62,845 bases of DNA from NCBI GenBank assembly GCA_017883235.1, contig JADGNY010000018.1, positions 1 through 62,845 of the forward strand, read 5' to 3'. Below the pieces are notes generated by a model that was given only the letters and a program-made list of their open reading frames with translations, did not search any database and was not told where the DNA came from. This stretch comes from Thermoanaerobaculia bacterium (GTDB lineage: Bacteria; Acidobacteriota; Thermoanaerobaculia; Gp7-AA8). A program made the position numbers and the translations under genes. Shown here piece by piece: positions 1-62,845 of this stretch (position 1 is the stretch's first letter; each line of letters starts with the position of its first letter).

Positions 1-171
1 CTGACGGTGAGCGAAGCGAGCCTGTCAGGATCTCCGGTGGCACCGCGAGGTCCACTTGCCTTCATCCTGACGGTGAGCGAAGCGAGCCTGTCAGGATCTC
101 CGGTGGCACCGCGAGGTTCTTCACGACATGCATGATTTGTTCAGGTTCGCGCGGTGCCACCGGAGATCCTG
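1..171. repeat. Direct and inverted repeat cluster at the left edge
   Basis: A 51-bp unit occurs at 1-51 and again at 67-117 with no visible difference. The second half of the unit (ggatctccggtggcaccgcg) reappears inverted at about 149-170, and a further fragment lies at 212-232. Each unit contains the self-complementary words cctgac and gtcagg, so it can fold by itself. No gene overlaps the units. This looks like a dispersed intergenic repeat; a mobile-element end is possible, but no transposase is visible. Confidence 0.8.
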
Positions 172-268
172 CGCGTTCCGCCGCGATGGGACTCCCAATT
201 CAAGCGTGTCCTCACCGGAGATCCTGACGGTGCCGCTGCGCGTCACCGCAGGATAGACTTCCCGTACC

Positions 269-1336
269 ATGCAAACCCTCGCGCGCGTTTTCCGCGGCGA
301 TCAGCTCGAGTCGTTCCACACCGGATCGATCGTCGTCGTCGATTCGCTCGGACGGCTGCTGGCGTACGCGGGGGAACCGGGCCTGCGCACCTGCCTGCGC
401 TCGGCGGCGAAACCGTTTCAGGCCATCCCGCTTCTCGAATACGGCGGCGTCGACGAATACGAGCTCTCCGGCGAGGAGCTGGCGCTGACCTGCGGGTCGC
501 ACGGCGGCGAACCGGTCCATGTGTCGACGGCCGCGGCACTGCTGCGCAAAGGCGAGTTCGACGAGACCGACCTGCTCTGCGGCGCGCACATGCCCTACGA
601 TGAGAAGGCCGCCGCCGATTTGCGCTCCTCCGGGGAGGAGCCGTCGCCACTACACAACAATTGCTCCGGCAAACATGCAGGCATGCTGCTGGCGACACAG
701 GTGATGGACGTTCCCTCGGCGCGGTACATCGACGCCGAACATCCGCTGCAGGAGACGATGCGCGCCACACTCGGCGACTTCGCCGATCTCGAGCCGGAGG
801 AGATCCCCATCGCCGTCGACGGCTGCGGCGTGCCGGCGTTCTTCCTCTCGCTGCAACGCACGGCCTTCGCCTACGCGCGGCTCATGGCCACCAGCGAAGG
901 GGCTGGGGTAGGGGGCTCGCTGGAGCGTTACGCCGGCAGCGCGGCGCAGATCGTCCGGTCGATGACCTCCTTTCCGAATTACGTGGCCGGAGCCTGGAGC
1001 ATGACCACGCCGCTGATGCAGACCTTCGGCGGCGAGTTGCTGGCGAAGGAGGGCGCGGAGGGACTCTACGCGATGGCCATGGCCCCCTCGCTCGTGGCGG
1101 CGTTGACCGGGCGCCTGCGCGTCGCTGATGATGTCGCCGTCGGCATCGCCCTCAAGATCCACGACGGCTCGATGGGGCGCGGCCGCAATCCCGTGATTCT
1201 GAAAACACTCGAGATCCTCGGCGCCGGCGTAGACGATTCCCCGGACCTGCGGCCCTTCCGCCGGATTCCGGTGACCAACGTGGTCGGGACCGTCGTCGGC
1301 GAGGTCCGGGCGGATTTCGAACTGGAGATGTTATGA
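269..1336 (+). CDS. Asparaginase II family protein
   Basis: A 355-residue protein of the asparaginase II family (Rhizobium etli AnsA type, unrelated to E. coli AnsB). Known members hydrolyse L-asparagine to aspartate and ammonia. Family landmarks are in order: SAAKPFQ near residue 46, CGSHGGEPVHV near 74, HNNCSGKHAGML near 130 and a glycine-rich C-terminal half. No signal peptide is present, so it should be cytoplasmic. The ATG at 269 is the natural start because the conserved part begins within a few residues of it. Its stop overlaps the start of the next gene (ATGA), so the two are probably translated together. The family is clear; the substrate is inferred. Confidence 0.9.
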   Translation: MQTLARVFRGDQLESFHTGSIVVVDSLGRLLAYAGEPGLRTCLRSAAKPFQAIPLLEYGGVDEYELSGEELALTCGSHGGEPVHVSTAAALLRKGEFDETDLLCGAHMPYDEKAAADLRSSGEEPSPLHNNCSGKHAGMLLATQVMDVPSARYIDAEHPLQETMRATLGDFADLEPEEIPIAVDGCGVPAFFLSLQRTAFAYARLMATSEGAGVGGSLERYAGSAAQIVRSMTSFPNYVAGAWSMTTPLMQTFGGELLAKEGAEGLYAMAMAPSLVAALTGRLRVADDVAVGIALKIHDGSMGRGRNPVILKTLEILGAGVDDSPDLRPFRRIPVTNVVGTVVGEVRADFELEML

Positions 1337-1800
1337 AAGCAGAAGGCAGAAGGCAGAAAGCAGAAGTAACTACGAGAAACCATGCGCGGTTCGGCGGAGC
1401 ACTTCTGCTTTCTGCCTTCTGCTTTCTGCCTTCCTGTCGCACCGTCGGCGTCTCGAAGACGAGCGGCGGCTATGCCGAGATCTCCCCTACCATTGCCGCG
1501 GAGATGATTCTCGACAGCCAGCAGGTCGTGGTCATCGACATCCGATCCTCGGATTCCTATCGCGGACCGGAGGGGCACATCGCCGGCGCCATCAGCGCAC
1601 CCTTCGACACGATCGAGATGCATCTGCCGGAACTGCTGCCCTACCAGAACCAGACCGTGCTCGTCTACGGCGAGACGTCGACCGACGGTGCGGTGGCCGC
1701 GCAGCTCCTCTCGGTTGCCGGCTTCCGGAACGTGGTGCACGTCCACGGCGGCATCAAGGAATGGATTGAACGCGGCTATCGCACTGTTAACGCGCAGTAA
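1333..1800 (+). CDS. Rhodanese-like lipoprotein without the catalytic cysteine
   Basis: A 155-residue protein. Residues 20-36 form a hydrophobic stretch ending in FLPSC, which is a plausible lipobox, so a periplasm-facing lipoprotein is likely. Residues 50-150 have the rhodanese fold pattern (VVVIDIRSSDSYRGPEGHIAGA, then VLVYGETSTDGAVAAQLL and the closing VHVHGGIKEW). The active-site loop that should read Cys-x-x-x-x-Arg/Ser is GETSTDG here, so sulfur transfer is unlikely and a binding role is more probable. The N-terminus is encoded by a repeat hairpin (see 1336-1435). The start overlaps the asparaginase stop. Confidence 0.75.
   Translation: MKAEGRRQKAEVTTRNHARFGGALLLSAFCFLPSCRTVGVSKTSGGYAEISPTIAAEMILDSQQVVVIDIRSSDSYRGPEGHIAGAISAPFDTIEMHLPELLPYQNQTVLVYGETSTDGAVAAQLLSVAGFRNVVHVHGGIKEWIERGYRTVNAQ
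1336..1435. repeat. Hairpin of agaaggc/agaaagc words inside a coding N-terminus
   Basis: The left arm at 1338-1370 is a run of gcagaag/gcagaaa words. The right arm at about 1401-1435 is its reverse complement with only two or three differences. The element begins at the start codon of the rhodanese-like gene, and the right arm encodes the hydrophobic part of its signal peptide (LLLSAFCFLPSC). It belongs to the same design as the hairpins at 2901, 12646, 13376, 15204, 21527, 32990 and 33859. Confidence 0.85.
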
Positions 1801-1829
1801 TTTTCAATTCGGTCCGCAGGAAATAGAAT

Positions 1830-2891
1830 ATGAAACGAGCTCTGCCGGCGATCGTCCTGGCCTTTCTCCCGCTCTGTGCCCTGGCGCAGCGCGCCCCCAC
1901 CCTCAACGCCGCCCTGACCGACTTCGCCACAAGGTCACTGGCCAAATGCCCGGACTCGAGGGTCACGGTAACCCCCGCGGAGGAAGGCCCCTCCGGCTTC
2001 ATGGCCTACAAGATGATTCAGGAATCCGTTGACTCGAGTTGCCAGCGTCAGACCTACATGCTGCATTCGCCGAGGACCGGCCAGGTCATGATCGGGTCGA
2101 TCCTCCAGCTGGAACCGAACGGGAAACAACTTTCGGCGCGCATCGCTGACGTGGCCACCGCCGCGTTGAAGCAACCGGTCGTCGCGACCGTTGCTCCCTT
2201 CCCGCTCCCCGACGGCATCCACGCCGTCTCCATCACGAAGCAGACGAAGGGGACGATCGGCTTCACGTATCACGCCTTCGTCGACGCCTCGAACAACTAC
2301 CTGATCGTCGGGACACGCGGGAATCTGAGCGATGACCCAGGCAGGACGATCATCCAGTCCATCGGCCTCGGCGGAGCCATGCACCGCGGCAATCCGAAGG
2401 CGCACGTACAGATCATCGAGCTCTCGGACTTCGAGTGCCCGACCTGCGCCAAAGCCCACAAGAAGGTTGAGCCGATCATCGCAAAGAATCTCGACAAGGT
2501 CGACTACTACCGCCTCGATCTCCCGCTTTTCGAAAACCACGAGTGGGCTCTCGCCGCGGCCCGCGGCGCGCGGGCGCTGGCCAAAGTGGCCCCGGCGAAG
2601 TACTGGACCTACGGTAATTTCATCTTCGAGAATCAGGAAACGATCGGCAAGCAATCGTTTGACAAGGTCTTCCAGAATTTCTGCGAGGACAACGACGTGA
2701 ACTGGAAAGCGGCCGAGAAGATCTATCGCTCGCAAGCCGCAAAGAAGGCCTTGGTCGATCAGGTCAGCCGCGCGTTCGACAACGGCATCCTCTCGACACC
2801 GACCTACATCATCAACGGCCAGATCCTCGGCTTCGGCCCCGATGGCACATTCACGATCGACGCGATCAAGAAGGCGATCGGCGTGAAGTAG
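1830..2891 (+). CDS. DsbA-like periplasmic thiol oxidoreductase
   Basis: A 353-residue exported protein. Residues 1-19 are a Sec signal ending ALA-Q. Residues 20-180 are a domain of unknown role. Residues 190-353 match the DsbA/thioredoxin_4 family: IELSDFECPTCAKAH carries the C203-P-T-C206 active site, and the cis-proline loop STPTYIINGQ follows near residue 330. It probably acts in periplasmic disulfide formation or isomerisation. The long N-terminal domain is more than DsbA itself has and resembles acidobacterial DsbA-like proteins with an added front domain. It ends just before a hairpin and faces the convergent barrel gene. Confidence 0.88.
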   Translation: MKRALPAIVLAFLPLCALAQRAPTLNAALTDFATRSLAKCPDSRVTVTPAEEGPSGFMAYKMIQESVDSSCQRQTYMLHSPRTGQVMIGSILQLEPNGKQLSARIADVATAALKQPVVATVAPFPLPDGIHAVSITKQTKGTIGFTYHAFVDASNNYLIVGTRGNLSDDPGRTIIQSIGLGGAMHRGNPKAHVQIIELSDFECPTCAKAHKKVEPIIAKNLDKVDYYRLDLPLFENHEWALAAARGARALAKVAPAKYWTYGNFIFENQETIGKQSFDKVFQNFCEDNDVNWKAAEKIYRSQAAKKALVDQVSRAFDNGILSTPTYIINGQILGFGPDGTFTIDAIKKAIGVK

Positions 2892-2900
2892 CTGCTACGC

Positions 2901-2982
2901 CGCGTTGTCGGTTATCGGTTGTCAGTTGGGTTGCGCTGCGGCGCCTTGCAAGAACAACCGATAACCGATAACCGACAACGCG
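2901..2982. repeat. Hairpin of gttgtcggttatcg words between convergent genes
   Basis: The left arm (2901-2928) begins cgcgttgtcggttatcggtt. The right arm (2955-2982) is its reverse complement apart from two positions. The loop is about 26 bases. It lies between the stops of two convergent genes, so it may act as a two-way terminator, although it has no T tract. The same word family reappears at 17158-17206 and 33020-33050. Confidence 0.85.
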
Positions 2983-2992
2983 CGAAGCGCCG

Positions 2993-3820
2993 TTAAAACC
3001 CGAACGACACTTTCGCCGCGTAGCTCCGCACTTCCGCCTGCGTCGCTTCGAGGACGAGCTTCGGTACGAGCAGCGAGAGGCGGACGCCGACGGTGTAACG
3101 ATTCACGTTGCTCCTGTCCGCCAGCGTGAATGCCGGCGAGTGCAGGATCGCGGGGACGTCTCCCTGCGCGTTGATGCGCATGCGGCCGACGGCTGCATAC
3201 GGCATCACCGGGCCGAACCCCTTGCTGAGGAACACCTCGGCGCCGTAGGTTTTCTCGCGGAAGACGTCGACGCCGGTGAGCGTGGAGTACGACAGCCGCA
3301 GCGCCAGCTCGGGCTTCAGAACACCGCCGCGCACGAGAGGCATATCAAACGCTCCGCCCCACGTGGCGATCCCGCTGTTGGAGATCTTCGCGTACGTCCC
3401 TGAGACCGTGCCGAAGCCGAAACCTTTGGATGCCACCAGGCGCGGCACGCCTACGTAGCCATTTGTGGTGAAGTTGCTTCCCGCGGGGACGGCGGCGCGC
3501 CAATACGCCGACTTCTCGTCGACAGGAACGACGGTTGCCGCGACTCCGACGTCGAATCCGAAGAAGCCGCTGGCGCGGGCCGGCTGCACGGGTGTGGCGA
3601 AGATGGCCTGTCCAACGATCCGTGAGAACTGGCTGAAATTCGCCTGCGTGACGAGGTTCGGATCGAACTTCACGTCCTGCGCGCAGAGCGGCAGCGCGGC
3701 GAATACGATCAGAAGAGCCGCGAGATGTAGTCGTTGCTCAACAAAAAACCGGAAGGGGTGAACGCCACTCGATTGCCCACCCGCCGCAGCCACCCGTCGA
3801 TCAAGCCTCGTTCCATCCAT
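2993..3820 (-). CDS. Predicted outer-membrane beta-barrel protein
   Basis: Up to 275 residues. A hydrophobic segment (LAALLIVFAALPLCAQ) looks like a signal peptide cleaved before QD. The rest is rich in alternating hydrophobic/polar stretches with aromatic girdles and ends KVSFGF, the C-terminal phenylalanine typical of outer-membrane barrels. I do not recognise a named family. The start is a problem: the 5' end overlaps the last 112 bases of hemW, and no ATG, GTG or TTG lies between the signal core and the overlap. The usable starts are ATG 3820 or GTG 3793, both inside hemW, so the two genes are translationally entangled. Confidence 0.65.
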   Translation of the reverse strand: MDGTRLDRRVAAAGGQSSGVHPFRFFVEQRLHLAALLIVFAALPLCAQDVKFDPNLVTQANFSQFSRIVGQAIFATPVQPARASGFFGFDVGVAATVVPVDEKSAYWRAAVPAGSNFTTNGYVGVPRLVASKGFGFGTVSGTYAKISNSGIATWGGAFDMPLVRGGVLKPELALRLSYSTLTGVDVFREKTYGAEVFLSKGFGPVMPYAAVGRMRINAQGDVPAILHSPAFTLADRSNVNRYTVGVRLSLLVPKLVLEATQAEVRSYAAKVSFGF

Positions 3821-4803
3821 TCGATTCCCTCCTCACCACAGAGTCGCACGACGTCGTCATAGTGTATGCCCGCCGCCTGGCGGAGCTCGAGGAAGATCGT
3901 CTCGCGCCTCACTTCCCCTTCTCCCAGGACCTCGGCGAACACCGGCTCGCGCTCGCCGGCGATGTATTGATGAATGTCGCGCGTGTTGGCAAATCTCCGG
4001 TCGCCGACGAACGAATGCGCACCAATCCCGAAGGCGAGGTACTGCTCGCGCCGCCAGTAGCGAAGATTGTGACGGCACTCCTGGCCGGGCCGCGCGAAAT
4101 TGCTGATCTCGTACTGCGCGAAACCGGCCTCGGCGAATCGATCGATGGCCGCCGTGTAGAGCGACGCCACGAGATCGTCATCCGGCAACGACACGCGTCC
4201 TCCCTCGATCTGCCGCACCAGCGCCGTTCCCTCTTCGAGGTCGAGCATGTAGAGCGAGACATGACCCGCACCGGTGGTAATGGCCGTCTCCAGCGTCTCC
4301 AGAAAACTTGCCTCCGTCTGGCGCGGCAATCCGAGGATCAGATCGAGACTGGTGCGGATTCCGGAGGCGGCGGCGATGCGGACGGCCTCGAGTGCCTGCA
4401 CGCGGCCGTGTACACGCCCGAGGGGACGGAGCTCGTCATCGTGAAACGACTGCACACCGATGCTGAGGCGATTGACGCCGAGCGCGCGCCAGAATGCGAC
4501 CGCGTCATCCGTCACGTCTTCCGGATTCGCCTCGAGCGAAAACTCCGCGTCATCATCGATCGCGAATCGTTCACGCAGCCGCGCCACGATGCGCGCGAGG
4601 TTCTCGCGCGAGGTGCGCGACGGCGTACCGCCGCCGAAGAAGATGCTGTCGACGACGCGATCCCCGTCCGACCGCGCATCGACCTCGGCCAGTAGCGCGC
4701 CGGTATACCGATCCTGCAACCTGATGTCCGTCGACACCGCGAATGGGCAGTAGGTGCAGTGAACGCGGCAGAAGGGAAGGTGGACGTAGAGGCCAATGGG
4801 CAT
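3709..4803 (-). CDS. hemW: HemW-like radical SAM protein
   Basis: A 364-residue protein of the HemW/HemN-like radical SAM family, which traffics heme or was historically called oxygen-independent coproporphyrinogen oxidase. The [4Fe-4S] motif CRVHCTYC (C12, C16, C19) follows LYVHLPF. The FFGGGTPS and RLSIGVQSF motifs and the C-terminal HemN_C region are present. HemW, unlike HemN, has a short N-terminus before the cluster motif, as here. The ATG at 4803 gives the usual N-terminus; a TTG at 4815 would overlap the upstream toxin stop. It follows the toxin-antitoxin pair on the same strand. Confidence 0.92.
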   Translation of the reverse strand: MPIGLYVHLPFCRVHCTYCPFAVSTDIRLQDRYTGALLAEVDARSDGDRVVDSIFFGGGTPSRTSRENLARIVARLRERFAIDDDAEFSLEANPEDVTDDAVAFWRALGVNRLSIGVQSFHDDELRPLGRVHGRVQALEAVRIAAASGIRTSLDLILGLPRQTEASFLETLETAITTGAGHVSLYMLDLEEGTALVRQIEGGRVSLPDDDLVASLYTAAIDRFAEAGFAQYEISNFARPGQECRHNLRYWRREQYLAFGIGAHSFVGDRRFANTRDIHQYIAGEREPVFAEVLGEGEVRRETIFLELRQAAGIHYDDVVRLCGEEGIEWMERGLIDGWLRRVGNRVAFTPSGFLLSNDYISRLF

Positions 4804-4811
4804 TGCGTGGG

Positions 4812-5225
4812 TCAAGTTCGCCAGGGATTGAACGGACTGACACCGGTTCGCGCGAAATCGGCAGTGTTTCTGGTCACCAGAGTCAGACCACGCACCTTCG
4901 CCGTAGCCGCGATCAATCCATCGGTCACCGGCAGAGGATCAGGAACGCTCATCCAGCCCCATTCTTCAACGATGTCCAGCTCGATCGCGAGAATCTGATC
5001 ACGGTAATGGCTGATGAGCCGCAGCAACCAAGCCTCGAGCGTGCTGGCGGATCGAGCGTCCCGGCGGCGGACATTCTCAACCCCTTTTCGTATCTCGCCG
5101 ATCGTCAGGACGCTCAGAAAGATCTCCTCAGGCGCAACCGTAGACCACCACGCTGCGACAGACGCATGGCACCTTTGTCCTTTGCGGACTTCGGAGATCA
5201 CATTCGTATCGACCAGATACTTCAC
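4812..5225 (-). CDS. PIN-domain toxin of VapC/FitB type
   Basis: A 137-residue PIN-domain ribonuclease. The acidic residues expected for metal binding are visible: YLVDTNVISE at the N-terminus, the glutamate in TIGEIRKG, the aspartate in PVTDGLIAATA and the aspartate in TRNTADF. The spacing matches FitB/VapC, with the diagnostic TDGLIAA and TRNTADF motifs. The family cleaves RNA, often tRNA, when freed from its antitoxin. The gene starts inside the last codons of the antitoxin (4-base overlap). Confidence 0.92.
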   Translation of the reverse strand: MKYLVDTNVISEVRKGQRCHASVAAWWSTVAPEEIFLSVLTIGEIRKGVENVRRRDARSASTLEAWLLRLISHYRDQILAIELDIVEEWGWMSVPDPLPVTDGLIAATAKVRGLTLVTRNTADFARTGVSPFNPWRT

Positions 5226-5455
5226 AGCTCAACCGTTCGACCACGATCCTGACTCCGTTCGAAGTCGTCGTCGTCGCCGACGTCCGGCATCTGCTCCAGC
5301 ATCTCCTTCAGCGACAAGCCGGAAGGGTTCGCTCCGAGAGCGCGCCGCAAAATCTGGCGATGCTCTTCTTCAGCGGACAGCCCGTTCCGCGCAGCTCGGA
5401 CTTTTAGTTCCTGCACGAGCTCGCCATCGATATTTCGCACGATTAGTTGGGCCAT
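5222..5455 (-). CDS. FitA-like ribbon-helix-helix antitoxin
   Basis: A 77-residue protein. The N-terminal AQLIVRNIDGELVQELKVRA is a ribbon-helix-helix DNA-binding segment of the FitA type; the C-terminal acidic tail (PDVGDDDDFERSQDRG) would wrap the PIN toxin. The ATG at 5455 is preferred over an upstream frame extension because the conserved domain starts there and a palindromic site lies just upstream. It is cotranscribed with the overlapping toxin gene. Confidence 0.88.
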   Translation of the reverse strand: MAQLIVRNIDGELVQELKVRAARNGLSAEEEHRQILRRALGANPSGLSLKEMLEQMPDVGDDDDFERSQDRGRTVEL

Positions 5456-5479
5456 TGCTCGTTCCTCCAATGTTGATAG

Positions 5480-5498
5480 CAATGATATCGCATCATTG
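5480..5498. promoter_or_regulatory. Palindromic operator candidate for the FitAB pair
   Basis: The sequence is caatgat-atcgc-atcattg, with perfect 7-base arms and a 5-base centre. It lies 25 bases upstream of the antitoxin start. FitA-type antitoxins bind such inverted repeats to repress their own operon, so this is the likely operator; that is inference from position and symmetry. Confidence 0.6.
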
Positions 5499-5589
5499 AT
5501 TCCTTGGCAAGCACTAGGCGATGCAGGCACCGCGCACAAGCACAGGCGTTTCCGATCAGTTCACCGCCCCCTCGCTATAATCGCCGTGA

Positions 5590-7323
5590 ATGTCCGAGGA
5601 ACCCACCACCCCGCCCACCCGGCGACCGCGCCTGCTGTGGACGCTTCTTGGCGCGATGGTCATCGTGGGGCTGGTGCCGTTGGTGGTCTCGCACTACTTC
5701 CTCATCCGCATCAACCGCGATTCGCTGGAGACGCTGGAGAAAAAGTATCTGACGCGCTCGGCGATCGGCATCGCCACCGACATCCAGAACCTGCTGGCGA
5801 ACAACACGCAGCAGCTGACGAAGATCGCCGGCAGCGTGCGGGCCATGAAGCGCGCCCTGCCGGACACCGATCCGTTCGCCAACGCAACACAAAGCGGCAT
5901 CCTCGACGACTACAACAACCCGGACAGCGATCTTCTCGGCCTGCGCATCCTCAACCGCGAAGGGAAAGGCTCCGAGGCCATACCGGCAAACCTCGATGCC
6001 CCGGTGAAGCAGGAGCTCGATCTGGCCCTGCAGGCCGCGCTCAAAGGGCAGGTCTACCGCACGTTTGCGTTCGTCACGGCGGCGAACCAGCCAGCCGTCG
6101 TCATCGCCGTGCCGGTCATCGACAACGGCACCGTCATCGGAAGCGTCGAGGCAATCGTCAGCCTGCGCCGGATCAGCGAACGGATTCGCGACGAAGGGAA
6201 AGGCGATGTGACGGCCTTTCTCGTCGACCGCAACGGCAAACTGCTGCTCCACAGCGAAGCCGCGGTCGAGGTACAGCATCCCGACTTTTCCTATCTGAAG
6301 ATCGTGCAGGAGTTCTCCAAGGCTCCTGTCCACCTGACCATCCCCTACGACGACAACCGCGGCGGCGAGCGTGTGAAGATGCTTGGTACAGTCGCTCCGG
6401 TGGGCCGTCCCGACTGGGGCGTGGTCGTGCAGAAGCCGGAGAAGGTTGCCTACGCCTCGGTGTCGAAGATGGTGCGAGCCACGATCACATGGATCTCCAT
6501 CGCTCTGATCGTGGCCATTCTGGCGGCGATTGTCTTCGCGTCCGGGATCGCCGGACCGGTCCGGGCGCTGGCCGAGCGGACACGCGAGATCGCCAACGGC
6601 AACTACCACCAGCGCATCGAGCTCAAGACACACAACGAGATCGGCGAGCTGGCCGAGAACTTCAACTCGATGTCGGGAGCGATCGAGACCGCCATTGAGC
6701 AGCTCCGCAAGGCGGCGCACGAGAACCACCTGCTCTTCATCAACTCCGTGCGGATGCTGGCCGCGGCCATCGACGCCAAGGATCCCTACACGCGCGGCCA
6801 CTCGGAGCGCGTGGCACGCTATTCGATCGGCATCGGCAAAAACATCGGCCTGAGCGAACAGGAGATGCGCAATCTCCGCATCAGCGCGCTACTCCACGAC
6901 GTCGGCAAGATCGGCATCGACGACCGGATCCTCCGCAAGCCCGGCGCGCTGAGCGAGGACGAGTTCGAGGTGATGAAAGGACATCCCGCCAAAGGGGCGG
7001 CCATCATGAGCGGCGTGGCCCAACTCATCGACATCATCCCGGGCATGAAATACCACCACGAGAAATGGAGCGGCGGCGGCTATCCCGACGGCCTCACGGC
7101 CGAGGAGATCCCGATGCAGGCGCGCATCGTCGCCATCGCCGACACGTTCGACGCCATGACCACGAACCGGCCCTATCAGAAAGCGATGGAGATCAACTAC
7201 GTGGTCGAAAAGATCAAGAGCTTCGCCGGCACGCGCTTCGATCCGCGCGTGGTCGATGCGTTCGCGAACGCCGTCAAGCGCGGCGACATCACCATCGACG
7301 AGCAAGTGCGAGGCGCCGCGTAG
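5590..7323 (+). CDS. Membrane HD-GYP cyclic-di-GMP phosphodiesterase with Cache and HAMP regions
   Basis: A 577-residue protein. A transmembrane helix (residues about 14-36) is followed by a periplasmic Cache-like sensor (40-295), a second helix (about 297-320), a HAMP segment (IAGPVRALAERTREIANGNY) and an HD-GYP domain from about 385. Catalytic features are intact: HSERVARYS, H436-D437 in LLHDVGKIG, KGHP, and HHEKWSGGGYPDGL in place of HHExxDGxGYP. The enzyme class breaks cyclic di-GMP to pGpG or GMP. It heads an operon: the next gene starts directly after its stop. Confidence 0.93.
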   Translation: MSEEPTTPPTRRPRLLWTLLGAMVIVGLVPLVVSHYFLIRINRDSLETLEKKYLTRSAIGIATDIQNLLANNTQQLTKIAGSVRAMKRALPDTDPFANATQSGILDDYNNPDSDLLGLRILNREGKGSEAIPANLDAPVKQELDLALQAALKGQVYRTFAFVTAANQPAVVIAVPVIDNGTVIGSVEAIVSLRRISERIRDEGKGDVTAFLVDRNGKLLLHSEAAVEVQHPDFSYLKIVQEFSKAPVHLTIPYDDNRGGERVKMLGTVAPVGRPDWGVVVQKPEKVAYASVSKMVRATITWISIALIVAILAAIVFASGIAGPVRALAERTREIANGNYHQRIELKTHNEIGELAENFNSMSGAIETAIEQLRKAAHENHLLFINSVRMLAAAIDAKDPYTRGHSERVARYSIGIGKNIGLSEQEMRNLRISALLHDVGKIGIDDRILRKPGALSEDEFEVMKGHPAKGAAIMSGVAQLIDIIPGMKYHHEKWSGGGYPDGLTAEEIPMQARIVAIADTFDAMTTNRPYQKAMEINYVVEKIKSFAGTRFDPRVVDAFANAVKRGDITIDEQVRGAA

Positions 7324-7692
7324 GTGGAATTCCGCGACATCCTGGCCGGCGTGCTGGAGTCGACGGGCGGTGCCATCGGCGCCCTCTTCCTCGATTCCGA
7401 GGGGGAGAGCGTCGAGGTCGTGTCGGCGCGGCCATTCGATACCGACGACCACGCCCTTCGCATCATCGGAGCCTATGCCGGCATCTTCCTCTCCCAGCTC
7501 CGGCGGATCACCGACTCGACGGATTCAGGTACCGCGCGCCGGTACAAGATCGATTTCGAGGCCAGCAAGATCTTCTGCTGCGTTCTGAGGGATGGCTACT
7601 ATCTCGTGCTCGTCGCCGATGCCGGGACGGCCGATGGCGTGGTTTGGCATGAGTTGGAACGTTGCCGCGGCCGATTGCTCGGAGAGATGTAG
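7324..7692 (+). CDS. Roadblock/LC7-like small protein
   Basis: A 122-residue protein that starts with GTG immediately after the HD-GYP stop, with no spacer. The opening segment (DILAGVLESTGGAIGALFLDSEGESVEVV) has the pattern of roadblock/LC7 proteins, which act as small-GTPase or signalling scaffolds in bacteria such as Myxococcus MglB. It has no catalytic motif. Position suggests that it works with the phosphodiesterase upstream or the YHS lipoprotein downstream. Confidence 0.6.
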   Translation: MEFRDILAGVLESTGGAIGALFLDSEGESVEVVSARPFDTDDHALRIIGAYAGIFLSQLRRITDSTDSGTARRYKIDFEASKIFCCVLRDGYYLVLVADAGTADGVVWHELERCRGRLLGEM

Positions 7693-7721
7693 TGGCGACC
7701 ACCTTGCAGAACGCAACGGCG

Positions 7722-8162
7722 ATGCATCGCACCCTCTTCATCACCGCGGCGACGCTCGCGGTTCTCGCCGCTGGCTGCGGCGGAAAAGCGCCGAGTGGCG
7801 GCAACCGGCCCAAGCCGAACGCGGAGATGCGGACGATCGACTCGGCCAACGTGCGTCCGGCACCGATCGACCCGCCACCGATGCTGACCGACGAAGCGCC
7901 GCCGGTGAAAACCGTCACCGGTCTGGCCCAGGCCGACGCCCCCCCACCGCCGACGCCGCAGGACGAGGCGCTGCGCGCGTCGCTCCCGTTCTCACCAGCC
8001 ATCGCCATGGACCCGGTCGACGGCAGCAAAATCTCCATCCGCGCCTCGATCCCGACCGTCGAATACAAGAACAAGCTCTATTACTTCGCCAACGAGGACC
8101 ACAAACGCGCGTTCCTGGCCAATCCCGAGCAGTACACGAAGGGGCTGTTCTCGCATTTGTGA
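7722..8162 (+). CDS. Lipoprotein with a C-terminal YHS domain
   Basis: A 146-residue protein. Residues 1-18 form a lipoprotein signal with the lipobox VLAAGC. A proline-rich linker (residues about 25-85) leads to a YHS domain: DPVDGSKI, then YKNKLYYFANEDHKRAFLANP. YHS domains are found in copper and other metal-handling proteins and usually carry Cys; here no Cys is in the motif, so metal binding is uncertain. A GTG at 7692 overlapping the preceding stop is an alternative start, but the ATG gives the shorter, normal lipoprotein signal. Confidence 0.75.
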   Translation: MHRTLFITAATLAVLAAGCGGKAPSGGNRPKPNAEMRTIDSANVRPAPIDPPPMLTDEAPPVKTVTGLAQADAPPPPTPQDEALRASLPFSPAIAMDPVDGSKISIRASIPTVEYKNKLYYFANEDHKRAFLANPEQYTKGLFSHL

Positions 8163-8235
8163 GAGTGTGGGGTGTGGGCCTACCCGACGCTCGACACTCG
8201 AATACCTGCTAACCTCCCTCCGTTTCCCGCCACGT

Positions 8236-8312
8236 GGCCCCGTAGCTCAGGTGGATAGAGCAGCGGTTTCCTAAACCGTTTGTCGGGCGTTCGAGTCGCC
8301 CCGGGGCCACCA
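8236..8312 (+). tRNA. tRNA-Arg (anticodon CCT)
   Basis: All arms fold by eye: the acceptor stem ggccccg pairs with cggggcc, the D-arm is gctc/gagc, the anticodon stem gcggt/accgt encloses the loop ttCCTaa, and the T-arm gggcg/cgccc encloses ttcgagt. The 3' CCA is encoded (8310-8312). The anticodon CCT reads AGG arginine codons. Confidence 0.96.
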
Positions 8313-8340
8313 ACCGCGGTTGATCCATACAGCTTCTGTG

Positions 8341-8441
8341 GCGGTCGCCTCCGCGACCGCGCTTCACATCCTACCGATGCCCCGCGCTCGCGCTACGCCG
8401 AGCGCGGGGCTGGGTTGTCGTGCGCGCCTCCGCGCGCAACC
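8341..8441. repeat. Three consecutive GC-rich hairpins after the tRNA
   Basis: Hairpin 1: gcggtcgc-ctcc-gcgaccgc at 8341-8360. Hairpin 2: ccccgcgctcg (8380-8390) pairs with cgagcgcgggg (8399-8409). Hairpin 3: ggttg and gcgcgc (8413-8427) pair with gcgcgc and caacc (8432-8441). Hairpins 1 and 3 share a ctcc loop. No coding potential is seen in 8313-8535. They may stabilise or terminate the tRNA transcript, or be dispersed repeats. Confidence 0.7.
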
Positions 8442-8534
8442 GTCGTCCATGGGATGCCCACGGACGGATTCTCGGCAACCCAAGGATGTGGGGAATCTTC
8501 GCGTCGTACGAAGAAAACTGACGAATATCAGTAG

Positions 8535-8552
8535 TACGGAAGGCTCGCTCAT
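8535..8552 (-). pseudogene. Six-codon remnant of the response-regulator gene
   Basis: On the minus strand this reads M-S-E-P-S-V, against M-T-E-P-S-V at the start of the intact regulator ending at 10446. The DNA upstream of both starts is also alike (gtatgattttttgacatg here, gtatgatttttggacatg there). After these codons the similarity stops. This marks one end of the duplication described at 8542-9038. Confidence 0.7.
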
Positions 8553-8640
8553 GTCAAAAAATCATACGGATGTACGGTTTCGAGACAGCCGGAAATCCGC
8601 CAAATGTCTCTAAGTTGCTGATTCTAAAAAGAGTCTTTCA

Positions 8641-8664
8641 TGGTACCACCCTTGGACTAAGGGT
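8641..8664 (+). promoter_or_regulatory. Sigma-54-like element and hairpin before the small gene (left copy)
   Basis: tggtacc-n4-ttgga has the spacing of a -24/-12 sigma-54 promoter (GG and GG where GG and GC are expected), with one mismatch in the -12 dinucleotide. It overlaps a perfect hairpin acccttggactaagggt (8648-8664). Transcription from it would begin almost at the start codon. The same layout is kept in the right copy (10535-10560). Reading it as a sigma-54 promoter is inference, supported by the neighbouring sigma-54 activator gene. Confidence 0.4.
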
Positions 8665-8669
8665 CGGCC

Positions 8670-9008
8670 ATGAACATCCTGCACGCAATCACGCTCGCCG
8701 CCCTTCTTCACAACGCGCCCGCTCCTGCAGTCGTGTGCCATACGGGAACGGTGTCGTACAAATTCGTCGGAGCTCCCGGGGCCACGTTCAGCTACGGAGG
8801 CACGAAGTACTCGGTGCCTAAGAGCGGCTGGATCGAGTTGCTCAGCGGACGCGACGACAAGGCCTATCTCGCCGCGAACGGACGGACGTTGCCGCTCGAT
8901 GTTTGGCCGATCGATGCCTTCGGAACGAGAACCGTTCCACTGCAGGACGCGTCGGCAGTGCCTGCTACTCAAAACGACAGCGGTCCGATCAGCACGATCA
9001 ACAACTGA
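8670..9008 (+). CDS. Small secreted protein, copy 1
   Basis: 112 residues. The N-terminus (MNILHAITLAALLHNAPAPA) resembles a Sec signal peptide, with cleavage likely before VVCHTG. The mature part is about 90 residues, starts with a single Cys, and contains short beta-like stretches (TVSYKFVGAPGATFSYGG, KSGWIELLSG). I do not recognise the family. An almost identical copy lies at 10564-10902. No good Shine-Dalgarno precedes the ATG, which fits a very short leader. Divergence from the sigma-54 regulator suggests control by it. Confidence 0.7.
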   Translation: MNILHAITLAALLHNAPAPAVVCHTGTVSYKFVGAPGATFSYGGTKYSVPKSGWIELLSGRDDKAYLAANGRTLPLDVWPIDAFGTRTVPLQDASAVPATQNDSGPISTINN

Positions 9009-9090
9009 TCTCAGACAACAAGAAAAGGAAGATTTTCACGCGTTCAGTACGCCTGGAACCCAGTAACCTCCAACGGCGAGCCGCCCAACG

Positions 9091-10446
9091 TCACTTCCTC
9101 ATCCTCGCATAAAGCGTCGACGGGCTGATCTGGAGCTGGCGGGAGGCTTTGCGGATGTTGCCGTCGGCGGCCTTGACGGATGCGTTGACGTAGTCGGCGA
9201 TCACGTCATCGAGAGGGCGAATCTCCCATTCGGTTGCGGGGAGCCCACCCGTCGCCTTCGCCATCGATTTCGAATCGGATTCGAGGAGCAGATCTTCGCT
9301 GGCGATCTCCTTCCCTGTCATGGTCAGCATGGCGCGCTCGAGGACGTTGCGCAGTTCGCGTACGTTACCCGGCCAGGCATAACTGGCCAGGCGTTTCATG
9401 GCGCGGGGACTGACCGGCGGCACGGGGCGACCCATCTCCTTCGCCAGCGGACGGAGGATGACCTCGACCAGGAGCGGGATGTCTTCCTGCCGCTCGCGAA
9501 GCGCCGGCATACGGACGCGGACGACGTTCAAGCGATAGTAGAGATCACCGCGGAAACGGCCGGCGGCGACGTCGGCGCCGAGGTCCCGATTCGTCGCCGC
9601 GATCAATCGGAGATTCGTCGTCAGATCGCGAATACCGCCGACGCGGCGAAACCGCTTCTCCTCGATCGCTTTCAGCAGCCGCGCCTGAACGGTGACATCC
9701 ATGTCGCCGATCTCGTCGAGAAACAACGTTCCGTCGGAGGCGATCTCGAACAGTCCCTGCTTCGTGTTCATGGCGTTCGTGAACGCGCCACGCTCATGGC
9801 CGAAAAGCTCTGATTCGAGCAGTTCTTTGGAGAGTCCGGCGCAGTTGAGATCGACGAAGGGCGCCCGGGCGCGCGGTGAACGGTTATGAATGAGACGCGC
9901 GAAAACACCCTTGCCGGTTCCCGAATCTCCCTCGATCAAAACCGGAGAGACGGCGCGCGCGATCTGCGCAAGGAGTTGGTTCAGATTCTGGACGGCGGGC
10001 GAAAGACCGGGAAGACGGTCGAGGTCGCTGGAGTCGCCGCGGCGCAACGCGATCAGCTCGCGGCGCGTGCGCACGATGCGCGACACCTGATCGAGCGTCA
10101 CCGACAGCAGGCTGTAGTCGAACGGCTTCTGCAGGAAGGTCTCCGCCCCCAGCTTCATCGACTCGACGACGCTGTCGATCGTCCCGACGCCCGACATCAT
10201 GATCACCGACACCGCCTCGGAGTACATCTTCAGGTCATGCAGAACATCGACGCCGCTTCCGTCGGGAAGCATCATGTCCAGCAGGACGACGTCGGGGGAA
10301 AACTCGGCAAAGACCGATCGCGCCTCGCGCGCCGTACCGGCCGTCTTGACCTCCCACTCGTCGACCAGGAGCGCCTCCAGGCCGGCTACGACGTTCGGAT
10401 CGTCGTCAACGATGAGGAGGCGTTGACGCACAGAGGGCTCGGTCAT
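9091..10446 (-). CDS. NtrC-type sigma-54 response regulator
   Basis: A 451-residue protein. Receiver domain 8-125 with phosphoacceptor D57 (VVLLDMMLPDG) and K107 (LQKPF); AAA+ domain about 148-380 with Walker A GDSGTGKG (173-180), Walker B LFLDEIGD, and the sigma-54 contact loop GAFTNA (220-225) where GAFTGA is normal; Fis-type helix-turn-helix at the C-terminus (IRKASRQLQISPSTLYARMRK end). It needs phosphorylation by a histidine kinase, but none is encoded nearby. The ATG at 10446 is chosen; an upstream TTG two codons earlier is possible. It is divergent from the copy-2 secreted protein. Confidence 0.94.
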   Translation of the reverse strand: MTEPSVRQRLLIVDDDPNVVAGLEALLVDEWEVKTAGTAREARSVFAEFSPDVVLLDMMLPDGSGVDVLHDLKMYSEAVSVIMMSGVGTIDSVVESMKLGAETFLQKPFDYSLLSVTLDQVSRIVRTRRELIALRRGDSSDLDRLPGLSPAVQNLNQLLAQIARAVSPVLIEGDSGTGKGVFARLIHNRSPRARAPFVDLNCAGLSKELLESELFGHERGAFTNAMNTKQGLFEIASDGTLFLDEIGDMDVTVQARLLKAIEEKRFRRVGGIRDLTTNLRLIAATNRDLGADVAAGRFRGDLYYRLNVVRVRMPALRERQEDIPLLVEVILRPLAKEMGRPVPPVSPRAMKRLASYAWPGNVRELRNVLERAMLTMTGKEIASEDLLLESDSKSMAKATGGLPATEWEIRPLDDVIADYVNASVKAADGNIRKASRQLQISPSTLYARMRK

Positions 10447-10534
10447 GTCCAAAAATCATACAGCCGTACGGTTCTGAAACAGACCCAAAACCGTCCGACG
10501 CAGCTAAGTTACTGATTCTACAAAGAGTCATTCA

Positions 10535-10560
10535 TGGTACCGACCTTGGACTAAGGGTCG
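10535..10560 (+). promoter_or_regulatory. Sigma-54-like element and hairpin before the small gene (right copy)
   Basis: tggtacc-gacc-ttgga keeps -24/-12 spacing, with G instead of C in the -12 GC pair. It overlaps ccgacctt...aagggtcgg, an imperfect hairpin that ends three bases before the ATG. Base changes between the two copies fall in the spacer (accc/gacc), not in the tggtacc and ttgga boxes. Confidence 0.4.
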
Positions 10561-10563
10561 GCC

Positions 10564-10902
10564 ATGAACATCCTGCACGCAATCACGCTCGCCGCCCTTC
10601 TTCACAACGCGCCTGCTCCTGCAGTCGTGTGCCATACGGGAACGGTGTCGTACAAATTCGTCGGAGCTCCCGGGGCCACGTTCACGTACGGAGGCACGCA
10701 GTACTCGATGCCCAAGAGCGGCTCAATCGAGTTGCTCAGCGGGCGCGACGATAAGGCCTATCTCGCGGCGAACGGACGGACGTTGCCGCTCGACGTGTGG
10801 CCGATCGATGCCTTCGGAACGAGAACCGTTCCCCTGCAGGATGCGTCGGCAGTGCCTACTACTCAAAATGACAGCGGTCCGATCCGCACGATCAACAACT
10901 GA
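10564..10902 (+). CDS. Small secreted protein, copy 2
   Basis: 112 residues, identical to copy 1 except at six positions: S/T, K/Q, V/M and W/S in the middle, then A/T and S/R near the C-terminus. Same predicted signal peptide and single early Cys. Codon differences between the copies include synonymous changes, which suggests that both have been kept as proteins. It is followed after 29 bases by a 44-residue membrane protein with a good ribosome binding site, probably in the same transcript. Confidence 0.75.
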   Translation: MNILHAITLAALLHNAPAPAVVCHTGTVSYKFVGAPGATFTYGGTQYSMPKSGSIELLSGRDDKAYLAANGRTLPLDVWPIDAFGTRTVPLQDASAVPTTQNDSGPIRTINN

Positions 10903-10931
10903 TCTTCAGACAACGGCAAAAGGAGATTCTC

Positions 10932-11066
10932 ATGACACAGATCAAGCATTTCGTATTCGAAACAACCTCGGACCTCCGCGGCGGACGCCAATCGTGGCGC
11001 GTGCTGGGGATGCTTTGGTCCCTGGCGCTCGTGATTGCCTTCGCCGCCGGCGTTGTTCCTCACTGA
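10932..11066 (+). CDS. 44-residue single-pass membrane protein
   Basis: Reads MTQIKHFVFETTSDLRGGRQ at the N-terminus, then a basic segment and one hydrophobic helix (about residues 22-41, VLGMLWSLALVIAFAAGVV). A strong ribosome binding site (aaaggaga) lies 7 bases before the ATG. It sits between the copy-2 secreted protein and the next gene, in line with both. It has no counterpart after copy 1. Function unknown. Confidence 0.6.
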   Translation: MTQIKHFVFETTSDLRGGRQSWRVLGMLWSLALVIAFAAGVVPH

Positions 11067-11076
11067 GACGACGACG

Positions 11077-11463
11077 ATGCGCGACACACGACGCACCACT
11101 CTCGTCGTACGAGGCGCCCAACCTCAATCGCGGGCATGGGACACTTCCAACACGGCGACAAACCGCGTCCTCTTCGTCAAAGCGTTTGCCATGCTCAGCT
11201 TTGTGCTGGACCACCGCTCGGAGGATGTCGATCGGATCGTCCTCGACGGCGCGGCGACGGCAGATGAATTCCTGGATCTTCTGGCCAGCCTTCCGAAGGA
11301 GTTCCTCGGCGACGTCGTTCTCATACGCGGCAGCGACAACTCGTTCCTCAGCACCGTCGGACGTGCCGATGGACGTCTGCTGCACGCCTTGAATGCGACG
11401 GATCTGCAGTTCTACCTGGAGACGACCGGGTTGGTAACACGAACGGCGAAGAAAGCAGCCTGA
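11077..11463 (+). CDS. Hypothetical protein downstream of the duplicated locus
   Basis: 128 residues from the ATG at 11077 (a longer frame from 11035 would overlap the 44-residue gene). The middle alternates helix and strand (FVLDHRSEDVDRIVLDG, ADEFLDLLASLPKEFLGDVVLI), like a small alpha/beta fold. There is no signal peptide or catalytic motif. I do not recognise the family. Close spacing to the upstream gene (10 bases) suggests one operon with the secreted and membrane proteins. Confidence 0.6.
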   Translation: MRDTRRTTLVVRGAQPQSRAWDTSNTATNRVLFVKAFAMLSFVLDHRSEDVDRIVLDGAATADEFLDLLASLPKEFLGDVVLIRGSDNSFLSTVGRADGRLLHALNATDLQFYLETTGLVTRTAKKAA

Positions 11464-11496
11464 CCGTTACAGCAGAGTCCAACCGAAGATTTCGAG

Positions 11497-11785
11497 CTCG
11501 ATAGATTGGCTCTCGATCTCCGTAGATCAGCTTCGGATATGCATAGATCGACTTCGGATATGCATAGATCGACTTCGGATATGCATAGATCGACTTCGGA
11601 TATGCATAGATCAACTTTCGATCTCCACATATCGTCTTTCGATATCAATAGTTCCCGCTCGGATATAAATAGATCCGCTTCAGATCTATTTAGTTCGATC
11701 TCGGATATAAATAGATCGACTTCGGATATAAATAGATCCGATCGGGATATATTTAGATCGACTTCGGATCTCCTGCACATCGACT
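11497..11785. repeat. 21-bp tandem array A
   Basis: About 13-14 units with an exact 21-bp period. Four central units (about 11524-11606) read gatcgacttcggatatgcata almost perfectly; the flanking ones drift but keep the phase and the gatc/ttcg core. Both strands stay open through the array (heptads such as HRSTSDM on plus, ISEVDLC on minus) because 21 is a multiple of 3. No ribosome binding site or conserved start is evident, so I do not call a gene. The rest of 11464-11982 shows only a weak inverted repeat (about 11880-11960). Confidence 0.9.
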
Positions 11786-11982
11786 TCGGCTTTCGCCGGG
11801 TCGTCGGGATCTGATGGTGGAATACTCAGATCAGCGACCAACCGGGAGCGAGGTCGCTATCTGCTCCCCCGGTGGGCGAGAACGCCGCGAAGGTGGCGTA
11901 GGGAGAAGGTGGCGGAGCAAACCGGTGAACTCCCACGCGCTGCCCTCCACTGCCCACCTCCTAACATGCTACCTTTAGCCCA

Positions 11983-12636
11983 GTGCAACTCTGGACGTCG
12001 TTTCAGCATACGGGGTGGGTGGGGAAAGCCGTCCTGGGAGTGCTGCTGCTCTTCTCGATCGGCTCGTGGGCGGTGATGTTCGTCATCGCTGTCCGCTTCC
12101 GGCAATCGGCCGCGGCCTCGCGGCGATTCATGTTCGCCTTCCGCCGGGCCAAGAAGCTCGCCGACGTTCAGGCCGCGACGGCACAGGCAGCCCATTCCTC
12201 GCTGGTCGGGCTCTTCAAGGCCGGCTATGCCGAGATCGAAGCGCAGATCGCTCACGCCAACTCGGCCATGATCCGATCGCTCGACAGCGTGGAGCGATCG
12301 CTGCTGCGCGCCGCCCGCATCGAGGCCGCCCATCTCTCCCGTTACCTCCCCTTCCTGGCCACCACCGCGGCCGCATCGCCCTTTATCGGCCTTTTCGGCA
12401 CGGTATGGGGAATCATGGACGCCTTCGCCACCATCGGCGCGACGGCAACGAGCTCGATCACGGTCGTGGCCCCGGGTATCAGCGAAGCGCTCATCAACAC
12501 CGCCGCCGGCCTGTTCGCCGCCATCCCTGCTCTTCTCGCCTACAACCACTTCGTCCAGCGCCTCCGGCAGGCCCGCGGCGAGATGGAGGATTTCACGCTG
12601 GAGTTCTTGAATTTGACGGAGAGGAACTTTATGTAG
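11983..12636 (+). CDS. tolQ: TolQ/ExbB-type proton channel subunit
   Basis: 217 residues from a GTG start. One helix near residues 16-36 and two more around 120-145 and 155-180 give the three-helix TolQ/ExbB/MotA layout. The conserved region [20 protein letters not shown] (113-132 approx.) and the [16 protein letters not shown] helix are diagnostic. With TolR it forms the proton-driven motor that energises TolA. It starts the tol operon, but a hairpin repeat separates it from tolR. Confidence 0.92.
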
Positions 12637-12645
12637 GCGGGGTTA

Positions 12646-12712
12646 CGCGGTCTCGGGGTTGCGCGGTCTCGCGGTGATGCCTGCCGCGCGACCGCGAGAC
12701 CGCGAGACCGCG
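12646..12712. repeat. Hairpin of cgcggtctcg words inside the tol operon
   Basis: The left arm 12646-12674 (cgcggtctcggggttgcgcg...) pairs with 12683-12712 (ccgcgcgaccgcgagaccgcg, one base group shifted). It sits between tolQ and tolR, on the coding strand side of both. The word cgcggtctcg repeats two to three times per arm. It could attenuate or process the tolQ-tolR mRNA. Confidence 0.8.
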
Positions 12713-12771
12713 CCACCAAGCCAATCCGGTTACTTCACTGAAACCGCAGACGTCTAAACACCCAAACACAC

Positions 12772-13209
12772 ATGTCCTTCCGATTCGATCACGGCGACGA
12801 CTACAGCGACATGGCGGAGATCAATGTCACGCCGCTGGTCGATGTAATGCTGGTCCTGCTCATCATCTTCATGGTCACCGCGCCGATGCTGACGCAGGGG
12901 TTGACGGTGGCGTTGCCGGCGGCCGAAGGAAAGAGCTTCGAGCTGGCGTCGAACAATCCGGCGAAGATTCAGGTGACGGCGAGCGGCGCGGTCTACCTCG
13001 ACGGAATCGCCGCGGGCTCGGCGAACCTCGACCAGAGCCTCGGTCCGATGCTGCGCGCGCGGCGCGTAAAGCGCGCGCTGCTCGAGGCGGACAAAGCCGT
13101 GCCGTACGGGCGCGTGGTGGCTGTGCTCGACATCATGAACCGCGCCGGCGTGGAACAACTTGGCATGGTCACCCAGCCGAAGGAGAACGATGGACGACCG
13201 CGTCGGTGA
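12772..13209 (+). CDS. tolR: TolR/ExbD-type protein
   Basis: 145 residues. A single N-terminal helix holds the essential aspartate (D24 in EINVTPLVDVMLVLLIIFMV), followed by a periplasmic domain (about 45-135) with the usual alpha/beta pattern ending in a conserved GVEQLGMVT segment. It carries the proton path together with TolQ. It overlaps the start of the next gene by 20 bases. Confidence 0.93.
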   Translation: MSFRFDHGDDYSDMAEINVTPLVDVMLVLLIIFMVTAPMLTQGLTVALPAAEGKSFELASNNPAKIQVTASGAVYLDGIAAGSANLDQSLGPMLRARRVKRALLEADKAVPYGRVVAVLDIMNRAGVEQLGMVTQPKENDGRPRR

Positions 13210-13933
13210 TCTGCTGGCCGAACGTGCCCGTCTCGGCGGCGGCGCCGGCGCCGGCATCGCCGTCTCCCTGCTCCTGCATGGCTCGATTGCCGCAGCGATC
13301 GTCTACGCCGCCATGCACGCCACCGCGCCACAGGAGATGTCGACGCTGAGCATCCGCTTCGCGCCGATGCCAGCCGTCGGGAGTCGGGAGTCGGGAGTCG
13401 TAGCTCCGACACCCGACACCCGACACCCGACACCCGAGAAACTCACGATCCCCGAGCCGGTCGCCGAACTACCGAAGCCTGTGGTGAAGAGCGAACCGAA
13501 GACCGTCCCTCTTTCTGCATTTGGAAAATCGTCGAAGAAGGGCTCCGAGACTCCCCCCGCTCCCCACCTCCCCCCCCCCACGCCCCAGCTCGCGGCGAAG
13601 CCCGGTGTGGTCGGCGGGGTGGACATCCCGGTCGGTGCCGCCGGCGTGACAGGGATCGAAGGCGACTTCCCGTATACGATCTACATCGATCGGATGAGAG
13701 TGCTCATCAGTCAGCGCTTCTTGCGGCCACAGGCTGGAAACGACATCACCACGACGATCTCGTTCACCATCAATCGCGACGGCTCCATTCGCGATGCGAA
13801 AAACGAAATCCCAAGCGGCAACGGCACGTTCGATCGTGCGGCACTGCGCGCGGTGCTCGAAGCCTCGCCGCTTCCTCCGCTCCCATTCGGCTACAACGGC
13901 ACGTACCTTGGAGTCCACCTCACATTCCGATGA
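13190..13933 (+). CDS. TolA/TonB-like energy transducer
   Basis: 247 residues from the ATG at 13190, which has an AAGGAG site 4-5 bases upstream. Layout: cytoplasmic start, one helix (about 22-42), proline-rich linker (60-145) and a C-terminal TonB-like domain (150-247) with the YIDRMRVLISQRF and FTINRDGSIRDAK segments. In this position it should play TolA's part, linking TolQR to TolB/Pal, although the C-terminal fold is written more like TonB. Part of the linker (about residues 63-83) is encoded by a repeat hairpin. It overlaps tolB by four bases. Confidence 0.88.
   Translation: MDDRVGDLLAERARLGGGAGAGIAVSLLLHGSIAAAIVYAAMHATAPQEMSTLSIRFAPMPAVGSRESGVVAPTPDTRHPTPEKLTIPEPVAELPKPVVKSEPKTVPLSAFGKSSKKGSETPPAPHLPPPTPQLAAKPGVVGGVDIPVGAAGVTGIEGDFPYTIYIDRMRVLISQRFLRPQAGNDITTTISFTINRDGSIRDAKNEIPSGNGTFDRAALRAVLEASPLPPLPFGYNGTYLGVHLTFR
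13376..13436. repeat. Hairpin of ggagtcg/cgacacc words inside the TolA linker
   Basis: Left arm 13376-13400 (gtcgggagtcgggagtcggg plus 5) and right arm 13407-13436 (four cgacacc words) are complementary with small differences; the loop is about six bases. The frame through it gives SRESGVV, then repeated P-D-T-R/H-P-T residues. The same words form the hairpin at 32990-33126. Confidence 0.85.
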
Positions 13934-15189
13934 GACGAACGACTTTCTTGCTCTCCCTTCTCCTTTTCAGGGCCTTGCCGCTGGCAGCGCAGACGCAGAT
14001 CACAACGACGATCAAGCCCGAACTGGCACTCCAGATCGCCCGCATCGCCGTACCGCGCCCGGAGACGACACTGCCGCTGGAAGCGATCAACACGCCGTTC
14101 TTCGCGCCGCTCACGCGCGATCTGGCCTACTCCGGCGTCTTCGCCATCGCACCGATTCCGCCGAACGTTCCCGCCGGCGCCGACCTGGCCAAGGCGGCCA
14201 ACGCGCAATTCGTCCTGGCGCTGAAGATCGAGCAGCAGGGAGACGACTTCATCGTCGATGCCCGGCTCCTCGATTCGACCGGAGTCATGCAATTTGGCCA
14301 ACGCTATCGCGGCGCCGCCGGCGCGTTGTCGAAGATCGCCCACGTGATAGCCAACGATCTCGTGCGCACGGTCAACGGCAAACCGGGGATCTTCCAGTCC
14401 CACATCGGCTTCGCCTCGAACCGCACCGGCAACTTCGAGATCTGGCTGATGGATTGGGACGGTGCCAATCAGCGGCAGATCACCCGCCACAACGCGCTCT
14501 CGATCCTCCCGAGCTGGTCCGCCGACAACGAACGGATGGTTTACACGTCGTTCGCGCGCGGGACGAGCGACATGTACATCATCAGCCGCCGCGGTGGCGC
14601 CCGCATCCGCGTGCCGACGGGACTCAACCTGAATACGTCGGCGACCTTCTCGCCCGTCAGCAACGACATCGCCTTCGTCGGCTCCGTGGCCGGCAATCCC
14701 GACATCTACCTCGTCAAAGACGACGGCACCAACCTGCGCCGGCTGACGCACGAGTCGTCGATCGAATCGACTCCCGAGTGGAGCCCGAACGGCCGGCAGA
14801 TCTCGTTCACCTCGGGACGCAGCGGCTCACCCCAGATCTACACCATGGATGCCGACGGCTCGAACGTGCAGCGCATTTCGTTCGAAGGCGAATGGAACGA
14901 TGACGCCACCTGGTCGTCGGACGGCTCGCAGATCGCCTACACCTCGCGCGTCAACGGACGCTTCCAGATCCGCATCGCCGACCTGGCCAGCCGCCAGAGC
15001 CGCATCCTGGCCGGCGAAGGCTCGAACGAACAGCCGACCTGGTCGCCCGACGGCAAATGGATCGCCTTTCAATCCAACCGCAGCGGCAGGTGGCAGATCT
15101 ACCGGATGCGCGTCGAAGGCACCGACCTCCTGCAGCTCACGTTCGATGGGGAGAACAAGGACCCTGATTGGTCGAAGAAAGGTGATTGA
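13930..15189 (+). CDS. tolB: TolB
   Basis: 419 residues. Signal peptide 1-21 (RALPLAAQ), N-terminal alpha/beta domain (22-150) and a six-bladed propeller with TolB blades: IGFASNRTGNFEIWLMDWDG, YTSFARGTSDMYIIS, SFTSGRSGSPQIYTMDADGS and FQSNRSGRWQIYRM. The YTS/FTSxRxGxxxIY repeats are the family hallmark. It is a periplasmic partner of Pal and TolA, needed for outer-membrane integrity. Confidence 0.95.
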   Translation: MRRTTFLLSLLLFRALPLAAQTQITTTIKPELALQIARIAVPRPETTLPLEAINTPFFAPLTRDLAYSGVFAIAPIPPNVPAGADLAKAANAQFVLALKIEQQGDDFIVDARLLDSTGVMQFGQRYRGAAGALSKIAHVIANDLVRTVNGKPGIFQSHIGFASNRTGNFEIWLMDWDGANQRQITRHNALSILPSWSADNERMVYTSFARGTSDMYIISRRGGARIRVPTGLNLNTSATFSPVSNDIAFVGSVAGNPDIYLVKDDGTNLRRLTHESSIESTPEWSPNGRQISFTSGRSGSPQIYTMDADGSNVQRISFEGEWNDDATWSSDGSQIAYTSRVNGRFQIRIADLASRQSRILAGEGSNEQPTWSPDGKWIAFQSNRSGRWQIYRMRVEGTDLLQLTFDGENKDPDWSKKGD

Positions 15190-15203
15190 GTGGGCAGTGG
15201 ACC

Positions 15204-15286
15204 AGTGGATTCGTAGATTCGTGGATTAGGTGTTCCTGATCCGCCGAGCTGCTTCTAATCCACGAATCCACTGATCGACGAATCCT
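15204..15286. repeat. Hairpin of gattcgtgga words between tolB and pal
   Basis: The left arm 15204-15229 (agtggattcgtagattcgtg plus gattag) and right arm about 15255-15286 (ctaatccacgaatccactga plus further words) are reverse complements with few differences; the loop is about 25 bases. It lies inside the tol operon, between stop and Shine-Dalgarno. Confidence 0.8.
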
Positions 15287-15319
15287 CTGAGCTATCATCA
15301 ACAAAGGAGCAACCTCACA

Positions 15320-15925
15320 ATGAGCAAATCGATCAAATCGTTCGCCGCCACCCTGGCTCTTCTTGCGCTCGTCGTCATCGCGCTTGCCTGCCCGAAGAAA
15401 CCGCCGATGAAAGTTGCGCCGCCGGCCGATACCTCCGCCAACGTGCCTCCCATCCCGGCGACGGTCACGACGGCCACCGCGCAGACTGTTCCGCCCGAAA
15501 CTGATTTCGTCAGCCCGAAGACCGACACGGTGGCCGTCGAGACGCTGCCGAACGACATCGGGGAACTGAACCGCGTTGCCCAGTCCCGCGGCTACATTCA
15601 AGACGCATTCTTCGAATACAACGACTCGACGCTGACCTCCGACGCCCAGACCGCGCTGACGTCGTCGGCCACCTGGCTCAAGAAGAACGCGCAGTACAAC
15701 CTTCTCATCGAAGGGCACTGCGACGAGCGCGGCACGGAGCAGTACAACCTGGCCCTCGGCGATCGCCGCGCCAACCAGGCCAAGGAGTACCTCGTCACGC
15801 TCGGCGTCGACGCCGGCCGCATCCGCACCGTCAGCTACGGTGAGGAACGCCCGTTCGATCCAGGCCACGATGAAGCGGCATGGGCCAAGAACCGCCGCGA
15901 CCATCTCGTACTCGTCGGGAAATGA
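15320..15925 (+). CDS. pal: Peptidoglycan-associated lipoprotein Pal
   Basis: 201 residues. Lipoprotein signal with VIALAC (Cys 24), a threonine/proline-rich tether (30-80) and a C-terminal OmpA-like domain. The peptidoglycan-binding motif is clear: LLIEGHCDERGTEQYNLALG, then DRRANQAKEYLV and SYGEERP. It anchors the outer membrane to peptidoglycan and binds TolB. A good aaaggagc site precedes the ATG. It overlaps the next gene by four bases. Confidence 0.95.
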   Translation: MSKSIKSFAATLALLALVVIALACPKKPPMKVAPPADTSANVPPIPATVTTATAQTVPPETDFVSPKTDTVAVETLPNDIGELNRVAQSRGYIQDAFFEYNDSTLTSDAQTALTSSATWLKKNAQYNLLIEGHCDERGTEQYNLALGDRRANQAKEYLVTLGVDAGRIRTVSYGEERPFDPGHDEAAWAKNRRDHLVLVGK

Positions 15926-16752
15926 GCATGCGATCCCTGATCCGCAACACGGTGCTCGCGGCCGCGGCGCTTTCAACCGTGGCCTGCGTTTCGACTTCGG
16001 ACGTCGAGAAGCTGCAGAGTCAGATCTCCGACCTGCAGGAGCAACTGGCGCAGGTCAAGCGCACCGCGTCCAGCAAAGAGGAAGTGAGCAACGTCAACAA
16101 GACCATCGCCGACCAGACCCAGACGCTGCTCAAGTCGAACGCCACGCTCGTGGCCAAAGTCGACCAGATCGAAGACAAGATCCAAAACGCCCAGGGAGCG
16201 ACCGAGCAGACGAACTACCGGCTCGACCGCATGACGCAGCAGCTCACGCAGACGCAGCACGACGTCGACGAGCTGAAGGCCGCGGCCGCCCGCGCCGCGT
16301 CCGCGAGCCCGGTGCCGGCTCCGTCCGGCAGCGAAGTGACGGTGCAACCGGTGACAGCCCCGTCGGAAGACCCGATGCAGACGTACCAGGCCGCCTACCG
16401 GGACTACCAGCGCGGCAACTACGATCTGGCCGTGGCCGGCTTCCGCGACTTCGCCGCGAAGAACCCGAATTCGGAGCTTTCGGGCAACGCCGCCTACTGG
16501 ATCGGCGAGAGCCTTTACTCGCAGAAGAAATATCGCGAGGCGATTCAGCAGTTTGACAGCGTCGTTACCAAGTACCCGAGGTCCGACAAGGTCGCCGGGG
16601 CGCTTCTGAAGAAGGGATACTCGTACATCGCGCTCGGCGAGAAATCGCAGGGCATCGTCCAGCTTCAGTATGTCGTCCACGAACACCCCACCACACCGGA
16701 GGCAGCGCTGGCGCGGCAGAAACTGAAGTCGCTCGGCGTCGATTCGAAGTAG
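15922..16752 (+). CDS. cpoB: CpoB/YbgF-like Tol-Pal lipoprotein
   Basis: 276 residues. Signal with lipobox LSTVAC, a long coiled coil (about 30-125, heptads such as LQSQISDLQEQLAQVK) and C-terminal TPR repeats (150-275: YQRGNYDLAVAGFRDF, SLYSQKKYREAIQQFDSV). E. coli CpoB is a periplasmic protein that couples Tol action to peptidoglycan synthesis; here a lipid anchor is predicted, as in other phyla. A second ATG at 15928 is equally possible. Confidence 0.9.
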   Translation: MSMRSLIRNTVLAAAALSTVACVSTSDVEKLQSQISDLQEQLAQVKRTASSKEEVSNVNKTIADQTQTLLKSNATLVAKVDQIEDKIQNAQGATEQTNYRLDRMTQQLTQTQHDVDELKAAAARAASASPVPAPSGSEVTVQPVTAPSEDPMQTYQAAYRDYQRGNYDLAVAGFRDFAAKNPNSELSGNAAYWIGESLYSQKKYREAIQQFDSVVTKYPRSDKVAGALLKKGYSYIALGEKSQGIVQLQYVVHEHPTTPEAALARQKLKSLGVDSK

Positions 16753-16810
16753 AATACGCGGCCTTACTCAAGTAACGGTCCGCAGATAACTTACCTTAGG
16801 AGCAACATCA

Positions 16811-17071
16811 ATGGCGAACACCCGCTCGGCCGAAAAACAGCAACGACAGGCCGAAAAAGCAAATGCGCGCAACCGCGCCGGAAAATCGCGTCTCCGCTCG
16901 GCGCTCAAAAAGGCCCGCACGGAAGTCGAATCCGGCAAGGCCGACGCAAGCGTCCTCTCCACCGGATTCTCCGAGATCGACAAAGCCGCCCGCCGCGGCG
17001 TCATCAAGGACAACACCGCCGACCGCTACAAAGCACGGCTCGCGGCCGCTTCGAAGCGCGCCACCAAGTAG
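16811..17071 (+). CDS. rpsT: 30S ribosomal protein S20
   Basis: 86 residues, strongly basic, with the S20 start MANTRSAEKQQRQAEKAN and helix RNRAGKSRLRSALKKAR. It binds 16S rRNA early in assembly. The Shine-Dalgarno taggag lies nine bases before the ATG. Length matches the family. A clear terminator follows. Confidence 0.97.
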   Translation: MANTRSAEKQQRQAEKANARNRAGKSRLRSALKKARTEVESGKADASVLSTGFSEIDKAARRGVIKDNTADRYKARLAAASKRATK

Positions 17072-17095
17072 CGGGCGCGTAACCAGAAGTCCTCG

Positions 17096-17126
17096 AACGG
17101 CGCATTCCGGTGCGCCGTTTTCTTTT
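17096..17126 (+). terminator. Rho-independent terminator after rpsT
   Basis: aacggcgca (17096-17104) pairs perfectly with tgcgccgtt (17111-17119) around a six-base loop, followed by ttttctttt. It is a textbook structure 25 bases after the S20 stop. Confidence 0.95.
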
Positions 17127-17247
17127 GTCCTTCAGCAATGCCGCATCTGCGTTACCGCGCGTTGTCTGCGCTGCGCGCGTTGTCGGTTGTCGGTGGTTGC
17201 GAAGCGACCGTCCCTAGCCGACTGATGACGACCCGATCTCCTTGACC

Positions 17248-18873
17248 CTACACCGACAGCCGGTCGAAGCCCTTCTCCTGCGACTTCTCGTCCATCACGC
17301 CGACGGAGATCTGGGAGCGGCCGGGTTGGAGAACGACGTTGACGCGGAACGTGAGCTCCTTGTCTCCCGCGCGCGCCATCGCGTCGGCGGGCCAGTGGAT
17401 CTCTTTCGTCTGCCGGGTGACGTTCGACGAATGGCCGACGGAGTCGCCGGTGGCGATGAAGACGGTGAAGGCGCCGGCGACGCCGCCGCCGTCCGGGACG
17501 AGCTTCAGTTTGCGGATGGGAATCTTCACATCGACCGTAACCACGCGCCGCTCGCCGTCGGCCACCGGTGGCGCCGCGTTGACCTTGATTCCGAGAGCGT
17601 TTTCGGTCGCCCCGAGGAGATTGTTCGCGATGACGCGGCTCTCCATCTCGTCGTCCGGCGTTCCCGTCCCGGCACTGCCGCGCGTGACGCGAACGCCGTA
17701 GCCGTGGTTTACCTTCACGGCCAGCGCCTGCTTCCCGGAGATCGGCGCGGTCGGATGGACGCCGATGGTGTAGAACGATTCCAGATCGGCGGCGATGCGA
17801 TCGAACGCGTCCGTCGCCGACCGGCCGATAAATGCGACGCCGGACGTCTCGCTGGCGAGCATGTGATAGCCGTCGAAACCGCTGGCCGAATTGCTGAATG
17901 CCGCCAGACGGTCGCCGGCCTGCTGCATCTCGATACTGCTGCCGGAGTCATTGGAGGTTTCAGAGCAGACCGCGTAGAATACGACCCCGCGGCGCCATGC
18001 CCGCATACCGAACGAATTGAACAGCGGCGTCAGATCATAGGACGACGATTCGCCCATCGGCGAGCTGGCCACGGCACCCGACTGCAGGAACGATCCCAAT
18101 ACGCCACGCGAGGCATTCGTGCGAATCGTTTCGACGTACTGAAACACGCCCGCGCCAGGCGTACGCGAAAGTCCACCTCCGACGACGATCAGAACGTTGC
18201 GGGTGCGCGGCGTGAAGAGACTCACCGTCGAGGAGATCACGCTGAGGGTCTGCTCGGCATCTCGATAAGCCACCGCCGCGTACGCGCGGGCCGCGTCCAT
18301 GAGCGCATCGAACGTGTACAACGTGTGATTGTTCTGGCCAGCCTGCTGGATGTCGGTGGCGATCTCCCGGATCCGCTTTTCAGCCGCGGCCTCCGGGCTG
18401 GTCAGAGGGATCGTCGAATCGCCGCTCAACTGCCCGAGCGCTGCGTCGACCTCGTTCAGATCCGACGTCCACCCGGTCATCGTCCGCAGAGACTGCCCGC
18501 CTGAGAGAACCGCGGCCAGATCGCCCGGCCGGAGCGCGCGTGCCAGGAACTTGTGCAAGGAATCGGCGGCCTGGCGCTGGGCGCTCGAAGAAAGGGTGGT
18601 CATGTCGAACAGGATGACGATGCGCCGCATCTCCCGGGTAGGAGCGCCTCCCGCTCCCCGCTCGGAGAACTTGGCAATGTCGACCGGAGTGCCGCCGATG
18701 GCGACCTGAAAGTCTTCTTTCGTCAGCGACGGGATGTGATTCCCCCGGCTGTCCGTGACGACGACAGACAGCATCGCTGCCGGCGCTTCTTTCGAAGGCG
18801 GAGCCGTCTCCTGCGCGAAGACCATCGGAACGACGGAAAAGAAAGCAACGACGCACGCGGCGAGACGCTTCAT
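17248..18873 (-). CDS. VWFA-related acidobacterial-type secreted protein
   Basis: 541 residues. Signal peptide 1-20 (FSVVPMVFA-Q). Residues 34-75 carry the opening typical of this family (LSVVVTDSRGNHIPSLTKEDFQV), and 80-330 a von Willebrand A-like domain starting RRIVILFDMTTLS. The MIDAS motif DxSxS is changed to DMTTLS, so metal binding is doubtful. The C-terminal 200 residues look like beta-sandwich. The family (VWFA-related Acidobacterial domain) is abundant in Acidobacteriota; its role is unknown. Confidence 0.88.
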   Translation of the reverse strand: MKRLAACVVAFFSVVPMVFAQETAPPSKEAPAAMLSVVVTDSRGNHIPSLTKEDFQVAIGGTPVDIAKFSERGAGGAPTREMRRIVILFDMTTLSSSAQRQAADSLHKFLARALRPGDLAAVLSGGQSLRTMTGWTSDLNEVDAALGQLSGDSTIPLTSPEAAAEKRIREIATDIQQAGQNNHTLYTFDALMDAARAYAAVAYRDAEQTLSVISSTVSLFTPRTRNVLIVVGGGLSRTPGAGVFQYVETIRTNASRGVLGSFLQSGAVASSPMGESSSYDLTPLFNSFGMRAWRRGVVFYAVCSETSNDSGSSIEMQQAGDRLAAFSNSASGFDGYHMLASETSGVAFIGRSATDAFDRIAADLESFYTIGVHPTAPISGKQALAVKVNHGYGVRVTRGSAGTGTPDDEMESRVIANNLLGATENALGIKVNAAPPVADGERRVVTVDVKIPIRKLKLVPDGGGVAGAFTVFIATGDSVGHSSNVTRQTKEIHWPADAMARAGDKELTFRVNVVLQPGRSQISVGVMDEKSQEKGFDRLSV

Positions 18874-18905
18874 GTGGCCTCCCAGGCTTTGAAGGAGACT
18901 TGAGT

Positions 18906-19322
18906 CTACGCCTGTTGGAGCCAGGGCTCGAATGCCTTCATCACCTCGGCGTCAGCGGTCACCGGACGGCGGGTGGCGCGGTCGACCCAAACGTGCGACG
19001 AGGTACCGCTGGCGTGCAGCCTCTCACCCGAGGCGTCGCGCAATTCGTAGGCAAAGCGCATCATCCGGCTGCCCGCCGCCGCCACCGACGTCCGGATCAC
19101 CACCTCATCGTCGTAACGGTACGGCGCGCGATAACGGCAGACGATCTCGGTGACGACGAGGATGAGCCCCCGCTCCTCGATCTCGCGGTAGGGGAACCCC
19201 GCTTCACGGCAGAGATCCGTGCGGCCGATCTCGAACCAGACCACGTAATTGGCGTGGTGGGCGATAGCCATCTGGTCCGTTTCCTTGTATCGTACGCGGG
19301 TGCGGCTCTCAGTCGTACGCAT
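18906..19322 (-). CDS. YbgC/FadM-type acyl-CoA thioesterase
   Basis: 138 residues, a single hotdog-fold domain of the 4-hydroxybenzoyl-CoA thioesterase family. The signature VRYKETDQMAIAHHANYVVWFE (10-31) contains the catalytic Asp/Glu-type position, and EIVCRYRAPYRYDDEVVI follows. Members hydrolyse acyl-CoA or acyl-ACP. YbgC is often in tol operons; here it lies about 2 kb from the tol-rpsT block, on the other strand. Confidence 0.9.
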   Translation of the reverse strand: MRTTESRTRVRYKETDQMAIAHHANYVVWFEIGRTDLCREAGFPYREIEERGLILVVTEIVCRYRAPYRYDDEVVIRTSVAAAGSRMMRFAYELRDASGERLHASGTSSHVWVDRATRRPVTADAEVMKAFEPWLQQA

Positions 19323-19358
19323 GCGGCGGGCGATTCTAACCCGGCAACGATTTTGCTG

Positions 19359-20342
19359 ATGAGCTTAGTCGTGTGGCGAAAAAAGAAAAGCATCCTGCTT
19401 ACAGAAACAGCAAACTCATTGCTGATCGGAGCGGCCGTCTTTCTTGCCCTCGACCTCGGACGGCGCCTTTTCCGGCGGTCGCAACTTTTCGTTCCTGAGC
19501 GCAAGCCGGTCATCAGTTGGAACCCCGAGGATTACGGAATCCCGCGCGAACGAGCCGAGGAGCTTTTCTTCGAAACGGAGGACGGCGAACTGCTGTACGG
19601 CTGGTACTGCCGGTCCGAGCATCCCATCGCCTCCGCGCTCTACTGCCATGGAAATACCGGCAACCTCTCGAACACCGCGCACGTCATGCCGTACCTGCTC
19701 GATGCCGGCATCAACGTCCTTCTCTTCGACTATCGCGGCTTCGGCCGCAGCACCGGCCGGCCGTCGTTGTCAGGAATCATCGATGACGGCGTCACCGCGG
19801 CCCGCATGCACGAGCGAATCCGGCCAAAAAAAGTGCCCTCGATCCTTTACGGCTATTCCCTCGGCGGTGCGATCGCGGCCCAGATCATCCGCCGGCATCC
19901 GTTCGATGGTCTGGTTCTGCAGTCGACGTTCACCAACCTGCCCGACATCGCCCGCGTGACCTTCCCGCGCCTGCCGCTCCATCTCGTCAGCGGACGGCTG
20001 TTCGACACGCTTGAAGTCGTCCGCGACCTGACTGTCCCCGTCCTCCTGATCCATGGCGCCGCCGATGAAGTCTGCCCATCGTGGATGGCTCAACAGCTCC
20101 ATGACGCGTATGCCGCCGTTTCGAAGAAATTGATCCTCGTCGAGGGCGGCCTTCACAAGGATCTCTTCGCGCGTCCGGACGCGCAGACGCTCGTCTGGGA
20201 AATCAATCGTTTTGCAACCGAGCTGCGATGCACGCCGCACGTGGTGCAGCACAAGCCTTCGCCTGCCGAGCTCCTTCTCGATCAGGCTCTTCGCTTCGTC
20301 CGACGGCATTGGCGTCGCCGGCTCGTGCACCAGCCGCTGTGA
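19359..20342 (+). CDS. Membrane-anchored alpha/beta hydrolase (BEM46/ABHD13-like)
   Basis: 327 residues from the ATG at 19359. An N-terminal helix (about 18-36) anchors it, and the rest is an alpha/beta hydrolase: oxyanion HGNTGNLS, FDYRGFGRSTG, nucleophile S167 in YGYSLGGA, the acid in HGAADEVCP and the histidine in GGLHKDLF. Serine hydrolase activity is well supported; the substrate is unknown. A much longer upstream extension of the frame is antisense to the thioesterase gene and is ignored. Confidence 0.85.
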   Translation: MSLVVWRKKKSILLTETANSLLIGAAVFLALDLGRRLFRRSQLFVPERKPVISWNPEDYGIPRERAEELFFETEDGELLYGWYCRSEHPIASALYCHGNTGNLSNTAHVMPYLLDAGINVLLFDYRGFGRSTGRPSLSGIIDDGVTAARMHERIRPKKVPSILYGYSLGGAIAAQIIRRHPFDGLVLQSTFTNLPDIARVTFPRLPLHLVSGRLFDTLEVVRDLTVPVLLIHGAADEVCPSWMAQQLHDAYAAVSKKLILVEGGLHKDLFARPDAQTLVWEINRFATELRCTPHVVQHKPSPAELLLDQALRFVRRHWRRRLVHQPL

Positions 20343-20403
20343 TACGTTCGTCCTAGCGCGAAGACAATCCGTCCTCGCGCGAATACAGCATCCAAAGGAC
20401 GCC

Positions 20404-21525
20404 ATGCTCGCCGTCGTCAAATCGGCCCCGGTCGAAGGTCCCGAGGGCACCGCCATCCGTGAATGCCCCGTACCAAAACCCGGCCCTGATGAGGTACTGA
20501 TCCGCGTCGCCGCCGCCGCGGTCTGCGGCACCGACAAGCACATCTATCACTGGGATCCGTCGATTCGCGACAAGGTCACGCCGCCGCGTATCTACGGCCA
20601 CGAATTCTGCGGTTTCGTCGAAGCGCTCGGCGCGCGCGCCCAACGCTCGTACGAGGGACATCTCGAGATCGGCGACTATGTCTCCGCCGAGATGCACGTG
20701 GTCTGCGGCGAATGCCCGCGATGCCGTACCGGCAACGGTCACATCTGCGACCGCACGCGCATCTACGGTCTGCACGAGGACGGCGCCTTTGCCGAATTCG
20801 TGAAAGTGCCGTCGGCAAACGTGGTGAAGCTCGCTCCGTTCGTGCCTCTGCGCGTCGGTGCCTTTCTCGATGCGCTCGGCAACGCCGTTCATGCCACGCA
20901 GATCACCGACCTGGCGGGCAAGTCGGTCGCCATCACCGGCTTCGGCCCGATCGGTGCCATGGCCGCGGCGATCGCGGAGCACAGCGGCGCGAGCACCGTC
21001 GTCGTCACCGATGTGAGCGATCACGCCCTCGAGACCGCGCGACGCTGGGCCGCAAGCCACAACTTCGCCAACCTTCACGCCTTCAACGTCCGTACGACCA
21101 GCGCCGAAGAGGTAAAGACCGCTGTCGATGCCGTGACCGACGGCGAAGGCGTCGACGTCGTGCTGGAGATGTCGGGGGCACCGTCCGCCATCAATCTGGC
21201 CCTCGACATCGTGCGCATGGGCGGCCTTCTTTCGCTCCTTGGGCTGCCCGCCGGACATTCCGTCACGATCAACGACTACACCCGCAACGTCATCTTCAAA
21301 GGGGTGACGATGCAGGGAATCATCGGCCGGCGGATGTACGGCACATGGCAGCGCATGCTGGCCCTGCTCAAGTCCGGCCTCGACGTCGAATGGATCGTGC
21401 AGGCGGCTTTCGATTCGCTGAACGATTTTCACGAAGGTGTTGCACGTTTCGACCGGCACGAAGCGTTGAAAGTGGTTTTCTTTCCCGAGGGAGAAGTTGC
21501 CGCGAATGCGCGGATGAAGAGATGA
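20404..21525 (+). CDS. Zinc-dependent alcohol dehydrogenase, L-threonine 3-dehydrogenase-like
   Basis: 373 residues. Catalytic zinc ligands C41 (CGTDKHIYHWD) and GHEFCG (65-70), structural zinc cysteines in CGECPRCRTGNGHIC, and the Rossmann segment VAITGFGPIGAMAAAIA. CGTDxHIYxWD and the VFGVTMQGI-like tail resemble threonine 3-dehydrogenase, which forms 2-amino-3-oxobutyrate using NAD. The protein is about 30 residues longer than E. coli Tdh. A site aaagga precedes the ATG. Confidence 0.85.
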   Translation: MLAVVKSAPVEGPEGTAIRECPVPKPGPDEVLIRVAAAAVCGTDKHIYHWDPSIRDKVTPPRIYGHEFCGFVEALGARAQRSYEGHLEIGDYVSAEMHVVCGECPRCRTGNGHICDRTRIYGLHEDGAFAEFVKVPSANVVKLAPFVPLRVGAFLDALGNAVHATQITDLAGKSVAITGFGPIGAMAAAIAEHSGASTVVVTDVSDHALETARRWAASHNFANLHAFNVRTTSAEEVKTAVDAVTDGEGVDVVLEMSGAPSAINLALDIVRMGGLLSLLGLPAGHSVTINDYTRNVIFKGVTMQGIIGRRMYGTWQRMLALLKSGLDVEWIVQAAFDSLNDFHEGVARFDRHEALKVVFFPEGEVAANARMKR

Positions 21526-21526
21526 G

Positions 21527-21591
21527 TTGCTGGGTTGCAGAGTCACTGGGTTGCTCGGTTATCAGCAACCCAGTGACTCAGCAACCCATCA
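21527..21591. repeat. Hairpin of gggttgc words before the phosphofructokinase
   Basis: The left arm 21527-21555 (ttgctgggttgcagagtcac...) pairs with 21563-21591 (agcaacccagtgactcagca...), with a seven-base loop. It fills almost the whole gap between the dehydrogenase stop and the phosphofructokinase start, ending 18 bases before the ATG, so it may affect translation of pfk. Confidence 0.88.
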
Positions 21592-21609
21592 ACCCAGTAC
21601 CCAACCACC

Positions 21610-22776
21610 ATGTCCAAACGAATCGCCATCCTCACCGGCGGCGGTGATGTGCCCGGCCTCAATGCCGCCATCAAGGCGTTCGTCGGACGGCTGCTCGATC
21701 ACGACGGCTACGAGATCCTCGGCCTCCGCCGCGGTTGGGCGTCGCTGCTCAACATCATTCCGGAGCCGGACGCCGATAACTCCGCGTGGATCACGCCACT
21801 CGGCCGGGTCAACACCCGTTCGATCGACCGCTTCGGCGGCACGATGCTGCACACCTCGCGCATCAATCCGTCGATCAGCAAGCTGGAGCACATCCCGGCC
21901 CATCTCCTGCCGCTGAAAGGCGAGCCGGATGAGCGCGGACGGTACGATCTGACCGCCGCGGCACTGCGTGTGATCAACTTCCTCAAGCTCGACGGCCTGG
22001 TGGCCCTCGGCGGCGACGGCACGCTGACCTTCGCGCGGCGCCTGCACCAGAAAGGCGTCGCTCTCGTGGCCATCCCCAAGACGATGGACAACGACGTCTT
22101 CGGCACCGATTACTGCCTCGGCTTCTCGACCGCGGTCACAAGATCGGTGATGTTCATCAACGACCTCCGCACCGGTGCCGGTTCGCACGAGCGTTTTCTC
22201 GTGGTCGAGTTGTTCGGGCGCTACTCCGGCGAGACCTGCCTGCTGGCGTCGTACCTCGCCGGCGTCGATCGCGCGGTCATCGCCGAGGTGCCGTTCGACG
22301 TCGAGAAGCTTTACCACCTGCTCGATGCGGACCGGAGTGACAACCCCAGCAACTACGCCGTCGTAGCTGTCTCCGAGGGCGCGCGTCTCATCGGCGGCGG
22401 CACGATCGAGAGCGGCGAAGCCGACGCCTACGGCAACCGCAAACTCGGCGGCATCGGAGGCATCGTCAGCGACTACCTCGAGAAGCGGACACGCGACAAG
22501 GTGATCTACCAGCGCCTGGCCTACCTCATGCGCTCCGGCGCTCCCGACTCCCTCGACCAGCTCGTAGCCAACAACTACGGCAGCCTCGCCGCCGACCTGA
22601 TGCGCCGGGGCGAGACCGGAAAGATGGTCGCCGTCGTCGACGGCCGCTACACCGCCGTCCCCATCGAAGTCGGCAGCACCGGGAGAAAGCGGGTCGATGT
22701 CGATCGCTTCTACGACGTGGCCAACTACCGGCCGAAAGTCGCGGATGTGATGGGGATGCCGATGTTCCTGCACTGA
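21610..22776 (+). CDS. 6-phosphofructokinase
   Basis: 388 residues. Phosphofructokinase A family: ILTGGGDVPGLNAAIKA at the N-terminus, GGDGT at 134-138, PKTMDND at 156-162 with the catalytic Asp, and FGRYSGETCLLAS. The Gly in GGDG is the ATP-type residue, while the Lys in PKTMDND is the one found in pyrophosphate-type enzymes. This mixed pair occurs in some ATP-dependent long-form enzymes, so ATP use is the better guess. It catalyses the committed step of glycolysis. Confidence 0.9.
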   Translation: MSKRIAILTGGGDVPGLNAAIKAFVGRLLDHDGYEILGLRRGWASLLNIIPEPDADNSAWITPLGRVNTRSIDRFGGTMLHTSRINPSISKLEHIPAHLLPLKGEPDERGRYDLTAAALRVINFLKLDGLVALGGDGTLTFARRLHQKGVALVAIPKTMDNDVFGTDYCLGFSTAVTRSVMFINDLRTGAGSHERFLVVELFGRYSGETCLLASYLAGVDRAVIAEVPFDVEKLYHLLDADRSDNPSNYAVVAVSEGARLIGGGTIESGEADAYGNRKLGGIGGIVSDYLEKRTRDKVIYQRLAYLMRSGAPDSLDQLVANNYGSLAADLMRRGETGKMVAVVDGRYTAVPIEVGSTGRKRVDVDRFYDVANYRPKVADVMGMPMFLH

Positions 22777-22803
22777 TCGGAAGCGAGAAGTTACAATCGC
22801 AAC

Positions 22804-23019
22804 ATGGACCAACTGCAGCCAGCCACCGTGCGCCAGGAGTGGCTGGAAGAGTTCGAAGCGGCGGCGCGTCGTCCCCTGGCTCAGCGTGTCAAGTACGCGT
22901 TCATCCGAACGTACAAACCGGTCCTCGACGATGCTCCGTTTCGCGCATTCGAAACGATGAGCGAGTACCGTTCCTGGTGTGAGGCCAATCTTCCGGCGTG
23001 GCTCGGATACGGGCGATAG
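22804..23019 (+). CDS. Small protein paired with a nucleotidyltransferase
   Basis: 71 residues, mainly helical and charged, ending with the aromatic segment YRSWCEANLPAWLGYGR. Its stop is directly followed by the start of the nucleotidyltransferase, with no spacer, so the two are translated together. The partner arrangement resembles MNT/AbiE-like toxin-antitoxin pairs, but this protein is not a known antitoxin by motif. Confidence 0.65.
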   Translation: MDQLQPATVRQEWLEEFEAAARRPLAQRVKYAFIRTYKPVLDDAPFRAFETMSEYRSWCEANLPAWLGYGR

Positions 23020-23490
23020 ATGGCCGGGGCGTTCGAATACCGCCAAGCTGAGGAGATCCGCGACGTCTTTGCCCGTCACGGCGTCCGCTATCTGTTCATC
23101 GGCAAGTCCGGCGCGATTCTCCTCGGTTTTCCTGATACCACCCAAGACGCAGATCTCTTCGCGGACAAGTCGCCGGAGAATTGTTCGGCATTGATCGTCG
23201 CGCTCCGGGTTCTCGGATTTGCACTCACCGACGAGCAGGCGTCAGAGATCCGGCGCGGCAAGGATTTCGTGCAACTGAAGAACGGTCCTTTCGACCTTGA
23301 CCTCATCTTCGCTCCGGACGGAATCGACCGGTTCGACGACGCATGGGAGCGCCATATCGAAGTGGAACACTTCCCGGTCTGCCACCCCGACGACATCATC
23401 GCAAGCAAAGTCGCCGCGAATCGGGTGAAGGACCGTGAGTCATTGCCGCGCCTGCGCGCATTCCGCGATTACTGGATGAGCCGCCACTGA
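23020..23490 (+). CDS. Nucleotidyltransferase-fold protein (AbiEii/MNT-like)
   Basis: 156 residues. The nucleotidyltransferase signature is visible: FIGKSGAILLGFPDTTQDADLF has the G-x-S followed by the D43-x-D45 metal pair, and FDLDLIFAPDGIDRF supplies the third acidic strand. It resembles DUF6036-type nucleotidyltransferases found in toxin-antitoxin modules. Adjacent to the 71-residue protein with zero gap. Whether it modifies tRNA or a protein is unknown. Confidence 0.75.
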   Translation: MAGAFEYRQAEEIRDVFARHGVRYLFIGKSGAILLGFPDTTQDADLFADKSPENCSALIVALRVLGFALTDEQASEIRRGKDFVQLKNGPFDLDLIFAPDGIDRFDDAWERHIEVEHFPVCHPDDIIASKVAANRVKDRESLPRLRAFRDYWMSRH

Positions 23491-23575
23491 GCTCCGACCG
23501 CCTCCACCAATTGGAGCGATCACGAGTCCGAGAGAAGGATGGGGACATTCTTCCCAGGTCCTGAAACGACCAGAA

Positions 23576-23800
23576 TCAACCGCCGAGTCTCGCCAGCAGC
23601 TCCTCGACGTTCTCGGCGATCGTCGCATCTCCGAGGCCGCGCTCCATCAGCGGAACGCGCGGAGAAGGAGCTGCAGCCCCACGAGTTGCGCTGCTGATCG
23701 CATCCCGTTTCACCGCCGCCTCAGATCTGCCGGTTCTGCGCGCAACCGCCTCGAGGCGCTTCTTCAATTCGTCAGGAAGGCTGATCGTCATTTTCCTCAT
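23576..23800 (-). CDS. Ribbon-helix-helix (CopG-like) antitoxin-type protein
   Basis: 74 residues from the ATG at 23800 (another ATG at 23809). The N-terminus KMTISLPDELKKRLEAVARRTGRSEAAVKRDAI is a ribbon-helix-helix segment. The C-terminus (VEELLARLGG) is short. No PIN or ParE toxin follows it, so it is an orphan here. A small minus-strand reading frame lies just upstream (23817-23996). Confidence 0.75.
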   Translation of the reverse strand: MRKMTISLPDELKKRLEAVARRTGRSEAAVKRDAISSATRGAAAPSPRVPLMERGLGDATIAENVEELLARLGG

Positions 23801-23816
23801 GACACACACATATACC

Positions 23817-23996
23817 TTACGCCGGATTCAGGTGCGCATCGCCCGTGGTCTCTATACAAGCGTGAATCCATACAGGGTTGTATTTTCTGATCACGCTCAG
23901 CGTGACGTCTTCCTCCCCCGGATCTTTCGCTGGTGGCTTCTGCACTGAGAAATCCTGCGGCGAGTCTCCATCCTGTAGAGAAAACCGGCCTGCCAT
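23817..23996 (-). CDS. Possible 59-residue protein upstream of the RHH gene
   Basis: Starts MAGRFSLQDGDSPQD and ends TTGDAHLNPA. A gaagg site lies five bases before the ATG, and the stop is 16 bases before the ribbon-helix-helix start. The middle (EEDVTLSVIRKYNPVWIHAC) reads like coding sequence. No family is recognised. Low confidence because it is short; a longer frame extending to 24479 is antisense to the coiled-coil gene and is not credible. Confidence 0.35.
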   Translation of the reverse strand: MAGRFSLQDGDSPQDFSVQKPPAKDPGEEDVTLSVIRKYNPVWIHACIETTGDAHLNPA

Positions 23997-24074
23997 GGAA
24001 CCTTCAAGAGGCACTCCCTCCAGAACCAGGCGTGAGGCCTCGCATCGGTCATATCTCCGAGGTAAGATCGGTCC

Positions 24075-24578
24075 ATGGAAGAAAGAGATCTTGGTGCCCT
24101 GATCGAAAACGGCCTGAAAGATCTGGCAGGCCGGATCGATGAGTCTCGGGCGGAGGCTCGTCAACGCTTCGAGCAACTCGAAAAGGATCTGGGAGGCCGG
24201 ATCGATGAGTCTCGAGTGGAGTCTCGTCAACGCTTCGAGCAGCTCGAAGGTGAGATTCGTCAGACTCGGACTCAGCTCCAAGGCGAGATCCATCAGCTCG
24301 ACGGCAAGATTCACACGCTCGACGGCAAGATTCACACGCTCGACGGCAAGATCCACACGCTCGACGACAAGATTCACAAGCTTGACGACAAGATTCACAT
24401 TCAACTCGAATATGTGCGCGGCGACATCAGACTCGTGGCCGAGGGCGTCGCCAACGTGGACGAGAAGCTCGATCGGCATATCGGCGAGACGGCGCGGGAG
24501 TTTGAAGAGGTCCGGTCTTTGACTCGCCTCTCCTACGTTCAGCTCGAGAAACGCGTCAGCGCGCTCGAGAGTCGTTAG
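24075..24578 (+). CDS. Heptad-repeat coiled-coil protein
   Basis: 167 residues, almost all coiled coil. Two 24-residue units (GRIDESRAEARQRFEQLEKD and a near copy) are followed by five or six heptads LDGKIHT/LDDKIHK encoded by a 21-bp tandem DNA repeat (24299-24403), then a longer coiled tail to the end. No signal or membrane helix. A gaggtaag site precedes the ATG. Function unknown; the repeated heptads suggest copy-number variation between strains. Confidence 0.75.
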   Translation: MEERDLGALIENGLKDLAGRIDESRAEARQRFEQLEKDLGGRIDESRVESRQRFEQLEGEIRQTRTQLQGEIHQLDGKIHTLDGKIHTLDGKIHTLDDKIHKLDDKIHIQLEYVRGDIRLVAEGVANVDEKLDRHIGETAREFEEVRSLTRLSYVQLEKRVSALESR

Positions 24579-24657
24579 ATCTCCCGACGACGATCAACGT
24601 CACGTCGTGTGCATCGGAAGCGGTGATGACACGGCGCGCGTGATGTAATCCCGCGCC

Positions 24658-25956
24658 ATGCCGGACTTTCGCAGGACGCTGGAGCGTGCCTTCCGCCGCC
24701 GCATCGTCGTCAAAGACACCGCCGATGCGGTCGTCGCCAGCGGCACGAGCGCGCAGATCGAGGAAGAGGCGCTCGGTGCACAGGCCGCCACATCATCGGG
24801 AGCGGCGACGGTGGCCATCATGCTGGCCGGCATCGCCGCGTTCCTGAATCTCTATGCGACGCAGCCGCTGCTGCCGATGCTGGTGCGGATCTTCTCGGCA
24901 TCGAAGGCCGCGGTCGGGATGACGGTCAGCGCGGCCACGATCGGCGTGGCGCTCTCGGCGCCGTTCTGCGGACTGATCGCCGAGCGCGTCGGACGGAAGC
25001 GCGTAATCGTCTCCGCCACGCTGCTGCTGGCGCTCCCGACCCTTCTGGCGTCGACCGCGGCATCGCTGCCGATGCTGATCCTCTGGCGTTTTCTGCAGGG
25101 CCTGGTGATGCCCGGGATCTTCGGGGTAGCGATCGCGTACATCGCCGAGGAGTGGCCGCCGGCACGCGTGGCCTCGGCGATGTCGCTCTACGTCAGCGCC
25201 ACCGTCCTCGGCGGCTTCCTCGGCCGCGTCGTGGCGGGCTACCCGGCCACGCATCGCATCGTCGCTTCGATCGCGCCGAGCTGGCGCCTCGGCTTTGTGC
25301 TCATCGCCGCCTTCGATCTCGTTTTTGGCGTGGTGATCGCGCGCTGGCTTCCGCGCGACCACAAACCGGCACTCGCGCCGGTTCGCGCTGACGGCGGCAT
25401 GCTCCGGCATCTGCGTAATCCACGCCTCGTGGCCACCTACGCGGTCGGATTCAATGTCCTCTTCTCGCTCGTGGCCGTCTTCACCTACATCACCTTCCAT
25501 CTCGCGGCGGCACCGTATTTCCTGACGCCGGCGCAACTCAGCTCGCTCTTTGTCGTCTATCTGGTCGGGCTGGTCGTGACGCCGCTGGCCGGAATCGGCA
25601 TCGGACGGGCGGGCTCCCGTCCGGTCCTCATCGCGGCGGTGACCGCTTCGATGCTCGGCGTAGCAATGACGCTGTTTCACTCGCTGCCGCTGATCCTGGC
25701 CGGCCTGGTGCTCTGCTCGTCCGGTGTGTTCGTTTGCCAGTCCGCCTCGACGAGCTACATCCAGACTGCCGCGCCTGCCGGCGGCCGCTCCTCGGCAGCC
25801 GGTCTCTACGTCGCCTGCTACTACACCGGCGGCAGCCTGGCCGGCGTCCTTCCGGGATTCTTCTGGCGTTTCGGCGGCTGGCCGGCATGCGTGGCACTCG
25901 TGCTGGTGGTGCAGGCGGTCACGATCGCGGTTTCGGCATTCGGCTGGCGGGAGTGA
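24658..25956 (+). CDS. MFS transporter
   Basis: 432 residues, 12 predicted helices after an unusually long 50-residue N-terminal extension. The motif GLIAERVGRKRVIV (between helices 2 and 3) is the MFS A-motif. The overall pattern resembles YnfM/arabinose-efflux-like permeases, so drug or metabolite export is likely. The start is uncertain: the N-terminal extension is polar and could be absent if an internal start is used. Confidence 0.85.
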   Translation: MPDFRRTLERAFRRRIVVKDTADAVVASGTSAQIEEEALGAQAATSSGAATVAIMLAGIAAFLNLYATQPLLPMLVRIFSASKAAVGMTVSAATIGVALSAPFCGLIAERVGRKRVIVSATLLLALPTLLASTAASLPMLILWRFLQGLVMPGIFGVAIAYIAEEWPPARVASAMSLYVSATVLGGFLGRVVAGYPATHRIVASIAPSWRLGFVLIAAFDLVFGVVIARWLPRDHKPALAPVRADGGMLRHLRNPRLVATYAVGFNVLFSLVAVFTYITFHLAAAPYFLTPAQLSSLFVVYLVGLVVTPLAGIGIGRAGSRPVLIAAVTASMLGVAMTLFHSLPLILAGLVLCSSGVFVCQSASTSYIQTAAPAGGRSSAAGLYVACYYTGGSLAGVLPGFFWRFGGWPACVALVLVVQAVTIAVSAFGWRE

Positions 25957-25958
25957 GC

Positions 25959-26621
25959 GTGATCGACGTCTGCTTTATCGATATCAACGTACCGGGCGAA
26001 GTCATCGACGCGCTCGCTCTTTTGCTCGCGGACACCGAGTTGGCGCGCGCGAACCGTTATCGCTTCGACGACGACCGGCGCCGCTCGATCATTGCCCGCG
26101 CGGCCACGCGCCGGCTGCTCGGCCGTTACCTCGATGCCGATCCGCGCTCGCTCGTCATCGTGGAGGACGAGCACGGCAAGCCGGTGCTGCGCGATCGCGA
26201 GATCGAGTTCAACGCCAGCCACTCCGGAGATCTGGTTGCCCAGGCCTTTGCGAACGACACACCGGTCGGCATCGATGTCGAGCGCCGTCGCACGCTCCAC
26301 GATTGCCTGGCTTTGTCCCGGCGCTATTTTTCCGCCGAGGAGGACGACATCGTCCGTTCCGCGGCCGATGCGGATGATGCCTTCTTTGCGATCTGGACGG
26401 CGAAGGAAGCGATCGTGAAAGCGAGCGGCAAAGGGATCAGAGCGGACGACCTGCACACCTTCACGGTCCCCTTTCGGGAGCGGCGGCTGCTGCCTGTCAT
26501 CGGCGGATGGAGCGTCGCCGCCGTCGACCCGCCGCTGGACGGCTACTACGGCGCGGTGGCGGCACGCACAGGCGATCGCCGCATCATTTCACGCGCGATC
26601 ACCCCGGCAGGTTTGCTTTAG
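25959..26621 (+). CDS. 4'-phosphopantetheinyl transferase (Sfp type)
   Basis: 220 residues from GTG 25959, preceded by a GGGAG site; GTG 25953 is an alternative. Sfp-family motifs in order: FNASHSGDLV, VGIDVERRR (magnesium-binding Asp) and FFAIWTAKEAIVKASGKGI. It transfers the phosphopantetheine arm of CoA to carrier proteins of fatty-acid, polyketide or non-ribosomal peptide synthesis. It nearly overlaps the MFS gene, so the two may share a transcript and a secondary-metabolite role. Confidence 0.9.
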   Translation: MIDVCFIDINVPGEVIDALALLLADTELARANRYRFDDDRRRSIIARAATRRLLGRYLDADPRSLVIVEDEHGKPVLRDREIEFNASHSGDLVAQAFANDTPVGIDVERRRTLHDCLALSRRYFSAEEDDIVRSAADADDAFFAIWTAKEAIVKASGKGIRADDLHTFTVPFRERRLLPVIGGWSVAAVDPPLDGYYGAVAARTGDRRIISRAITPAGLL

Positions 26622-26632
26622 ACTTGGGGGCG

Positions 26633-27292
26633 GTGGCCGCCCAAATCGAAGAACGACGCAGGTATCAGCGGGTAACGCTCGTCCGCCCGCTCGTGGGACG
26701 GATCGGCGCGGCCCGCATCTTCCTCCTCGACGCCTCCCTATGCGGAGTCCGAATCGCCCATCAGGGCAATGTCCCGGCCGAGGGATCGACGTGCACCCTC
26801 ATGTTCGAGTGGGAGTCGATGCCGGTGATGCTGGAGTGCCGCATCACGCGAAACACGCTCCAGAGAATGGCCCGGAACGCTCAGGAGAAGAGCGTCTACC
26901 ACGCCGGGATGGAGATCATCCGCGCCTCGGAGGAGGCGATGAAGTCGCTCAAGGAGATGATCGCCTCGCTCGTAGCGCGCGCTCTCGACGAGCAGAAGGC
27001 GAACGCTCGCGGCATCCCGGCCGTGGTCGCGCAGACGTTCCAGACCGGAAAAGGGAGTCAGTTCCTCCGCTGCGAGCTGATCAACGAAAAATGGCGCCGC
27101 ACGGAGACGACGCGCCCCGATCAGCCGATGAACGGCTTCACGATCTCTGCTGAGGAAGCCGAGTCCCACGTCGCCATGCTCTGCGAGACGTATCTTGCGT
27201 CGGACGCCGAGGGGCGGAAGCTGATCAAGCTGATGTCCGAGCTGAGCATCAGCAAAGCCGAGGGGATACCGACACGGAGGTATAGCCCGTGA
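26633..27292 (+). CDS. PilZ-domain protein
   Basis: 219 residues from a GTG 11 bases after the preceding stop. The N-terminal part has the cyclic-di-GMP receptor pattern ERRRYQR (RxxxR) and, 25 residues on, LLDASLCGVRIAHQG in place of D/NxSxxG. The C-terminal 100 residues are helical and not recognised. With the HD-GYP enzyme at 5590 it makes two cyclic-di-GMP components in the window. Binding is likely but the second motif is slightly altered. Confidence 0.75.
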   Translation: MAAQIEERRRYQRVTLVRPLVGRIGAARIFLLDASLCGVRIAHQGNVPAEGSTCTLMFEWESMPVMLECRITRNTLQRMARNAQEKSVYHAGMEIIRASEEAMKSLKEMIASLVARALDEQKANARGIPAVVAQTFQTGKGSQFLRCELINEKWRRTETTRPDQPMNGFTISAEEAESHVAMLCETYLASDAEGRKLIKLMSELSISKAEGIPTRRYSP

Positions 27293-27350
27293 CCAGAGCG
27301 GTAGTTACCCCCCTCCGGTGAGCAATGAGACCGCATCGGTTGCCGACGGT

Positions 27351-30300
27351 CTACGCGAGATCCTTGAAGTCCGTCATTCCGCGGGCGGCTACGATGTTTG
27401 CGATACGCCGGGCTTCACCACGAATAGCGAGGTCATCGCTTGCACTACCCTGCGTCACCAGTCGTCGGAGTCCCTGACGTGCCGCATTGAGCTGCATATA
27501 GTCCGTCTCAGCTTCTGTGATGGCACGCGTTGCAACCATGAGGCGTGCCGCATTGTTTGGCCAGAGGTTCGCCAAGTCATCGTTGACGAGCATCATGAAA
27601 CCGGAGAACCTGACGCCCCTCTCGCCGGCACGTGCGAGTTGGTCGAGCGCCCATTCAATCGGAAACACTCCTGACTGGAACCAGGAGTCGAACGCTCTGA
27701 GTTCGCTGACGCTTCCACATTGCTCGACTCGCCACTCCCAGAGCGCCATGAGCCTTGCGATGATCGAATGGTCCGTTGAGGGATTAGCGCGGATATGGGC
27801 GGCTGCTGACCATAGTGAGTGATACCGAAGCGCGTCTGGCGCCCTTTCGAAGAAGCGCTGAATCAAGCTGTCCTGTTCAGGGCCCACGTCTCCATGAGAG
27901 TAGACAAGGACCAGAACTTGTCCGAGCCATTTGTCTACCGGCGAGGGCTCGGCTCTCGGGTCAAGAGCCGCAACGGCAAGCTCATACTTCGACCGGAGAA
28001 GGGCCACTGATTCAGTAGTGATGCCATCCTGCAGATATCCAGCCCACGCCGCTGTTGCTAGCTCAGCCGAGCCATCGAAGAGTCTTCCCACGTGACTGCG
28101 GGACCATTCGGAATCAAGCCGCAACAGGTGAACGAAGACATTCCCGATCATGAAGTACACGCCGGGCGAGCTCTCCTGATAAAGAAGCTCGTCAATCGTT
28201 CGGATGACGGTGTGCCTCGCCGTTTCGGAGTTAGCCCATTCGGCGAAGACCAGCAAAACGCGGATCAACCGCCCGCGAACTGTCCCGAAAGCGTTCGCGA
28301 ACCAGCGCTCGATGTCGTTCGGATGGTCTCGCTCGTCCTCGGCTGACGGATTCGGATCGCGCGACAGTTCCTGGAGAAAGTCGCCGATCTGCTCTGCCCC
28401 TTCGGTCGGTAGGGACCGGCTCCGCATCGCGTTTTCGAGGAGGTCCAGTATCGCCAAGCGCACAAACAGCCAACTCCGCGACGTATTTTCGTCGGACACG
28501 GCGCGGTGATCGTTCACCTGACGTGTTTGTCCGATGACCCACGAGAGGAGGTCTGTTAATTCATTCCACCGAAACTTGGCGCCGTGTTGCGCGGCGTCAG
28601 CAAGGCCACCCACAACCGCCAGCACATACACCGGCGGCAAATCGCGGAACTTGCGCGCAACGTCGGCGTATTCGTCCGGACGCATAGCGACAATTGCTCG
28701 AAGATGTTCGGCCAGTGCTCCGGGGCTATCCGTTGTCATCGTCTGATAATCGGTCGGTCGCGGCTGCCACCGCTGCAGAAAAGCGATGATCTCGCCGATC
28801 TCCATGCGGGCGAGCTCATCGCGCGACAGCGGTGTATGTGGTGCGACGAAACCGGCGCGCGGCGCCTTCATTAAGAGGTCGGGATCAGAGATCGTCCCGA
28901 ACTCCGCCGCAAGTCTTCGCGCCACAAGTTGAAGGTCGGCGGGGACTGGCGTCGGCAAGCGACTGATATGTCGGAATTGCCGCCAACGTGTAGCGCCGCT
29001 GTCGAAGGTCGCAGATGCCGCCAGGTTCAAGATGAACTCAGTAACCGCCGAACGCGCGCCTTCAGGAATCTCTCGCCAATGAGCTGTCAGAATGCGTGAC
29101 ATCTCATGCCAGCAATCGTCGCTGTCGAGGAGATCAATCCGCGAAGCGAGTTCTCCCGCCAATTCGGAATCGTCGCCACATGCGACGATATGCAGCGCCA
29201 CGCGGCGCTCTATGTTCCACGAACGTCTCAATAAACAGCTTGCCACTTCCCGGAGTCTCGATCGGTCGCTTTCGACAAGTGCGGTTCCACCGTCTCGCAG
29301 TGCGTCTACGAGTTCGTCTCTGAGATCGCCACGGACGTTTTGCTCTTGCGCTTCGATGGTCGTCCGCCAGACATAAGAGTAATCGATCGGCGACACGAGA
29401 CCAGGGTGTTTTGCTCTCTGGAGCGTCTCAAGCGCGTCGCCGACGATTTCGAGAATTGAAGTTCCGCACATTGCCGCAAGTTGGGGTACGTCATCCTTCA
29501 TAATCTGTTCGAGTGCCAGCCGGTCAGTGCAGAGCATGATCTCATCGCCGCCATCGTCGGAAACAACATCGAAACGTACCAAGACGCGCAACAGGTCTGT
29601 CGCCGCGTCGGCCTGTCCGGATTCGGCCAATTTTCTCGCGAGCGCGCTCGCCGCCTCAGCGTGCAAGAACCACGTGAAGGAGTGCTTCTCAATCCACGTT
29701 GTTTCACATTTGGCTGCTTCGCGGCGGAGATCGGGCGGCAGGAGCGATGCCACCCGAGCGATTTCTTCGTGGACGCGCGGATTCGCTGATGCGGCGGCAA
29801 GTTTTAGGATGGCCGAGATCGCTGGCGCGAGGACTCGGTCGCGATCGAGCATCCTTCGGAGATAGTCGCCTTGGGGCCATGCGGGAAACTCGGTCCGATC
29901 GCCGCGACGGAATGGTTCCGGCGTGTGTCGCAGCACGTTCGAATCAGCTAACGCGGCGATCCAGTCAGGATTGTCGAGGCGGCGGAAAAAGTAGTCGTAA
30001 ATCGCGTCCGTCTGTGGCAGCTCGCTCAGGAACTTTTTCTTTTGCACGATAGCCGAGGACAGAATCTCGTCCATCAGGTGGAGATACTTCCCGAACTCAT
30101 GTTCAAACCTTGCCAGCAGCGCGGCGAAGACATCGATGACAGAGCGAAAGAGCCCTTGTGCCTCATGGTCAAGGCCTCGCGGAAGCTCAAGGTGGAATTC
30201 TGAAACGTGCGCACGCACAGCGAGGTTGCTATCTGCTGCGACCGTTGTGATCGATTCCCACGCCTGCGCAACAGCATCGAATCTGGGTATGCCGTATGCG

Positions 30301-31031
30301 GCAAGGATCGCGTGAACCTCCTGCAGGTGAGTGTTTTCAGCCTTTTCCTGCATCTCGTCCGGGTGAAACTCGTGTGGCAATAGCACGTCGCGAAGACCAC
30401 TCTCAGCCTCTCGGAGCGCATGTGCGATGAGATAGCTACGCGTCACCACGAAACTGAAACGATCATCGAGCAAGCGCAGCGCGTCGTGGTAGTACGCCTT
30501 GGGACCAGGAGCGATGTGGTCGACAAACTTCTGCAAGACATGTACGTCATGATCTCGAAGCGAAGCCTCGGCGAAAGCCTCTCCAGCACGTTTCATGTGA
30601 GCGAGGAAGTGCAGTCCTGCGTCAGGGGCTTCAGCAACGTTCAGATCATTGAGAAGAGAGGCAAGCGTCTCGTCGACTTTGGCAGCGGCGGTCCTGAACT
30701 TCTCATCGATCGGCTCGGGAATCTCAAGCCAACGTCGATGTGCCAATTTGTTCAAGAGCCTTCTCAAGACATCAAGATCGCCGGGTTTCTCGGTTACGGG
30801 TGGCGACTCCGACCCCAGTCGATATTCAATGCTCGCACGCACTTCGCGAAGCGCGTGCGCCACAAGCATCCGGGTCGAATCCAAGCGCGCCCCAAGCTGG
30901 CGGAGTGTGCAACTGTCAAGATAGAGGGCAGCCGCAGTTGCGCCGATCTTCGCCAGTAGCGCGTCGAATACCTCTCTCTGAACAGCATTCTCAAACATGG
31001 CGAATACAATACCCTTGGGAGGCGGAGGCAT
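27351..31031 (-). CDS. Giant helical-solenoid protein of unknown function
   Basis: 1226 residues (1215 if the second ATG at 30998 is used). Almost entirely alpha-helical with no signal, membrane helix, P-loop or nuclease motif that I can see. Two related stretches, VAHALREVRASIEYRL (57-72) and LIAHALREAESGLRDVL (201-217), suggest an internal duplication. From about 345 a pattern DNPDWIAAL, EFPAWPQGDYLRRM, then helix repeats resembles the C-terminal sensor-like regions of large ATPase proteins in bacterial conflict systems, but the ATPase is missing. Codon use is less GC-rich than in flanking genes and the surrounding DNA is decayed, so transfer is likely. Confidence 0.7.
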   Translation of the reverse strand: MPPPPKGIVFAMFENAVQREVFDALLAKIGATAAALYLDSCTLRQLGARLDSTRMLVAHALREVRASIEYRLGSESPPVTEKPGDLDVLRRLLNKLAHRRWLEIPEPIDEKFRTAAAKVDETLASLLNDLNVAEAPDAGLHFLAHMKRAGEAFAEASLRDHDVHVLQKFVDHIAPGPKAYYHDALRLLDDRFSFVVTRSYLIAHALREAESGLRDVLLPHEFHPDEMQEKAENTHLQEVHAILAAYGIPRFDAVAQAWESITTVAADSNLAVRAHVSEFHLELPRGLDHEAQGLFRSVIDVFAALLARFEHEFGKYLHLMDEILSSAIVQKKKFLSELPQTDAIYDYFFRRLDNPDWIAALADSNVLRHTPEPFRRGDRTEFPAWPQGDYLRRMLDRDRVLAPAISAILKLAAASANPRVHEEIARVASLLPPDLRREAAKCETTWIEKHSFTWFLHAEAASALARKLAESGQADAATDLLRVLVRFDVVSDDGGDEIMLCTDRLALEQIMKDDVPQLAAMCGTSILEIVGDALETLQRAKHPGLVSPIDYSYVWRTTIEAQEQNVRGDLRDELVDALRDGGTALVESDRSRLREVASCLLRRSWNIERRVALHIVACGDDSELAGELASRIDLLDSDDCWHEMSRILTAHWREIPEGARSAVTEFILNLAASATFDSGATRWRQFRHISRLPTPVPADLQLVARRLAAEFGTISDPDLLMKAPRAGFVAPHTPLSRDELARMEIGEIIAFLQRWQPRPTDYQTMTTDSPGALAEHLRAIVAMRPDEYADVARKFRDLPPVYVLAVVGGLADAAQHGAKFRWNELTDLLSWVIGQTRQVNDHRAVSDENTSRSWLFVRLAILDLLENAMRSRSLPTEGAEQIGDFLQELSRDPNPSAEDERDHPNDIERWFANAFGTVRGRLIRVLLVFAEWANSETARHTVIRTIDELLYQESSPGVYFMIGNVFVHLLRLDSEWSRSHVGRLFDGSAELATAAWAGYLQDGITTESVALLRSKYELAVAALDPRAEPSPVDKWLGQVLVLVYSHGDVGPEQDSLIQRFFERAPDALRYHSLWSAAAHIRANPSTDHSIIARLMALWEWRVEQCGSVSELRAFDSWFQSGVFPIEWALDQLARAGERGVRFSGFMMLVNDDLANLWPNNAARLMVATRAITEAETDYMQLNAARQGLRRLVTQGSASDDLAIRGEARRIANIVAARGMTDFKDLA

Positions 31032-32329
31032 TCCGGATTCCCCGACAACGGAGATTCCGGCGAAGAGGTTGAGAGCGCCGAACTCGCATGATTGCGTCGA
31101 TGATGAACGAGGCCGGCCAGGCCATCCGCGTCGCTCGGGCTGCGATCAACGAGGCCGGCGGGCGGCGGGTTCCGACGTCTACGCTTGCGAAGTGGCAGTA
31201 CACGCGGCTCCAGACCGAGATCTTCACTCCCACTACGATCACGCGTAGCACTAGGAAGGGTTGATGGTCGCCGTGGCGTCCCCAACGGTTCCGAATTGGA
31301 ACCGCGTGGTCAATTGGCTGCGGGAGGTCGATTCCTCCCGGCAGATGGCCGCTCGAGGCTCTGGTAACGAGCCATTCTACACCTCGGAGGCCTCTCCCTC
31401 CCGGGTGTGGAACTCAGGTGACGAGGCGATCGGGCGTCGTCGTGCGCCGCTCACGGCAAGGTGCGAGAGTCCCGGCGTTGGCGCAACTGGGGCCACTACG
31501 AGGCTCTCTGCGAAGGACGGCCTCCGTCGTTTTCTGGAGCGCAAGTACACGGTTGATACGCCCGAGGCTTGCAGAGCGCAAGGCCGAACGCGCACGCCTT
31601 CCCGCCTCGCACTGAAGTGGACCGCCAGGTAAACCAGTACGCGCGCCATCTCGAAGTACACTCCTTCGCATGAAGAAGAAGACCGTGATTCTCGACATCG
31701 TCAGGTCCGGCCAGCGCCGCGCGTATTCGGACAGCGACTACGAAGGCGTCTTCACCTTCTCATGCACCCCAGCGAGGCTGAGGTCAAGGCCTTCGCGAGG
31801 CTGATGCTTCACGACTTCGTTGAGCCGCCAATCCATGCTTTGCATCCTCGCCTAGAGAAGTGCGAGATGAGAACGCCAACGGAATGGCATGTCCATGTTC
31901 ACGCCTCGTACAACGATTAAACGTAGCCTCATAACTCGCGCGCGCGACGTCTTCGAGGTACAGCTCTCCACGCCCTCGTTGACCGATGCGGGCCGGGCGT
32001 CGATGCACCGCGCGTTCGACTGCTGACGTTCACCCGAGCGGCGACATCCGAACTGGCTCTGAAGTACCCGAGCGCCACGCGCCCGCGGCAGAGCGCCACA
32101 GCACAATCCATTCCCTCGCGATCTCGGTGCTGATGAGCAATCGCGGCGCGGCAAATTTCACCCAACCCCTCCGCGAGACGCGGGGCTTGCCTCGTCGTTG
32201 CAGTCGCCTCATGTGGCGGCCCCGTCTTACAGTCGCCAGGTCCGGTCAATGTCATTCGATCGCGATCAACTTCGGAAACCCCGTCATTAGTCACCGTCCG
32301 GTGGTAGCGATGCGACCACTCAGTGAACA
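31032..32329. other. Decayed accessory interval
   Basis: Holds one recognisable frameshifted gene (31670-31920) and two weak plus-strand reading frames: 31088-31264 (58 residues, MIASMMNEAGQAIRVARAAI...) and 31889-32026 (45 residues, ...DVFEVQLSTPSLTDAGRA...), the latter overlapping the end of the frameshifted gene. Nothing coherent is seen in 31265-31669 or 32027-32329; overlapping frames on both strands there have no family features. Confidence 0.5.
31670..31920 (+). pseudogene. Small hypothetical gene broken by a frameshift
   Basis: Frame 2 starts MKKKTVILDIVRSGQRRAYS and continues to EGVFTFS at about 31760; frame 1 takes over with HPSEAEVKAFARLMLHDFVE and ends EWHVHVHASYND at 31918-31920. 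Together they give a normal-looking protein of about 83 residues, so one or two bases have been lost or gained near 31755-31765. The pattern resembles small hypothetical proteins with a conserved W-x-V-x-V-x-x-x-Y-x-D end. A sequencing error cannot be excluded. Confidence 0.65.
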
Positions 32330-32338
32330 GCCTTCCAG

Positions 32339-32443
32339 AGGCCATGAATGGCCCCTCAAAGGTCGTGAATGGCTTCCTAAAGGCCGTGAACGGCCTCTCA
32401 AAGGCAGTGCATGGCCTCCCAAAGGCCGTGAAGGCTTCCCGAG
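32339..32443. repeat. 21-bp tandem array C
   Basis: Five units with an exact 21-bp step beginning at 32339, 32360, 32381, 32402 and 32423, each close to aggccgtgaatggcctcccaa. Every unit contains an internal ggcc...ggcc inverted repeat. Not part of a recognised gene; it lies 15 bases past the stop of the next, minus-strand gene. Confidence 0.88.
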
Positions 32444-32457
32444 GGTTTCGGACGCAG

Positions 32458-32970
32458 TTAACCTGTTTTCGTCAACTGCCCTGCCATCTCATCCACCACG
32501 GGCCACGTGGCCGCGCGCCAGGCGTCGCCCATCAGAAGGCCGGCTGAGGCGAGATAGATGGCGACATCACGCGGAGGATAGGTGTCGAGCGCCTGAACCG
32601 CGGCGCGCACCTGATCGGCCGAGGGGGCCTCGTAGTCGTCGACCTCGATCGATCCGTTCACGTGCGGGATCTTCCACTGGTCGAGGAACGCCGCCAGCAA
32701 CGCGCTCTGCTCGTGCGTGTGGTAATGCATCAGCGCCGCTTCGAGCGGCTGTTCGAATTCCGGTCCCGTGGCGCGCGAGGCGAAGAGGTCGGCCTTCTTC
32801 TCCACCGGCATCTTGCGGATCGACTCCTCGCGGAAGTGAAGCGCCTTGGCCAGTTGCGCGACGGCGATCAGCTTCGCGTTGTCGTCGCCGAAGCGCCAGA
32901 AGGCTACCAGGATGCGGCGGCGGCGGTCAGGATCAGCGAGCTCTTTGACGATTCTGCGTGCGTTCCACAT
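32458..32970 (-). CDS. Hypothetical cytoplasmic protein
   Basis: 170 residues, helical, soluble. Starts MWNARRIVKELADPDRRRRI; contains AKALHFREESIRKMPVEKKADLF and a late acidic segment SIEVDDYEAPSADQVR. I do not recognise the family, but composition and codon use match the core genes, so I take it as real. Upstream is the 32990-33126 hairpin; downstream is array C. Confidence 0.7.
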   Translation of the reverse strand: MWNARRIVKELADPDRRRRILVAFWRFGDDNAKLIAVAQLAKALHFREESIRKMPVEKKADLFASRATGPEFEQPLEAALMHYHTHEQSALLAAFLDQWKIPHVNGSIEVDDYEAPSADQVRAAVQALDTYPPRDVAIYLASAGLLMGDAWRAATWPVVDEMAGQLTKTG

Positions 32971-32989
32971 GGGAGCGGGATCGTATAAC

Positions 32990-33126
32990 GGGAGTCGGGG
33001 GTCGGGGGTCGGTCGGCTGTCGGTTATCGGTTATCGGTTGTTGGTTGTCGGGGTCGGGGGTCGGAGGTCGGAGGAGGCTACCGCTGCTTTCGCCCTCCGA
33101 CGCCCGACCCCCGACTCCCGACTCCC
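32990..33126. repeat. Composite hairpin (gagtcgg and gttatcgg words)
   Basis: The outer words gggagtcgggggtcgg (from 32990) pair with the right end cgacccccgactcccgactc (33105-33125). The centre (33020-33060) carries the gtcggttatcggttatcggt words seen at 2901. Thus two word families are combined in one element. The right arm lies inside the 3' end of the pseudouridine synthase gene and encodes its last residues (VGSRGSGVGGRKQR). Confidence 0.8.
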
Positions 33127-33854
33127 TTCAAGGTATTCACTTCCTCCGCCGTCATCGTCCTCGTCTTGCCTGCCTCCAACTGTCCGATCCTGATCGAACC
33201 GATGGCAATCCGTTCGAGGGTTACCACCGAGGCGTCGAGAGCCTCGACCATCCGGCGAACCTGCCGGTTGCGTCCCTCGGTGATGGTGATCTCGAACGCG
33301 CTCTCGCTCACACGCGTGACGTGCGCGGGCCGCGTCGGCCCATCTCGCAGCTCGAGGCCGCGGCCGAGAAGGTCGAGCTCTTCGTCGGAGAGCGGACGGC
33401 TGCCACTGACCAGGTAGCTCTTCGGGACGTGGTACTCGGGATTCGTCAGCCGCTCGGCAAACTGCGCATCGTTGGTCAGAATCAGCAGGCCGCTCGTATC
33501 GAGATCGAGCCGGCCGACGGGAAACAGGTAGCGCTCACGATCCGGCAGCAGATCGTAGATCGTCGGACGCCCGTGCGGATCGCGATAGGTGGTGATGTAG
33601 CCGGCCGGTTTGTGCAGCAGCAGGTACGCGCGCTCTTCGCTGTGCAGCGGCTTGCCATCGAACGCGACGCGGTCCCGTTCCATATCCACCCACGCGTCCG
33701 GATCGCGCACGACCCGGCCGTTGACGCTCACGCGCCCCGCGCCGATCCAACTGCGCGCTTCGGTGCGCGATCCGAGGCCGGCCTTGGAGAGGACGCGTTC
33801 GAGGGTCTTCAGCGGGCGGTCGCCTGGCGGCGGTTTGGGGACTGAGGCTTTCAT
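33078..33854 (-). CDS. RsuA/RluB-family pseudouridine synthase
   Basis: 258 residues from the ATG at 33854. S4 domain (about 14-60: LERVLSKAGLGSRTEARSWI), then the catalytic domain with PVGRLDLDTSGLLILTND, where the conserved Asp of GRLD acts, and EGRNRQVRRM. It isomerises uridine in rRNA; family members modify 16S or 23S sites. The last 15 residues come from a repeat hairpin. A longer frame upstream is encoded by another hairpin and is not used. Confidence 0.92.
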   Translation of the reverse strand: MKASVPKPPPGDRPLKTLERVLSKAGLGSRTEARSWIGAGRVSVNGRVVRDPDAWVDMERDRVAFDGKPLHSEERAYLLLHKPAGYITTYRDPHGRPTIYDLLPDRERYLFPVGRLDLDTSGLLILTNDAQFAERLTNPEYHVPKSYLVSGSRPLSDEELDLLGRGLELRDGPTRPAHVTRVSESAFEITITEGRNRQVRRMVEALDASVVTLERIAIGSIRIGQLEAGKTRTMTAEEVNTLKGVGSRGSGVGGRKQR

Positions 33855-33858
33855 GAGG

Positions 33859-33958
33859 CAATGTTGAATGTTGAGTGTTGAATGTTCAATGTTGAATGTG
33901 AGGAGACGAAAGCCATTCAACATTCAGCATTGAACATTGAACATTGAACATTCACAAT
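33859..33958. repeat. Hairpin of ttgaatgttg words between divergent genes
   Basis: The left arm (33859-33899) is a run of atgttgaatgttg-type words and the right arm (33914-33958) has the complementary cattcaacattgaacattg words. It is AT-rich, unlike its surroundings. It sits between the divergent starts of the pseudouridine synthase and the GHL10-like gene, a position that suggests a promoter role or a hot spot rather than a terminator. Confidence 0.88.
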
Positions 33959-33966
33959 GCCTCCAG

Positions 33967-35514
33967 GTGAAGCGTCTTCTGCCACTCCTCCTGTTTCTCA
34001 CGGCGGCGTCGCTGTACGCGGATGACCCTCGTCCCGAATACCGTGCCTACTGGGTCGACACGTTCCGGACGCCATTCGCGACCCGTGTAGACGTCGATCG
34101 CATCGTCGACGCGGCCGTCGAGAGCAATGCCAACGCCCTCTTCGTGCAGGTACGCCGGAGGGGGGACGCCTGGTATCTCGACGCCGCGGAGCCGCTGGCC
34201 GAGGCGATGGATGGAACGTTCGACCCGCTCCGCGCTCTGCTCGATGCGGCACACGCACGTGGGATCCAGGTCCACGCCTTCGTCATCGTCGGAGCGGTTT
34301 TCCACGGCGATCCGAAAAACGATCCGCTTCCGCGCGATCCCCGCCACGTTTTTCTGCAGCATTTCTGGGATGCGGCAAGGCACCAGCCCTATCGCGGCGC
34401 GCGGCAGTGGGGAACGAAGACGAGCAAGGGCCGCTATCCGTTCGGCTCGGACTGGTACCTCGACCTCGGGCATCCCGAGGCGGCCGCCTACACGGCGGAC
34501 GTGCTGCTTCATCTCGTCCGCGCCTACGACATCGACGGCATTCATCTCGATCGCATCCGTTATCCCGAGTCTCCTCATGCCGACTCCGGCTACAACGACA
34601 CCAGCGTGGCGCGGTTTCGCGCGCGCTACGGAAGACTGCCGCACGCGAAGGACGCTCTCTGGAACGACTGGCGGCGCGAGCAGGTGACGAGTTTCGTGCG
34701 CCGCCTCTTCCTCGGCGCGAAGGCAATTCGCCCCTCGATCACCATCTCCGCCGCGCTCATCTCGTGGGGCGCCGGTCCCGGCGCGAGCGGCGGCTTCGCC
34801 AATACCGACGCCTATCGCGTCGCCTTTCAGGATTGGGAGGCGTGGCTGCGCGAAGGGATCATCGATGTGGCCAGTCCGATGCTCTACAAACGCGAGCACG
34901 CGCCGGCGGAACGGAAGCAGTTCGACGACTGGCTGCACTTCGTCGTCACCACCGCCCACGCCAACAGCCGCGCGGCGGTGCCCGGCATCGGCGCCTACCT
35001 GAACTCGATCGAGGGAACGCTACGGCAGTCGCGCCGCACGCGCGAGGCCGATGCCGACGGCATCCTCTTTTTCGCCATGGGCGATACGAAACCGTGGTCG
35101 ATCCTCGCCAACAGCACCAACAACGCCGTGACGAAGAATCCGTACGCGCTTCCGGTGGCCGGCGTCTTCACGCCGAAACGGCCGAACGAAGAATTCTTCG
35201 CCGCGCTGCGTACGAGCACGGCCACCGACGGCCACACGGCATTCGAGCGCATCGCACAGCCGCTTTTCGCCGCCATGTCGCCTCCACCGCGGAAAGCCGA
35301 GGAGAACACCGGCGCCATCATGGGTCAGGCCGGCGGCGACGGTATGGTAGTAACGATCGAATCGCTGTCGACGCAGGCGAAACGCATCACGCACACCGAT
35401 GGCACCGGATTCTTCGGCATGCTCGGGCTGGCACCCGGCCAGTACCGGGTGATGGCCGGCGGGAAAGAAGAGACGGTGGACGTTGGCGCGGGAAAGGTGG
35501 TCATCGCGCCATGA
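33967..35514 (+). CDS. Secreted GHL10-like glycoside hydrolase (DUF187 type)
   Basis: 515 residues from GTG 33967. Signal peptide KRLLPLLLFLTAASLYA-D. Residues 22-385 follow the glycosyl-hydrolase-like 10 barrel: PEYRAYWVDTFRTPF, ANALFVQVRRRGDAWY, YDIDGIHLDRIRYP (catalytic Asp region) and VASPMLYKRE. The C-terminal 80 residues (430-515) form a carboxypeptidase-regulatory-like beta domain (GMVVTIESLSTQAKRITHTDG). The family acts on peptidoglycan or other glycans outside the cell; the substrate here is unknown. The upstream ATG at 33937 lies in the repeat and gives a poor signal. Confidence 0.85.
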   Translation: MKRLLPLLLFLTAASLYADDPRPEYRAYWVDTFRTPFATRVDVDRIVDAAVESNANALFVQVRRRGDAWYLDAAEPLAEAMDGTFDPLRALLDAAHARGIQVHAFVIVGAVFHGDPKNDPLPRDPRHVFLQHFWDAARHQPYRGARQWGTKTSKGRYPFGSDWYLDLGHPEAAAYTADVLLHLVRAYDIDGIHLDRIRYPESPHADSGYNDTSVARFRARYGRLPHAKDALWNDWRREQVTSFVRRLFLGAKAIRPSITISAALISWGAGPGASGGFANTDAYRVAFQDWEAWLREGIIDVASPMLYKREHAPAERKQFDDWLHFVVTTAHANSRAAVPGIGAYLNSIEGTLRQSRRTREADADGILFFAMGDTKPWSILANSTNNAVTKNPYALPVAGVFTPKRPNEEFFAALRTSTATDGHTAFERIAQPLFAAMSPPPRKAEENTGAIMGQAGGDGMVVTIESLSTQAKRITHTDGTGFFGMLGLAPGQYRVMAGGKEETVDVGAGKVVIAP

Positions 35515-35999
35515 GCGACCTCGATCCGACCGTCCAGCGCGAGCTCGATGCGCTCGCCATCCCCCACGAGGTTCTCCCCTGCAACCCCGACTGGGCGGAT
35601 ACCGACGTCTTCTGCGCCAACTACGGGATCCCCCGCGACAACGCCGCGAACACGATCCTGGTCGCCGCCAAGACGGAGCCGAGGCAGTACGTCGCCTGTC
35701 TCGTCACCGCCTCGATGAAGCTCGACGTCAACCACAAGATCAGCAAATTGATCGGCATCAAACGTCTCTCGTTCGCCTCCGCCGAGGAGACCAGAGAGGT
35801 GACCGGGCAACTGATCGGCGGCGTTACGGTCTTCGGTCTGCCGGATTCCGTGCCGCTCTACATCGACGAGCGGGTCATGGAGCGCGACTACGTCATCGTC
35901 GGGGGCGGCAACCGCTCCACGAAGATCAAGCTCGCCCCCGAATACCTGACCAGGTTGCATCGCGCCACGGTGGCCGACATCGCGGTGCCGCGGCAGTAA
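35511..35999 (+). CDS. YbaK/EbsC-family aminoacyl-tRNA deacylase
   Basis: 162 residues; ATG overlaps the preceding stop by four bases. YbaK-domain features: the opening DALAIPHEVLPC, the conserved lysine in ASMKLDVNHKISKLIG and VTVFGLPDSVPLYIDERVM, and GGGNRSTKIKLAPEYL near the end. Members hydrolyse mis-charged tRNA such as Ala- or Cys-tRNA(Pro). Coupling to a secreted hydrolase is unexpected. Confidence 0.88.
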   Translation: MSDLDPTVQRELDALAIPHEVLPCNPDWADTDVFCANYGIPRDNAANTILVAAKTEPRQYVACLVTASMKLDVNHKISKLIGIKRLSFASAEETREVTGQLIGGVTVFGLPDSVPLYIDERVMERDYVIVGGGNRSTKIKLAPEYLTRLHRATVADIAVPRQ

Positions 36000-36057
36000 T
36001 CGAGCGCCAGGCGGCTCGAAACCAACCATTTTTGGCGAGTTACGAGCGAATCGGGCT

Positions 36058-36338
36058 CGATCGATCGACGTTTGATCGACGTCAATCAATTTTTGATCGA
36101 CATCGATCAACTCTTGATTGAAAGGGATCAATTTTTGATCCCCATCGATCAACTTTCGATTGAAAGGGATCAATTTTTGATCTCCATCGATCAACTTTCG
36201 ATCGACGTCAATCAACTCTCGATCGATGTCAATCAACTTTCGATCGACGTCGATCAACTTTCGATTGAAAGGGATCGATTTTTGATCCCTATCGATCAAC
36301 TTTCGATTGAAAGGGATCGATTTTTGATCCCCATCGAT
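36058..36338. repeat. 21-bp tandem array B
   Basis: About 13 units with an exact 21-bp period, e.g. gatcaactttcgattgaaag(g) alternating with gatcaatttttgatccccat(c) and gatcaactttcgatcgacgt(c). The alternating units form a 42-bp higher-order repeat in part of the array. The DNA is AT-rich. Both strands are open (DQLSIDV heptads on plus, KLIDVDR heptads on minus). No credible ribosome binding site. Sequence is unrelated to arrays A and C apart from the recurrent gatc. Confidence 0.92.
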
Positions 36339-36381
36339 TCAAACCGTAGCGAACACGTTCCCACCCTCCGCCACGCGCGTA

Positions 36382-36417
36382 AAACGTAGGTCGGACTGGA
36401 GAGTCCGACCTACGTTT
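36382..36417. terminator. Perfect 16-bp stem hairpin
   Basis: aaacgtaggtcggact pairs exactly with agtccgacctacgttt around the loop ggag. The T-run is only three bases, so it may be a terminator for the upstream tRNA-deacylase operon or simply another dispersed palindrome. It lies just upstream of the BlaI promoter. Confidence 0.7.
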
Positions 36418-36439
36418 CCTCGCGCCGTAAGACGTCGCC

Positions 36440-36468
36440 TTGACATCGCGCTACTACATTTGTAGTAT
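36440..36468 (+). promoter_or_regulatory. Promoter with BlaI-type operator
   Basis: A -35 box ttgaca at 36440-36445 and a -10-like tagtat at 36463-36468 are 17 bases apart. A perfect palindrome tactaca-tt-tgtagta (36452-36467) overlaps the -10. It matches the TACA/TGTA half-sites bound by BlaI/MecI repressors, so the operon is probably self-repressed. It ends eight bases before the repressor ATG. Confidence 0.85.
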
Positions 36469-36475
36469 TACGCGC

Positions 36476-36850
36476 ATGGCAACGGAACGCATCCAGCTCA
36501 CGAAGTTCGAGACCGAGGTGATGAGCGTTCTCTGGCGCCTCGGCGAAGCGACCGTCCGTGACGTGCAGGACGCCATCGACCGCGACGAACGTCCGGCCTA
36601 CACCACCGTTCAGACCATCGTGCAGCGTCTGGAGCAGAAAGGCGCCGTCCGCAGAACGCGGAAAGAGGGCAACGCCCTCTTCTTCGAGCCGGCCATCACT
36701 CGCAAATCCGTCTACCGGCGTCTGGTCGATGAGCTACTCGACCTCGTGGGGGGCTCGCGGCCACTCGTGGCGCATCTCGTCGAGAGCGGCAAACTCTCCC
36801 TCGACGATCTCAAGGCCATCGAGAAGGCGGCAAAAAAGGGATCGAAATGA
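36476..36850 (+). CDS. BlaI/MecI-family repressor
   Basis: 124 residues from the ATG at 36476. Winged-helix N-terminal domain (LTKFETEVMSVLWRLGEATVRDVQ, then YTTVQTIVQRLEQKGAVRR) and a C-terminal dimerisation segment (VYRRLVDELLDLVGGSRPL). In BlaI the repressor is cut when the partner metalloprotease BlaR1 senses its ligand. The gene overlaps its partner by four bases and lies behind its own operator. Confidence 0.95.
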   Translation: MATERIQLTKFETEVMSVLWRLGEATVRDVQDAIDRDERPAYTTVQTIVQRLEQKGAVRRTRKEGNALFFEPAITRKSVYRRLVDELLDLVGGSRPLVAHLVESGKLSLDDLKAIEKAAKKGSK

Positions 36851-38067
36851 TCGCGCACCTTCTCGAGTCAACGCTGCTCCTGGCCATTGCCATCCTCGTC
36901 GCGCACGTGCCGAGGCTGGCGGCGCGGACACGGTATGCGATTGTGTTCACGGCGCTCATGAAGTTCGCCATCCCCTCGGCGATCGTGCCGCGCATGCTCG
37001 CGCTCTTCGGTATCGATCTGACCCGGATGCCGAAGGGGACGATCCTCATCGAGGTGCTGGGCCCCCTCACCACCGCGAACCTTCCCGCGACGGTCGCGCC
37101 GTTCTGGCCTGCCGCGGTAACGGCGATGTGGCTCGTGATCGCTGCAGCGCTCCTGGCGCGCTCTCTCATCCGCGGGAATGAAGGCATGCGGCTCGCGCTA
37201 TCCAACGCGCTCGATGCGGATGAACGCGAGCTGGCCGTGCTGGCGCGTGCCCGCTCACGCGCGGGCGTCACCGGCGCCGTCCGCCTGGTCCGCTCGCCGT
37301 CGATCACCACTCCGGTGACGGCGGGGCGCCTTCGGGAGGTCATCGTCATCCCTGCCGGCGCGGAACTCGGTGATACCGAGCTGGAAGCAATCCTGACGCA
37401 TGAATGCGCGCATATCGCGCGGCACGACAATCTTCTCGGCATCCTCGAATCGATCGCCGGCTGCGCGCTCTGGTTTCACCCGCTGATCTGGATCGCCCGG
37501 CGCGTGCTCGATGCAGCGCGCGAGGAAGCCTGCGACGCGGCCGTCATCACCTCGGGCGACGCCGGCGTCTATGTCACCGCCCTCGGCAAGGTCTGCGGCG
37601 CGGCCGTCGCTCCGCACACCGTGGGCATTTCCTGCATCGTCAGCAACACAATCCGCGAAAGGATGGAGGCCATCATGAGTTTCGGAACACGCCGTCTTCT
37701 CCCCCACCGTGCAGTCACAGCAACCGTCATGTTTCTTCTTGTCGCCGTCACGATCGGTTCGGGCGTTGCGCGCGCCTTGCCATCCAGCGAGCGGCCGGCC
37801 GCGCGCACGACCGCGGCAGTTCCCAGCAGTCCCCTGTCCAGCGACGAAAACATTTCTCTCGACTTGAAAGACGCCGACCTCCGCGATGTTCTCAGCACCT
37901 TCTCGAAGTTGGCGAAGATCGAGATCGTTGCCGATGACGACGTCTCGGGCAAGGTGACCATTTCGCTTCACGACGTACCGTGGAAAGAGGCATTCGCAAA
38001 GATCCTCGACGACGCGAATCTCCGCCAGGAGCAGACCGGCGCCACGATCCGCGTACACCGCAAGTGA
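36847..38067 (+). CDS. M56 (BlaR1-like) metalloprotease with a C-terminal STN domain
   Basis: 406 residues. N-terminal helices (about 1-20, 30-50 and 90-115), the cytoplasmic zinc protease domain with H185-E186-C-A-H189 (THECAHIARHDNL), then a fourth helix (about 290-310, VMFLLVAVTIGSGVA). Instead of the penicillin-binding sensor of BlaR1, the outside part is a linker and a domain at 335-406 (SLDLKDADLRDVLSTFSKLA, GKVTISLHDVPWKEAF) that matches the STN/secretin N-terminal fold found in PilQ and TonB receptors. It should cleave BlaI on a signal sensed by the STN domain; that signal is unknown. Confidence 0.88.
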   Translation: MIAHLLESTLLLAIAILVAHVPRLAARTRYAIVFTALMKFAIPSAIVPRMLALFGIDLTRMPKGTILIEVLGPLTTANLPATVAPFWPAAVTAMWLVIAAALLARSLIRGNEGMRLALSNALDADERELAVLARARSRAGVTGAVRLVRSPSITTPVTAGRLREVIVIPAGAELGDTELEAILTHECAHIARHDNLLGILESIAGCALWFHPLIWIARRVLDAAREEACDAAVITSGDAGVYVTALGKVCGAAVAPHTVGISCIVSNTIRERMEAIMSFGTRRLLPHRAVTATVMFLLVAVTIGSGVARALPSSERPAARTTAAVPSSPLSSDENISLDLKDADLRDVLSTFSKLAKIEIVADDDVSGKVTISLHDVPWKEAFAKILDDANLRQEQTGATIRVHRK

Positions 38068-38097
38068 CGCCCTCGCGCTGCTGTTAGAATCCACGTC

Positions 38098-38607
38098 ATG
38101 GCCCTCGCACCGCGCCAGACGCGGTTTCTCATCGTTTTTGCCGTCCTTCTCATCGCCTTTTACGCGATCATCACCATCGGCGCCGTCGACAAGCGGGTGG
38201 TACTCCCCTTCACGGCCGTGCTGGCACGTATCTCCGGTGCGGCCCTGAACCTGATCGGAGAACGTGTAGCGGTGAGCGGCACCGTGATCGCCGGCGCCCG
38301 GTTCGCCGTCGACATCCGCGGCGGTTGCAATGGTCTCGAAGCCGTGGTCTTCGTCTGCGCGGCCATGCTGGCCTTTCACGCGCCGCTGCGGAAGCGCATC
38401 GTCGGCGCGCTGGCCGCGGCCCTGATCCTCGAAGCGCTGAACGTGATCCGGATCGACTCGCTCTACCTCCTGGGCGTCTATCACCGCAACGTCTTCGAGA
38501 TGTTCCATCTCGCGGTCTGGCAGACGCTGATGTTCGGCGCGGCGGTCTTCCTCTTCCTCATCTGGACTTCGATCGTGGCACCGCGCAATGCTCCCGCGAG
38601 CACTTAG
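38098..38607 (+). CDS. xrtH: Exosortase H
   Basis: 169 residues, multi-pass membrane protein. The exosortase catalytic triad is visible: C77 in RGGCNGLEAV, R118 in LNVIRI and H137 in FEMFHLAVWQ. Length and the GVYHRNVFEMFH pattern fit exosortase H, which processes proteins with an IPTL-type C-terminal sorting signal. It is followed by its usual membrane partner with a 20-base overlap. No protein with such a C-terminal tail is encoded in this window. Confidence 0.88.
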   Translation: MALAPRQTRFLIVFAVLLIAFYAIITIGAVDKRVVLPFTAVLARISGAALNLIGERVAVSGTVIAGARFAVDIRGGCNGLEAVVFVCAAMLAFHAPLRKRIVGALAAALILEALNVIRIDSLYLLGVYHRNVFEMFHLAVWQTLMFGAAVFLFLIWTSIVAPRNAPAST

Positions 38608-39112
38608 GTTTCTGGCCGGCCTCGCCCTTGGCGTCTCGATCTGGTGGATGGCCGCACCGGCCTACAACTACCTGCTCGCTCCCGCCACGCAACTGCTGCT
38701 GCACGCCGACCGGCGGCTGGCCGCCGCGGCGCTGTTGCCGCAGGAGCGCAACGTCTTCGTGACGTCGTCGACACCGCTGCCGACGGCGACGATGCCGGCC
38801 GATCAGATCACCTACAACATCATTCTGCTGCTGGCTCTCTTCGCGTCGAACGACAGGCCGTGGCGCCTGGCGAACGTGCGCGGACTGGCCATCGCCCTGC
38901 TGATCCTTTTCGTCTCACACTGCACCGGTCTGTTGATCTCGATCGAATCGACCTATGCCGTTCGTCAGGGAGTTTGGAGCGAGCAGCACTACGGCGAAGC
39001 GGCGGCGAGCTTCTGGCTGACGACCGAGCTGGTCTTCCGTATCGTCGGCATGTTCGGCGTGGTCTTCGCCTCCTGGTGGGCGCTCAGTCACTCGAAGAGC
39101 GTGTCGACGTAG
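38588..39112 (+). CDS. Exosortase H-associated membrane protein
   Basis: 174 residues. Helices at about 8-30, 75-90, 96-118 and 142-165. Periplasmic segment 35-70. Its position directly after xrtH and its layout match the membrane protein known to accompany exosortase H. Its 3' end overlaps the 3' end of ftsY on the other strand by 25 bases, so the stops lie inside each other. Confidence 0.75.
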   Translation: MLPRALRFLAGLALGVSIWWMAAPAYNYLLAPATQLLLHADRRLAAAALLPQERNVFVTSSTPLPTATMPADQITYNIILLLALFASNDRPWRLANVRGLAIALLILFVSHCTGLLISIESTYAVRQGVWSEQHYGEAAASFWLTTELVFRIVGMFGVVFASWWALSHSKSVST

Positions 39113-40020
39113 GCGGCCGGGTCGAAGGGGATGAGATCGTCCGCGCTCTCACCGACGCCGACGAATTTCACCGGAATCTCGAACTGCCGCATGATCGAAA
39201 GGATCACGCCGCCCTTGGCCGTGCCGTCGAGCTTGGTCACGATCATCCCGGTCACCTGCACGGCCTTGAGAAACGCCGCGGCCTGACTGACGCCGTTCTG
39301 CCCCGTCGTTCCGTCGATCACGAGAAGCGTTTCGTGCGGCGCGCCGGGCAGTTCCTTCTCGACGACGCGCCGTACTTTCGACAGTTCCTGCATCAGGTGT
39401 GATTTGTTGTGCAGACGCCCGGCGGTGTCGATGAGTACGACGTCGATGCCGCGCGCTTTCGCGGCCGTGACGGTGTCGTGGGCGACGGCACCGGGGTCCG
39501 AGCCGGCTTTGTGCTTGACCATGTCGACGCCGATGCGGTCGGCCCACATCTGGAGCTGTTCGATGGCGGCGGCACGGAAGGTGTCTCCGGCGCCGAGGAG
39601 GACGGACTTGCCGTCATTCTTGAAACGCGTGGCCAGCTTGGCGATCGTGGTGGTCTTTCCGGTTCCGTTGACGCCGACGACGAGAATGACGAACGGTTTC
39701 GCGCGCGTGGTGTCGATCGGCGACAGGAGTCGCCGCGGAATGAGTGCGCGAGCCTCTTCGCGCAGCACCTCGGTGAATCGATCCATCTTCGTGATCCGTT
39801 CGGTGCGGATACGCTGCTCGATCCGATTGACCAGCGAGGTGGTCAGCTCCGCGCCGACGTCCGCGCCGAGGAGCCCTTCTTCGAGACCGTCGATCGCCGA
39901 CTGCTCGATCGGAAGGTCGGGAACCATCGATTCCCGGACCTTCTCGATGATCTCGGTGTGGGTCATGAAGAGCCCACGTTTCAGCTTGTCGAAGAGTGAT
40001 TTCCTGGGTTGCTCGGCCAT
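39088..40020 (-). CDS. ftsY: Signal-recognition particle receptor FtsY
   Basis: 310 residues from the ATG that gives MAEQPRKSLFDKLKRGLF. NG domain: G1 GVNGTGKTTTIAKLA, GDTFRAAAIEQL, DTAGRLHNKSHLM (G3), TKLDGTAKGG (G4) and GVGESADDLIPFDP at the end. It targets ribosome-SRP complexes to the membrane. The acidic A domain of E. coli FtsY is absent, as in many bacteria. The frame extends upstream but without conserved sequence. Confidence 0.96.
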   Translation of the reverse strand: MAEQPRKSLFDKLKRGLFMTHTEIIEKVRESMVPDLPIEQSAIDGLEEGLLGADVGAELTTSLVNRIEQRIRTERITKMDRFTEVLREEARALIPRRLLSPIDTTRAKPFVILVVGVNGTGKTTTIAKLATRFKNDGKSVLLGAGDTFRAAAIEQLQMWADRIGVDMVKHKAGSDPGAVAHDTVTAAKARGIDVVLIDTAGRLHNKSHLMQELSKVRRVVEKELPGAPHETLLVIDGTTGQNGVSQAAAFLKAVQVTGMIVTKLDGTAKGGVILSIMRQFEIPVKFVGVGESADDLIPFDPAAYVDTLFE

Positions 40021-40133
40021 GGCGGCGGGCATTGTAGCCGCCACCGATTCGATTGCTAGGCCGGCACGGCCGGCAGCGTTGGTTGCCCAAGGCTCGGCCG
40101 CCATCTTCGTCGGGTCTTTTCTACCGCGCACTC

Positions 40134-40898
40134 CTAGTGCCGCGACGCGCGGCGACGGTCGGAACCGGCATCGGCGTAGTCGACGTTCAGCAGCAGATAC
40201 GTGAAGGTGGCGCCGGAGATGATGAATCCGCCGCTCTCGGCCGGTGCCAGTGCCATGCGGCCCCAGTTCGTCATGCTGTCGCCATTTTCTTCGCGGAAGG
40301 CGAGCGCGTAGAGGCCGCGGTTGAGCTTGGGCCCGGCCACGTTGCCGAGGGACAACGTCAGCGGTGATGACTCGGTCTCGATCGGCGGCGGCGTGGCCGT
40401 GCTGGTTTCACTGGTCGGACGCATGCGCCTGACAAGAAGCGAGATACCGCTGGTGGCAGGCGCCTGAATGACGAAGCTGAGCTGCCCGCTGATGGCGTCG
40501 GTGTCGGGACGGCCGGCGACGGAGAAGAAACGGTAGCGGGACGGATCGTCAGGACCGCGGTGAGAGACCGGGAAGAGCGCGTCGACGGCGATTCCGCCCG
40601 GCGCGTTCTTATGGCTGGCGGCACGCCCGGCGCCGACGACGGAGACCTTGGCGCCGCTGCCGATGAAATGCGGATCGGGGCTGAGGATGGAGCTCGCAGC
40701 GGCCAGAGGAACCGAGTAGCCAGGCAACGGGAGGAACGGTGCGTAGCCGATGTCCATCAGCGGGACGATGCCCGAGCTCTCGGCGGCAAAGAGACTCCGT
40801 TCGCTCATGGCGGCGACGGCCACGCCGAGTGCGGCGACGGAGCTGATGCGAAGAAACTCGCGACGCGGGATTCCGTTGGACACAGCAGTAGCTTTCAT
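40134..40898 (-). CDS. Tat-exported protein, paralogue 1
   Basis: 254 residues from the ATG at 40898, chosen because a GGAG lies six bases upstream. The twin-arginine signal GIPRREFLRISSVAALGVAVAA (11-32) is followed by an all-beta-looking mature part. Shared with the protein at 46847: KLNRGLYALAFRE before an NW pair, and a closing FTYLLLNVDYA. Family unknown. It is transcribed in line with ftsY, but 113 bases upstream of it. Confidence 0.8.
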   Translation of the reverse strand: MKATAVSNGIPRREFLRISSVAALGVAVAAMSERSLFAAESSGIVPLMDIGYAPFLPLPGYSVPLAAASSILSPDPHFIGSGAKVSVVGAGRAASHKNAPGGIAVDALFPVSHRGPDDPSRYRFFSVAGRPDTDAISGQLSFVIQAPATSGISLLVRRMRPTSETSTATPPPIETESSPLTLSLGNVAGPKLNRGLYALAFREENGDSMTNWGRMALAPAESGGFIISGATFTYLLLNVDYADAGSDRRRASRH

Positions 40899-41011
40899 GC
40901 GGATCTCCATACTGGTTTCATTGGGAATGTGCGCCTTTAAATAAAGCGCTGGCAAACGGTGGCGGACTGGACTTATTCATACTAACACGCCGTCCGGCGA
41001 GCGCTGCAAAT

Positions 41012-42988
41012 TCAGTGACAGGCAGGTGCGGCCACCACGGTTCCCTCGACAACGGCCACCGCTCCTCCGTTTGCGGCGGTCACCATCGCCGCGATGGCCT
41101 TTCCGTCCGAGGAGGGCGCCCCGATCACACGCATCGAGGAGTGCGCGGACGCGGCCAGACGGATCACGGTTCCGGGCATATTGCTGAACCGGTTGGCGGT
41201 GAGGTCGGCGCAGGCCGTGGCCGCGTCCGAGGCGGCGACATCGACCCAGGCGCGATCGGAAACGAGGGCCACGACGGAGTTGCCCTTGAGCGTCAACTGG
41301 GCGTTCCCGTTCTGCCGCGCGCCGACCGTGACGACGCCGTGGCCGAAGTGCTGTATCGACGACTCGCTGGCGTCGACGGAGAGCGAGCTGTTTTCGCCGG
41401 CCACGGCATCGATGGCTGATCCAAGGTTGTCCTTGAGATCGGCGGTGCGCAGTTCAACGCCGATTCGCGAGGCACCAAACGTGCGGACCTCCAGCAGGTG
41501 GGGAGCAACTTCCGGACGCCCTGTCGCGGCCAGCGTGCAGCGGTCGAGGACGATGCGTCCGTTGTTGTAGCGCTGCTCGATGAGCATTTCGCTGCCGGCG
41601 TTGTCGACGAATGACGAGCGGCTGAAGGTGATCGTGCCGCCCGCTTCCTGCAGCAGCACCCCGCTCTCGAATGTCTCATCGCCGGCACCGTGAACGTCCA
41701 GCCCGCCGAAGGTGACGTCGCGGACGTTGTTGGCGTTGATCCCCATGGCGCTGCCGCCGTCGACGACGATGTTCTCGAAGGTGGAGTCGCTGATGTGCCG
41801 CAGGTAAAGAGCAGCGCGGCAGACGGCTGTGGAGTTCTCCTGGAAATTGCCGGCGCATCGGACGCCCCGCGTCGGTTTATTGACGCCGCTGTCGGTGACG
41901 GTGATCCCGCTGATACGGATGTTGCTCGATTGGACGATGCGCATCCCGTTGCCGCGGGCGTGAAGAATCGCGCCGCCGGTTCCGCGCTTTCCCTCCACGC
42001 CAGTGATCGAAACCTTGCCGTGGACGCCGTCGAGGATGATCCCCTCGTCGAGCGTTCCCGGCGCGATCCCTTCCGCCGAGACCGACTCGAACGAGAGCTC
42101 GACCCCGGAGTCGTGCACCTCGAGCGCCGCACCGTTGGCGGTGCTCAGCGTCGACGCACCGCCGATGACGAGCTTTGCTACTTTGTTCACCACCACTCCC
42201 CGCCTGCGCCCGCGCACGTCGATCGTGTCTTCGAAGACGACGGCGCCAGGCCGTTCGATGCCGGCGATGACGACTGCGTCGTCGAAGGCGTCGCGGATAT
42301 GCAGCTTCGAGCCGCGGCGGAAGGTGATGCTCCCCGACTTGCGTCCCTGGATGCGAACGGCCGAGGTGAACTCCCCGGAGATCGGCATGCGGTCGATGAC
42401 TACGACGCCGTAACCTCCGTCCATCCCAAATCCGCTTCCGCGGTCCGTGGCCTCGATCGATCCGCCGGAGATATCCACATTCCCCTGCTGCTCCTGCAGG
42501 TAGATGCCAAACCCTGCTTTGGAGGTCTTGATGTAAACGTTGCGCACGGTGAGCTTGCCGATGGCGCCGCTCCCGACGATGCCGCTCAGCGCCTCCGCGA
42601 AAACGGTGCAGCCGGCGATGACGTTATCGCCGGTCGTGACGATCGTTCCATGAATGGCCGGCCCGGGTCCCTGCTGCGCGGGAACGCCGGTGACACCGGT
42701 GTCGAACTTCAACTCCGTCCGCACCGCATCGAGGCCAAAAGCAGAACCGATGAGCATCTGGCCTTTCTTCAAGGTCACGCTTTCGATGTAGGGATTGGGG
42801 GTTTCGGCGACGTAAACGACCGAGCCGCTGTTCGCGCTTTGGACGCCCTGAGCAATCGTTGAGAACGGCCACTGGCGAGTCCCATTGCCCCCGGGCGTGG
42901 CACGGTTGTCGACGAAGACGACATCCCCCGATGCCGCCGTCGCGGCGGCCAGGGCCAGGAAAATGATCAGAAACGCGGACCGGATCAT
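41012..42988 (-). CDS. Secreted right-handed beta-helix protein
   Basis: 658 residues. Signal 1-20 (FLIIFLALAAATAASG), an opening FVDNRATPGGNGTRQWPFSTI that is typical of parallel beta-helix proteins, and then about 20 short rungs rich in G, V, I and N (IRISGITVTDSG, DVTFGGLDVHGAG, GRIVLDRCTLAATG). No polysaccharide-lyase catalytic residues are recognised. It overlaps the ATPase gene by four bases (ATGA), so one transcript joins a cytoplasmic ATPase and an exported protein. Confidence 0.8.
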   Translation of the reverse strand: MIRSAFLIIFLALAAATAASGDVVFVDNRATPGGNGTRQWPFSTIAQGVQSANSGSVVYVAETPNPYIESVTLKKGQMLIGSAFGLDAVRTELKFDTGVTGVPAQQGPGPAIHGTIVTTGDNVIAGCTVFAEALSGIVGSGAIGKLTVRNVYIKTSKAGFGIYLQEQQGNVDISGGSIEATDRGSGFGMDGGYGVVVIDRMPISGEFTSAVRIQGRKSGSITFRRGSKLHIRDAFDDAVVIAGIERPGAVVFEDTIDVRGRRRGVVVNKVAKLVIGGASTLSTANGAALEVHDSGVELSFESVSAEGIAPGTLDEGIILDGVHGKVSITGVEGKRGTGGAILHARGNGMRIVQSSNIRISGITVTDSGVNKPTRGVRCAGNFQENSTAVCRAALYLRHISDSTFENIVVDGGSAMGINANNVRDVTFGGLDVHGAGDETFESGVLLQEAGGTITFSRSSFVDNAGSEMLIEQRYNNGRIVLDRCTLAATGRPEVAPHLLEVRTFGASRIGVELRTADLKDNLGSAIDAVAGENSSLSVDASESSIQHFGHGVVTVGARQNGNAQLTLKGNSVVALVSDRAWVDVAASDAATACADLTANRFSNMPGTVIRLAASAHSSMRVIGAPSSDGKAIAAMVTAANGGAVAVVEGTVVAAPACH

Positions 42989-44064
42989 CGCGGCCGAGGG
43001 GTCCCCTGTTCGCGGCCGGCGATCGTCTGCTTGACCATGGCCTCGTCGACAGTGATAACGTGCGAGCCGGCGTCTGCGGGATCGAATTCGAGACCGCCGA
43101 TCACGCGGCGGAAGGTCTCGCGCAACGCGCGAGCGCCGAGGCGCTTCTGGCGTGCGGCGTCCCAGGCGATGGCGATCAACGCGCCACGCGTGATCTGCAG
43201 GTCGATGCCGAACCGCTGGAAGTAGGCGCGCGAAGTGCGGAAGATCGACGCTTCCGGCTCGACGAAGATGCGCGCCAGGTCGGACTCCGCGAGATCGTTG
43301 AGCACGACGATCGATTCGAACCGGGAGACGAACTGCGGGGTCATGCCGTAGCGGAACAGATCCTCGTATTTGAGGTAGTCCCGCAGATGGAACGGCAGCT
43401 CTTCCCGCACTTCGCCGGACGCGGAGACGACGACGATCGGCTTCATCGGCGCGACATCCTGGCCGATGGTGGCCCGGCGGAAGACGGCCTCGTACAGTTC
43501 CTCGAAGGCCCCGCCGACGATGAAGAGTACGTTGGACGAGTTGACGGCGAAGTTCATGCCGTTCGTTTCGAACTCGACGTTCTCGTTCTCCATGAGGGTG
43601 AGCAGCGCTTCCTGCGCCACGATCCCGCGCACGTTGGGCTGACCGCTGACCTGTGCCCGGATCTTGTCGACTTCGTCGATGAAGACGATGCCGTGCTCGA
43701 CGGAACGCAGCAGATTGGGCAGCGCCGCGTCCGTGCCGAGGATGGTTCGGGCGTTGGCGAAGAGTCTCCCCAGCACGACCCTCCCATACCCCTGATGTTC
43801 CTCGGCCAGCACATTTGCGTTGATACGAATGACGTTCGCGGAGTGACTGAGGTCGGGCCGGCTGGCCAGAAACTGCTCGATCGCACGCATGAGCGTGGTC
43901 TTCCCGGAGCCCGAATTACCGATCATCAGGATGTTCGGCGCCGGATGCCCGACGAGGTGCTTGACGATGGCGACGGAGAGCTCGCGGATAGCCGCGTCCT
44001 GCCCGACCACGGTCGCGCTAAGCGCCTCGAAGACCTCGCGCGGACGAAGGGGGAAGGTGTCCAT
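42985..44064 (-). CDS. ClpX/HslU-like AAA+ ATPase
   Basis: 359 residues. Walker A GNSGSGKTT (49-57), Walker B IVFIDEVDKI (126-135), the ClpX-like PQFVSRFESIVVL segment and sensor-2 LGARALRETF. The N-terminal zinc-binding domain and the IGF loop used by ClpX to dock ClpP are not obvious, so it may remodel or unfold proteins without ClpP. It shares an operon with the beta-helix gene. Confidence 0.85.
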   Translation of the reverse strand: MDTFPLRPREVFEALSATVVGQDAAIRELSVAIVKHLVGHPAPNILMIGNSGSGKTTLMRAIEQFLASRPDLSHSANVIRINANVLAEEHQGYGRVVLGRLFANARTILGTDAALPNLLRSVEHGIVFIDEVDKIRAQVSGQPNVRGIVAQEALLTLMENENVEFETNGMNFAVNSSNVLFIVGGAFEELYEAVFRRATIGQDVAPMKPIVVVSASGEVREELPFHLRDYLKYEDLFRYGMTPQFVSRFESIVVLNDLAESDLARIFVEPEASIFRTSRAYFQRFGIDLQITRGALIAIAWDAARQKRLGARALRETFRRVIGGLEFDPADAGSHVITVDEAMVKQTIAGREQGTPRPR

Positions 44065-44092
44065 TCGGGGAGCTATTGTAGACGGGGCGGGA

Positions 44093-44506
44093 TCAGGCCA
44101 GAGGGTTCTGAATCCTGACGCCCATGATCACCTGGCCGTGGTTCAGATCCTCCGTGTACAGCGTATTGCAACCCGCGCTTGCCGCGGCCGCGAGGATGAG
44201 TGAATCCCAGAACGAAATCGTATTCAGGACAGAGCAATCAATCGCCTCATGAATGAGTGCCGGGCCGGCGACGACGATTTCGAAGACGGTAAACGTCTTC
44301 AATACGGCCTTGGCCGCAAGCGGAGGAACACCGAGCTTGCGGGTCGCGGCGACGAAGAATTCCTGGATCACCTGAGTCGAGATAACGCCATCGCCTGACT
44401 CGGCAAGCTCGGAGATGACTTCACGGCTGCGCTGCTGCTTTTTCGGTGACGCGGGGTCCTGAGCATAAAGAAGAATGTTGGAGTCGAGGAAAACCTTACC
44501 GGACAT
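44093..44506 (-). CDS. PIN-domain toxin (VapC-like)
   Basis: 137 residues from the ATG at 44506. Acidic residues of the PIN site: KVFLDSNILLYAQD, the glutamate in QEFFVAA, the aspartate in SFWDSLILAAA and TEDLNHGQ. It overlaps the antitoxin gene by 11 bases. It lies 28 bases upstream of the ClpX-like gene on the same strand. Confidence 0.9.
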   Translation of the reverse strand: MSGKVFLDSNILLYAQDPASPKKQQRSREVISELAESGDGVISTQVIQEFFVAATRKLGVPPLAAKAVLKTFTVFEIVVAGPALIHEAIDCSVLNTISFWDSLILAAAASAGCNTLYTEDLNHGQVIMGVRIQNPLA

Positions 44507-44720
44507 ACAACTCTTCTCGCGTCCACCCTCGGCCATGCGAGTTTCCAGGTTGGACATCCATCAGCCGGAACATTTCGGTCACGACGGCATGCCGGTCAGC
44601 GACGACCGTCCTGACCAACAATTCACGCACCAGAGCGTTGAGCGTCGTGTCATGCCGACTCGCATAAGTGCGCCCGGCCTCGAGGGTCTCTTCATCCAGC
44701 GCCAGCGTTATGTTCTTCAT
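44496..44720 (-). CDS. Antitoxin for the PIN toxin
   Basis: 74 residues. The N-terminal KNITLALDEETLEAGRTYAS is a ribbon-helix-helix DNA-binding segment; the tail (GWTREELYVR) would contact the toxin. The ATG at 44720 is used because the conserved domain starts there. Together with the overlapping PIN gene it forms a VapBC module, probably self-repressing. Confidence 0.85.
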   Translation of the reverse strand: MKNITLALDEETLEAGRTYASRHDTTLNALVRELLVRTVVADRHAVVTEMFRLMDVQPGNSHGRGWTREELYVR

Positions 44721-44881
44721 ACGCCTGTAGTTTAGGCCGTAGCGTAATCGGTGTCCACATATTACGTGGACCACGCTGGACCGATGCCATGTCTGGTTGC
44801 TTTACATGTTGCTTCCAGTCAAAAACTCCCGCCACTGGTTTTGACTCCAGTCAAGAATACCCGTATCTTCGCGAGCCGGCC

Positions 44882-46000
44882 ATGGCCACGAAACCACGAT
44901 ATCTCGCCACGCAGATTCAGGCCGACCTGAAGCGCAAGATGGTGTTCGTGGCCGGACCTCGCCAGGTCGGCAAGACCACTCTCGTCCTATCGATTCCCGG
45001 AGCGGGGAAGGGATATCTCAACTGGGACATATCCGAGCACCGCGAGCGGATTCTCCGGAACGAGCTTCCGGCCGGCAAGCTGTGGGTCTTCGATGAATTG
45101 CACAAGTATCGGCGCTGGCGAAATTACCTGAAGGGAATCTATGACGGGCGTCCGGCCGGCCAGAAGATCGTGGTCACCGGAAGCGGCAGGCTGGACCTCT
45201 ATCGATTCGGTGGCGACTCGCTACAGGGCCGCTACCACCTTCTGCATCTTCACCCGTTCTCCGTGGCCGAGCAGCGGATCCGCGACCGTGACGGGTTCGA
45301 TCAACTCCTGCGTCTCGGCGGTTTCCCCGAGCCATTTCTCGGCGGCAACGAGGTCCAGGCCAGGCGCTGGTCACGTGAATATCGCACGCGGCTGATCCGG
45401 GAGGACGTCGTGTCGCTCGAGCGCATCCAGGACCTCGGCCACCTCGAGCTCCTCATGCTGCGTCTTCCGGATCTCGTGGGGTCTCCGCTTTCGATCAACG
45501 CTCTGCGCGAGGACCTGCAGATCAGTCACAAGGCTTTGTCTTCCTGGATTCAGGCGCTGGAGAGGCTCTACGCCGTCTTCCGGCTGGCTCCCTTCGGCGC
45601 ACCCCGGATTCGCGCCGTGAAGAAGGAGCAGAAGCACTATCACTTCGACTGGTCCATCGTGGCTGATGACGCCGCAAGGTTCGAGAACCTCGTGGCATCG
45701 CATCTCCTCAAGTGGGTTCACTTTGAACAGGACACGAAGGGCCGCGATCTCGATCTTCGCTACTTCCGGGACGTCGACGGCCGCGAGGTCGATTTCGTCG
45801 TGACCGAACGGACGAAGCCGATCCTCCTGGTCGAATGCAAGTGGGCGGATGCGGCCATCGACAAGAGCCTTCACTACATGAAGGCGAAGTTCCCCGATGC
45901 AGCCGCGTGGCAGGTGTCGGCCACCGGAACGAAGGACTACCAGAGTGGCGAGGGGATTCGCGTGTCGCACGCGCTGAATCTTCTGGAAACGCTGATCTGA
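44882..46000 (+). CDS. AAA ATPase with DUF4143 domain
   Basis: 372 residues from the ATG at 44882. AAA_14 domain with Walker A GPRQVGKTT (25-33), Walker B-like WVFDELHKYRRWRNYLKG, and the C-terminal DUF4143 domain (about 190-372) with YFRDVDGREVDFVV, a nuclease-like D-GREVDF-V pattern. The family is widespread as solitary mobile genes; its function is uncertain. It is divergent from the VapBC module. Confidence 0.88.
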   Translation: MATKPRYLATQIQADLKRKMVFVAGPRQVGKTTLVLSIPGAGKGYLNWDISEHRERILRNELPAGKLWVFDELHKYRRWRNYLKGIYDGRPAGQKIVVTGSGRLDLYRFGGDSLQGRYHLLHLHPFSVAEQRIRDRDGFDQLLRLGGFPEPFLGGNEVQARRWSREYRTRLIREDVVSLERIQDLGHLELLMLRLPDLVGSPLSINALREDLQISHKALSSWIQALERLYAVFRLAPFGAPRIRAVKKEQKHYHFDWSIVADDAARFENLVASHLLKWVHFEQDTKGRDLDLRYFRDVDGREVDFVVTERTKPILLVECKWADAAIDKSLHYMKAKFPDAAAWQVSATGTKDYQSGEGIRVSHALNLLETLI

Positions 46001-46027
46001 ACGACCGGCTCAGCGAGCTACTGTAAA

Positions 46028-46333
46028 ATGACGGCCGACATGCTCGATCAGTTGACCATCGAATCGTTCGAACCCCACGTCGGTACCTCGTTCTGGCTGC
46101 GGAACAACACGCAGAAGGTCGAGCTACGGCTCACCCGGGCGGCACGGGTGATGGAGAGTGAAGCAGCGCGGCTGAATCGCACCGCTTTCTCGCTTTACTT
46201 CCTCGGGCCTGTCCTCCTCCCCCAGCAGATCTACCGGCTGACGCACGACGGGTTCTCGGAGCCGCTCGATCTCTTCCTGGTACCGATCGGGAAAGAGGCG
46301 GCCGGCTTCAACTACGAAGCCGTCTTCACGTGA
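46028..46333 (+). CDS. DUF6916-like small protein
   Basis: 101 residues. The pattern LTIESFEPHVGTSFWLR, FSLYFLGPVLLPQQIYRLTHDGF and IGKEAAGFNYEAVFT resembles DUF6916-type proteins, which I associate with tail-collar gene clusters. No signal peptide. It faces the GNAT gene with a three-base gap between stops. Confidence 0.6.
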   Translation: MTADMLDQLTIESFEPHVGTSFWLRNNTQKVELRLTRAARVMESEAARLNRTAFSLYFLGPVLLPQQIYRLTHDGFSEPLDLFLVPIGKEAAGFNYEAVFT

Positions 46334-46336
46334 GCG

Positions 46337-46810
46337 CTACCGCGGCGCCCGCCGCATGAGGTAGTAAACGCCGTTCGTGTCGACCTGCTCGAATCCAAGG
46401 CGCTGGTAGAGGCGAAGGGCCGGATTGAATGCCTCGACGTGGATGGTGACCGGTTTGCCCGCGGCATCGCCGCGGTCGAGCACTTGGTGAAGGAGCATCG
46501 ATCCGATGCCGGAACCGCGGCACTCCGCCATCAGGGCGATGTCGACGATGCGGATCTGATCGCGCCACTCGTCGATCCAGAACCGGCCGATGGGCTCCCC
46601 GTTCCGCTCGACGATGTTCCGCTCGCACGTTGGATAGTGGATGCCGTAGTGTTCGAACTGGGCGGCGAACTGCTGGTCGAGAAAGGCCTTCTTCTGCGCC
46701 TCATCGAACGGAAACCGCGTCATCTCCTCGGCGCGCGCCGACTCGTAGAGACGGCGCATGAATTCGTAGTCGGCGTCGGTAGCCGGGCGAAGGACAATCG
46801 ATTCGAGCAT
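46337..46810 (-). CDS. GNAT acetyltransferase
   Basis: 157 residues. GNAT fold with the acetyl-CoA pyrophosphate loop CRGSGIGSMLL (the Q/RxxGxG/A motif), strand IRIVDIALM and a closing FNPALRLYQRLGFEQVDTNGVYYLM. The substrate is unknown. It lies between the DUF6916-like gene and the second Tat protein. Confidence 0.88.
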   Translation of the reverse strand: MLESIVLRPATDADYEFMRRLYESARAEEMTRFPFDEAQKKAFLDQQFAAQFEHYGIHYPTCERNIVERNGEPIGRFWIDEWRDQIRIVDIALMAECRGSGIGSMLLHQVLDRGDAAGKPVTIHVEAFNPALRLYQRLGFEQVDTNGVYYLMRRAPR

Positions 46811-46846
46811 GCGCTCTACCCAACTACCGGCGCCGGAGAGGCATTC

Positions 46847-47701
46847 TCAGGCTTTGTCCACCGAGATCATGAGATACGAGAACGGCACGGGCTCGAATCC
46901 TAGCAGCCCGCCTTGAACCAGGACTCCGGCCCCTGAGGCGTCGAGCGCGCCGGGGGCATGGGGGTCGCGCATGCGGACCGCAGACCAATTGGGCGCCTTG
47001 TCTCGCGGGTCTTCCTGCAGAGCGACGAAGTAGACGCCGCGATTCAGCTTCATGGACGACGATCGCGCGTCGAGAGCGAGCGAACAGGCCCCGCTCTTCT
47101 TCTGCGGATCGTTGCTGTCATCGATCGAGAAAAAGCGCTTCACGCGCGCCAGGGCCGGCGGCGTGGAACCGGCCGGCATGCGCATCTCGACATTGAGCTC
47201 GATCGGGTGACGGGCGTCGACCGGCACCACAAACCGCGGCGGCGGCGCATTCCTGGCCACGCCCCGGTGCGTGGTGTGGCTCCAGGCATGAAACGGAAGC
47301 CGCTCCTCGCCAACGGGGAACATGACGTTCAACGCCACGGAGACCGGCTTATGGCGATGCTGCTCCGCCCGCCAGAAACCGTTAACGCTGACACGGGCGG
47401 AGCCGTTCAGGGCGCGATCTCCCGCACGGGGAGAGGAAGCTGCGGCAAGGCGGTGCAGAGCGTCGGAGGACGCGGTCCCGATCCGGGCCTTTTCGAACGA
47501 ACCGTCCCAGTACCCGAGCGAGACGATCGGGAGGCTGATCGGATCGGAGCCGGCCACGGCGCGCATCACCTGCTGCGGCAGCCCGGAGGCCGCCGCGCCG
47601 GCGACAGCGACGGAGCTGAGAATCATGAATTCACGCCGGTGAAGGAGCAGCGTGGTGTCGTGACTCGCACCAGGGGAACGGAGATCGTCTTTCGTGTCCA
47701 T
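46847..47701 (-). CDS. Tat-exported protein, paralogue 2
   Basis: 284 residues. Twin-arginine signal HRREFMILSSVAVAGAAASG (21-40). The mature part is beta-rich and ends FSYLMISVDKA, matching FTYLLLNVDYA in paralogue 1; MKLNRGVYFVALQED matches KLNRGLYALAFREE. The extra central part (PIELNVEMRMPAGS, RVKRFFSIDDSNDPQKKSG) is recognisable in both. Family unknown. It lies 57 bases downstream of the giant Ig protein and on the same strand. Confidence 0.8.
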   Translation of the reverse strand: MDTKDDLRSPGASHDTTLLLHRREFMILSSVAVAGAAASGLPQQVMRAVAGSDPISLPIVSLGYWDGSFEKARIGTASSDALHRLAAASSPRAGDRALNGSARVSVNGFWRAEQHRHKPVSVALNVMFPVGEERLPFHAWSHTTHRGVARNAPPPRFVVPVDARHPIELNVEMRMPAGSTPPALARVKRFFSIDDSNDPQKKSGACSLALDARSSSMKLNRGVYFVALQEDPRDKAPNWSAVRMRDPHAPGALDASGAGVLVQGGLLGFEPVPFSYLMISVDKA

Positions 47702-47758
47702 ACCTCAGCACCTCTTGCTTTCCAATCGCATTACCAGCCGGCGGAATGTAGCGGAAAA

Positions 47759-50700
47759 CTATGGAACCGTGGGTGGCGCAGTGCCTGTCAGTGAAAGTCC
47801 GGTATTCGTGCTGGTTGTCTTGCCCGCGGTACCGGTGTTCGTGGCAGCGATTTCGCCGCTTACGGTCGCTCCTCCGCCAAAATTGAAGAGCGTACCGGTG
47901 GAGGGAGGCGTGACAACCTCATAGAAAATCATTCCGATCGAAGGATCGCATTGCGTGTCACAAGCGGCTGTCGTCGGAACGGTGTTGCCATGAATGGCCG
48001 CGTGAACGAGCGTTGGCGAGCCCTGGTCATCGGCACCGACATAGATCGCATAAAGGGGGAACCCGGAGGTGTCCTGCGGATTGACGTCGTTGCCAGTAAT
48101 CGACACGTTTACCGGATACGAGCTCGCTGTCTGGCCAGTGGCCACCGGGCCGAGAGCTTCAACATCGATCCCGCGCCCGAAGGGCAACTGGCGGAGGACG
48201 TTGTTCGTAATCGTCGCGGTCTGAGTCACTTTCCCCTGTTGGGTCACGACGATCCCTGAGCCGAACGCCGAGCCCGATCCGGCCACACCGGTGTTTCCGA
48301 TGATATTGCCATCGATGAGCACCCTCTGCGTTCCGCCCGTGGTGCCGGCACCGGAGATTACGTTTACTGCGTGGCTCTGCGAACCGGTCAGCGTGTTGGT
48401 CAGGAAGCGCACATACATGTTCGACGCACCGCTGCCGCCACCGTTCGCGAAACTGGCGCCGAGGGTGTTGTTCGTAAAGGTGCAACCGGAGATCGTGACG
48501 GCGCCGGACGGCAGCGTGCCAACGCTGTTGCCGATCGTCGAGTTGTCGTTGGTGACCAGATCGAGTCCAAATGACGAGTTGCTGCCGAACGTCACATTGC
48601 TGAAGGTGCCCGTGGCTACGGAAGCCGTATTGTTGAGCGATACCAGGAAGCCGTCGCCAGCCACGCTGGAGCTGTAAGCGCCACTCGTCACGGTGAGCGA
48701 GGTAATGGCTGCAGTGGAACTCGGGGTGGTCGTGATCGAGACGTTGTTCGCCTTCGAAGCGCTGACGGTCGTGTTCGTGAAGGTAACAGCGCCGGTGGTA
48801 TCGACCAGCTTGATGCCGTTGTCCGTCGCCGTCGACGTGCCGTTGTTCAGCACCTGGCAGCCAAGCAACGCGATGTTGTTCACGTTCGTGCCGCTGAAAC
48901 CGCCGGCCGCGCTTGTCTTGATGATCATCGACGACATGCTGATGCCAGCACCAGAGATGCCGGTGAGATTTAGGGAGTTGCTGGTGGTCTTCTGGATCGT
49001 GCCACCAGAGCCGTTGGCGGTATTCGATCCATCGCCTGTTACGGTGAAGCCGCCGTTGTAACTGGTTAACGTGATTGCGCTGGCCGGTCCGCTGGTTGTG
49101 GTGCCCGCGTTGATCTGCGTAAAGGTCATCGTTCCAGCGCCACTGCTGATCGTCACAGCCGTACCGGTGGTGGTAGTGACGTTGCGTGCGGTCACGTTGA
49201 TGCCCGATACGCTCGTGCCGATGATGGCGTTCGCCCCACCCGTGCTCATGTCGATCCCGTTGACCGTGACGTTCGTGGCCAGCGTGAGCGTGCCGCTCAG
49301 CGTCGGCGTGTTCGCCGCGGCTCCCGGAACCGTCAGTACGCCACCCACTGTGAGAGTAGCGCCGGCGCCGATGAGCTGCTGGCTCGTGAGCATGGTGTAC
49401 GCGCCGGTGGTCGGACCGGAGCCTTTCGAGACGTAGATGAAGTCGCCCGACGCCGTGGCTGCTGCGCCGACCGCGGTCATCGTCTTGAACGGCGTGTTCG
49501 AGCGGCCGTCGTTCGTGCCGGAGACGGTGGCGTTGTCGACGTACCAGACCCTGCCGCTGAAGGTGATCGTGGCGGAACGCGTCACGGTGATGCCGTTCGA
49601 CGTACCGGTATAGGTGAACGAGTCGGAGGCGGTGTTACCGACATTCGGCGTGTAGAGGAAGGTTCCGTTCGGGTTGAAGGTGGTCAGCGTTCCGTTGAAC
49701 GGCGGAACGGTCACGGCGTAGGTGATCGGGGCGTCAGAGGCATCGCCACTCGACACAGCAACCGAAAGGACCGTCGGGGTAGCCGGAGCCGGGAGTCCAC
49801 CATCGAGCTGCGTGTTGCCGACGTCGACGTACGACTTGGTGGTCAGATTCGGAGCGACGGTGAGCGTGTAGGTGCTGCCGATCCCCGTGCAGCCGTTGGC
49901 GTCCGTCACTTTGACGGTGATCGAGAATACTCCGGTCTGCGTCGGGGTGCCGGAGAGAACACCGATCGAGGAGAGCGAGACGCCCGACGGCAGCGAACCG
50001 CTGTTGATGGAGAAGACGGCCGGGGTATGCGTCCCGACGCCTGTCTCGGTGAAGGTGAAGCTGCCGCTCAGCGGCACGCCGAAGGTTCCGGTGGTCGAGC
50101 CCGGATTCGTGACGGTGATGGTCTGGCAGGCGATGACCAGCGTGTATGTCGGTCCCGTTCCGGTGCAACCGTTGGAATCGGTGACCTTGACCGTGATCGG
50201 GAAGGTGCCCGGCGCCTGCGGCGTGCCGGAGAGAACGCCGCTCGACGAGAGCGTCAGACCCGCCGGCAGCGAGCCGCTGGCGATCGTGAAGGTGGCGGTA
50301 CCGATGGCGCCGCTCTGCGTGAAGGTGGCACTAAACGGCGCGTCAACGGTGCCGGTCGTGGTGGCCGGGTTGGTCACGGTGATGGTCTGGCAGGAGATGA
50401 TTAATGTATAGGTTGCGCCCGTTCCCGTGCAGCCGTTGGAGTCGGTGACCGTGACGGTGATCGGGAAGGTGCCGGGCTGCGTGGGAGTGCCGGAGAGCAC
50501 GCCCGAGGCGGAGAGGCTCAGGCCGGCCGGGAGCGTGCTGGAGGTGCTGAAGGTAACCGCCCCGATCCCGCCGTTCTGTGTAAACGCCTGGCTGAACGCG
50601 GTTCCGACCGTCCCGGTGGTGGTAGCCGGATTCGTGACGGTGATGGTCTGGCAGGCGATGACCAGCGTGTAAGTCGGTCCCGTTCCGGTGCAGCCGTTGG

Positions 50701-53700
50701 AATCGGTCACTTTGACCGTGATCGGGAAGGAGCCGATCTGCGTCGGGGTGCCGGAGAGGACACCCGAGGCCGATAGGCTCAGGCCTGCCGGCAGCGTGCC
50801 GCTGGCCAGCGAGAAGGTGGCCGTGCCATTGGCGCCGCTCTGCGTGAAGGTCTGGCTGAACGGCGTTCCGGCGGTGCCGGTCGATACGGCAGGGTTGGTG
50901 ACCGTGATCGTCTGGCAGCCGATGGTGAGGGTGAAGGTGTCCGAACCTGTGCAGCCGTTGGAGTCGGTGGCCGTGACGGTGATCGGGAACGAACCGCTCT
51001 GCGTCGGGGTGCCGGAGAGCGTGCCGTCGGCGGCAAAGGTCATGCCGGCCGGCAGCGTGCTGACGGTTGAGAATACGACCGCGCCGATGCCGCCGCTCTG
51101 CGTGTACTGCTCGCTGAAGGCCACGCCGACGGTTCCGGACATGTTGGCCGGATGCGTGACGGTGATGGTCTGGCAGTTGATGGTCAGGTTGTAGGTCGCG
51201 CTCGTCCCGGTGCAACCGTTCGCATCGGTCACGGTGACCGTGATCGGGAAGGTGCCGGTCTGCAGCGGGATACCGGACAGCGTGCCGTTCGCGGCCAGGC
51301 TCAGACCGGACGGCAGCGTGCCGCTGGCGAGCGTGAATGTCGTCGTACCGATGCCGCCGCTCTGCGTGAACGTCTGGCTGAAGGCCTGCCCGGCGATGCC
51401 GATGTTCACCGCCGGATTGGTGACGGTGATGGTCTGGCAGGCGATGGTCAGCGTGTAGGTCGCGCCGACGCCGCTGCAGCCATTCGAATCGGTCACCGCC
51501 ACGGTGATCGGGAACGAACCGGTCTGCGTCGGCGTGCCGGAGAGGACGCCGGAGGCGGACAGGCTCAGACCGGCGGGGAGTGAACCGCCGGCCAGAGAGA
51601 ACGTGGCCGTGCCGATGGCGCCGCTCTGCGTGAACGTCTGGCTGAACGGCGAGCCCGCCACGCCGCTGTTCACCGCGGGATTGGTGACGGTGATGACCTG
51701 GCAGGCGATGGTCAGCGTGTAATTCGTCGTCCCGGTGCAGCCGTTCGCGTCGGTCACCTTGACGGTGATCGGGAAGGTGCCGGTCTGCAGCGGCGTACCG
51801 GAGAGCCCGCCATTCGTCGCGAGCGAGAGACCCGACGGAAGCACACCGGCGGCCAGCGAGAACGTTGCCGAACCGATGGCACCGCTCTGCGTGAAGGTCT
51901 GACTGAACGGGCTGCCAGCCACACCGCTGTTCACGGCCGGAGACGTGACGGTGATGGTCTGACAGTTGATGACCAGGTTGTAGGTTGGGCCGGTGCCCGT
52001 GCATCCGTTTGCGTCCGTGACGGTGACGGTGATCGGGAAGGTGCCGGTGACTATCGGTGTACCGGAGAGCGTCCCGTTAGCCGCGAACGTGAGCCCCGAG
52101 GGGAGCGTGCCGCTGGCGAGTGAGAAGGTCGTCGTGCCGATGCCACCGCTCTGCGTAAACGTCTGGCTGAAGGGGCTGCCGGCCACACCCGTGCTCACAG
52201 CCGGGTTGGTAACCGTAATGGTCTGGCAGGCGATCGTCAGCGTGTAGGTCGCGCCAGTGCCGCTGCAACCGTTCGAATCCGTCGCCTTGACGGTGATGAC
52301 GAACGTGCCGGTCTGCGTTGGTGTACCGGAGAGCGTTCCGTTCGCGGCAAGCGTGAGGCCGGCCGGCAGCGTACCGCTGGCCAGCGAGAAGGTCGTAGTG
52401 CCGATGCCGCCGCTCTGGGTGAAGGTCTGGCTGAACGGCGCACCTGCCACGCCGCTGTTCACGGCTGGATTCGTGACCGTGATGGTCTGGCAGGTGATCG
52501 TCAGCGTGTAGGTGGGACCTGTGCCGGTGCAACCGTTCGAATCAGTGGCCTTGACGGTGATGGCGAACGTGCCGGTCTGCGTGGGCGATCCGAACAGCGT
52601 TCCGTTCGCGGCGAGCGTGAGGCCGGCCGGCAGCGTACCGCTGGCCAGCGAGAAGGTCGTAGTGCCGATGCCGCCGCTCTGGGTGAAGGTCTGGCTGAAG
52701 GGCGCGCCTGCCACGCCGCTGCTCACGGCCGGATTCGTGACCGTGATGGTCTGGCAGGTGATGGTCAGCGTGTACGTCGGACCGGTGCCGGTGCAGCCGT
52801 TTGAATCGGTCGCTTTGACGGTGATCGGGAAGCTTCCGGTCTGCGTCGGCGTGCCGGAGAGGACACCGTTGGATGCGAGCGTCAACCCCGCCGGCAGAGT
52901 GCCGCCGGCCAGCGAGAATGTCGTCGTCCCCACTCCGCCGCTCTGCGTGAAGGTCTGGCTGAAGGGAGCGGCGGCCACGCCGCTGTTGACGGCGGGATTT
53001 GTGACGGTGATCGTCGGACAGACGATCTGCAGCGGGTACGTCGTGCCGACGCCCGTGCAGCCCTGCGAGTCGGTGACCATCACCGTGATGGGGAAGCTAC
53101 CGGTGACCATCGGCGTACCGGAGAGCGTTCCGTTCGTGGCCAGCGTGAGGCCGGCGGGCAGAGTGCCGGTGGCCAACGTGAATGTGGCTGTCCCGATCGC
53201 TCCGGTCTGGGTGAAGGTCTGGCTGAATGGCACGCCGGCCGGGCCGCTGGTCACGGCCGGATTGGTGATGGTAATGACGTTGCAGCAGACCGGCAGGGCC
53301 GGCTCACCGGCAGGCAGCGACGGCGCGGACGGCGAGCACGAGCCGGTGGTGATGGTCGGAAAGACGCCGACGGCCGGGCCGTTGGTCGGGAAGGTCGTGC
53401 CGGAGATGGTGACGGTTCCGCAGGCGGTGAGCGCAATCGTTCCCTGGCTGGCCACGCCCGAGGCACCGGCACCGACTGGACGGACATCGCCCAGCCCGAG
53501 GGTCCACGACACGTTGCCGGAGTACGAGCGGGCCGTGATGTGGCCACCCGCGGCATCCTTCTTCATCTTTCCGAAGTCGCCGACGGCTTCCAGATAACCG
53601 TGATCGAGGTTGACTGTCCCCTGGCTGGAGATATCGATCGAACCGCCGATGTTGCTGTCCTGATTCGTACCGGCCAGAAAGACTCTGCCACTGCCGGTCA

Positions 53701-54793
53701 CCGTTCCCCGCAGAGAAATGGCGCGGATCTTTCCACCCTCGACCTTGTGGTCGTCGGCGGGAGCGCTCGATGCTGCGTACAGCGTGCTGAGCGACGGGTC
53801 CGGACCTGTGATCTGAATGGCCTCGGCGGCGAAGAGGTCGAGGCGCTTGGTAGCGGCACCGCCGCTGGTGGCATCGGCGCGCAGGTGTCCGAGGTGTGTC
53901 CCGCTGGAGTTGACACCGAGATCGGTGGCGTCGATGGTGATGCCCTTACCCGACCGGATTGCCACACGGGTCGCCGCGTCATCGTTCACGATGGAAGCGA
54001 CGAGTCCGCGGATGATGACGCCACAACCTTCGATGGTGACCGGTCCGGCGGCCTCGGTCTTGCCTTGAGAGGCGATGGTGGCGGTGGAGGTGATGGTGAC
54101 CGCGGGCTCGAAGACGGATGTCGATTGCACGCGGATCTCGCCGCCGTGCTGATGCGCTACGCCGCCGTCGAGAATGTCACCCGTCTGGCGTGTTGCCAGC
54201 AGTGTGGAGCTGGCACCAGCGGCGAGCAGGCCGGAGACGGTCATGCTGCCACCGGCTGTGAGCAGGATCTTCCCGGCGTCGCTCCCCTTGCTGCCGGAGT
54301 TGATGACAGTGCCGGCTTCCAGTGTGGTGGCGCCGCCGCTGTTGATCGTGATCGTGCCGCCATCGCCGTTGGCCGAGCCGAACGCCGCGCCCGAAATCAC
54401 AGCGCCCGACAGGTTCGATGCCGGGCCATGAAGGGTCACGCTGCCGCCGGCGTTGATGATGATGTTGCCGCCGTTCCCCGTGCCGTGGCGGTTCTCGGCG
54501 AACATCCCGCTTCCGGCGTTCATGATGACGTTGCCGGTGACGTTGAAGCGCATGGAGCAGGCCGCGCTGTTCCCCGGACCGTCGTCGTTGCAGTTGATCG
54601 TGCCGTTGACGATCAGGTCCCCGTTCACGGTGAAGATGCCGTTGACGACGTGATCCTGATCGTCGACCGAACCGTCAAGGGAGCTGAAGTTTGTGATGCC
54701 GTTGACGGTTACGTTGCTGGCAAGCGCGGGCAGCGCAAACGCGAACAACGAGACCACGAAAACAAGCAGCAGCTTGCGACCAAATCGACCCAT
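47759..54793 (-). CDS. Giant secreted Ig-repeat and beta-helix protein
   Basis: 2344 residues from the ATG at 54793, which has AGGAGGGG eight bases upstream. Signal 1-26 (LLLVFVVSLFAFALPALA-S). Residues about 30-490 are haemagglutinin-like beta repeats (GGNIIINAGGSVTLHG...). About 500-1640 holds 13 putative Ig repeats of 86-88 residues (ITVTNPAVNSG, GTLPAGLTLAANGTLSGTP, ITVKATDSNGCTGTG, YTLTIAC). Then a cadherin-like domain (about 1650-1750, FLYTPNVGNTASDSFTYTG) and a C-terminal beta-helix. Two Cys per repeat suggest disulfides. No sorting tail. Likely a surface or released adhesin. Confidence 0.85.
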   Translation of the reverse strand: MGRFGRKLLLVFVVSLFAFALPALASNVTVNGITNFSSLDGSVDDQDHVVNGIFTVNGDLIVNGTINCNDDGPGNSAACSMRFNVTGNVIMNAGSGMFAENRHGTGNGGNIIINAGGSVTLHGPASNLSGAVISGAAFGSANGDGGTITINSGGATTLEAGTVINSGSKGSDAGKILLTAGGSMTVSGLLAAGASSTLLATRQTGDILDGGVAHQHGGEIRVQSTSVFEPAVTITSTATIASQGKTEAAGPVTIEGCGVIIRGLVASIVNDDAATRVAIRSGKGITIDATDLGVNSSGTHLGHLRADATSGGAATKRLDLFAAEAIQITGPDPSLSTLYAASSAPADDHKVEGGKIRAISLRGTVTGSGRVFLAGTNQDSNIGGSIDISSQGTVNLDHGYLEAVGDFGKMKKDAAGGHITARSYSGNVSWTLGLGDVRPVGAGASGVASQGTIALTACGTVTISGTTFPTNGPAVGVFPTITTGSCSPSAPSLPAGEPALPVCCNVITITNPAVTSGPAGVPFSQTFTQTGAIGTATFTLATGTLPAGLTLATNGTLSGTPMVTGSFPITVMVTDSQGCTGVGTTYPLQIVCPTITVTNPAVNSGVAAAPFSQTFTQSGGVGTTTFSLAGGTLPAGLTLASNGVLSGTPTQTGSFPITVKATDSNGCTGTGPTYTLTITCQTITVTNPAVSSGVAGAPFSQTFTQSGGIGTTTFSLASGTLPAGLTLAANGTLFGSPTQTGTFAITVKATDSNGCTGTGPTYTLTITCQTITVTNPAVNSGVAGAPFSQTFTQSGGIGTTTFSLASGTLPAGLTLAANGTLSGTPTQTGTFVITVKATDSNGCSGTGATYTLTIACQTITVTNPAVSTGVAGSPFSQTFTQSGGIGTTTFSLASGTLPSGLTFAANGTLSGTPIVTGTFPITVTVTDANGCTGTGPTYNLVINCQTITVTSPAVNSGVAGSPFSQTFTQSGAIGSATFSLAAGVLPSGLSLATNGGLSGTPLQTGTFPITVKVTDANGCTGTTNYTLTIACQVITVTNPAVNSGVAGSPFSQTFTQSGAIGTATFSLAGGSLPAGLSLSASGVLSGTPTQTGSFPITVAVTDSNGCSGVGATYTLTIACQTITVTNPAVNIGIAGQAFSQTFTQSGGIGTTTFTLASGTLPSGLSLAANGTLSGIPLQTGTFPITVTVTDANGCTGTSATYNLTINCQTITVTHPANMSGTVGVAFSEQYTQSGGIGAVVFSTVSTLPAGMTFAADGTLSGTPTQSGSFPITVTATDSNGCTGSDTFTLTIGCQTITVTNPAVSTGTAGTPFSQTFTQSGANGTATFSLASGTLPAGLSLSASGVLSGTPTQIGSFPITVKVTDSNGCTGTGPTYTLVIACQTITVTNPATTTGTVGTAFSQAFTQNGGIGAVTFSTSSTLPAGLSLSASGVLSGTPTQPGTFPITVTVTDSNGCTGTGATYTLIISCQTITVTNPATTTGTVDAPFSATFTQSGAIGTATFTIASGSLPAGLTLSSSGVLSGTPQAPGTFPITVKVTDSNGCTGTGPTYTLVIACQTITVTNPGSTTGTFGVPLSGSFTFTETGVGTHTPAVFSINSGSLPSGVSLSSIGVLSGTPTQTGVFSITVKVTDANGCTGIGSTYTLTVAPNLTTKSYVDVGNTQLDGGLPAPATPTVLSVAVSSGDASDAPITYAVTVPPFNGTLTTFNPNGTFLYTPNVGNTASDSFTYTGTSNGITVTRSATITFSGRVWYVDNATVSGTNDGRSNTPFKTMTAVGAAATASGDFIYVSKGSGPTTGAYTMLTSQQLIGAGATLTVGGVLTVPGAAANTPTLSGTLTLATNVTVNGIDMSTGGANAIIGTSVSGINVTARNVTTTTGTAVTISSGAGTMTFTQINAGTTTSGPASAITLTSYNGGFTVTGDGSNTANGSGGTIQKTTSNSLNLTGISGAGISMSSMIIKTSAAGGFSGTNVNNIALLGCQVLNNGTSTATDNGIKLVDTTGAVTFTNTTVSASKANNVSITTTPSSTAAITSLTVTSGAYSSSVAGDGFLVSLNNTASVATGTFSNVTFGSNSSFGLDLVTNDNSTIGNSVGTLPSGAVTISGCTFTNNTLGASFANGGGSGASNMYVRFLTNTLTGSQSHAVNVISGAGTTGGTQRVLIDGNIIGNTGVAGSGSAFGSGIVVTQQGKVTQTATITNNVLRQLPFGRGIDVEALGPVATGQTASSYPVNVSITGNDVNPQDTSGFPLYAIYVGADDQGSPTLVHAAIHGNTVPTTAACDTQCDPSIGMIFYEVVTPPSTGTLFNFGGGATVSGEIAATNTGTAGKTTSTNTGLSLTGTAPPTVP
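49860..53290 (-). repeat. Thirteen-fold Ig-domain DNA repeat
   Basis: Units of about 261-264 bp, each marked by the minus-strand words for CQTITVTNP and GTLPAGLTL. Neighbouring units around 52250-52750 are nearly identical at DNA level, while units at the ends differ more. This is typical of expansion by unequal recombination. Confidence 0.9.
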
Positions 54794-54967
54794 GGCGACA
54801 CCCCTCCTGTTGTTGGACATCTCTCCGCTCAGAGAGACGCTCGGCGAACCCGTGGCGTGAACGATTGGCTGAAACTGTTTGGAACGGACAAGCAGAAAGA
54901 TAGCGACGCCAGGCGTAGTTGTCGACCGGAGTTCCCGAAGGAAGTCACGGAAAAGCGTCATCCCGCG

Positions 54968-55001
54968 CAAAAAAAGAGCCGCACGAAGTCCGTGCGGCTC
55001 T
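54968..55001 (-). terminator. Terminator after the tail-collar triplet
   Basis: Read on the minus strand: the stem agagccgcacg (right arm 54991-55001, left arm 54975-54985) around a five-base loop, followed by seven T (54969-54975 read as A on plus). It lies 24 bases after the last tail-collar stop and separates it from the giant gene. Confidence 0.93.
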
Positions 55002-55024
55002 CGATTTCTACGACAAGTGGAGAG

Positions 55025-55549
55025 TTACGTCCGTGGCGGGAAGACGCCCTGCAGCGCGATGCAGAAGTTGAGGGTGAGGTACGGCTGCATGTTGTTGTGG
55101 GGCTGATCGCCGCCGGCTGGGGCGACGGCGTTGTCGCTCATGTTGACGACGGGAGGCTGCGGAGAGTTCGTGAGGTATGGCGTCGAGCCATTTGCTCGTG
55201 CGATCGAGTTCCCACCGGCGACGAGGCGATTGCCAGCTCCCGGGAAGGCCTGCATGGTGTGGCTGTGTGACGGAATCTCGGACTCGAGCAGGGTGACGGT
55301 CTCGGAGCCGCCGGTCTCGCCGAGATCGTGAAGCGAGAGGCCGGGGCCCTGACCAGGATGCATTGGCGCGTTCCCTTGCATATCGGGGAGTGCGAAGTTC
55401 GACTTGCCGTCGCCGCCGTAGGTCGTGCCGAGCAGCGAGAAGAGCGCCGTATTCTGCGAGAGCGGGAGAATCTGGCCGTCGCAGAAGGCCCAACCCTTTG
55501 GGGCGAAGTTGAAGGGAAAGATTCGAATTTCAGCTACGAATGGATCCAT
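55025..55549 (-). CDS. Tail-collar (MdpB-like) protein 1
   Basis: 174 residues. Phage tail-collar domain pattern: EIRIFPFNFAPKGWAFCDGQILPLSQNTALFSLLGTTYGGDG, then FALPDMQGNAPMHPG. C-terminal half (about 90-174) with SEIPSHSHTMQA and the closing QPHNNMQPYLTLNFCIALQG. Known relatives are microcystin-dependent protein MdpB and tail-fibre collar proteins; the cellular role is unknown. A GGAGGAGA site precedes it. Last gene of the triplet. Confidence 0.9.
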   Translation of the reverse strand: MDPFVAEIRIFPFNFAPKGWAFCDGQILPLSQNTALFSLLGTTYGGDGKSNFALPDMQGNAPMHPGQGPGLSLHDLGETGGSETVTLLESEIPSHSHTMQAFPGAGNRLVAGGNSIARANGSTPYLTNSPQPPVVNMSDNAVAPAGGDQPHNNMQPYLTLNFCIALQGVFPPRT

Positions 55550-55565
55550 GTTTGTCTCTCCTCCC

Positions 55566-56069
55566 TTAGGTCTGGCTCGGGAAGATCCCGAACAGCGAAA
55601 TGATGAAATCGATGCAGAGGTACGGCTGGAAGTTGTTGTGCGGCTGGCTCCCTCCGATGCTGCTGGTCGTTCCGGGAGCCATGGGGGTGGTTGGCGCCGA
55701 CGAGTCGTAGATCTTGATGGCCTGTGTCTGGGACAGGACGTTGCCCGTGGGGGATGCCTGTGTTCCGAAACTACTCGTGGCCAGGAAGGCGTGGCTGTGG
55801 GCCGGAATCTGCGAAACGGTCAACGTGACCTCTTCGACGCCGCCGGTCTCGGCGAGGGTGAAACCGTTGCCGAAGTGCAAGGGAATGCGGCCGCGTAGAT
55901 CGGGAAGAGCAAACGTCGACTGTCCGTCGCCACCGTAGGTCGTGCCGATGAGATTGAACAGCGTTTCGTATTCAGAGATCGGAAGCAACTGACCCTCGCA
56001 GAACATCCATCCCGCGGGGGCGAAGTTGCCGGCGAACATGCGGATTTCTCCAACGTAAGGTTGTGCCAT
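55566..56069 (-). CDS. Tail-collar (MdpB-like) protein 2
   Basis: 167 residues. GEIRMFAGNFAPAGWMFCEGQLLPISEYETLF, GTTYGGDGQSTFALPDLRGR, SQIPAHSHAF and GGSQPHNNFQPYLCIDFIISLFG. Same domain order as its neighbours but with clear divergence, so the three are old paralogues rather than a recent duplication. AGGAGG site upstream; 16 bases separate it from protein 1. Confidence 0.9.
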   Translation of the reverse strand: MAQPYVGEIRMFAGNFAPAGWMFCEGQLLPISEYETLFNLIGTTYGGDGQSTFALPDLRGRIPLHFGNGFTLAETGGVEEVTLTVSQIPAHSHAFLATSSFGTQASPTGNVLSQTQAIKIYDSSAPTTPMAPGTTSSIGGSQPHNNFQPYLCIDFIISLFGIFPSQT

Positions 56070-56085
56070 CTCTTCGTCCTCCTTT

Positions 56086-56592
56086 CTAGGTCTGACTCGG
56101 GAAAATGCCCTGCAGGGCGATCGAGAAGTTGAGCACTAGGAACGGTTGCATGTTGATATGCGCCTGGCTCCCGCCCACGGTGGCCAGCGTCCCCGCGATC
56201 ATGGCCGAGAGATTGGCGTCGGCAGGGAGATAGGGAGTGGCGACCGTGTCGTTCGCGAGATACGCGGTGGGCGGCACCGGCTGCGCACCAGCATTGTTCG
56301 TGGCGACGGCGGAGTGAACATGCGTTGGGATCTCCGAGATGGAGAGCGTGTGACCCTGCTCTCCGCCGCGCTCGCCGAGCGTATGGCCGGAGCCCATGTG
56401 AATGGGCGTGTTGCCCTGAAGATTGGGAAGGCCGAAATTGACCCTGCCGTCGCCGCCGTAGGTCGTACCGAGGAGCGAAAAGAGCGCCTGGTTCTGGTTG
56501 ATGGGCAGCAGTTGCCCGTCGCATAGGGCCCAGCCCTTGGGTGGGAAGCCGAAACTCATGATCCTGATCTCGCTGAGAAATGGTTCTGCCAT
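56086..56592 (-). CDS. Tail-collar (MdpB-like) protein 3
   Basis: 168 residues. SEIRIMSFGFPPKGWALCDGQLLPINQNQALF, GTTYGGDGRVNFGLPNLQG, SEIPTHVHSAV and GGSQAHINMQPFLVLNFSIALQG. First gene of the triplet, preceded by AAGGAGG. The promoter probably lies in the 263-base gap before the second giant gene (56593-56855), where no other feature stands out. Confidence 0.9.
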   Translation of the reverse strand: MAEPFLSEIRIMSFGFPPKGWALCDGQLLPINQNQALFSLLGTTYGGDGRVNFGLPNLQGNTPIHMGSGHTLGERGGEQGHTLSISEIPTHVHSAVATNNAGAQPVPPTAYLANDTVATPYLPADANLSAMIAGTLATVGGSQAHINMQPFLVLNFSIALQGIFPSQT

Positions 56593-56855
56593 TAGTTACC
56601 TCCTTCGACTAATCCGTTTCCTAAACCGGAGCCTGCGATCTCTGACGTCGAGGCACTCGCGACACTTCACTACACTCGTTTTGTTTGTGGACGGATGGAC
56701 CGGCCCGCTATTGTACCTGTCATTGCCTTGCTTTGAGGCGGGCAAAAACAAACCCATACAAAGGAACTTGAGTCATTGCGTTTCGGGACTCCGGGCGCCG
56801 GGCGAACTCCCGCCCCGGGAGCGTCAGCCGCTCCCGGGGCGAAGACTCGTCACAA

Positions 56856-59800
56856 CTATGGAACGACGTTCACGGCGGTGGCGGTCAGCGTGAGGTTGAC
56901 CAGATTGACGGCGCCGGTCTTTCCTGCCATTCCTGTGTTCGTGTTGGCGAGCTCCGAGCTCACGTTGGCGCCGCTTCCACTGAAGTTGAAGAGCGTACCG
57001 GTGCTTGGCGATAAGACCCGATCGTAGAAGATCATTCCGGTCGTGCCGGTGCACGAGTTGCCTTCGCAACCGGGGCCGACCGGAACTGTGTTGCCATGCA
57101 CCTCCGCATGCATCAAGGTGGTCGTGGTGGACTGGTGATCGACTCCGAGGTAGATCGCCGCCTGCGGGAAGCTACCTGCGAACTGCGCGTCGACATTGTT
57201 CCCGACGATCTTTACATCGAACGGGATCGGACCAGATCCATTCGCGGGGCTCGGTCCGAGCGTCTGCACGTCGATCACTCGGTTGCCGAACTCTCCGGCA
57301 CCGTTGTCGAGCGCCCGAATGGTGTTGTTCGTGATGGTGACTGTCCCGATCGTCAGGCCCTGCTGGGTGACCTGGATTCCTTCACCGAGCTTCGAGCCGG
57401 AATCGGGCGTGCCCGCCGTACCGATGATGTTGCTGTCGATCAGCACCTTCTGCGTGCCGCCCGTGGTCCCGGCGCCCGAGACGACGTTGATGGCGTGGCT
57501 CTTGGTGAAGGTCATGGTGTTGCTGACGAAACGGGCATACATGTTCGCCGCGCCGCTGCCTCCACCATTGGCGAAACTGACACCGACGCCGCCATCGTTC
57601 GTGATGGTGTTGCCGGACATCGTAAAGGTGCCCGTGGCCGGAGCGCCCGCCCCGTTGCCGATCGTGCTGTTGTCGTTGGTTACGAGATCGATGGCATAGG
57701 TGGCGTTCGCGTTCAGCGTCATCCCGGTCAACGACGCGGTCTGGATCACGGCGTTGTTCTTCAACTGAACAAGGAAGCCCGCGCCGTTGGCGCTGCTGCT
57801 GTACGAGCCGCCCGTCACGGTGAAGGTGGTAATCACCGCCGCGGAACTGACGGTGGAATCGAAGTCGACGTTGTCCCCAAACGAGCCCGTCACCGAAGTA
57901 CTGGTCATCGAGACGGTTCCGCTGGCATCGGTGATATGGACGCCGTTGTCCGCGGACAGGGTCCCGTTATTGGTAACCGAGCAACTGGCCAGTGAGAAGT
58001 TGTGCACCGTCGTCCCTCGGATGCCGTCGTGAGTGCCGGTGGTGACGTTCATGTCCGTCAGGCTGACGCTGCCGCCGACACTGGTGAGGCTGATACCCGC
58101 GGTGGTGGTCTTCTGGATCGTGCCACCTGAGCCCGCGCTTCCTGTTCCAAGGACAGTCAGGCCACCGCTCGCTCCGGTGCTATTGAGGATGATGCCGTCC
58201 GCCGGGCCCGAGGCGCCCGTACCGGCGGAGATGCTCTTGAACTTCAGACCGCCAGCGCCGATGGTGGTGTTAGCCACATTCAGCGCCGTTCCGGTCGTGG
58301 TAGTGAGCGTGCTCGAGGTGTCGGTCGCCGTAACCGTGCCGCCGCCAGTTGCCGTGAAGGCGTCGCTGGAGCCGGTGGAGAGAATGATCGTGCCGGAGAA
58401 GTTGATCGTCGCACCGGTGTTGTTCGTGAGCGAAATGCCGGTGCCGCCGTTGTTGGTGATCGCCCCGGTGAACGACTTCGTCCCGCCGGTGGTGCTGGCG
58501 ATGGAAACAGCGCGGCCGGTGGCGTCGGTGATCGTACCGTCGTAGGTTACCGTGGCATTGCTGCCGCTGATGTTGAAGTCGGTACTGGTGGCGTTGGTGA
58601 TCGAGCTGCCCGAGCCCGCGGTGAAGGTGCCAGGAACTGTGACCAGTGAGACGCCGGTGCTGGCGCTGTTGGCGCTCTTGATCGTGCTGAACGGCAGATT
58701 CGCGGTGACGGTACTCAGGTCGGCGGCCGGGCCGCCGGTGGCGTCGATTGTGGCGACGCCGGCACCGACCGCGATCTGGAAGCCGGCGGAGCCGGTGTAG
58801 GGAGTCGTACCGCTGGCGAAGAGACCCGCGCCGTTGCTGCTGACGATGTCGAGATCGGTGAAGCTCAGGTCACCGGCGACGTTCGAGAGGACCATGCCCG
58901 CGGCGCCGACCCCGTTGAGGGCCGCACCGATGACCGTCGTACCGCCGGAGACGGTCTGGAACGTGCCGCTGGGGGTTGCGTCGAAGGTGGCGCTGGTGAC
59001 GACGATGCCGCTGCCGCCGGTGTTACCGCTTACGGTGTTGTTCGCGAAGTTGGTGATTGACGTGCTGGTGCTTCCGGCGCCGTTGATGTTGATTCCGGTC
59101 CCGGTGGCGGTGACCGTGTCGTTATTGATGTTCAGAACCAGGTTGCCCGCGGACGTCTGCTGGGCGTCGATGCCGTTCTGCGTGGCCGCGGTCACGGTGC
59201 TGTTCTGCACGGTAACCGTAGTAGTGGTCGTGCTGGCGCCGGCGATCTTGATGCCGTTGTTCGCCGTGGCGCTGACGATGACGACGTTGTCGACCGTCGC
59301 CGTGAGCGCGTTGGCGCCGGAGGAGTTGAGGTTGATCCCGTTCGCCGTTCCGGCGATGGAGAAGCCCTTGATGAAGACGCCGGTGAGGCTGGCCGCGGTG
59401 GCGGCAACCGTCACACCGTCGCCGGCGGAGTTGCCGATCAACGGCCTGGCGCCGACCGCCACGAGGGTCTGGGCATTGACGATCAGGCCGTTCACCTCGC
59501 CGAGGAGTTGCTGGCCGTTCTTGAGCGAGATGCCGGCGTTCTGGCCGCTGTTCGTGCCGTCGCCGTTGTAGACGAAGATGATGTCGTTGGCCGTCGATGC
59601 GGCTGCCGCTGCGGCGAGCGTGGTGAACGGCGACTGCGACTGTCCGTTGGTTCCGCCGCCGTTGTTCTTCACGTACCAGACGCGGTTGGCAAGATTCAGA
59701 GTGACGGTCCCGATGGCGGTTGTCGGTGTGGCAGTACCGCCGGTGTTGCTGGTGCCGGTGTAGTTGAAGGAGTCGGTGGTGGTGACCGCGCCGCCGGGGT

Positions 59801-62800
59801 TCGCCTTCGGCGTATAGATAAAGGTGCCGTCAGAGGCGATGGTTACGCTGCCGGCCGCCGTCGTGGAGACCGTGCCGGCGGTGACGCTGACGCCGCCTGC
59901 CGGGAGGTCATTTGCTGTAACAGAGCCGGTCAGACTGACGAACGGCGTTCCCGGGCTTGCGGTAGCACCGCCTGTGACGACGGCCTGGGTGTTGTCGACC
60001 AGATTGCTGTACGTGTCAGGGCCGATGCTCGGCGTGATGGCAAGGTTATACGTCGGGCCGATGCCGGTGCAGCCGTTCGCATCGGTCACCTTGACCGTGA
60101 TCGGGAAGGTACCTGTTTGCGTCGGCGTGCCGGAAAGAACGCCTGCCGAGGAGAGCGAGAGGCCGGTCGGCAGCGTGCCACTGTTGATCGTGAACGTCGC
60201 CGGCGTGTGCGTGCCGACGCCGCTCTGTGTAAACGTCTGGCTGAAGGCCGCGTTGAAGACACCCGAGGTCGTGAGCGGATTGGTCACGGTGATGGTCTGG
60301 CAGGCGATAACCAGCGTGTAGGTGGCGCTGATGCCGGTGCAGCCGTTGGCGTCGGTGACCTTGACCGTGATCGGGAAGCTGCCTGGCTGACCCGGCGTAC
60401 CGGAGAGAACACCCGCCGTCGAAAGCGACAGACCCGACGGCAGCGAGCCGCTGTTGAGAACGAACGTGGCCGGCGTGTGCGTGCCGACGCCGCTCTGGGT
60501 GAACGTCTGGCTGAAGGCGGCGTCGACCGTACCGGTGGTCACGCCCGGATTGTTGACGGTGATGGTCTGGCAGGCGATCACCAGCGTGTAGGTCGCGCCG
60601 GTGCCGGTGCAGCCGTTCGAGTCGGTCGCGGTCACCGTAATCGGGAAGCTGCCGGGAACCGACGGCGTGCCGTCGAGGACGCCGGTGGCGGTGTGGAAGG
60701 TCATGCCGGCGGGAACCGCTCCCGTCTTCGACCAGGTGATGGTGCCGTTGCCGCCGGACTGCGTGAAGGTCTGGCTGAAGGCCGCGTCAACCGTGCCGGT
60801 GGTGACACCCGGGTTGGTGACCGAAATGACGTTGCAGGCGATAATCAGCGTGTAGGTGGAGCCGGTGCCGGTGCAGCCGTTACCGTCGGTGACGGTGACG
60901 GTGATCGGGAAGGTCCCCGACTGCGTCGGCACACCGGACAGCAGGCCGGCGCTATCGAGCGTCAAGCCGTTCGGCAACGTGCTGGCGGTGGAGAATGTCG
61001 CTCCGCCGATCGCACCGGTCTGCGTGAACTGTTGGCTGAACGGCGTGCCGACCGTGCCGGTGGTGACGCCCGGGTTGGTGACGGTGATGGTCTGGCAGTT
61101 GATGACCAGGTTGTAGGTCGCGCCCGTACCGGTGCAGCCGTTCACGTCGGTCACGGTGACGATGATCGGGAACGTGCCGTGCTGGTTGGTGGTGCCGGAC
61201 AGCACTCCCGCCGTGGAGAGCGAGAAGCCGGTCGGCAGGGTCGAGGCTGTCGTGAACGTGGCCGGCGTGTGCGTGCCGACGCCGCTCTGCGTGAACGTCT
61301 GGCTGAACGCGACAGCAACGGTGCCGGTCGTCGTGGCTGGATTCGTGACGGTGATGGTCTGGCAGGCGATATTCAGGGTGTACGTCGTGCTGGTGCCGAA
61401 GCAGCCGTTCACGTCTGTGGCTTTGACTGTGATCGGGAAGCTGCCCGGCTGGCCGGGCGTGCCGGAGAGCACACCGGCGGCCGAGAGCGAGAGACCCGAC
61501 GGCAGCGAGCCGCTGGCGAGCGTGAACGTCACCGGCGTGTGCGTGCCTGCGCCGCTCTGCGTGAACGTCTGGCTGAACGGCGCGTCGACCGTTCCGGTCG
61601 AGACGGCCGGCTTGGTGACCGTGATCGTCTGGCAGGCGATGTTCAGGTTGTATGTCGCGCCGGTACCGGTGCAGCCGGCGGTATCGGTCACTACCACCAC
61701 GATCGGGAAGGTGCCCGGGGCTCCCGGCGTGCCGGAGAGCACGCCTGCTGTCGAGAGTGTCAGGCCGGGCGGGAGCGTCGAGGAGGTAGTGAACGTGGCC
61801 GTACCGAAGGCGCCAGTCTGCGTGAACGTCTGGCTGAAGGGCGTGTCGACGGTGCCGGTCGTTGTGGCCGGGTTGGTTACGGTGATCACCGGGCAGCCGA
61901 TGACGAGGGTATAGGTCGGGCCATCACCAGTGCAGCTGTTCGAGTCGGTGGCCCGGAGGACGAGCGGGAACGACCCGGTAACCGTCGGCGTGCCGTCGAT
62001 GACGCCGGTTCCCGGGTGCAGAGTCAGGCCGGCTGGCAGCGAGCCACTGTGGAGCGACCAGGTGATCGTCCCCTGACCGCCAACCTGCGTAAATGTCTGG
62101 CTGAAGGCCGTGCCTTCCGTTCCGGTCGTCGTAGCCGGGTTCGTAACCGTGATGGTCGGGCAGGTGATCGTGAGCGTGTAGATCGGACCGGTGCCGGTGC
62201 AACCGTTCGAGTCGGTGGCGGTGACCGTGATCGGGAACGAGCCGCTGCCGCTCGGCGTGCCGTCGAGGACGCCGGTGGCTGTATGGAACGTCAGACCGGT
62301 CGGCAGGGCACCGGCCTCGGAGAACGTCGTCGTACCGATACCACCCGTCTGCGTGAAGGTCTGGCTGAACGGCGCGCCGGCCGCCCCGCTGTTCACGACG
62401 GGGTTTGTTACCGTAATGGTCTGGCAACTGATGATGAGCGTGTAGGTCGCGCCGGTGCCGGTGCAGCCGTTCGAATCGGTGACCGTGACCACGATCGGGA
62501 ACGTGCCCGGCTGGGTCGGCGTCCCCGAGAGCGTGCCGTCGGTGGCCAGCGAGAGACCGGCCGGCAGCGTGCTGGCGGTGGTGAACGTGGCCGTGCCGTT
62601 GGCGCCGGTCTGCGTGAAGGTCTGCGTGAACGGAGCGGACACCGTGCCGGTGGTGGTGGCCGGGTTGGTCACGGTGATGGTCTGGCAGTTGACGACCAGG
62701 CTGTAGGTCGCACTGACGCCGGTGCAGCCGTTGCCGTCGGTGACCTTGACGGTGATCGGGAAGGAACCGGTTACAGTCGGCGTGCCGTCGAGGACGCCGG

Positions 62801-62845
62801 TCGCGGAGTGGAGAGTCAGACCGGCCGGCAGTGAGCCGCTGTTGA
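56856..62845 (-). CDS. Second giant Ig-repeat and beta-helix protein, 5' end outside the window
   Basis: At least 1995 residues, open to the right edge of the window; the start and signal peptide lie beyond it. Visible: one partial and ten full Ig repeats (62845 to about 60040), a cadherin-like domain (FIYTPKANPGGAVTTTDSFNYTGTS) and a long beta-helix to the C-terminus. The C-terminal 250 residues align by eye with the first giant protein: VLIDSNIIG, FYDRVLSPSTGTLFNFSG and a closing NTGMAGKT. Some repeats use a VLDGTP variant in place of LSGTP. No sorting tail. Confidence 0.85.
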   Translation of the reverse strand, partial: NSGSLPAGLTLHSATGVLDGTPTVTGSFPITVKVTDGNGCTGVSATYSLVVNCQTITVTNPATTTGTVSAPFTQTFTQTGANGTATFTTASTLPAGLSLATDGTLSGTPTQPGTFPIVVTVTDSNGCTGTGATYTLIISCQTITVTNPVVNSGAAGAPFSQTFTQTGGIGTTTFSEAGALPTGLTFHTATGVLDGTPSGSGSFPITVTATDSNGCTGTGPIYTLTITCPTITVTNPATTTGTEGTAFSQTFTQVGGQGTITWSLHSGSLPAGLTLHPGTGVIDGTPTVTGSFPLVLRATDSNSCTGDGPTYTLVIGCPVITVTNPATTTGTVDTPFSQTFTQTGAFGTATFTTSSTLPPGLTLSTAGVLSGTPGAPGTFPIVVVVTDTAGCTGTGATYNLNIACQTITVTKPAVSTGTVDAPFSQTFTQSGAGTHTPVTFTLASGSLPSGLSLSAAGVLSGTPGQPGSFPITVKATDVNGCFGTSTTYTLNIACQTITVTNPATTTGTVAVAFSQTFTQSGVGTHTPATFTTASTLPTGFSLSTAGVLSGTTNQHGTFPIIVTVTDVNGCTGTGATYNLVINCQTITVTNPGVTTGTVGTPFSQQFTQTGAIGGATFSTASTLPNGLTLDSAGLLSGVPTQSGTFPITVTVTDGNGCTGTGSTYTLIIACNVISVTNPGVTTGTVDAAFSQTFTQSGGNGTITWSKTGAVPAGMTFHTATGVLDGTPSVPGSFPITVTATDSNGCTGTGATYTLVIACQTITVNNPGVTTGTVDAAFSQTFTQSGVGTHTPATFVLNSGSLPSGLSLSTAGVLSGTPGQPGSFPITVKVTDANGCTGISATYTLVIACQTITVTNPLTTSGVFNAAFSQTFTQSGVGTHTPATFTINSGTLPTGLSLSSAGVLSGTPTQTGTFPITVKVTDANGCTGIGPTYNLAITPSIGPDTYSNLVDNTQAVVTGGATASPGTPFVSLTGSVTANDLPAGGVSVTAGTVSTTAAGSVTIASDGTFIYTPKANPGGAVTTTDSFNYTGTSNTGGTATPTTAIGTVTLNLANRVWYVKNNGGGTNGQSQSPFTTLAAAAAASTANDIIFVYNGDGTNSGQNAGISLKNGQQLLGEVNGLIVNAQTLVAVGARPLIGNSAGDGVTVAATAASLTGVFIKGFSIAGTANGINLNSSGANALTATVDNVVIVSATANNGIKIAGASTTTTTVTVQNSTVTAATQNGIDAQQTSAGNLVLNINNDTVTATGTGININGAGSTSTSITNFANNTVSGNTGGSGIVVTSATFDATPSGTFQTVSGGTTVIGAALNGVGAAGMVLSNVAGDLSFTDLDIVSSNGAGLFASGTTPYTGSAGFQIAVGAGVATIDATGGPAADLSTVTANLPFSTIKSANSASTGVSLVTVPGTFTAGSGSSITNATSTDFNISGSNATVTYDGTITDATGRAVSIASTTGGTKSFTGAITNNGGTGISLTNNTGATINFSGTIILSTGSSDAFTATGGGTVTATDTSSTLTTTTGTALNVANTTIGAGGLKFKSISAGTGASGPADGIILNSTGASGGLTVLGTGSAGSGGTIQKTTTAGISLTSVGGSVSLTDMNVTTGTHDGIRGTTVHNFSLASCSVTNNGTLSADNGVHITDASGTVSMTSTSVTGSFGDNVDFDSTVSSAAVITTFTVTGGSYSSSANGAGFLVQLKNNAVIQTASLTGMTLNANATYAIDLVTNDNSTIGNGAGAPATGTFTMSGNTITNDGGVGVSFANGGGSGAANMYARFVSNTMTFTKSHAINVVSGAGTTGGTQKVLIDSNIIGTAGTPDSGSKLGEGIQVTQQGLTIGTVTITNNTIRALDNGAGEFGNRVIDVQTLGPSPANGSGPIPFDVKIVGNNVDAQFAGSFPQAAIYLGVDHQSTTTTLMHAEVHGNTVPVGPGCEGNSCTGTTGMIFYDRVLSPSTGTLFNFSGSGANVSSELANTNTGMAGKTGAVNLVNLTLTATAVNVVP
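60040..62845 (-). repeat. Ig-domain DNA repeat of the second giant gene
   Basis: Ten full units and one cut unit of about 255-270 bp. The words for TITVTNP recur once per unit. Units are less uniform than those of the first giant gene, with two classes (LSGTP and LDGTP). The array continues beyond the window. Confidence 0.9.

Follow-up and report, generated by a model that had tools for sequence, protein, structure and literature searches.

An M56 metalloprotease encoded next to a BlaI-type repressor in a draft genome of Acidobacteriota (6.92 Mb in 246 contigs) ends in a single STN/secretin N0 domain of the PilQ type, which takes the place of the antibiotic sensor of BlaR1. The locus occupies positions 36440-38067 of the window, i.e., of the whole 62,845-nucleotide stretch of DNA that was analysed. 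BlaI/M56 pairs are widespread, and to our knowledge a ligand has been established mainly for the beta-lactam sensors among them. The kind of switch described here is known; the PilQ-type N0 domain as its sensor is new, and the function that we infer for it is testable. Because the sensor points back to one specific component of a machine, PilQ N0, whose binding partner (PilP) is known, the ligand of this orphan relay is directly amenable to testing. A PilQ-type sensor also suggests that the assembly of pili or secretins is monitored by a checkpoint acting on transcription. We found no paper describing an M56-STN fusion.

Operator, repressor and protease

The locus is a compact operon on the forward strand, in which the promoter and operator are followed by blaI and the M56-STN gene; xrtH and a gene for a 174-aa membrane protein come next. 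A sigma-70-like promoter (TTGACA-17-TAGTAT, 36440..36468) lies 5' of blaI, and its spacer and -10 box are overlaid by a perfect palindromic operator of the BlaI type, TACTACATTTGTAGTA (36452..36467). The blaI gene (36476..36850) codes for a repressor of 124 aa, and its stop codon overlaps the start of the fusion gene (36847..38067, 406 aa) in an ATGA. The exosortase H gene, xrtH (38098..38607; TIGR04177, 106.7 bits), starts 30 bases past the fusion gene and is overlapped by the membrane protein gene (38588..39112), whose product has a very weak match to XrtH-associated protein. A preliminary description, made from the sequence alone, held that operator, BlaI repressor and M56 protease are all intact; this was borne out by the perfect palindrome, by the Pfam scores of the two proteins (Penicillinase_R, 92.5 bits; Peptidase_M56, 95 bits over residues 8-236 of the fusion protein) and by the retained catalytic residues.

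A search of the 6.92 Mb genome for the exact operator gives a single copy, at the blaI promoter, against 0.003 copies expected from base composition. The looser pattern TACTACN4GTAGTA is present as a single copy at the blaI promoter in each of G000, G007, G012 and G017; G008 has two copies, the second at the 3' end of a bioY-like gene. That second site, as well as the 2-mismatch sites on contigs C56 and C200, was judged to be due to chance. The idea that sites of the form tactaca-n2-tgtagta would define a wider regulon was thus not upheld. Since the operator search finds only its own promoter, the switch appears to regulate itself, and no further target was detected except the genes possibly co-transcribed with it. 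The operator is kept at the blaI promoter of relatives; operator and blaI accompany the fusion in those loci of the family that have upstream sequence, and a TTG-box/operator layout of a similar kind is found 5' of blaI in the seven loci compared. Only 7 bases separate the end of the -10 box from the blaI ATG (36463-36476), so that a leaderless blaI mRNA is possible. An array of approximately 12 copies of a 21-bp unit (36060-36338; consensus ATCGATCAACTTTCGATCGAC, 71% matches) is located about 115 bp 5' of the operator; relatives show no enrichment of its GATC-rich motif ahead of blaI.

BlaI is a Penicillinase_R winged-helix protein encoded next to a palindromic operator, and in this respect belongs to the BlaI/MecI repressors. 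Its residues His100-Leu101 (36773-36778) align to the cleavage site of MecI, which in the known system is Asn-Phe. All six aligned orthologues have Leu at the P1' position, whereas Phe is almost invariant at P1' of BlaI cleavage sites (PMC9834060); with Leu in its stead, a cut by the M56 protease between residues 100 and 101 is an inference. BlaI and M56 are each encoded twice in the genome, and the M56 protein of the other pair, on contig C118, is without STN.

The M56 metalloprotease core (residues 8-236, 36868..37554) has a predicted BlaR1-like fold: in structure comparison (Foldseek, VIA-align) the M56 part matches S. aureus BlaR1 with a Z score of 17.4 over 248 residues at 5.0 A. This fold, the membrane-embedded HEXXH motif and a downstream ExxxD place the protein in peptidase family M56. 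BlaR1 requires His201, His205 and Glu242, as well as Asp210, Tyr261 and Asp246 (PMC9834060). When the two sequences are aligned, the HECAH zinc motif H185-H189 (37399..37413) corresponds to BlaR1 His201-His205, D194 to Asp210, and E226xxxD230, 3' of the HECAH motif (37522-37536), to E242xxxD246; for Tyr261, we propose Y242 as the equivalent. H185, E186, H189, D194, E226, D230 and Y242 are invariant in eight orthologues. Judged by this alignment, the M56 part keeps the residues that BlaR1 needs for zinc binding and catalysis. The conserved S262-C263-(I/M)264 sits at the expected place of the autocleavage loop, a tentative assignment, as the BlaR1 sequence alignment ends before it. The generic BlaR1 model of NCBIfam gives 70.7 bits, over residues 124-303 only, far below its cut-off of 400, as would be expected of a protein that has no such sensor; neither Pfam nor NCBIfam finds a penicillin-binding (SXXK) or transpeptidase sensor in the fusion protein, whose C-terminus is STN. 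In an AlphaFold model (AF2, built from an 8-sequence alignment; mean pLDDT 71.8), the membrane part is predicted to end with a helix of residues 287-310 (37705..37776). By the topology of BlaR1 applied to this helix, the C-terminus that follows it would lie in the periplasm. The system thus shares with BlaR1/MecR1-BlaI/MecI of S. aureus and B. licheniformis (MEROPS M56) the operator-BlaI-M56 order, the HEXXH...E residues, and the Asp and Tyr helpers, but it has an N0 sensor, no penicillin-binding domain, and no adjacent beta-lactamase or PBP2a gene.

The C-terminal N0 domain

The STN/secretin N0 domain covers residues 335-406 (37849..38064). It scores 32.8 bits with Pfam STN (residues 360-403; cut-off 28.4) and 54.9 bits with the NCBIfam PilQ model over residues 334-404 (60 bits for the N0 domain). 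In the AlphaFold model, residues 335-405 (pLDDT about 73-87) adopt the N0 order β-α-β-β-α-β-β, and the C-terminal part aligns with N. meningitidis PilQ N0 at a VIA-align Z score of 11.8 (76 residues, 1.8 A, 36% identity). The fold of residues 335-406 had been singled out as the point at which the earlier reading, an STN domain in place of the antibiotic sensor, could fail; Pfam, NCBIfam, AlphaFold and VIA-align all agree on it. Solved PilQ N0 domains share 29-37% identity with this N0. The next structural matches are other secretin N0 domains and a putative anti-sigma factor, 4m0h (Z 10.1); PupR also matches (Z 9.9-10.4), at an identity of only 8%.

PilQ N0 domains of the same family score 103-112 bits on the M56-STN profile, seven of the members used to build it score 114-123 bits, and the PilQ lead-in (Y/F)xGEPIS(L/M)NLKDADL is kept in several of the orthologous fusions. 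From these scores and the shared lead-in, the N0 domain of the fusion is of PilQ type, as it is by fold. The protein itself is not a secretin: unlike PilQ, it has a single N0 on the C-terminus of an inner-membrane protease, ends after it, and has no N1, AMIN or C-terminal channel domain. Nor is it an anti-sigma factor of the FecR/FoxR type, as the remainder of the chain is M56, with no cytoplasmic anti-sigma domain.

In PilQ, N0 is bound by PilP, mainly at its first strand and first helix (PMC3441751). The fusions of the family keep 71% of the PilQ consensus in strand 1, 59% in helix 1 and 31% in the last two strands, and the invariant surface residues of PilQ helix 1 (equivalents of Lys346 and Arg350) are mostly replaced, conservatively at 346. 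The retention of strand 1 and helix 1 fits a kept PilP face, but conservation of the fold core could explain it too.

Distribution and origin of the fusions

Orthologous fusions are found in 8 of the 18 genomes of the window's family. The relatives have an extra domain of approximately 90-100 aa, predicted to be β-rich, between the last helix and N0, which the window copy is without. This domain has no match among Pfam families, and the structure comparison made for it covered mostly N0 alone. G007 encodes an M56-β-TonB_C-N0 protein; between its M56-N0 gene and xrtH there is also an M56-less TM-β-N0 copy (L061 8132-8950), which looks like a partial tandem duplication. A stand-alone β-N0 protein without M56 is encoded in G016 (L067 8005-8778), close to a gene homologous to the DUF1579 gene found beside the switch in G007 and G008.

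A survey of the phylum (E <= 1e-40) had confined the fusion to one family; this was overturned by a β-N0 profile search in the class, which found nine more M56 proteins with N0. Those of families f5 and f3 have the architecture M56-N0-TonB_C, one of them being truncated at a contig end, and those of f10 are M56-N0-N0, as assigned by Pfam in four of the nine; blaI lies directly upstream of eight of them. The search for M56-STN fusions and their neighbours that the preliminary description had proposed has yielded both family orthologues and a second M56 lineage with PilQ-type N0, mostly with TonB_C at the C-terminus and with blaI upstream, and the fusion occurs in at least two distant M56 lineages. 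One M56 protein in family f39 combines a GspD-type N0 (46.4 bits) with two TonB_C domains. Elsewhere in the phylum, M56 proteins have TonB_C, DUF3738 or coiled coils at the C-terminus; the M56-TonB_C and M56-DUF3738 proteins have the same protease with other periplasmic tails, mostly without N0, and their function is not described in the papers that we found. All surveys of the spread of M56-N0 covered Acidobacteriota.

Several further proteins were noted in these surveys. In one M56 protein (L174 1231-2988) an STN-like stretch, seen by eye and not called by Pfam, precedes TonB_C, and those of L168-L173 have a long charged coiled-coil tail at the C-terminus. Three proteins (L115 3158-4699, L118 2326-4230, L123 3370-5064) resemble, by eye, PilO-N0-N0-PilP fusions, and two esterase-like proteins (L157 1252-2943, L158 2413-3957) have a PilQ-type N0 at the C-terminus. 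Several genomes of the family also encode small proteins that resemble STN and have conserved cysteines, in the pattern QCGxxN ... VPC (L113, L114, L116, L119-L122, L124).

The M56 tree has the fusions of the family and those of the second lineage in two places, with starred branches between them; forcing both into one M56 clade costs 29.8 log units, with p-AU of 0.078, i.e., it is not rejected by the AU test. In the N0 tree of the family, M56-N0 and PilQ N0 lie on two sides of one branch (95/97), and a short N0 tree groups the N0 domains of both sets (82/92, unstarred). There may have been two captures of the domain, or one capture and a later domain swap between proteases. It is conceivable, though less likely than not, that BlaI/M56 relays have captured secretin N0 domains repeatedly (PilQ type in two lineages, and in one protein the GspD type) and make up a class of proteases that sense the state of assembly. 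If so, such relays would report the assembly of type IV pili or secretion machines to transcription, an undescribed kind of check on envelope machines.

Proposed mechanism and alternatives

The genome has a complete pilMNOPQ operon, and no pil genes were recognised adjoining the fusion. Over the genome, Pfam STN matches PilQ and the M56-STN gene only, and PilQ is the only other confident N0/STN protein (one weak GspD-N0 match, on contig C74, is below the cut-off). FoxR and PupR provide a precedent of a C-terminal periplasmic STN domain on an inner-membrane signalling protein. FoxR is the nearest that has been tested: it is protected from proteolysis when its C-terminal domain contacts the FoxA signalling domain (PMC11637429). 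This precedent, the pil operon and the contact data for PilP and PilQ N0 lead us to prefer a BlaI relay gated by N0 contact, in which the PilQ-type N0 serves as the periplasmic input, docks on the pilus machine, and BlaI is cleaved when the contact changes; we regard this as a serious possibility that falls just short of an even chance. The input is probably the state of an envelope machine rather than an antibiotic.

BlaI bound to the operator over the -10 box would repress blaI-m56, and in genus g1 probably xrtH too. The M56 protein would span the inner membrane, with the protease on the cytoplasmic side and N0 in the periplasm, docked on a type IV pilus partner, most likely either PilP, which N0 binds naturally in PilQ, or the ring formed by PilQ. 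An altered N0 contact would shift the transmembrane helices and activate the zinc site, and cleavage of BlaI would then lead to derepression. The partner, BlaI as the substrate and the co-transcription of xrtH are presumed in this scheme, as is the effect of contact on the protease, which could be activating or restraining.

The preliminary description had allowed for a secretin, a siderophore-type partner or envelope assembly as the input, and the PilQ-like domain favours the secretin and envelope-assembly direction. The siderophore-type partner fared worse. Pairing of this STN with that of a TonB-dependent transducer, as in cell-surface signalling, is very unlikely, even though the topology is that of FoxR/PupR (an inner-membrane signalling protein with a periplasmic β domain, in the relatives, and then a C-terminal STN), the fold matches PupR, and N0 is combined with TonB_C in relatives. 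FoxR and PupR differ in their output, which goes through an anti-sigma domain, where this system has an M56 protease with BlaI. Against the pairing, the sequence is PilQ-like, with the low structural identity to PupR given above, and no TonB-dependent receptor with STN, cognate or otherwise, was found in the genome by Pfam STN, PilQ being the only other confident carrier of the domain. A decayed or artefactual fusion without function could be suspected in a draft genome of so many contigs with the β domain missing from the window copy, but is scarcely credible given the orthologous fusion in 8 genomes, the invariant catalytic residues and the conserved operator.

Two other readings keep the domain functional and move the signal or the target elsewhere. 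N0 might be an assembly or docking module only, which oligomerises the protease or ties it to an envelope scaffold, with the signal sensed in the membrane, in extracellular loop 1 or in the extra β domain of relatives. Secretin STN domains do oligomerise (PMC11637429), the BlaR1 dimer has a signalling loop, EL1 (PMC9834060), and the additional β domain could be a sensor; the window copy, however, lost that domain and keeps a well-conserved N0, which is therefore the only recognisable periplasmic domain left, and we consider this reading unlikely. Somewhat less probable still is that the main substrates of the protease are envelope or pilus components, or the protease itself, with BlaI as feedback on the protease level and N0 engaged in quality control at the pilus base. 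The exact operator at its own promoter only and the non-canonical BlaI site would suit this, but nearly all of the loci checked have blaI immediately upstream, and the M56 active site of BlaR1 faces the cytoplasm (PMC9834060), which limits the access to periplasmic substrates.

As the preliminary description stated, exosortase H follows and there is no beta-lactamase gene downstream of the M56-STN gene, xrtH and the membrane protein gene being found there instead; the link with the exosortase, however, is limited to three genomes of genus g1, where xrtH is possibly co-transcribed with blaI-m56. Candidate substrates of XrtH are three proteins with IPTL-CTERM matches, encoded at other places in the genome.
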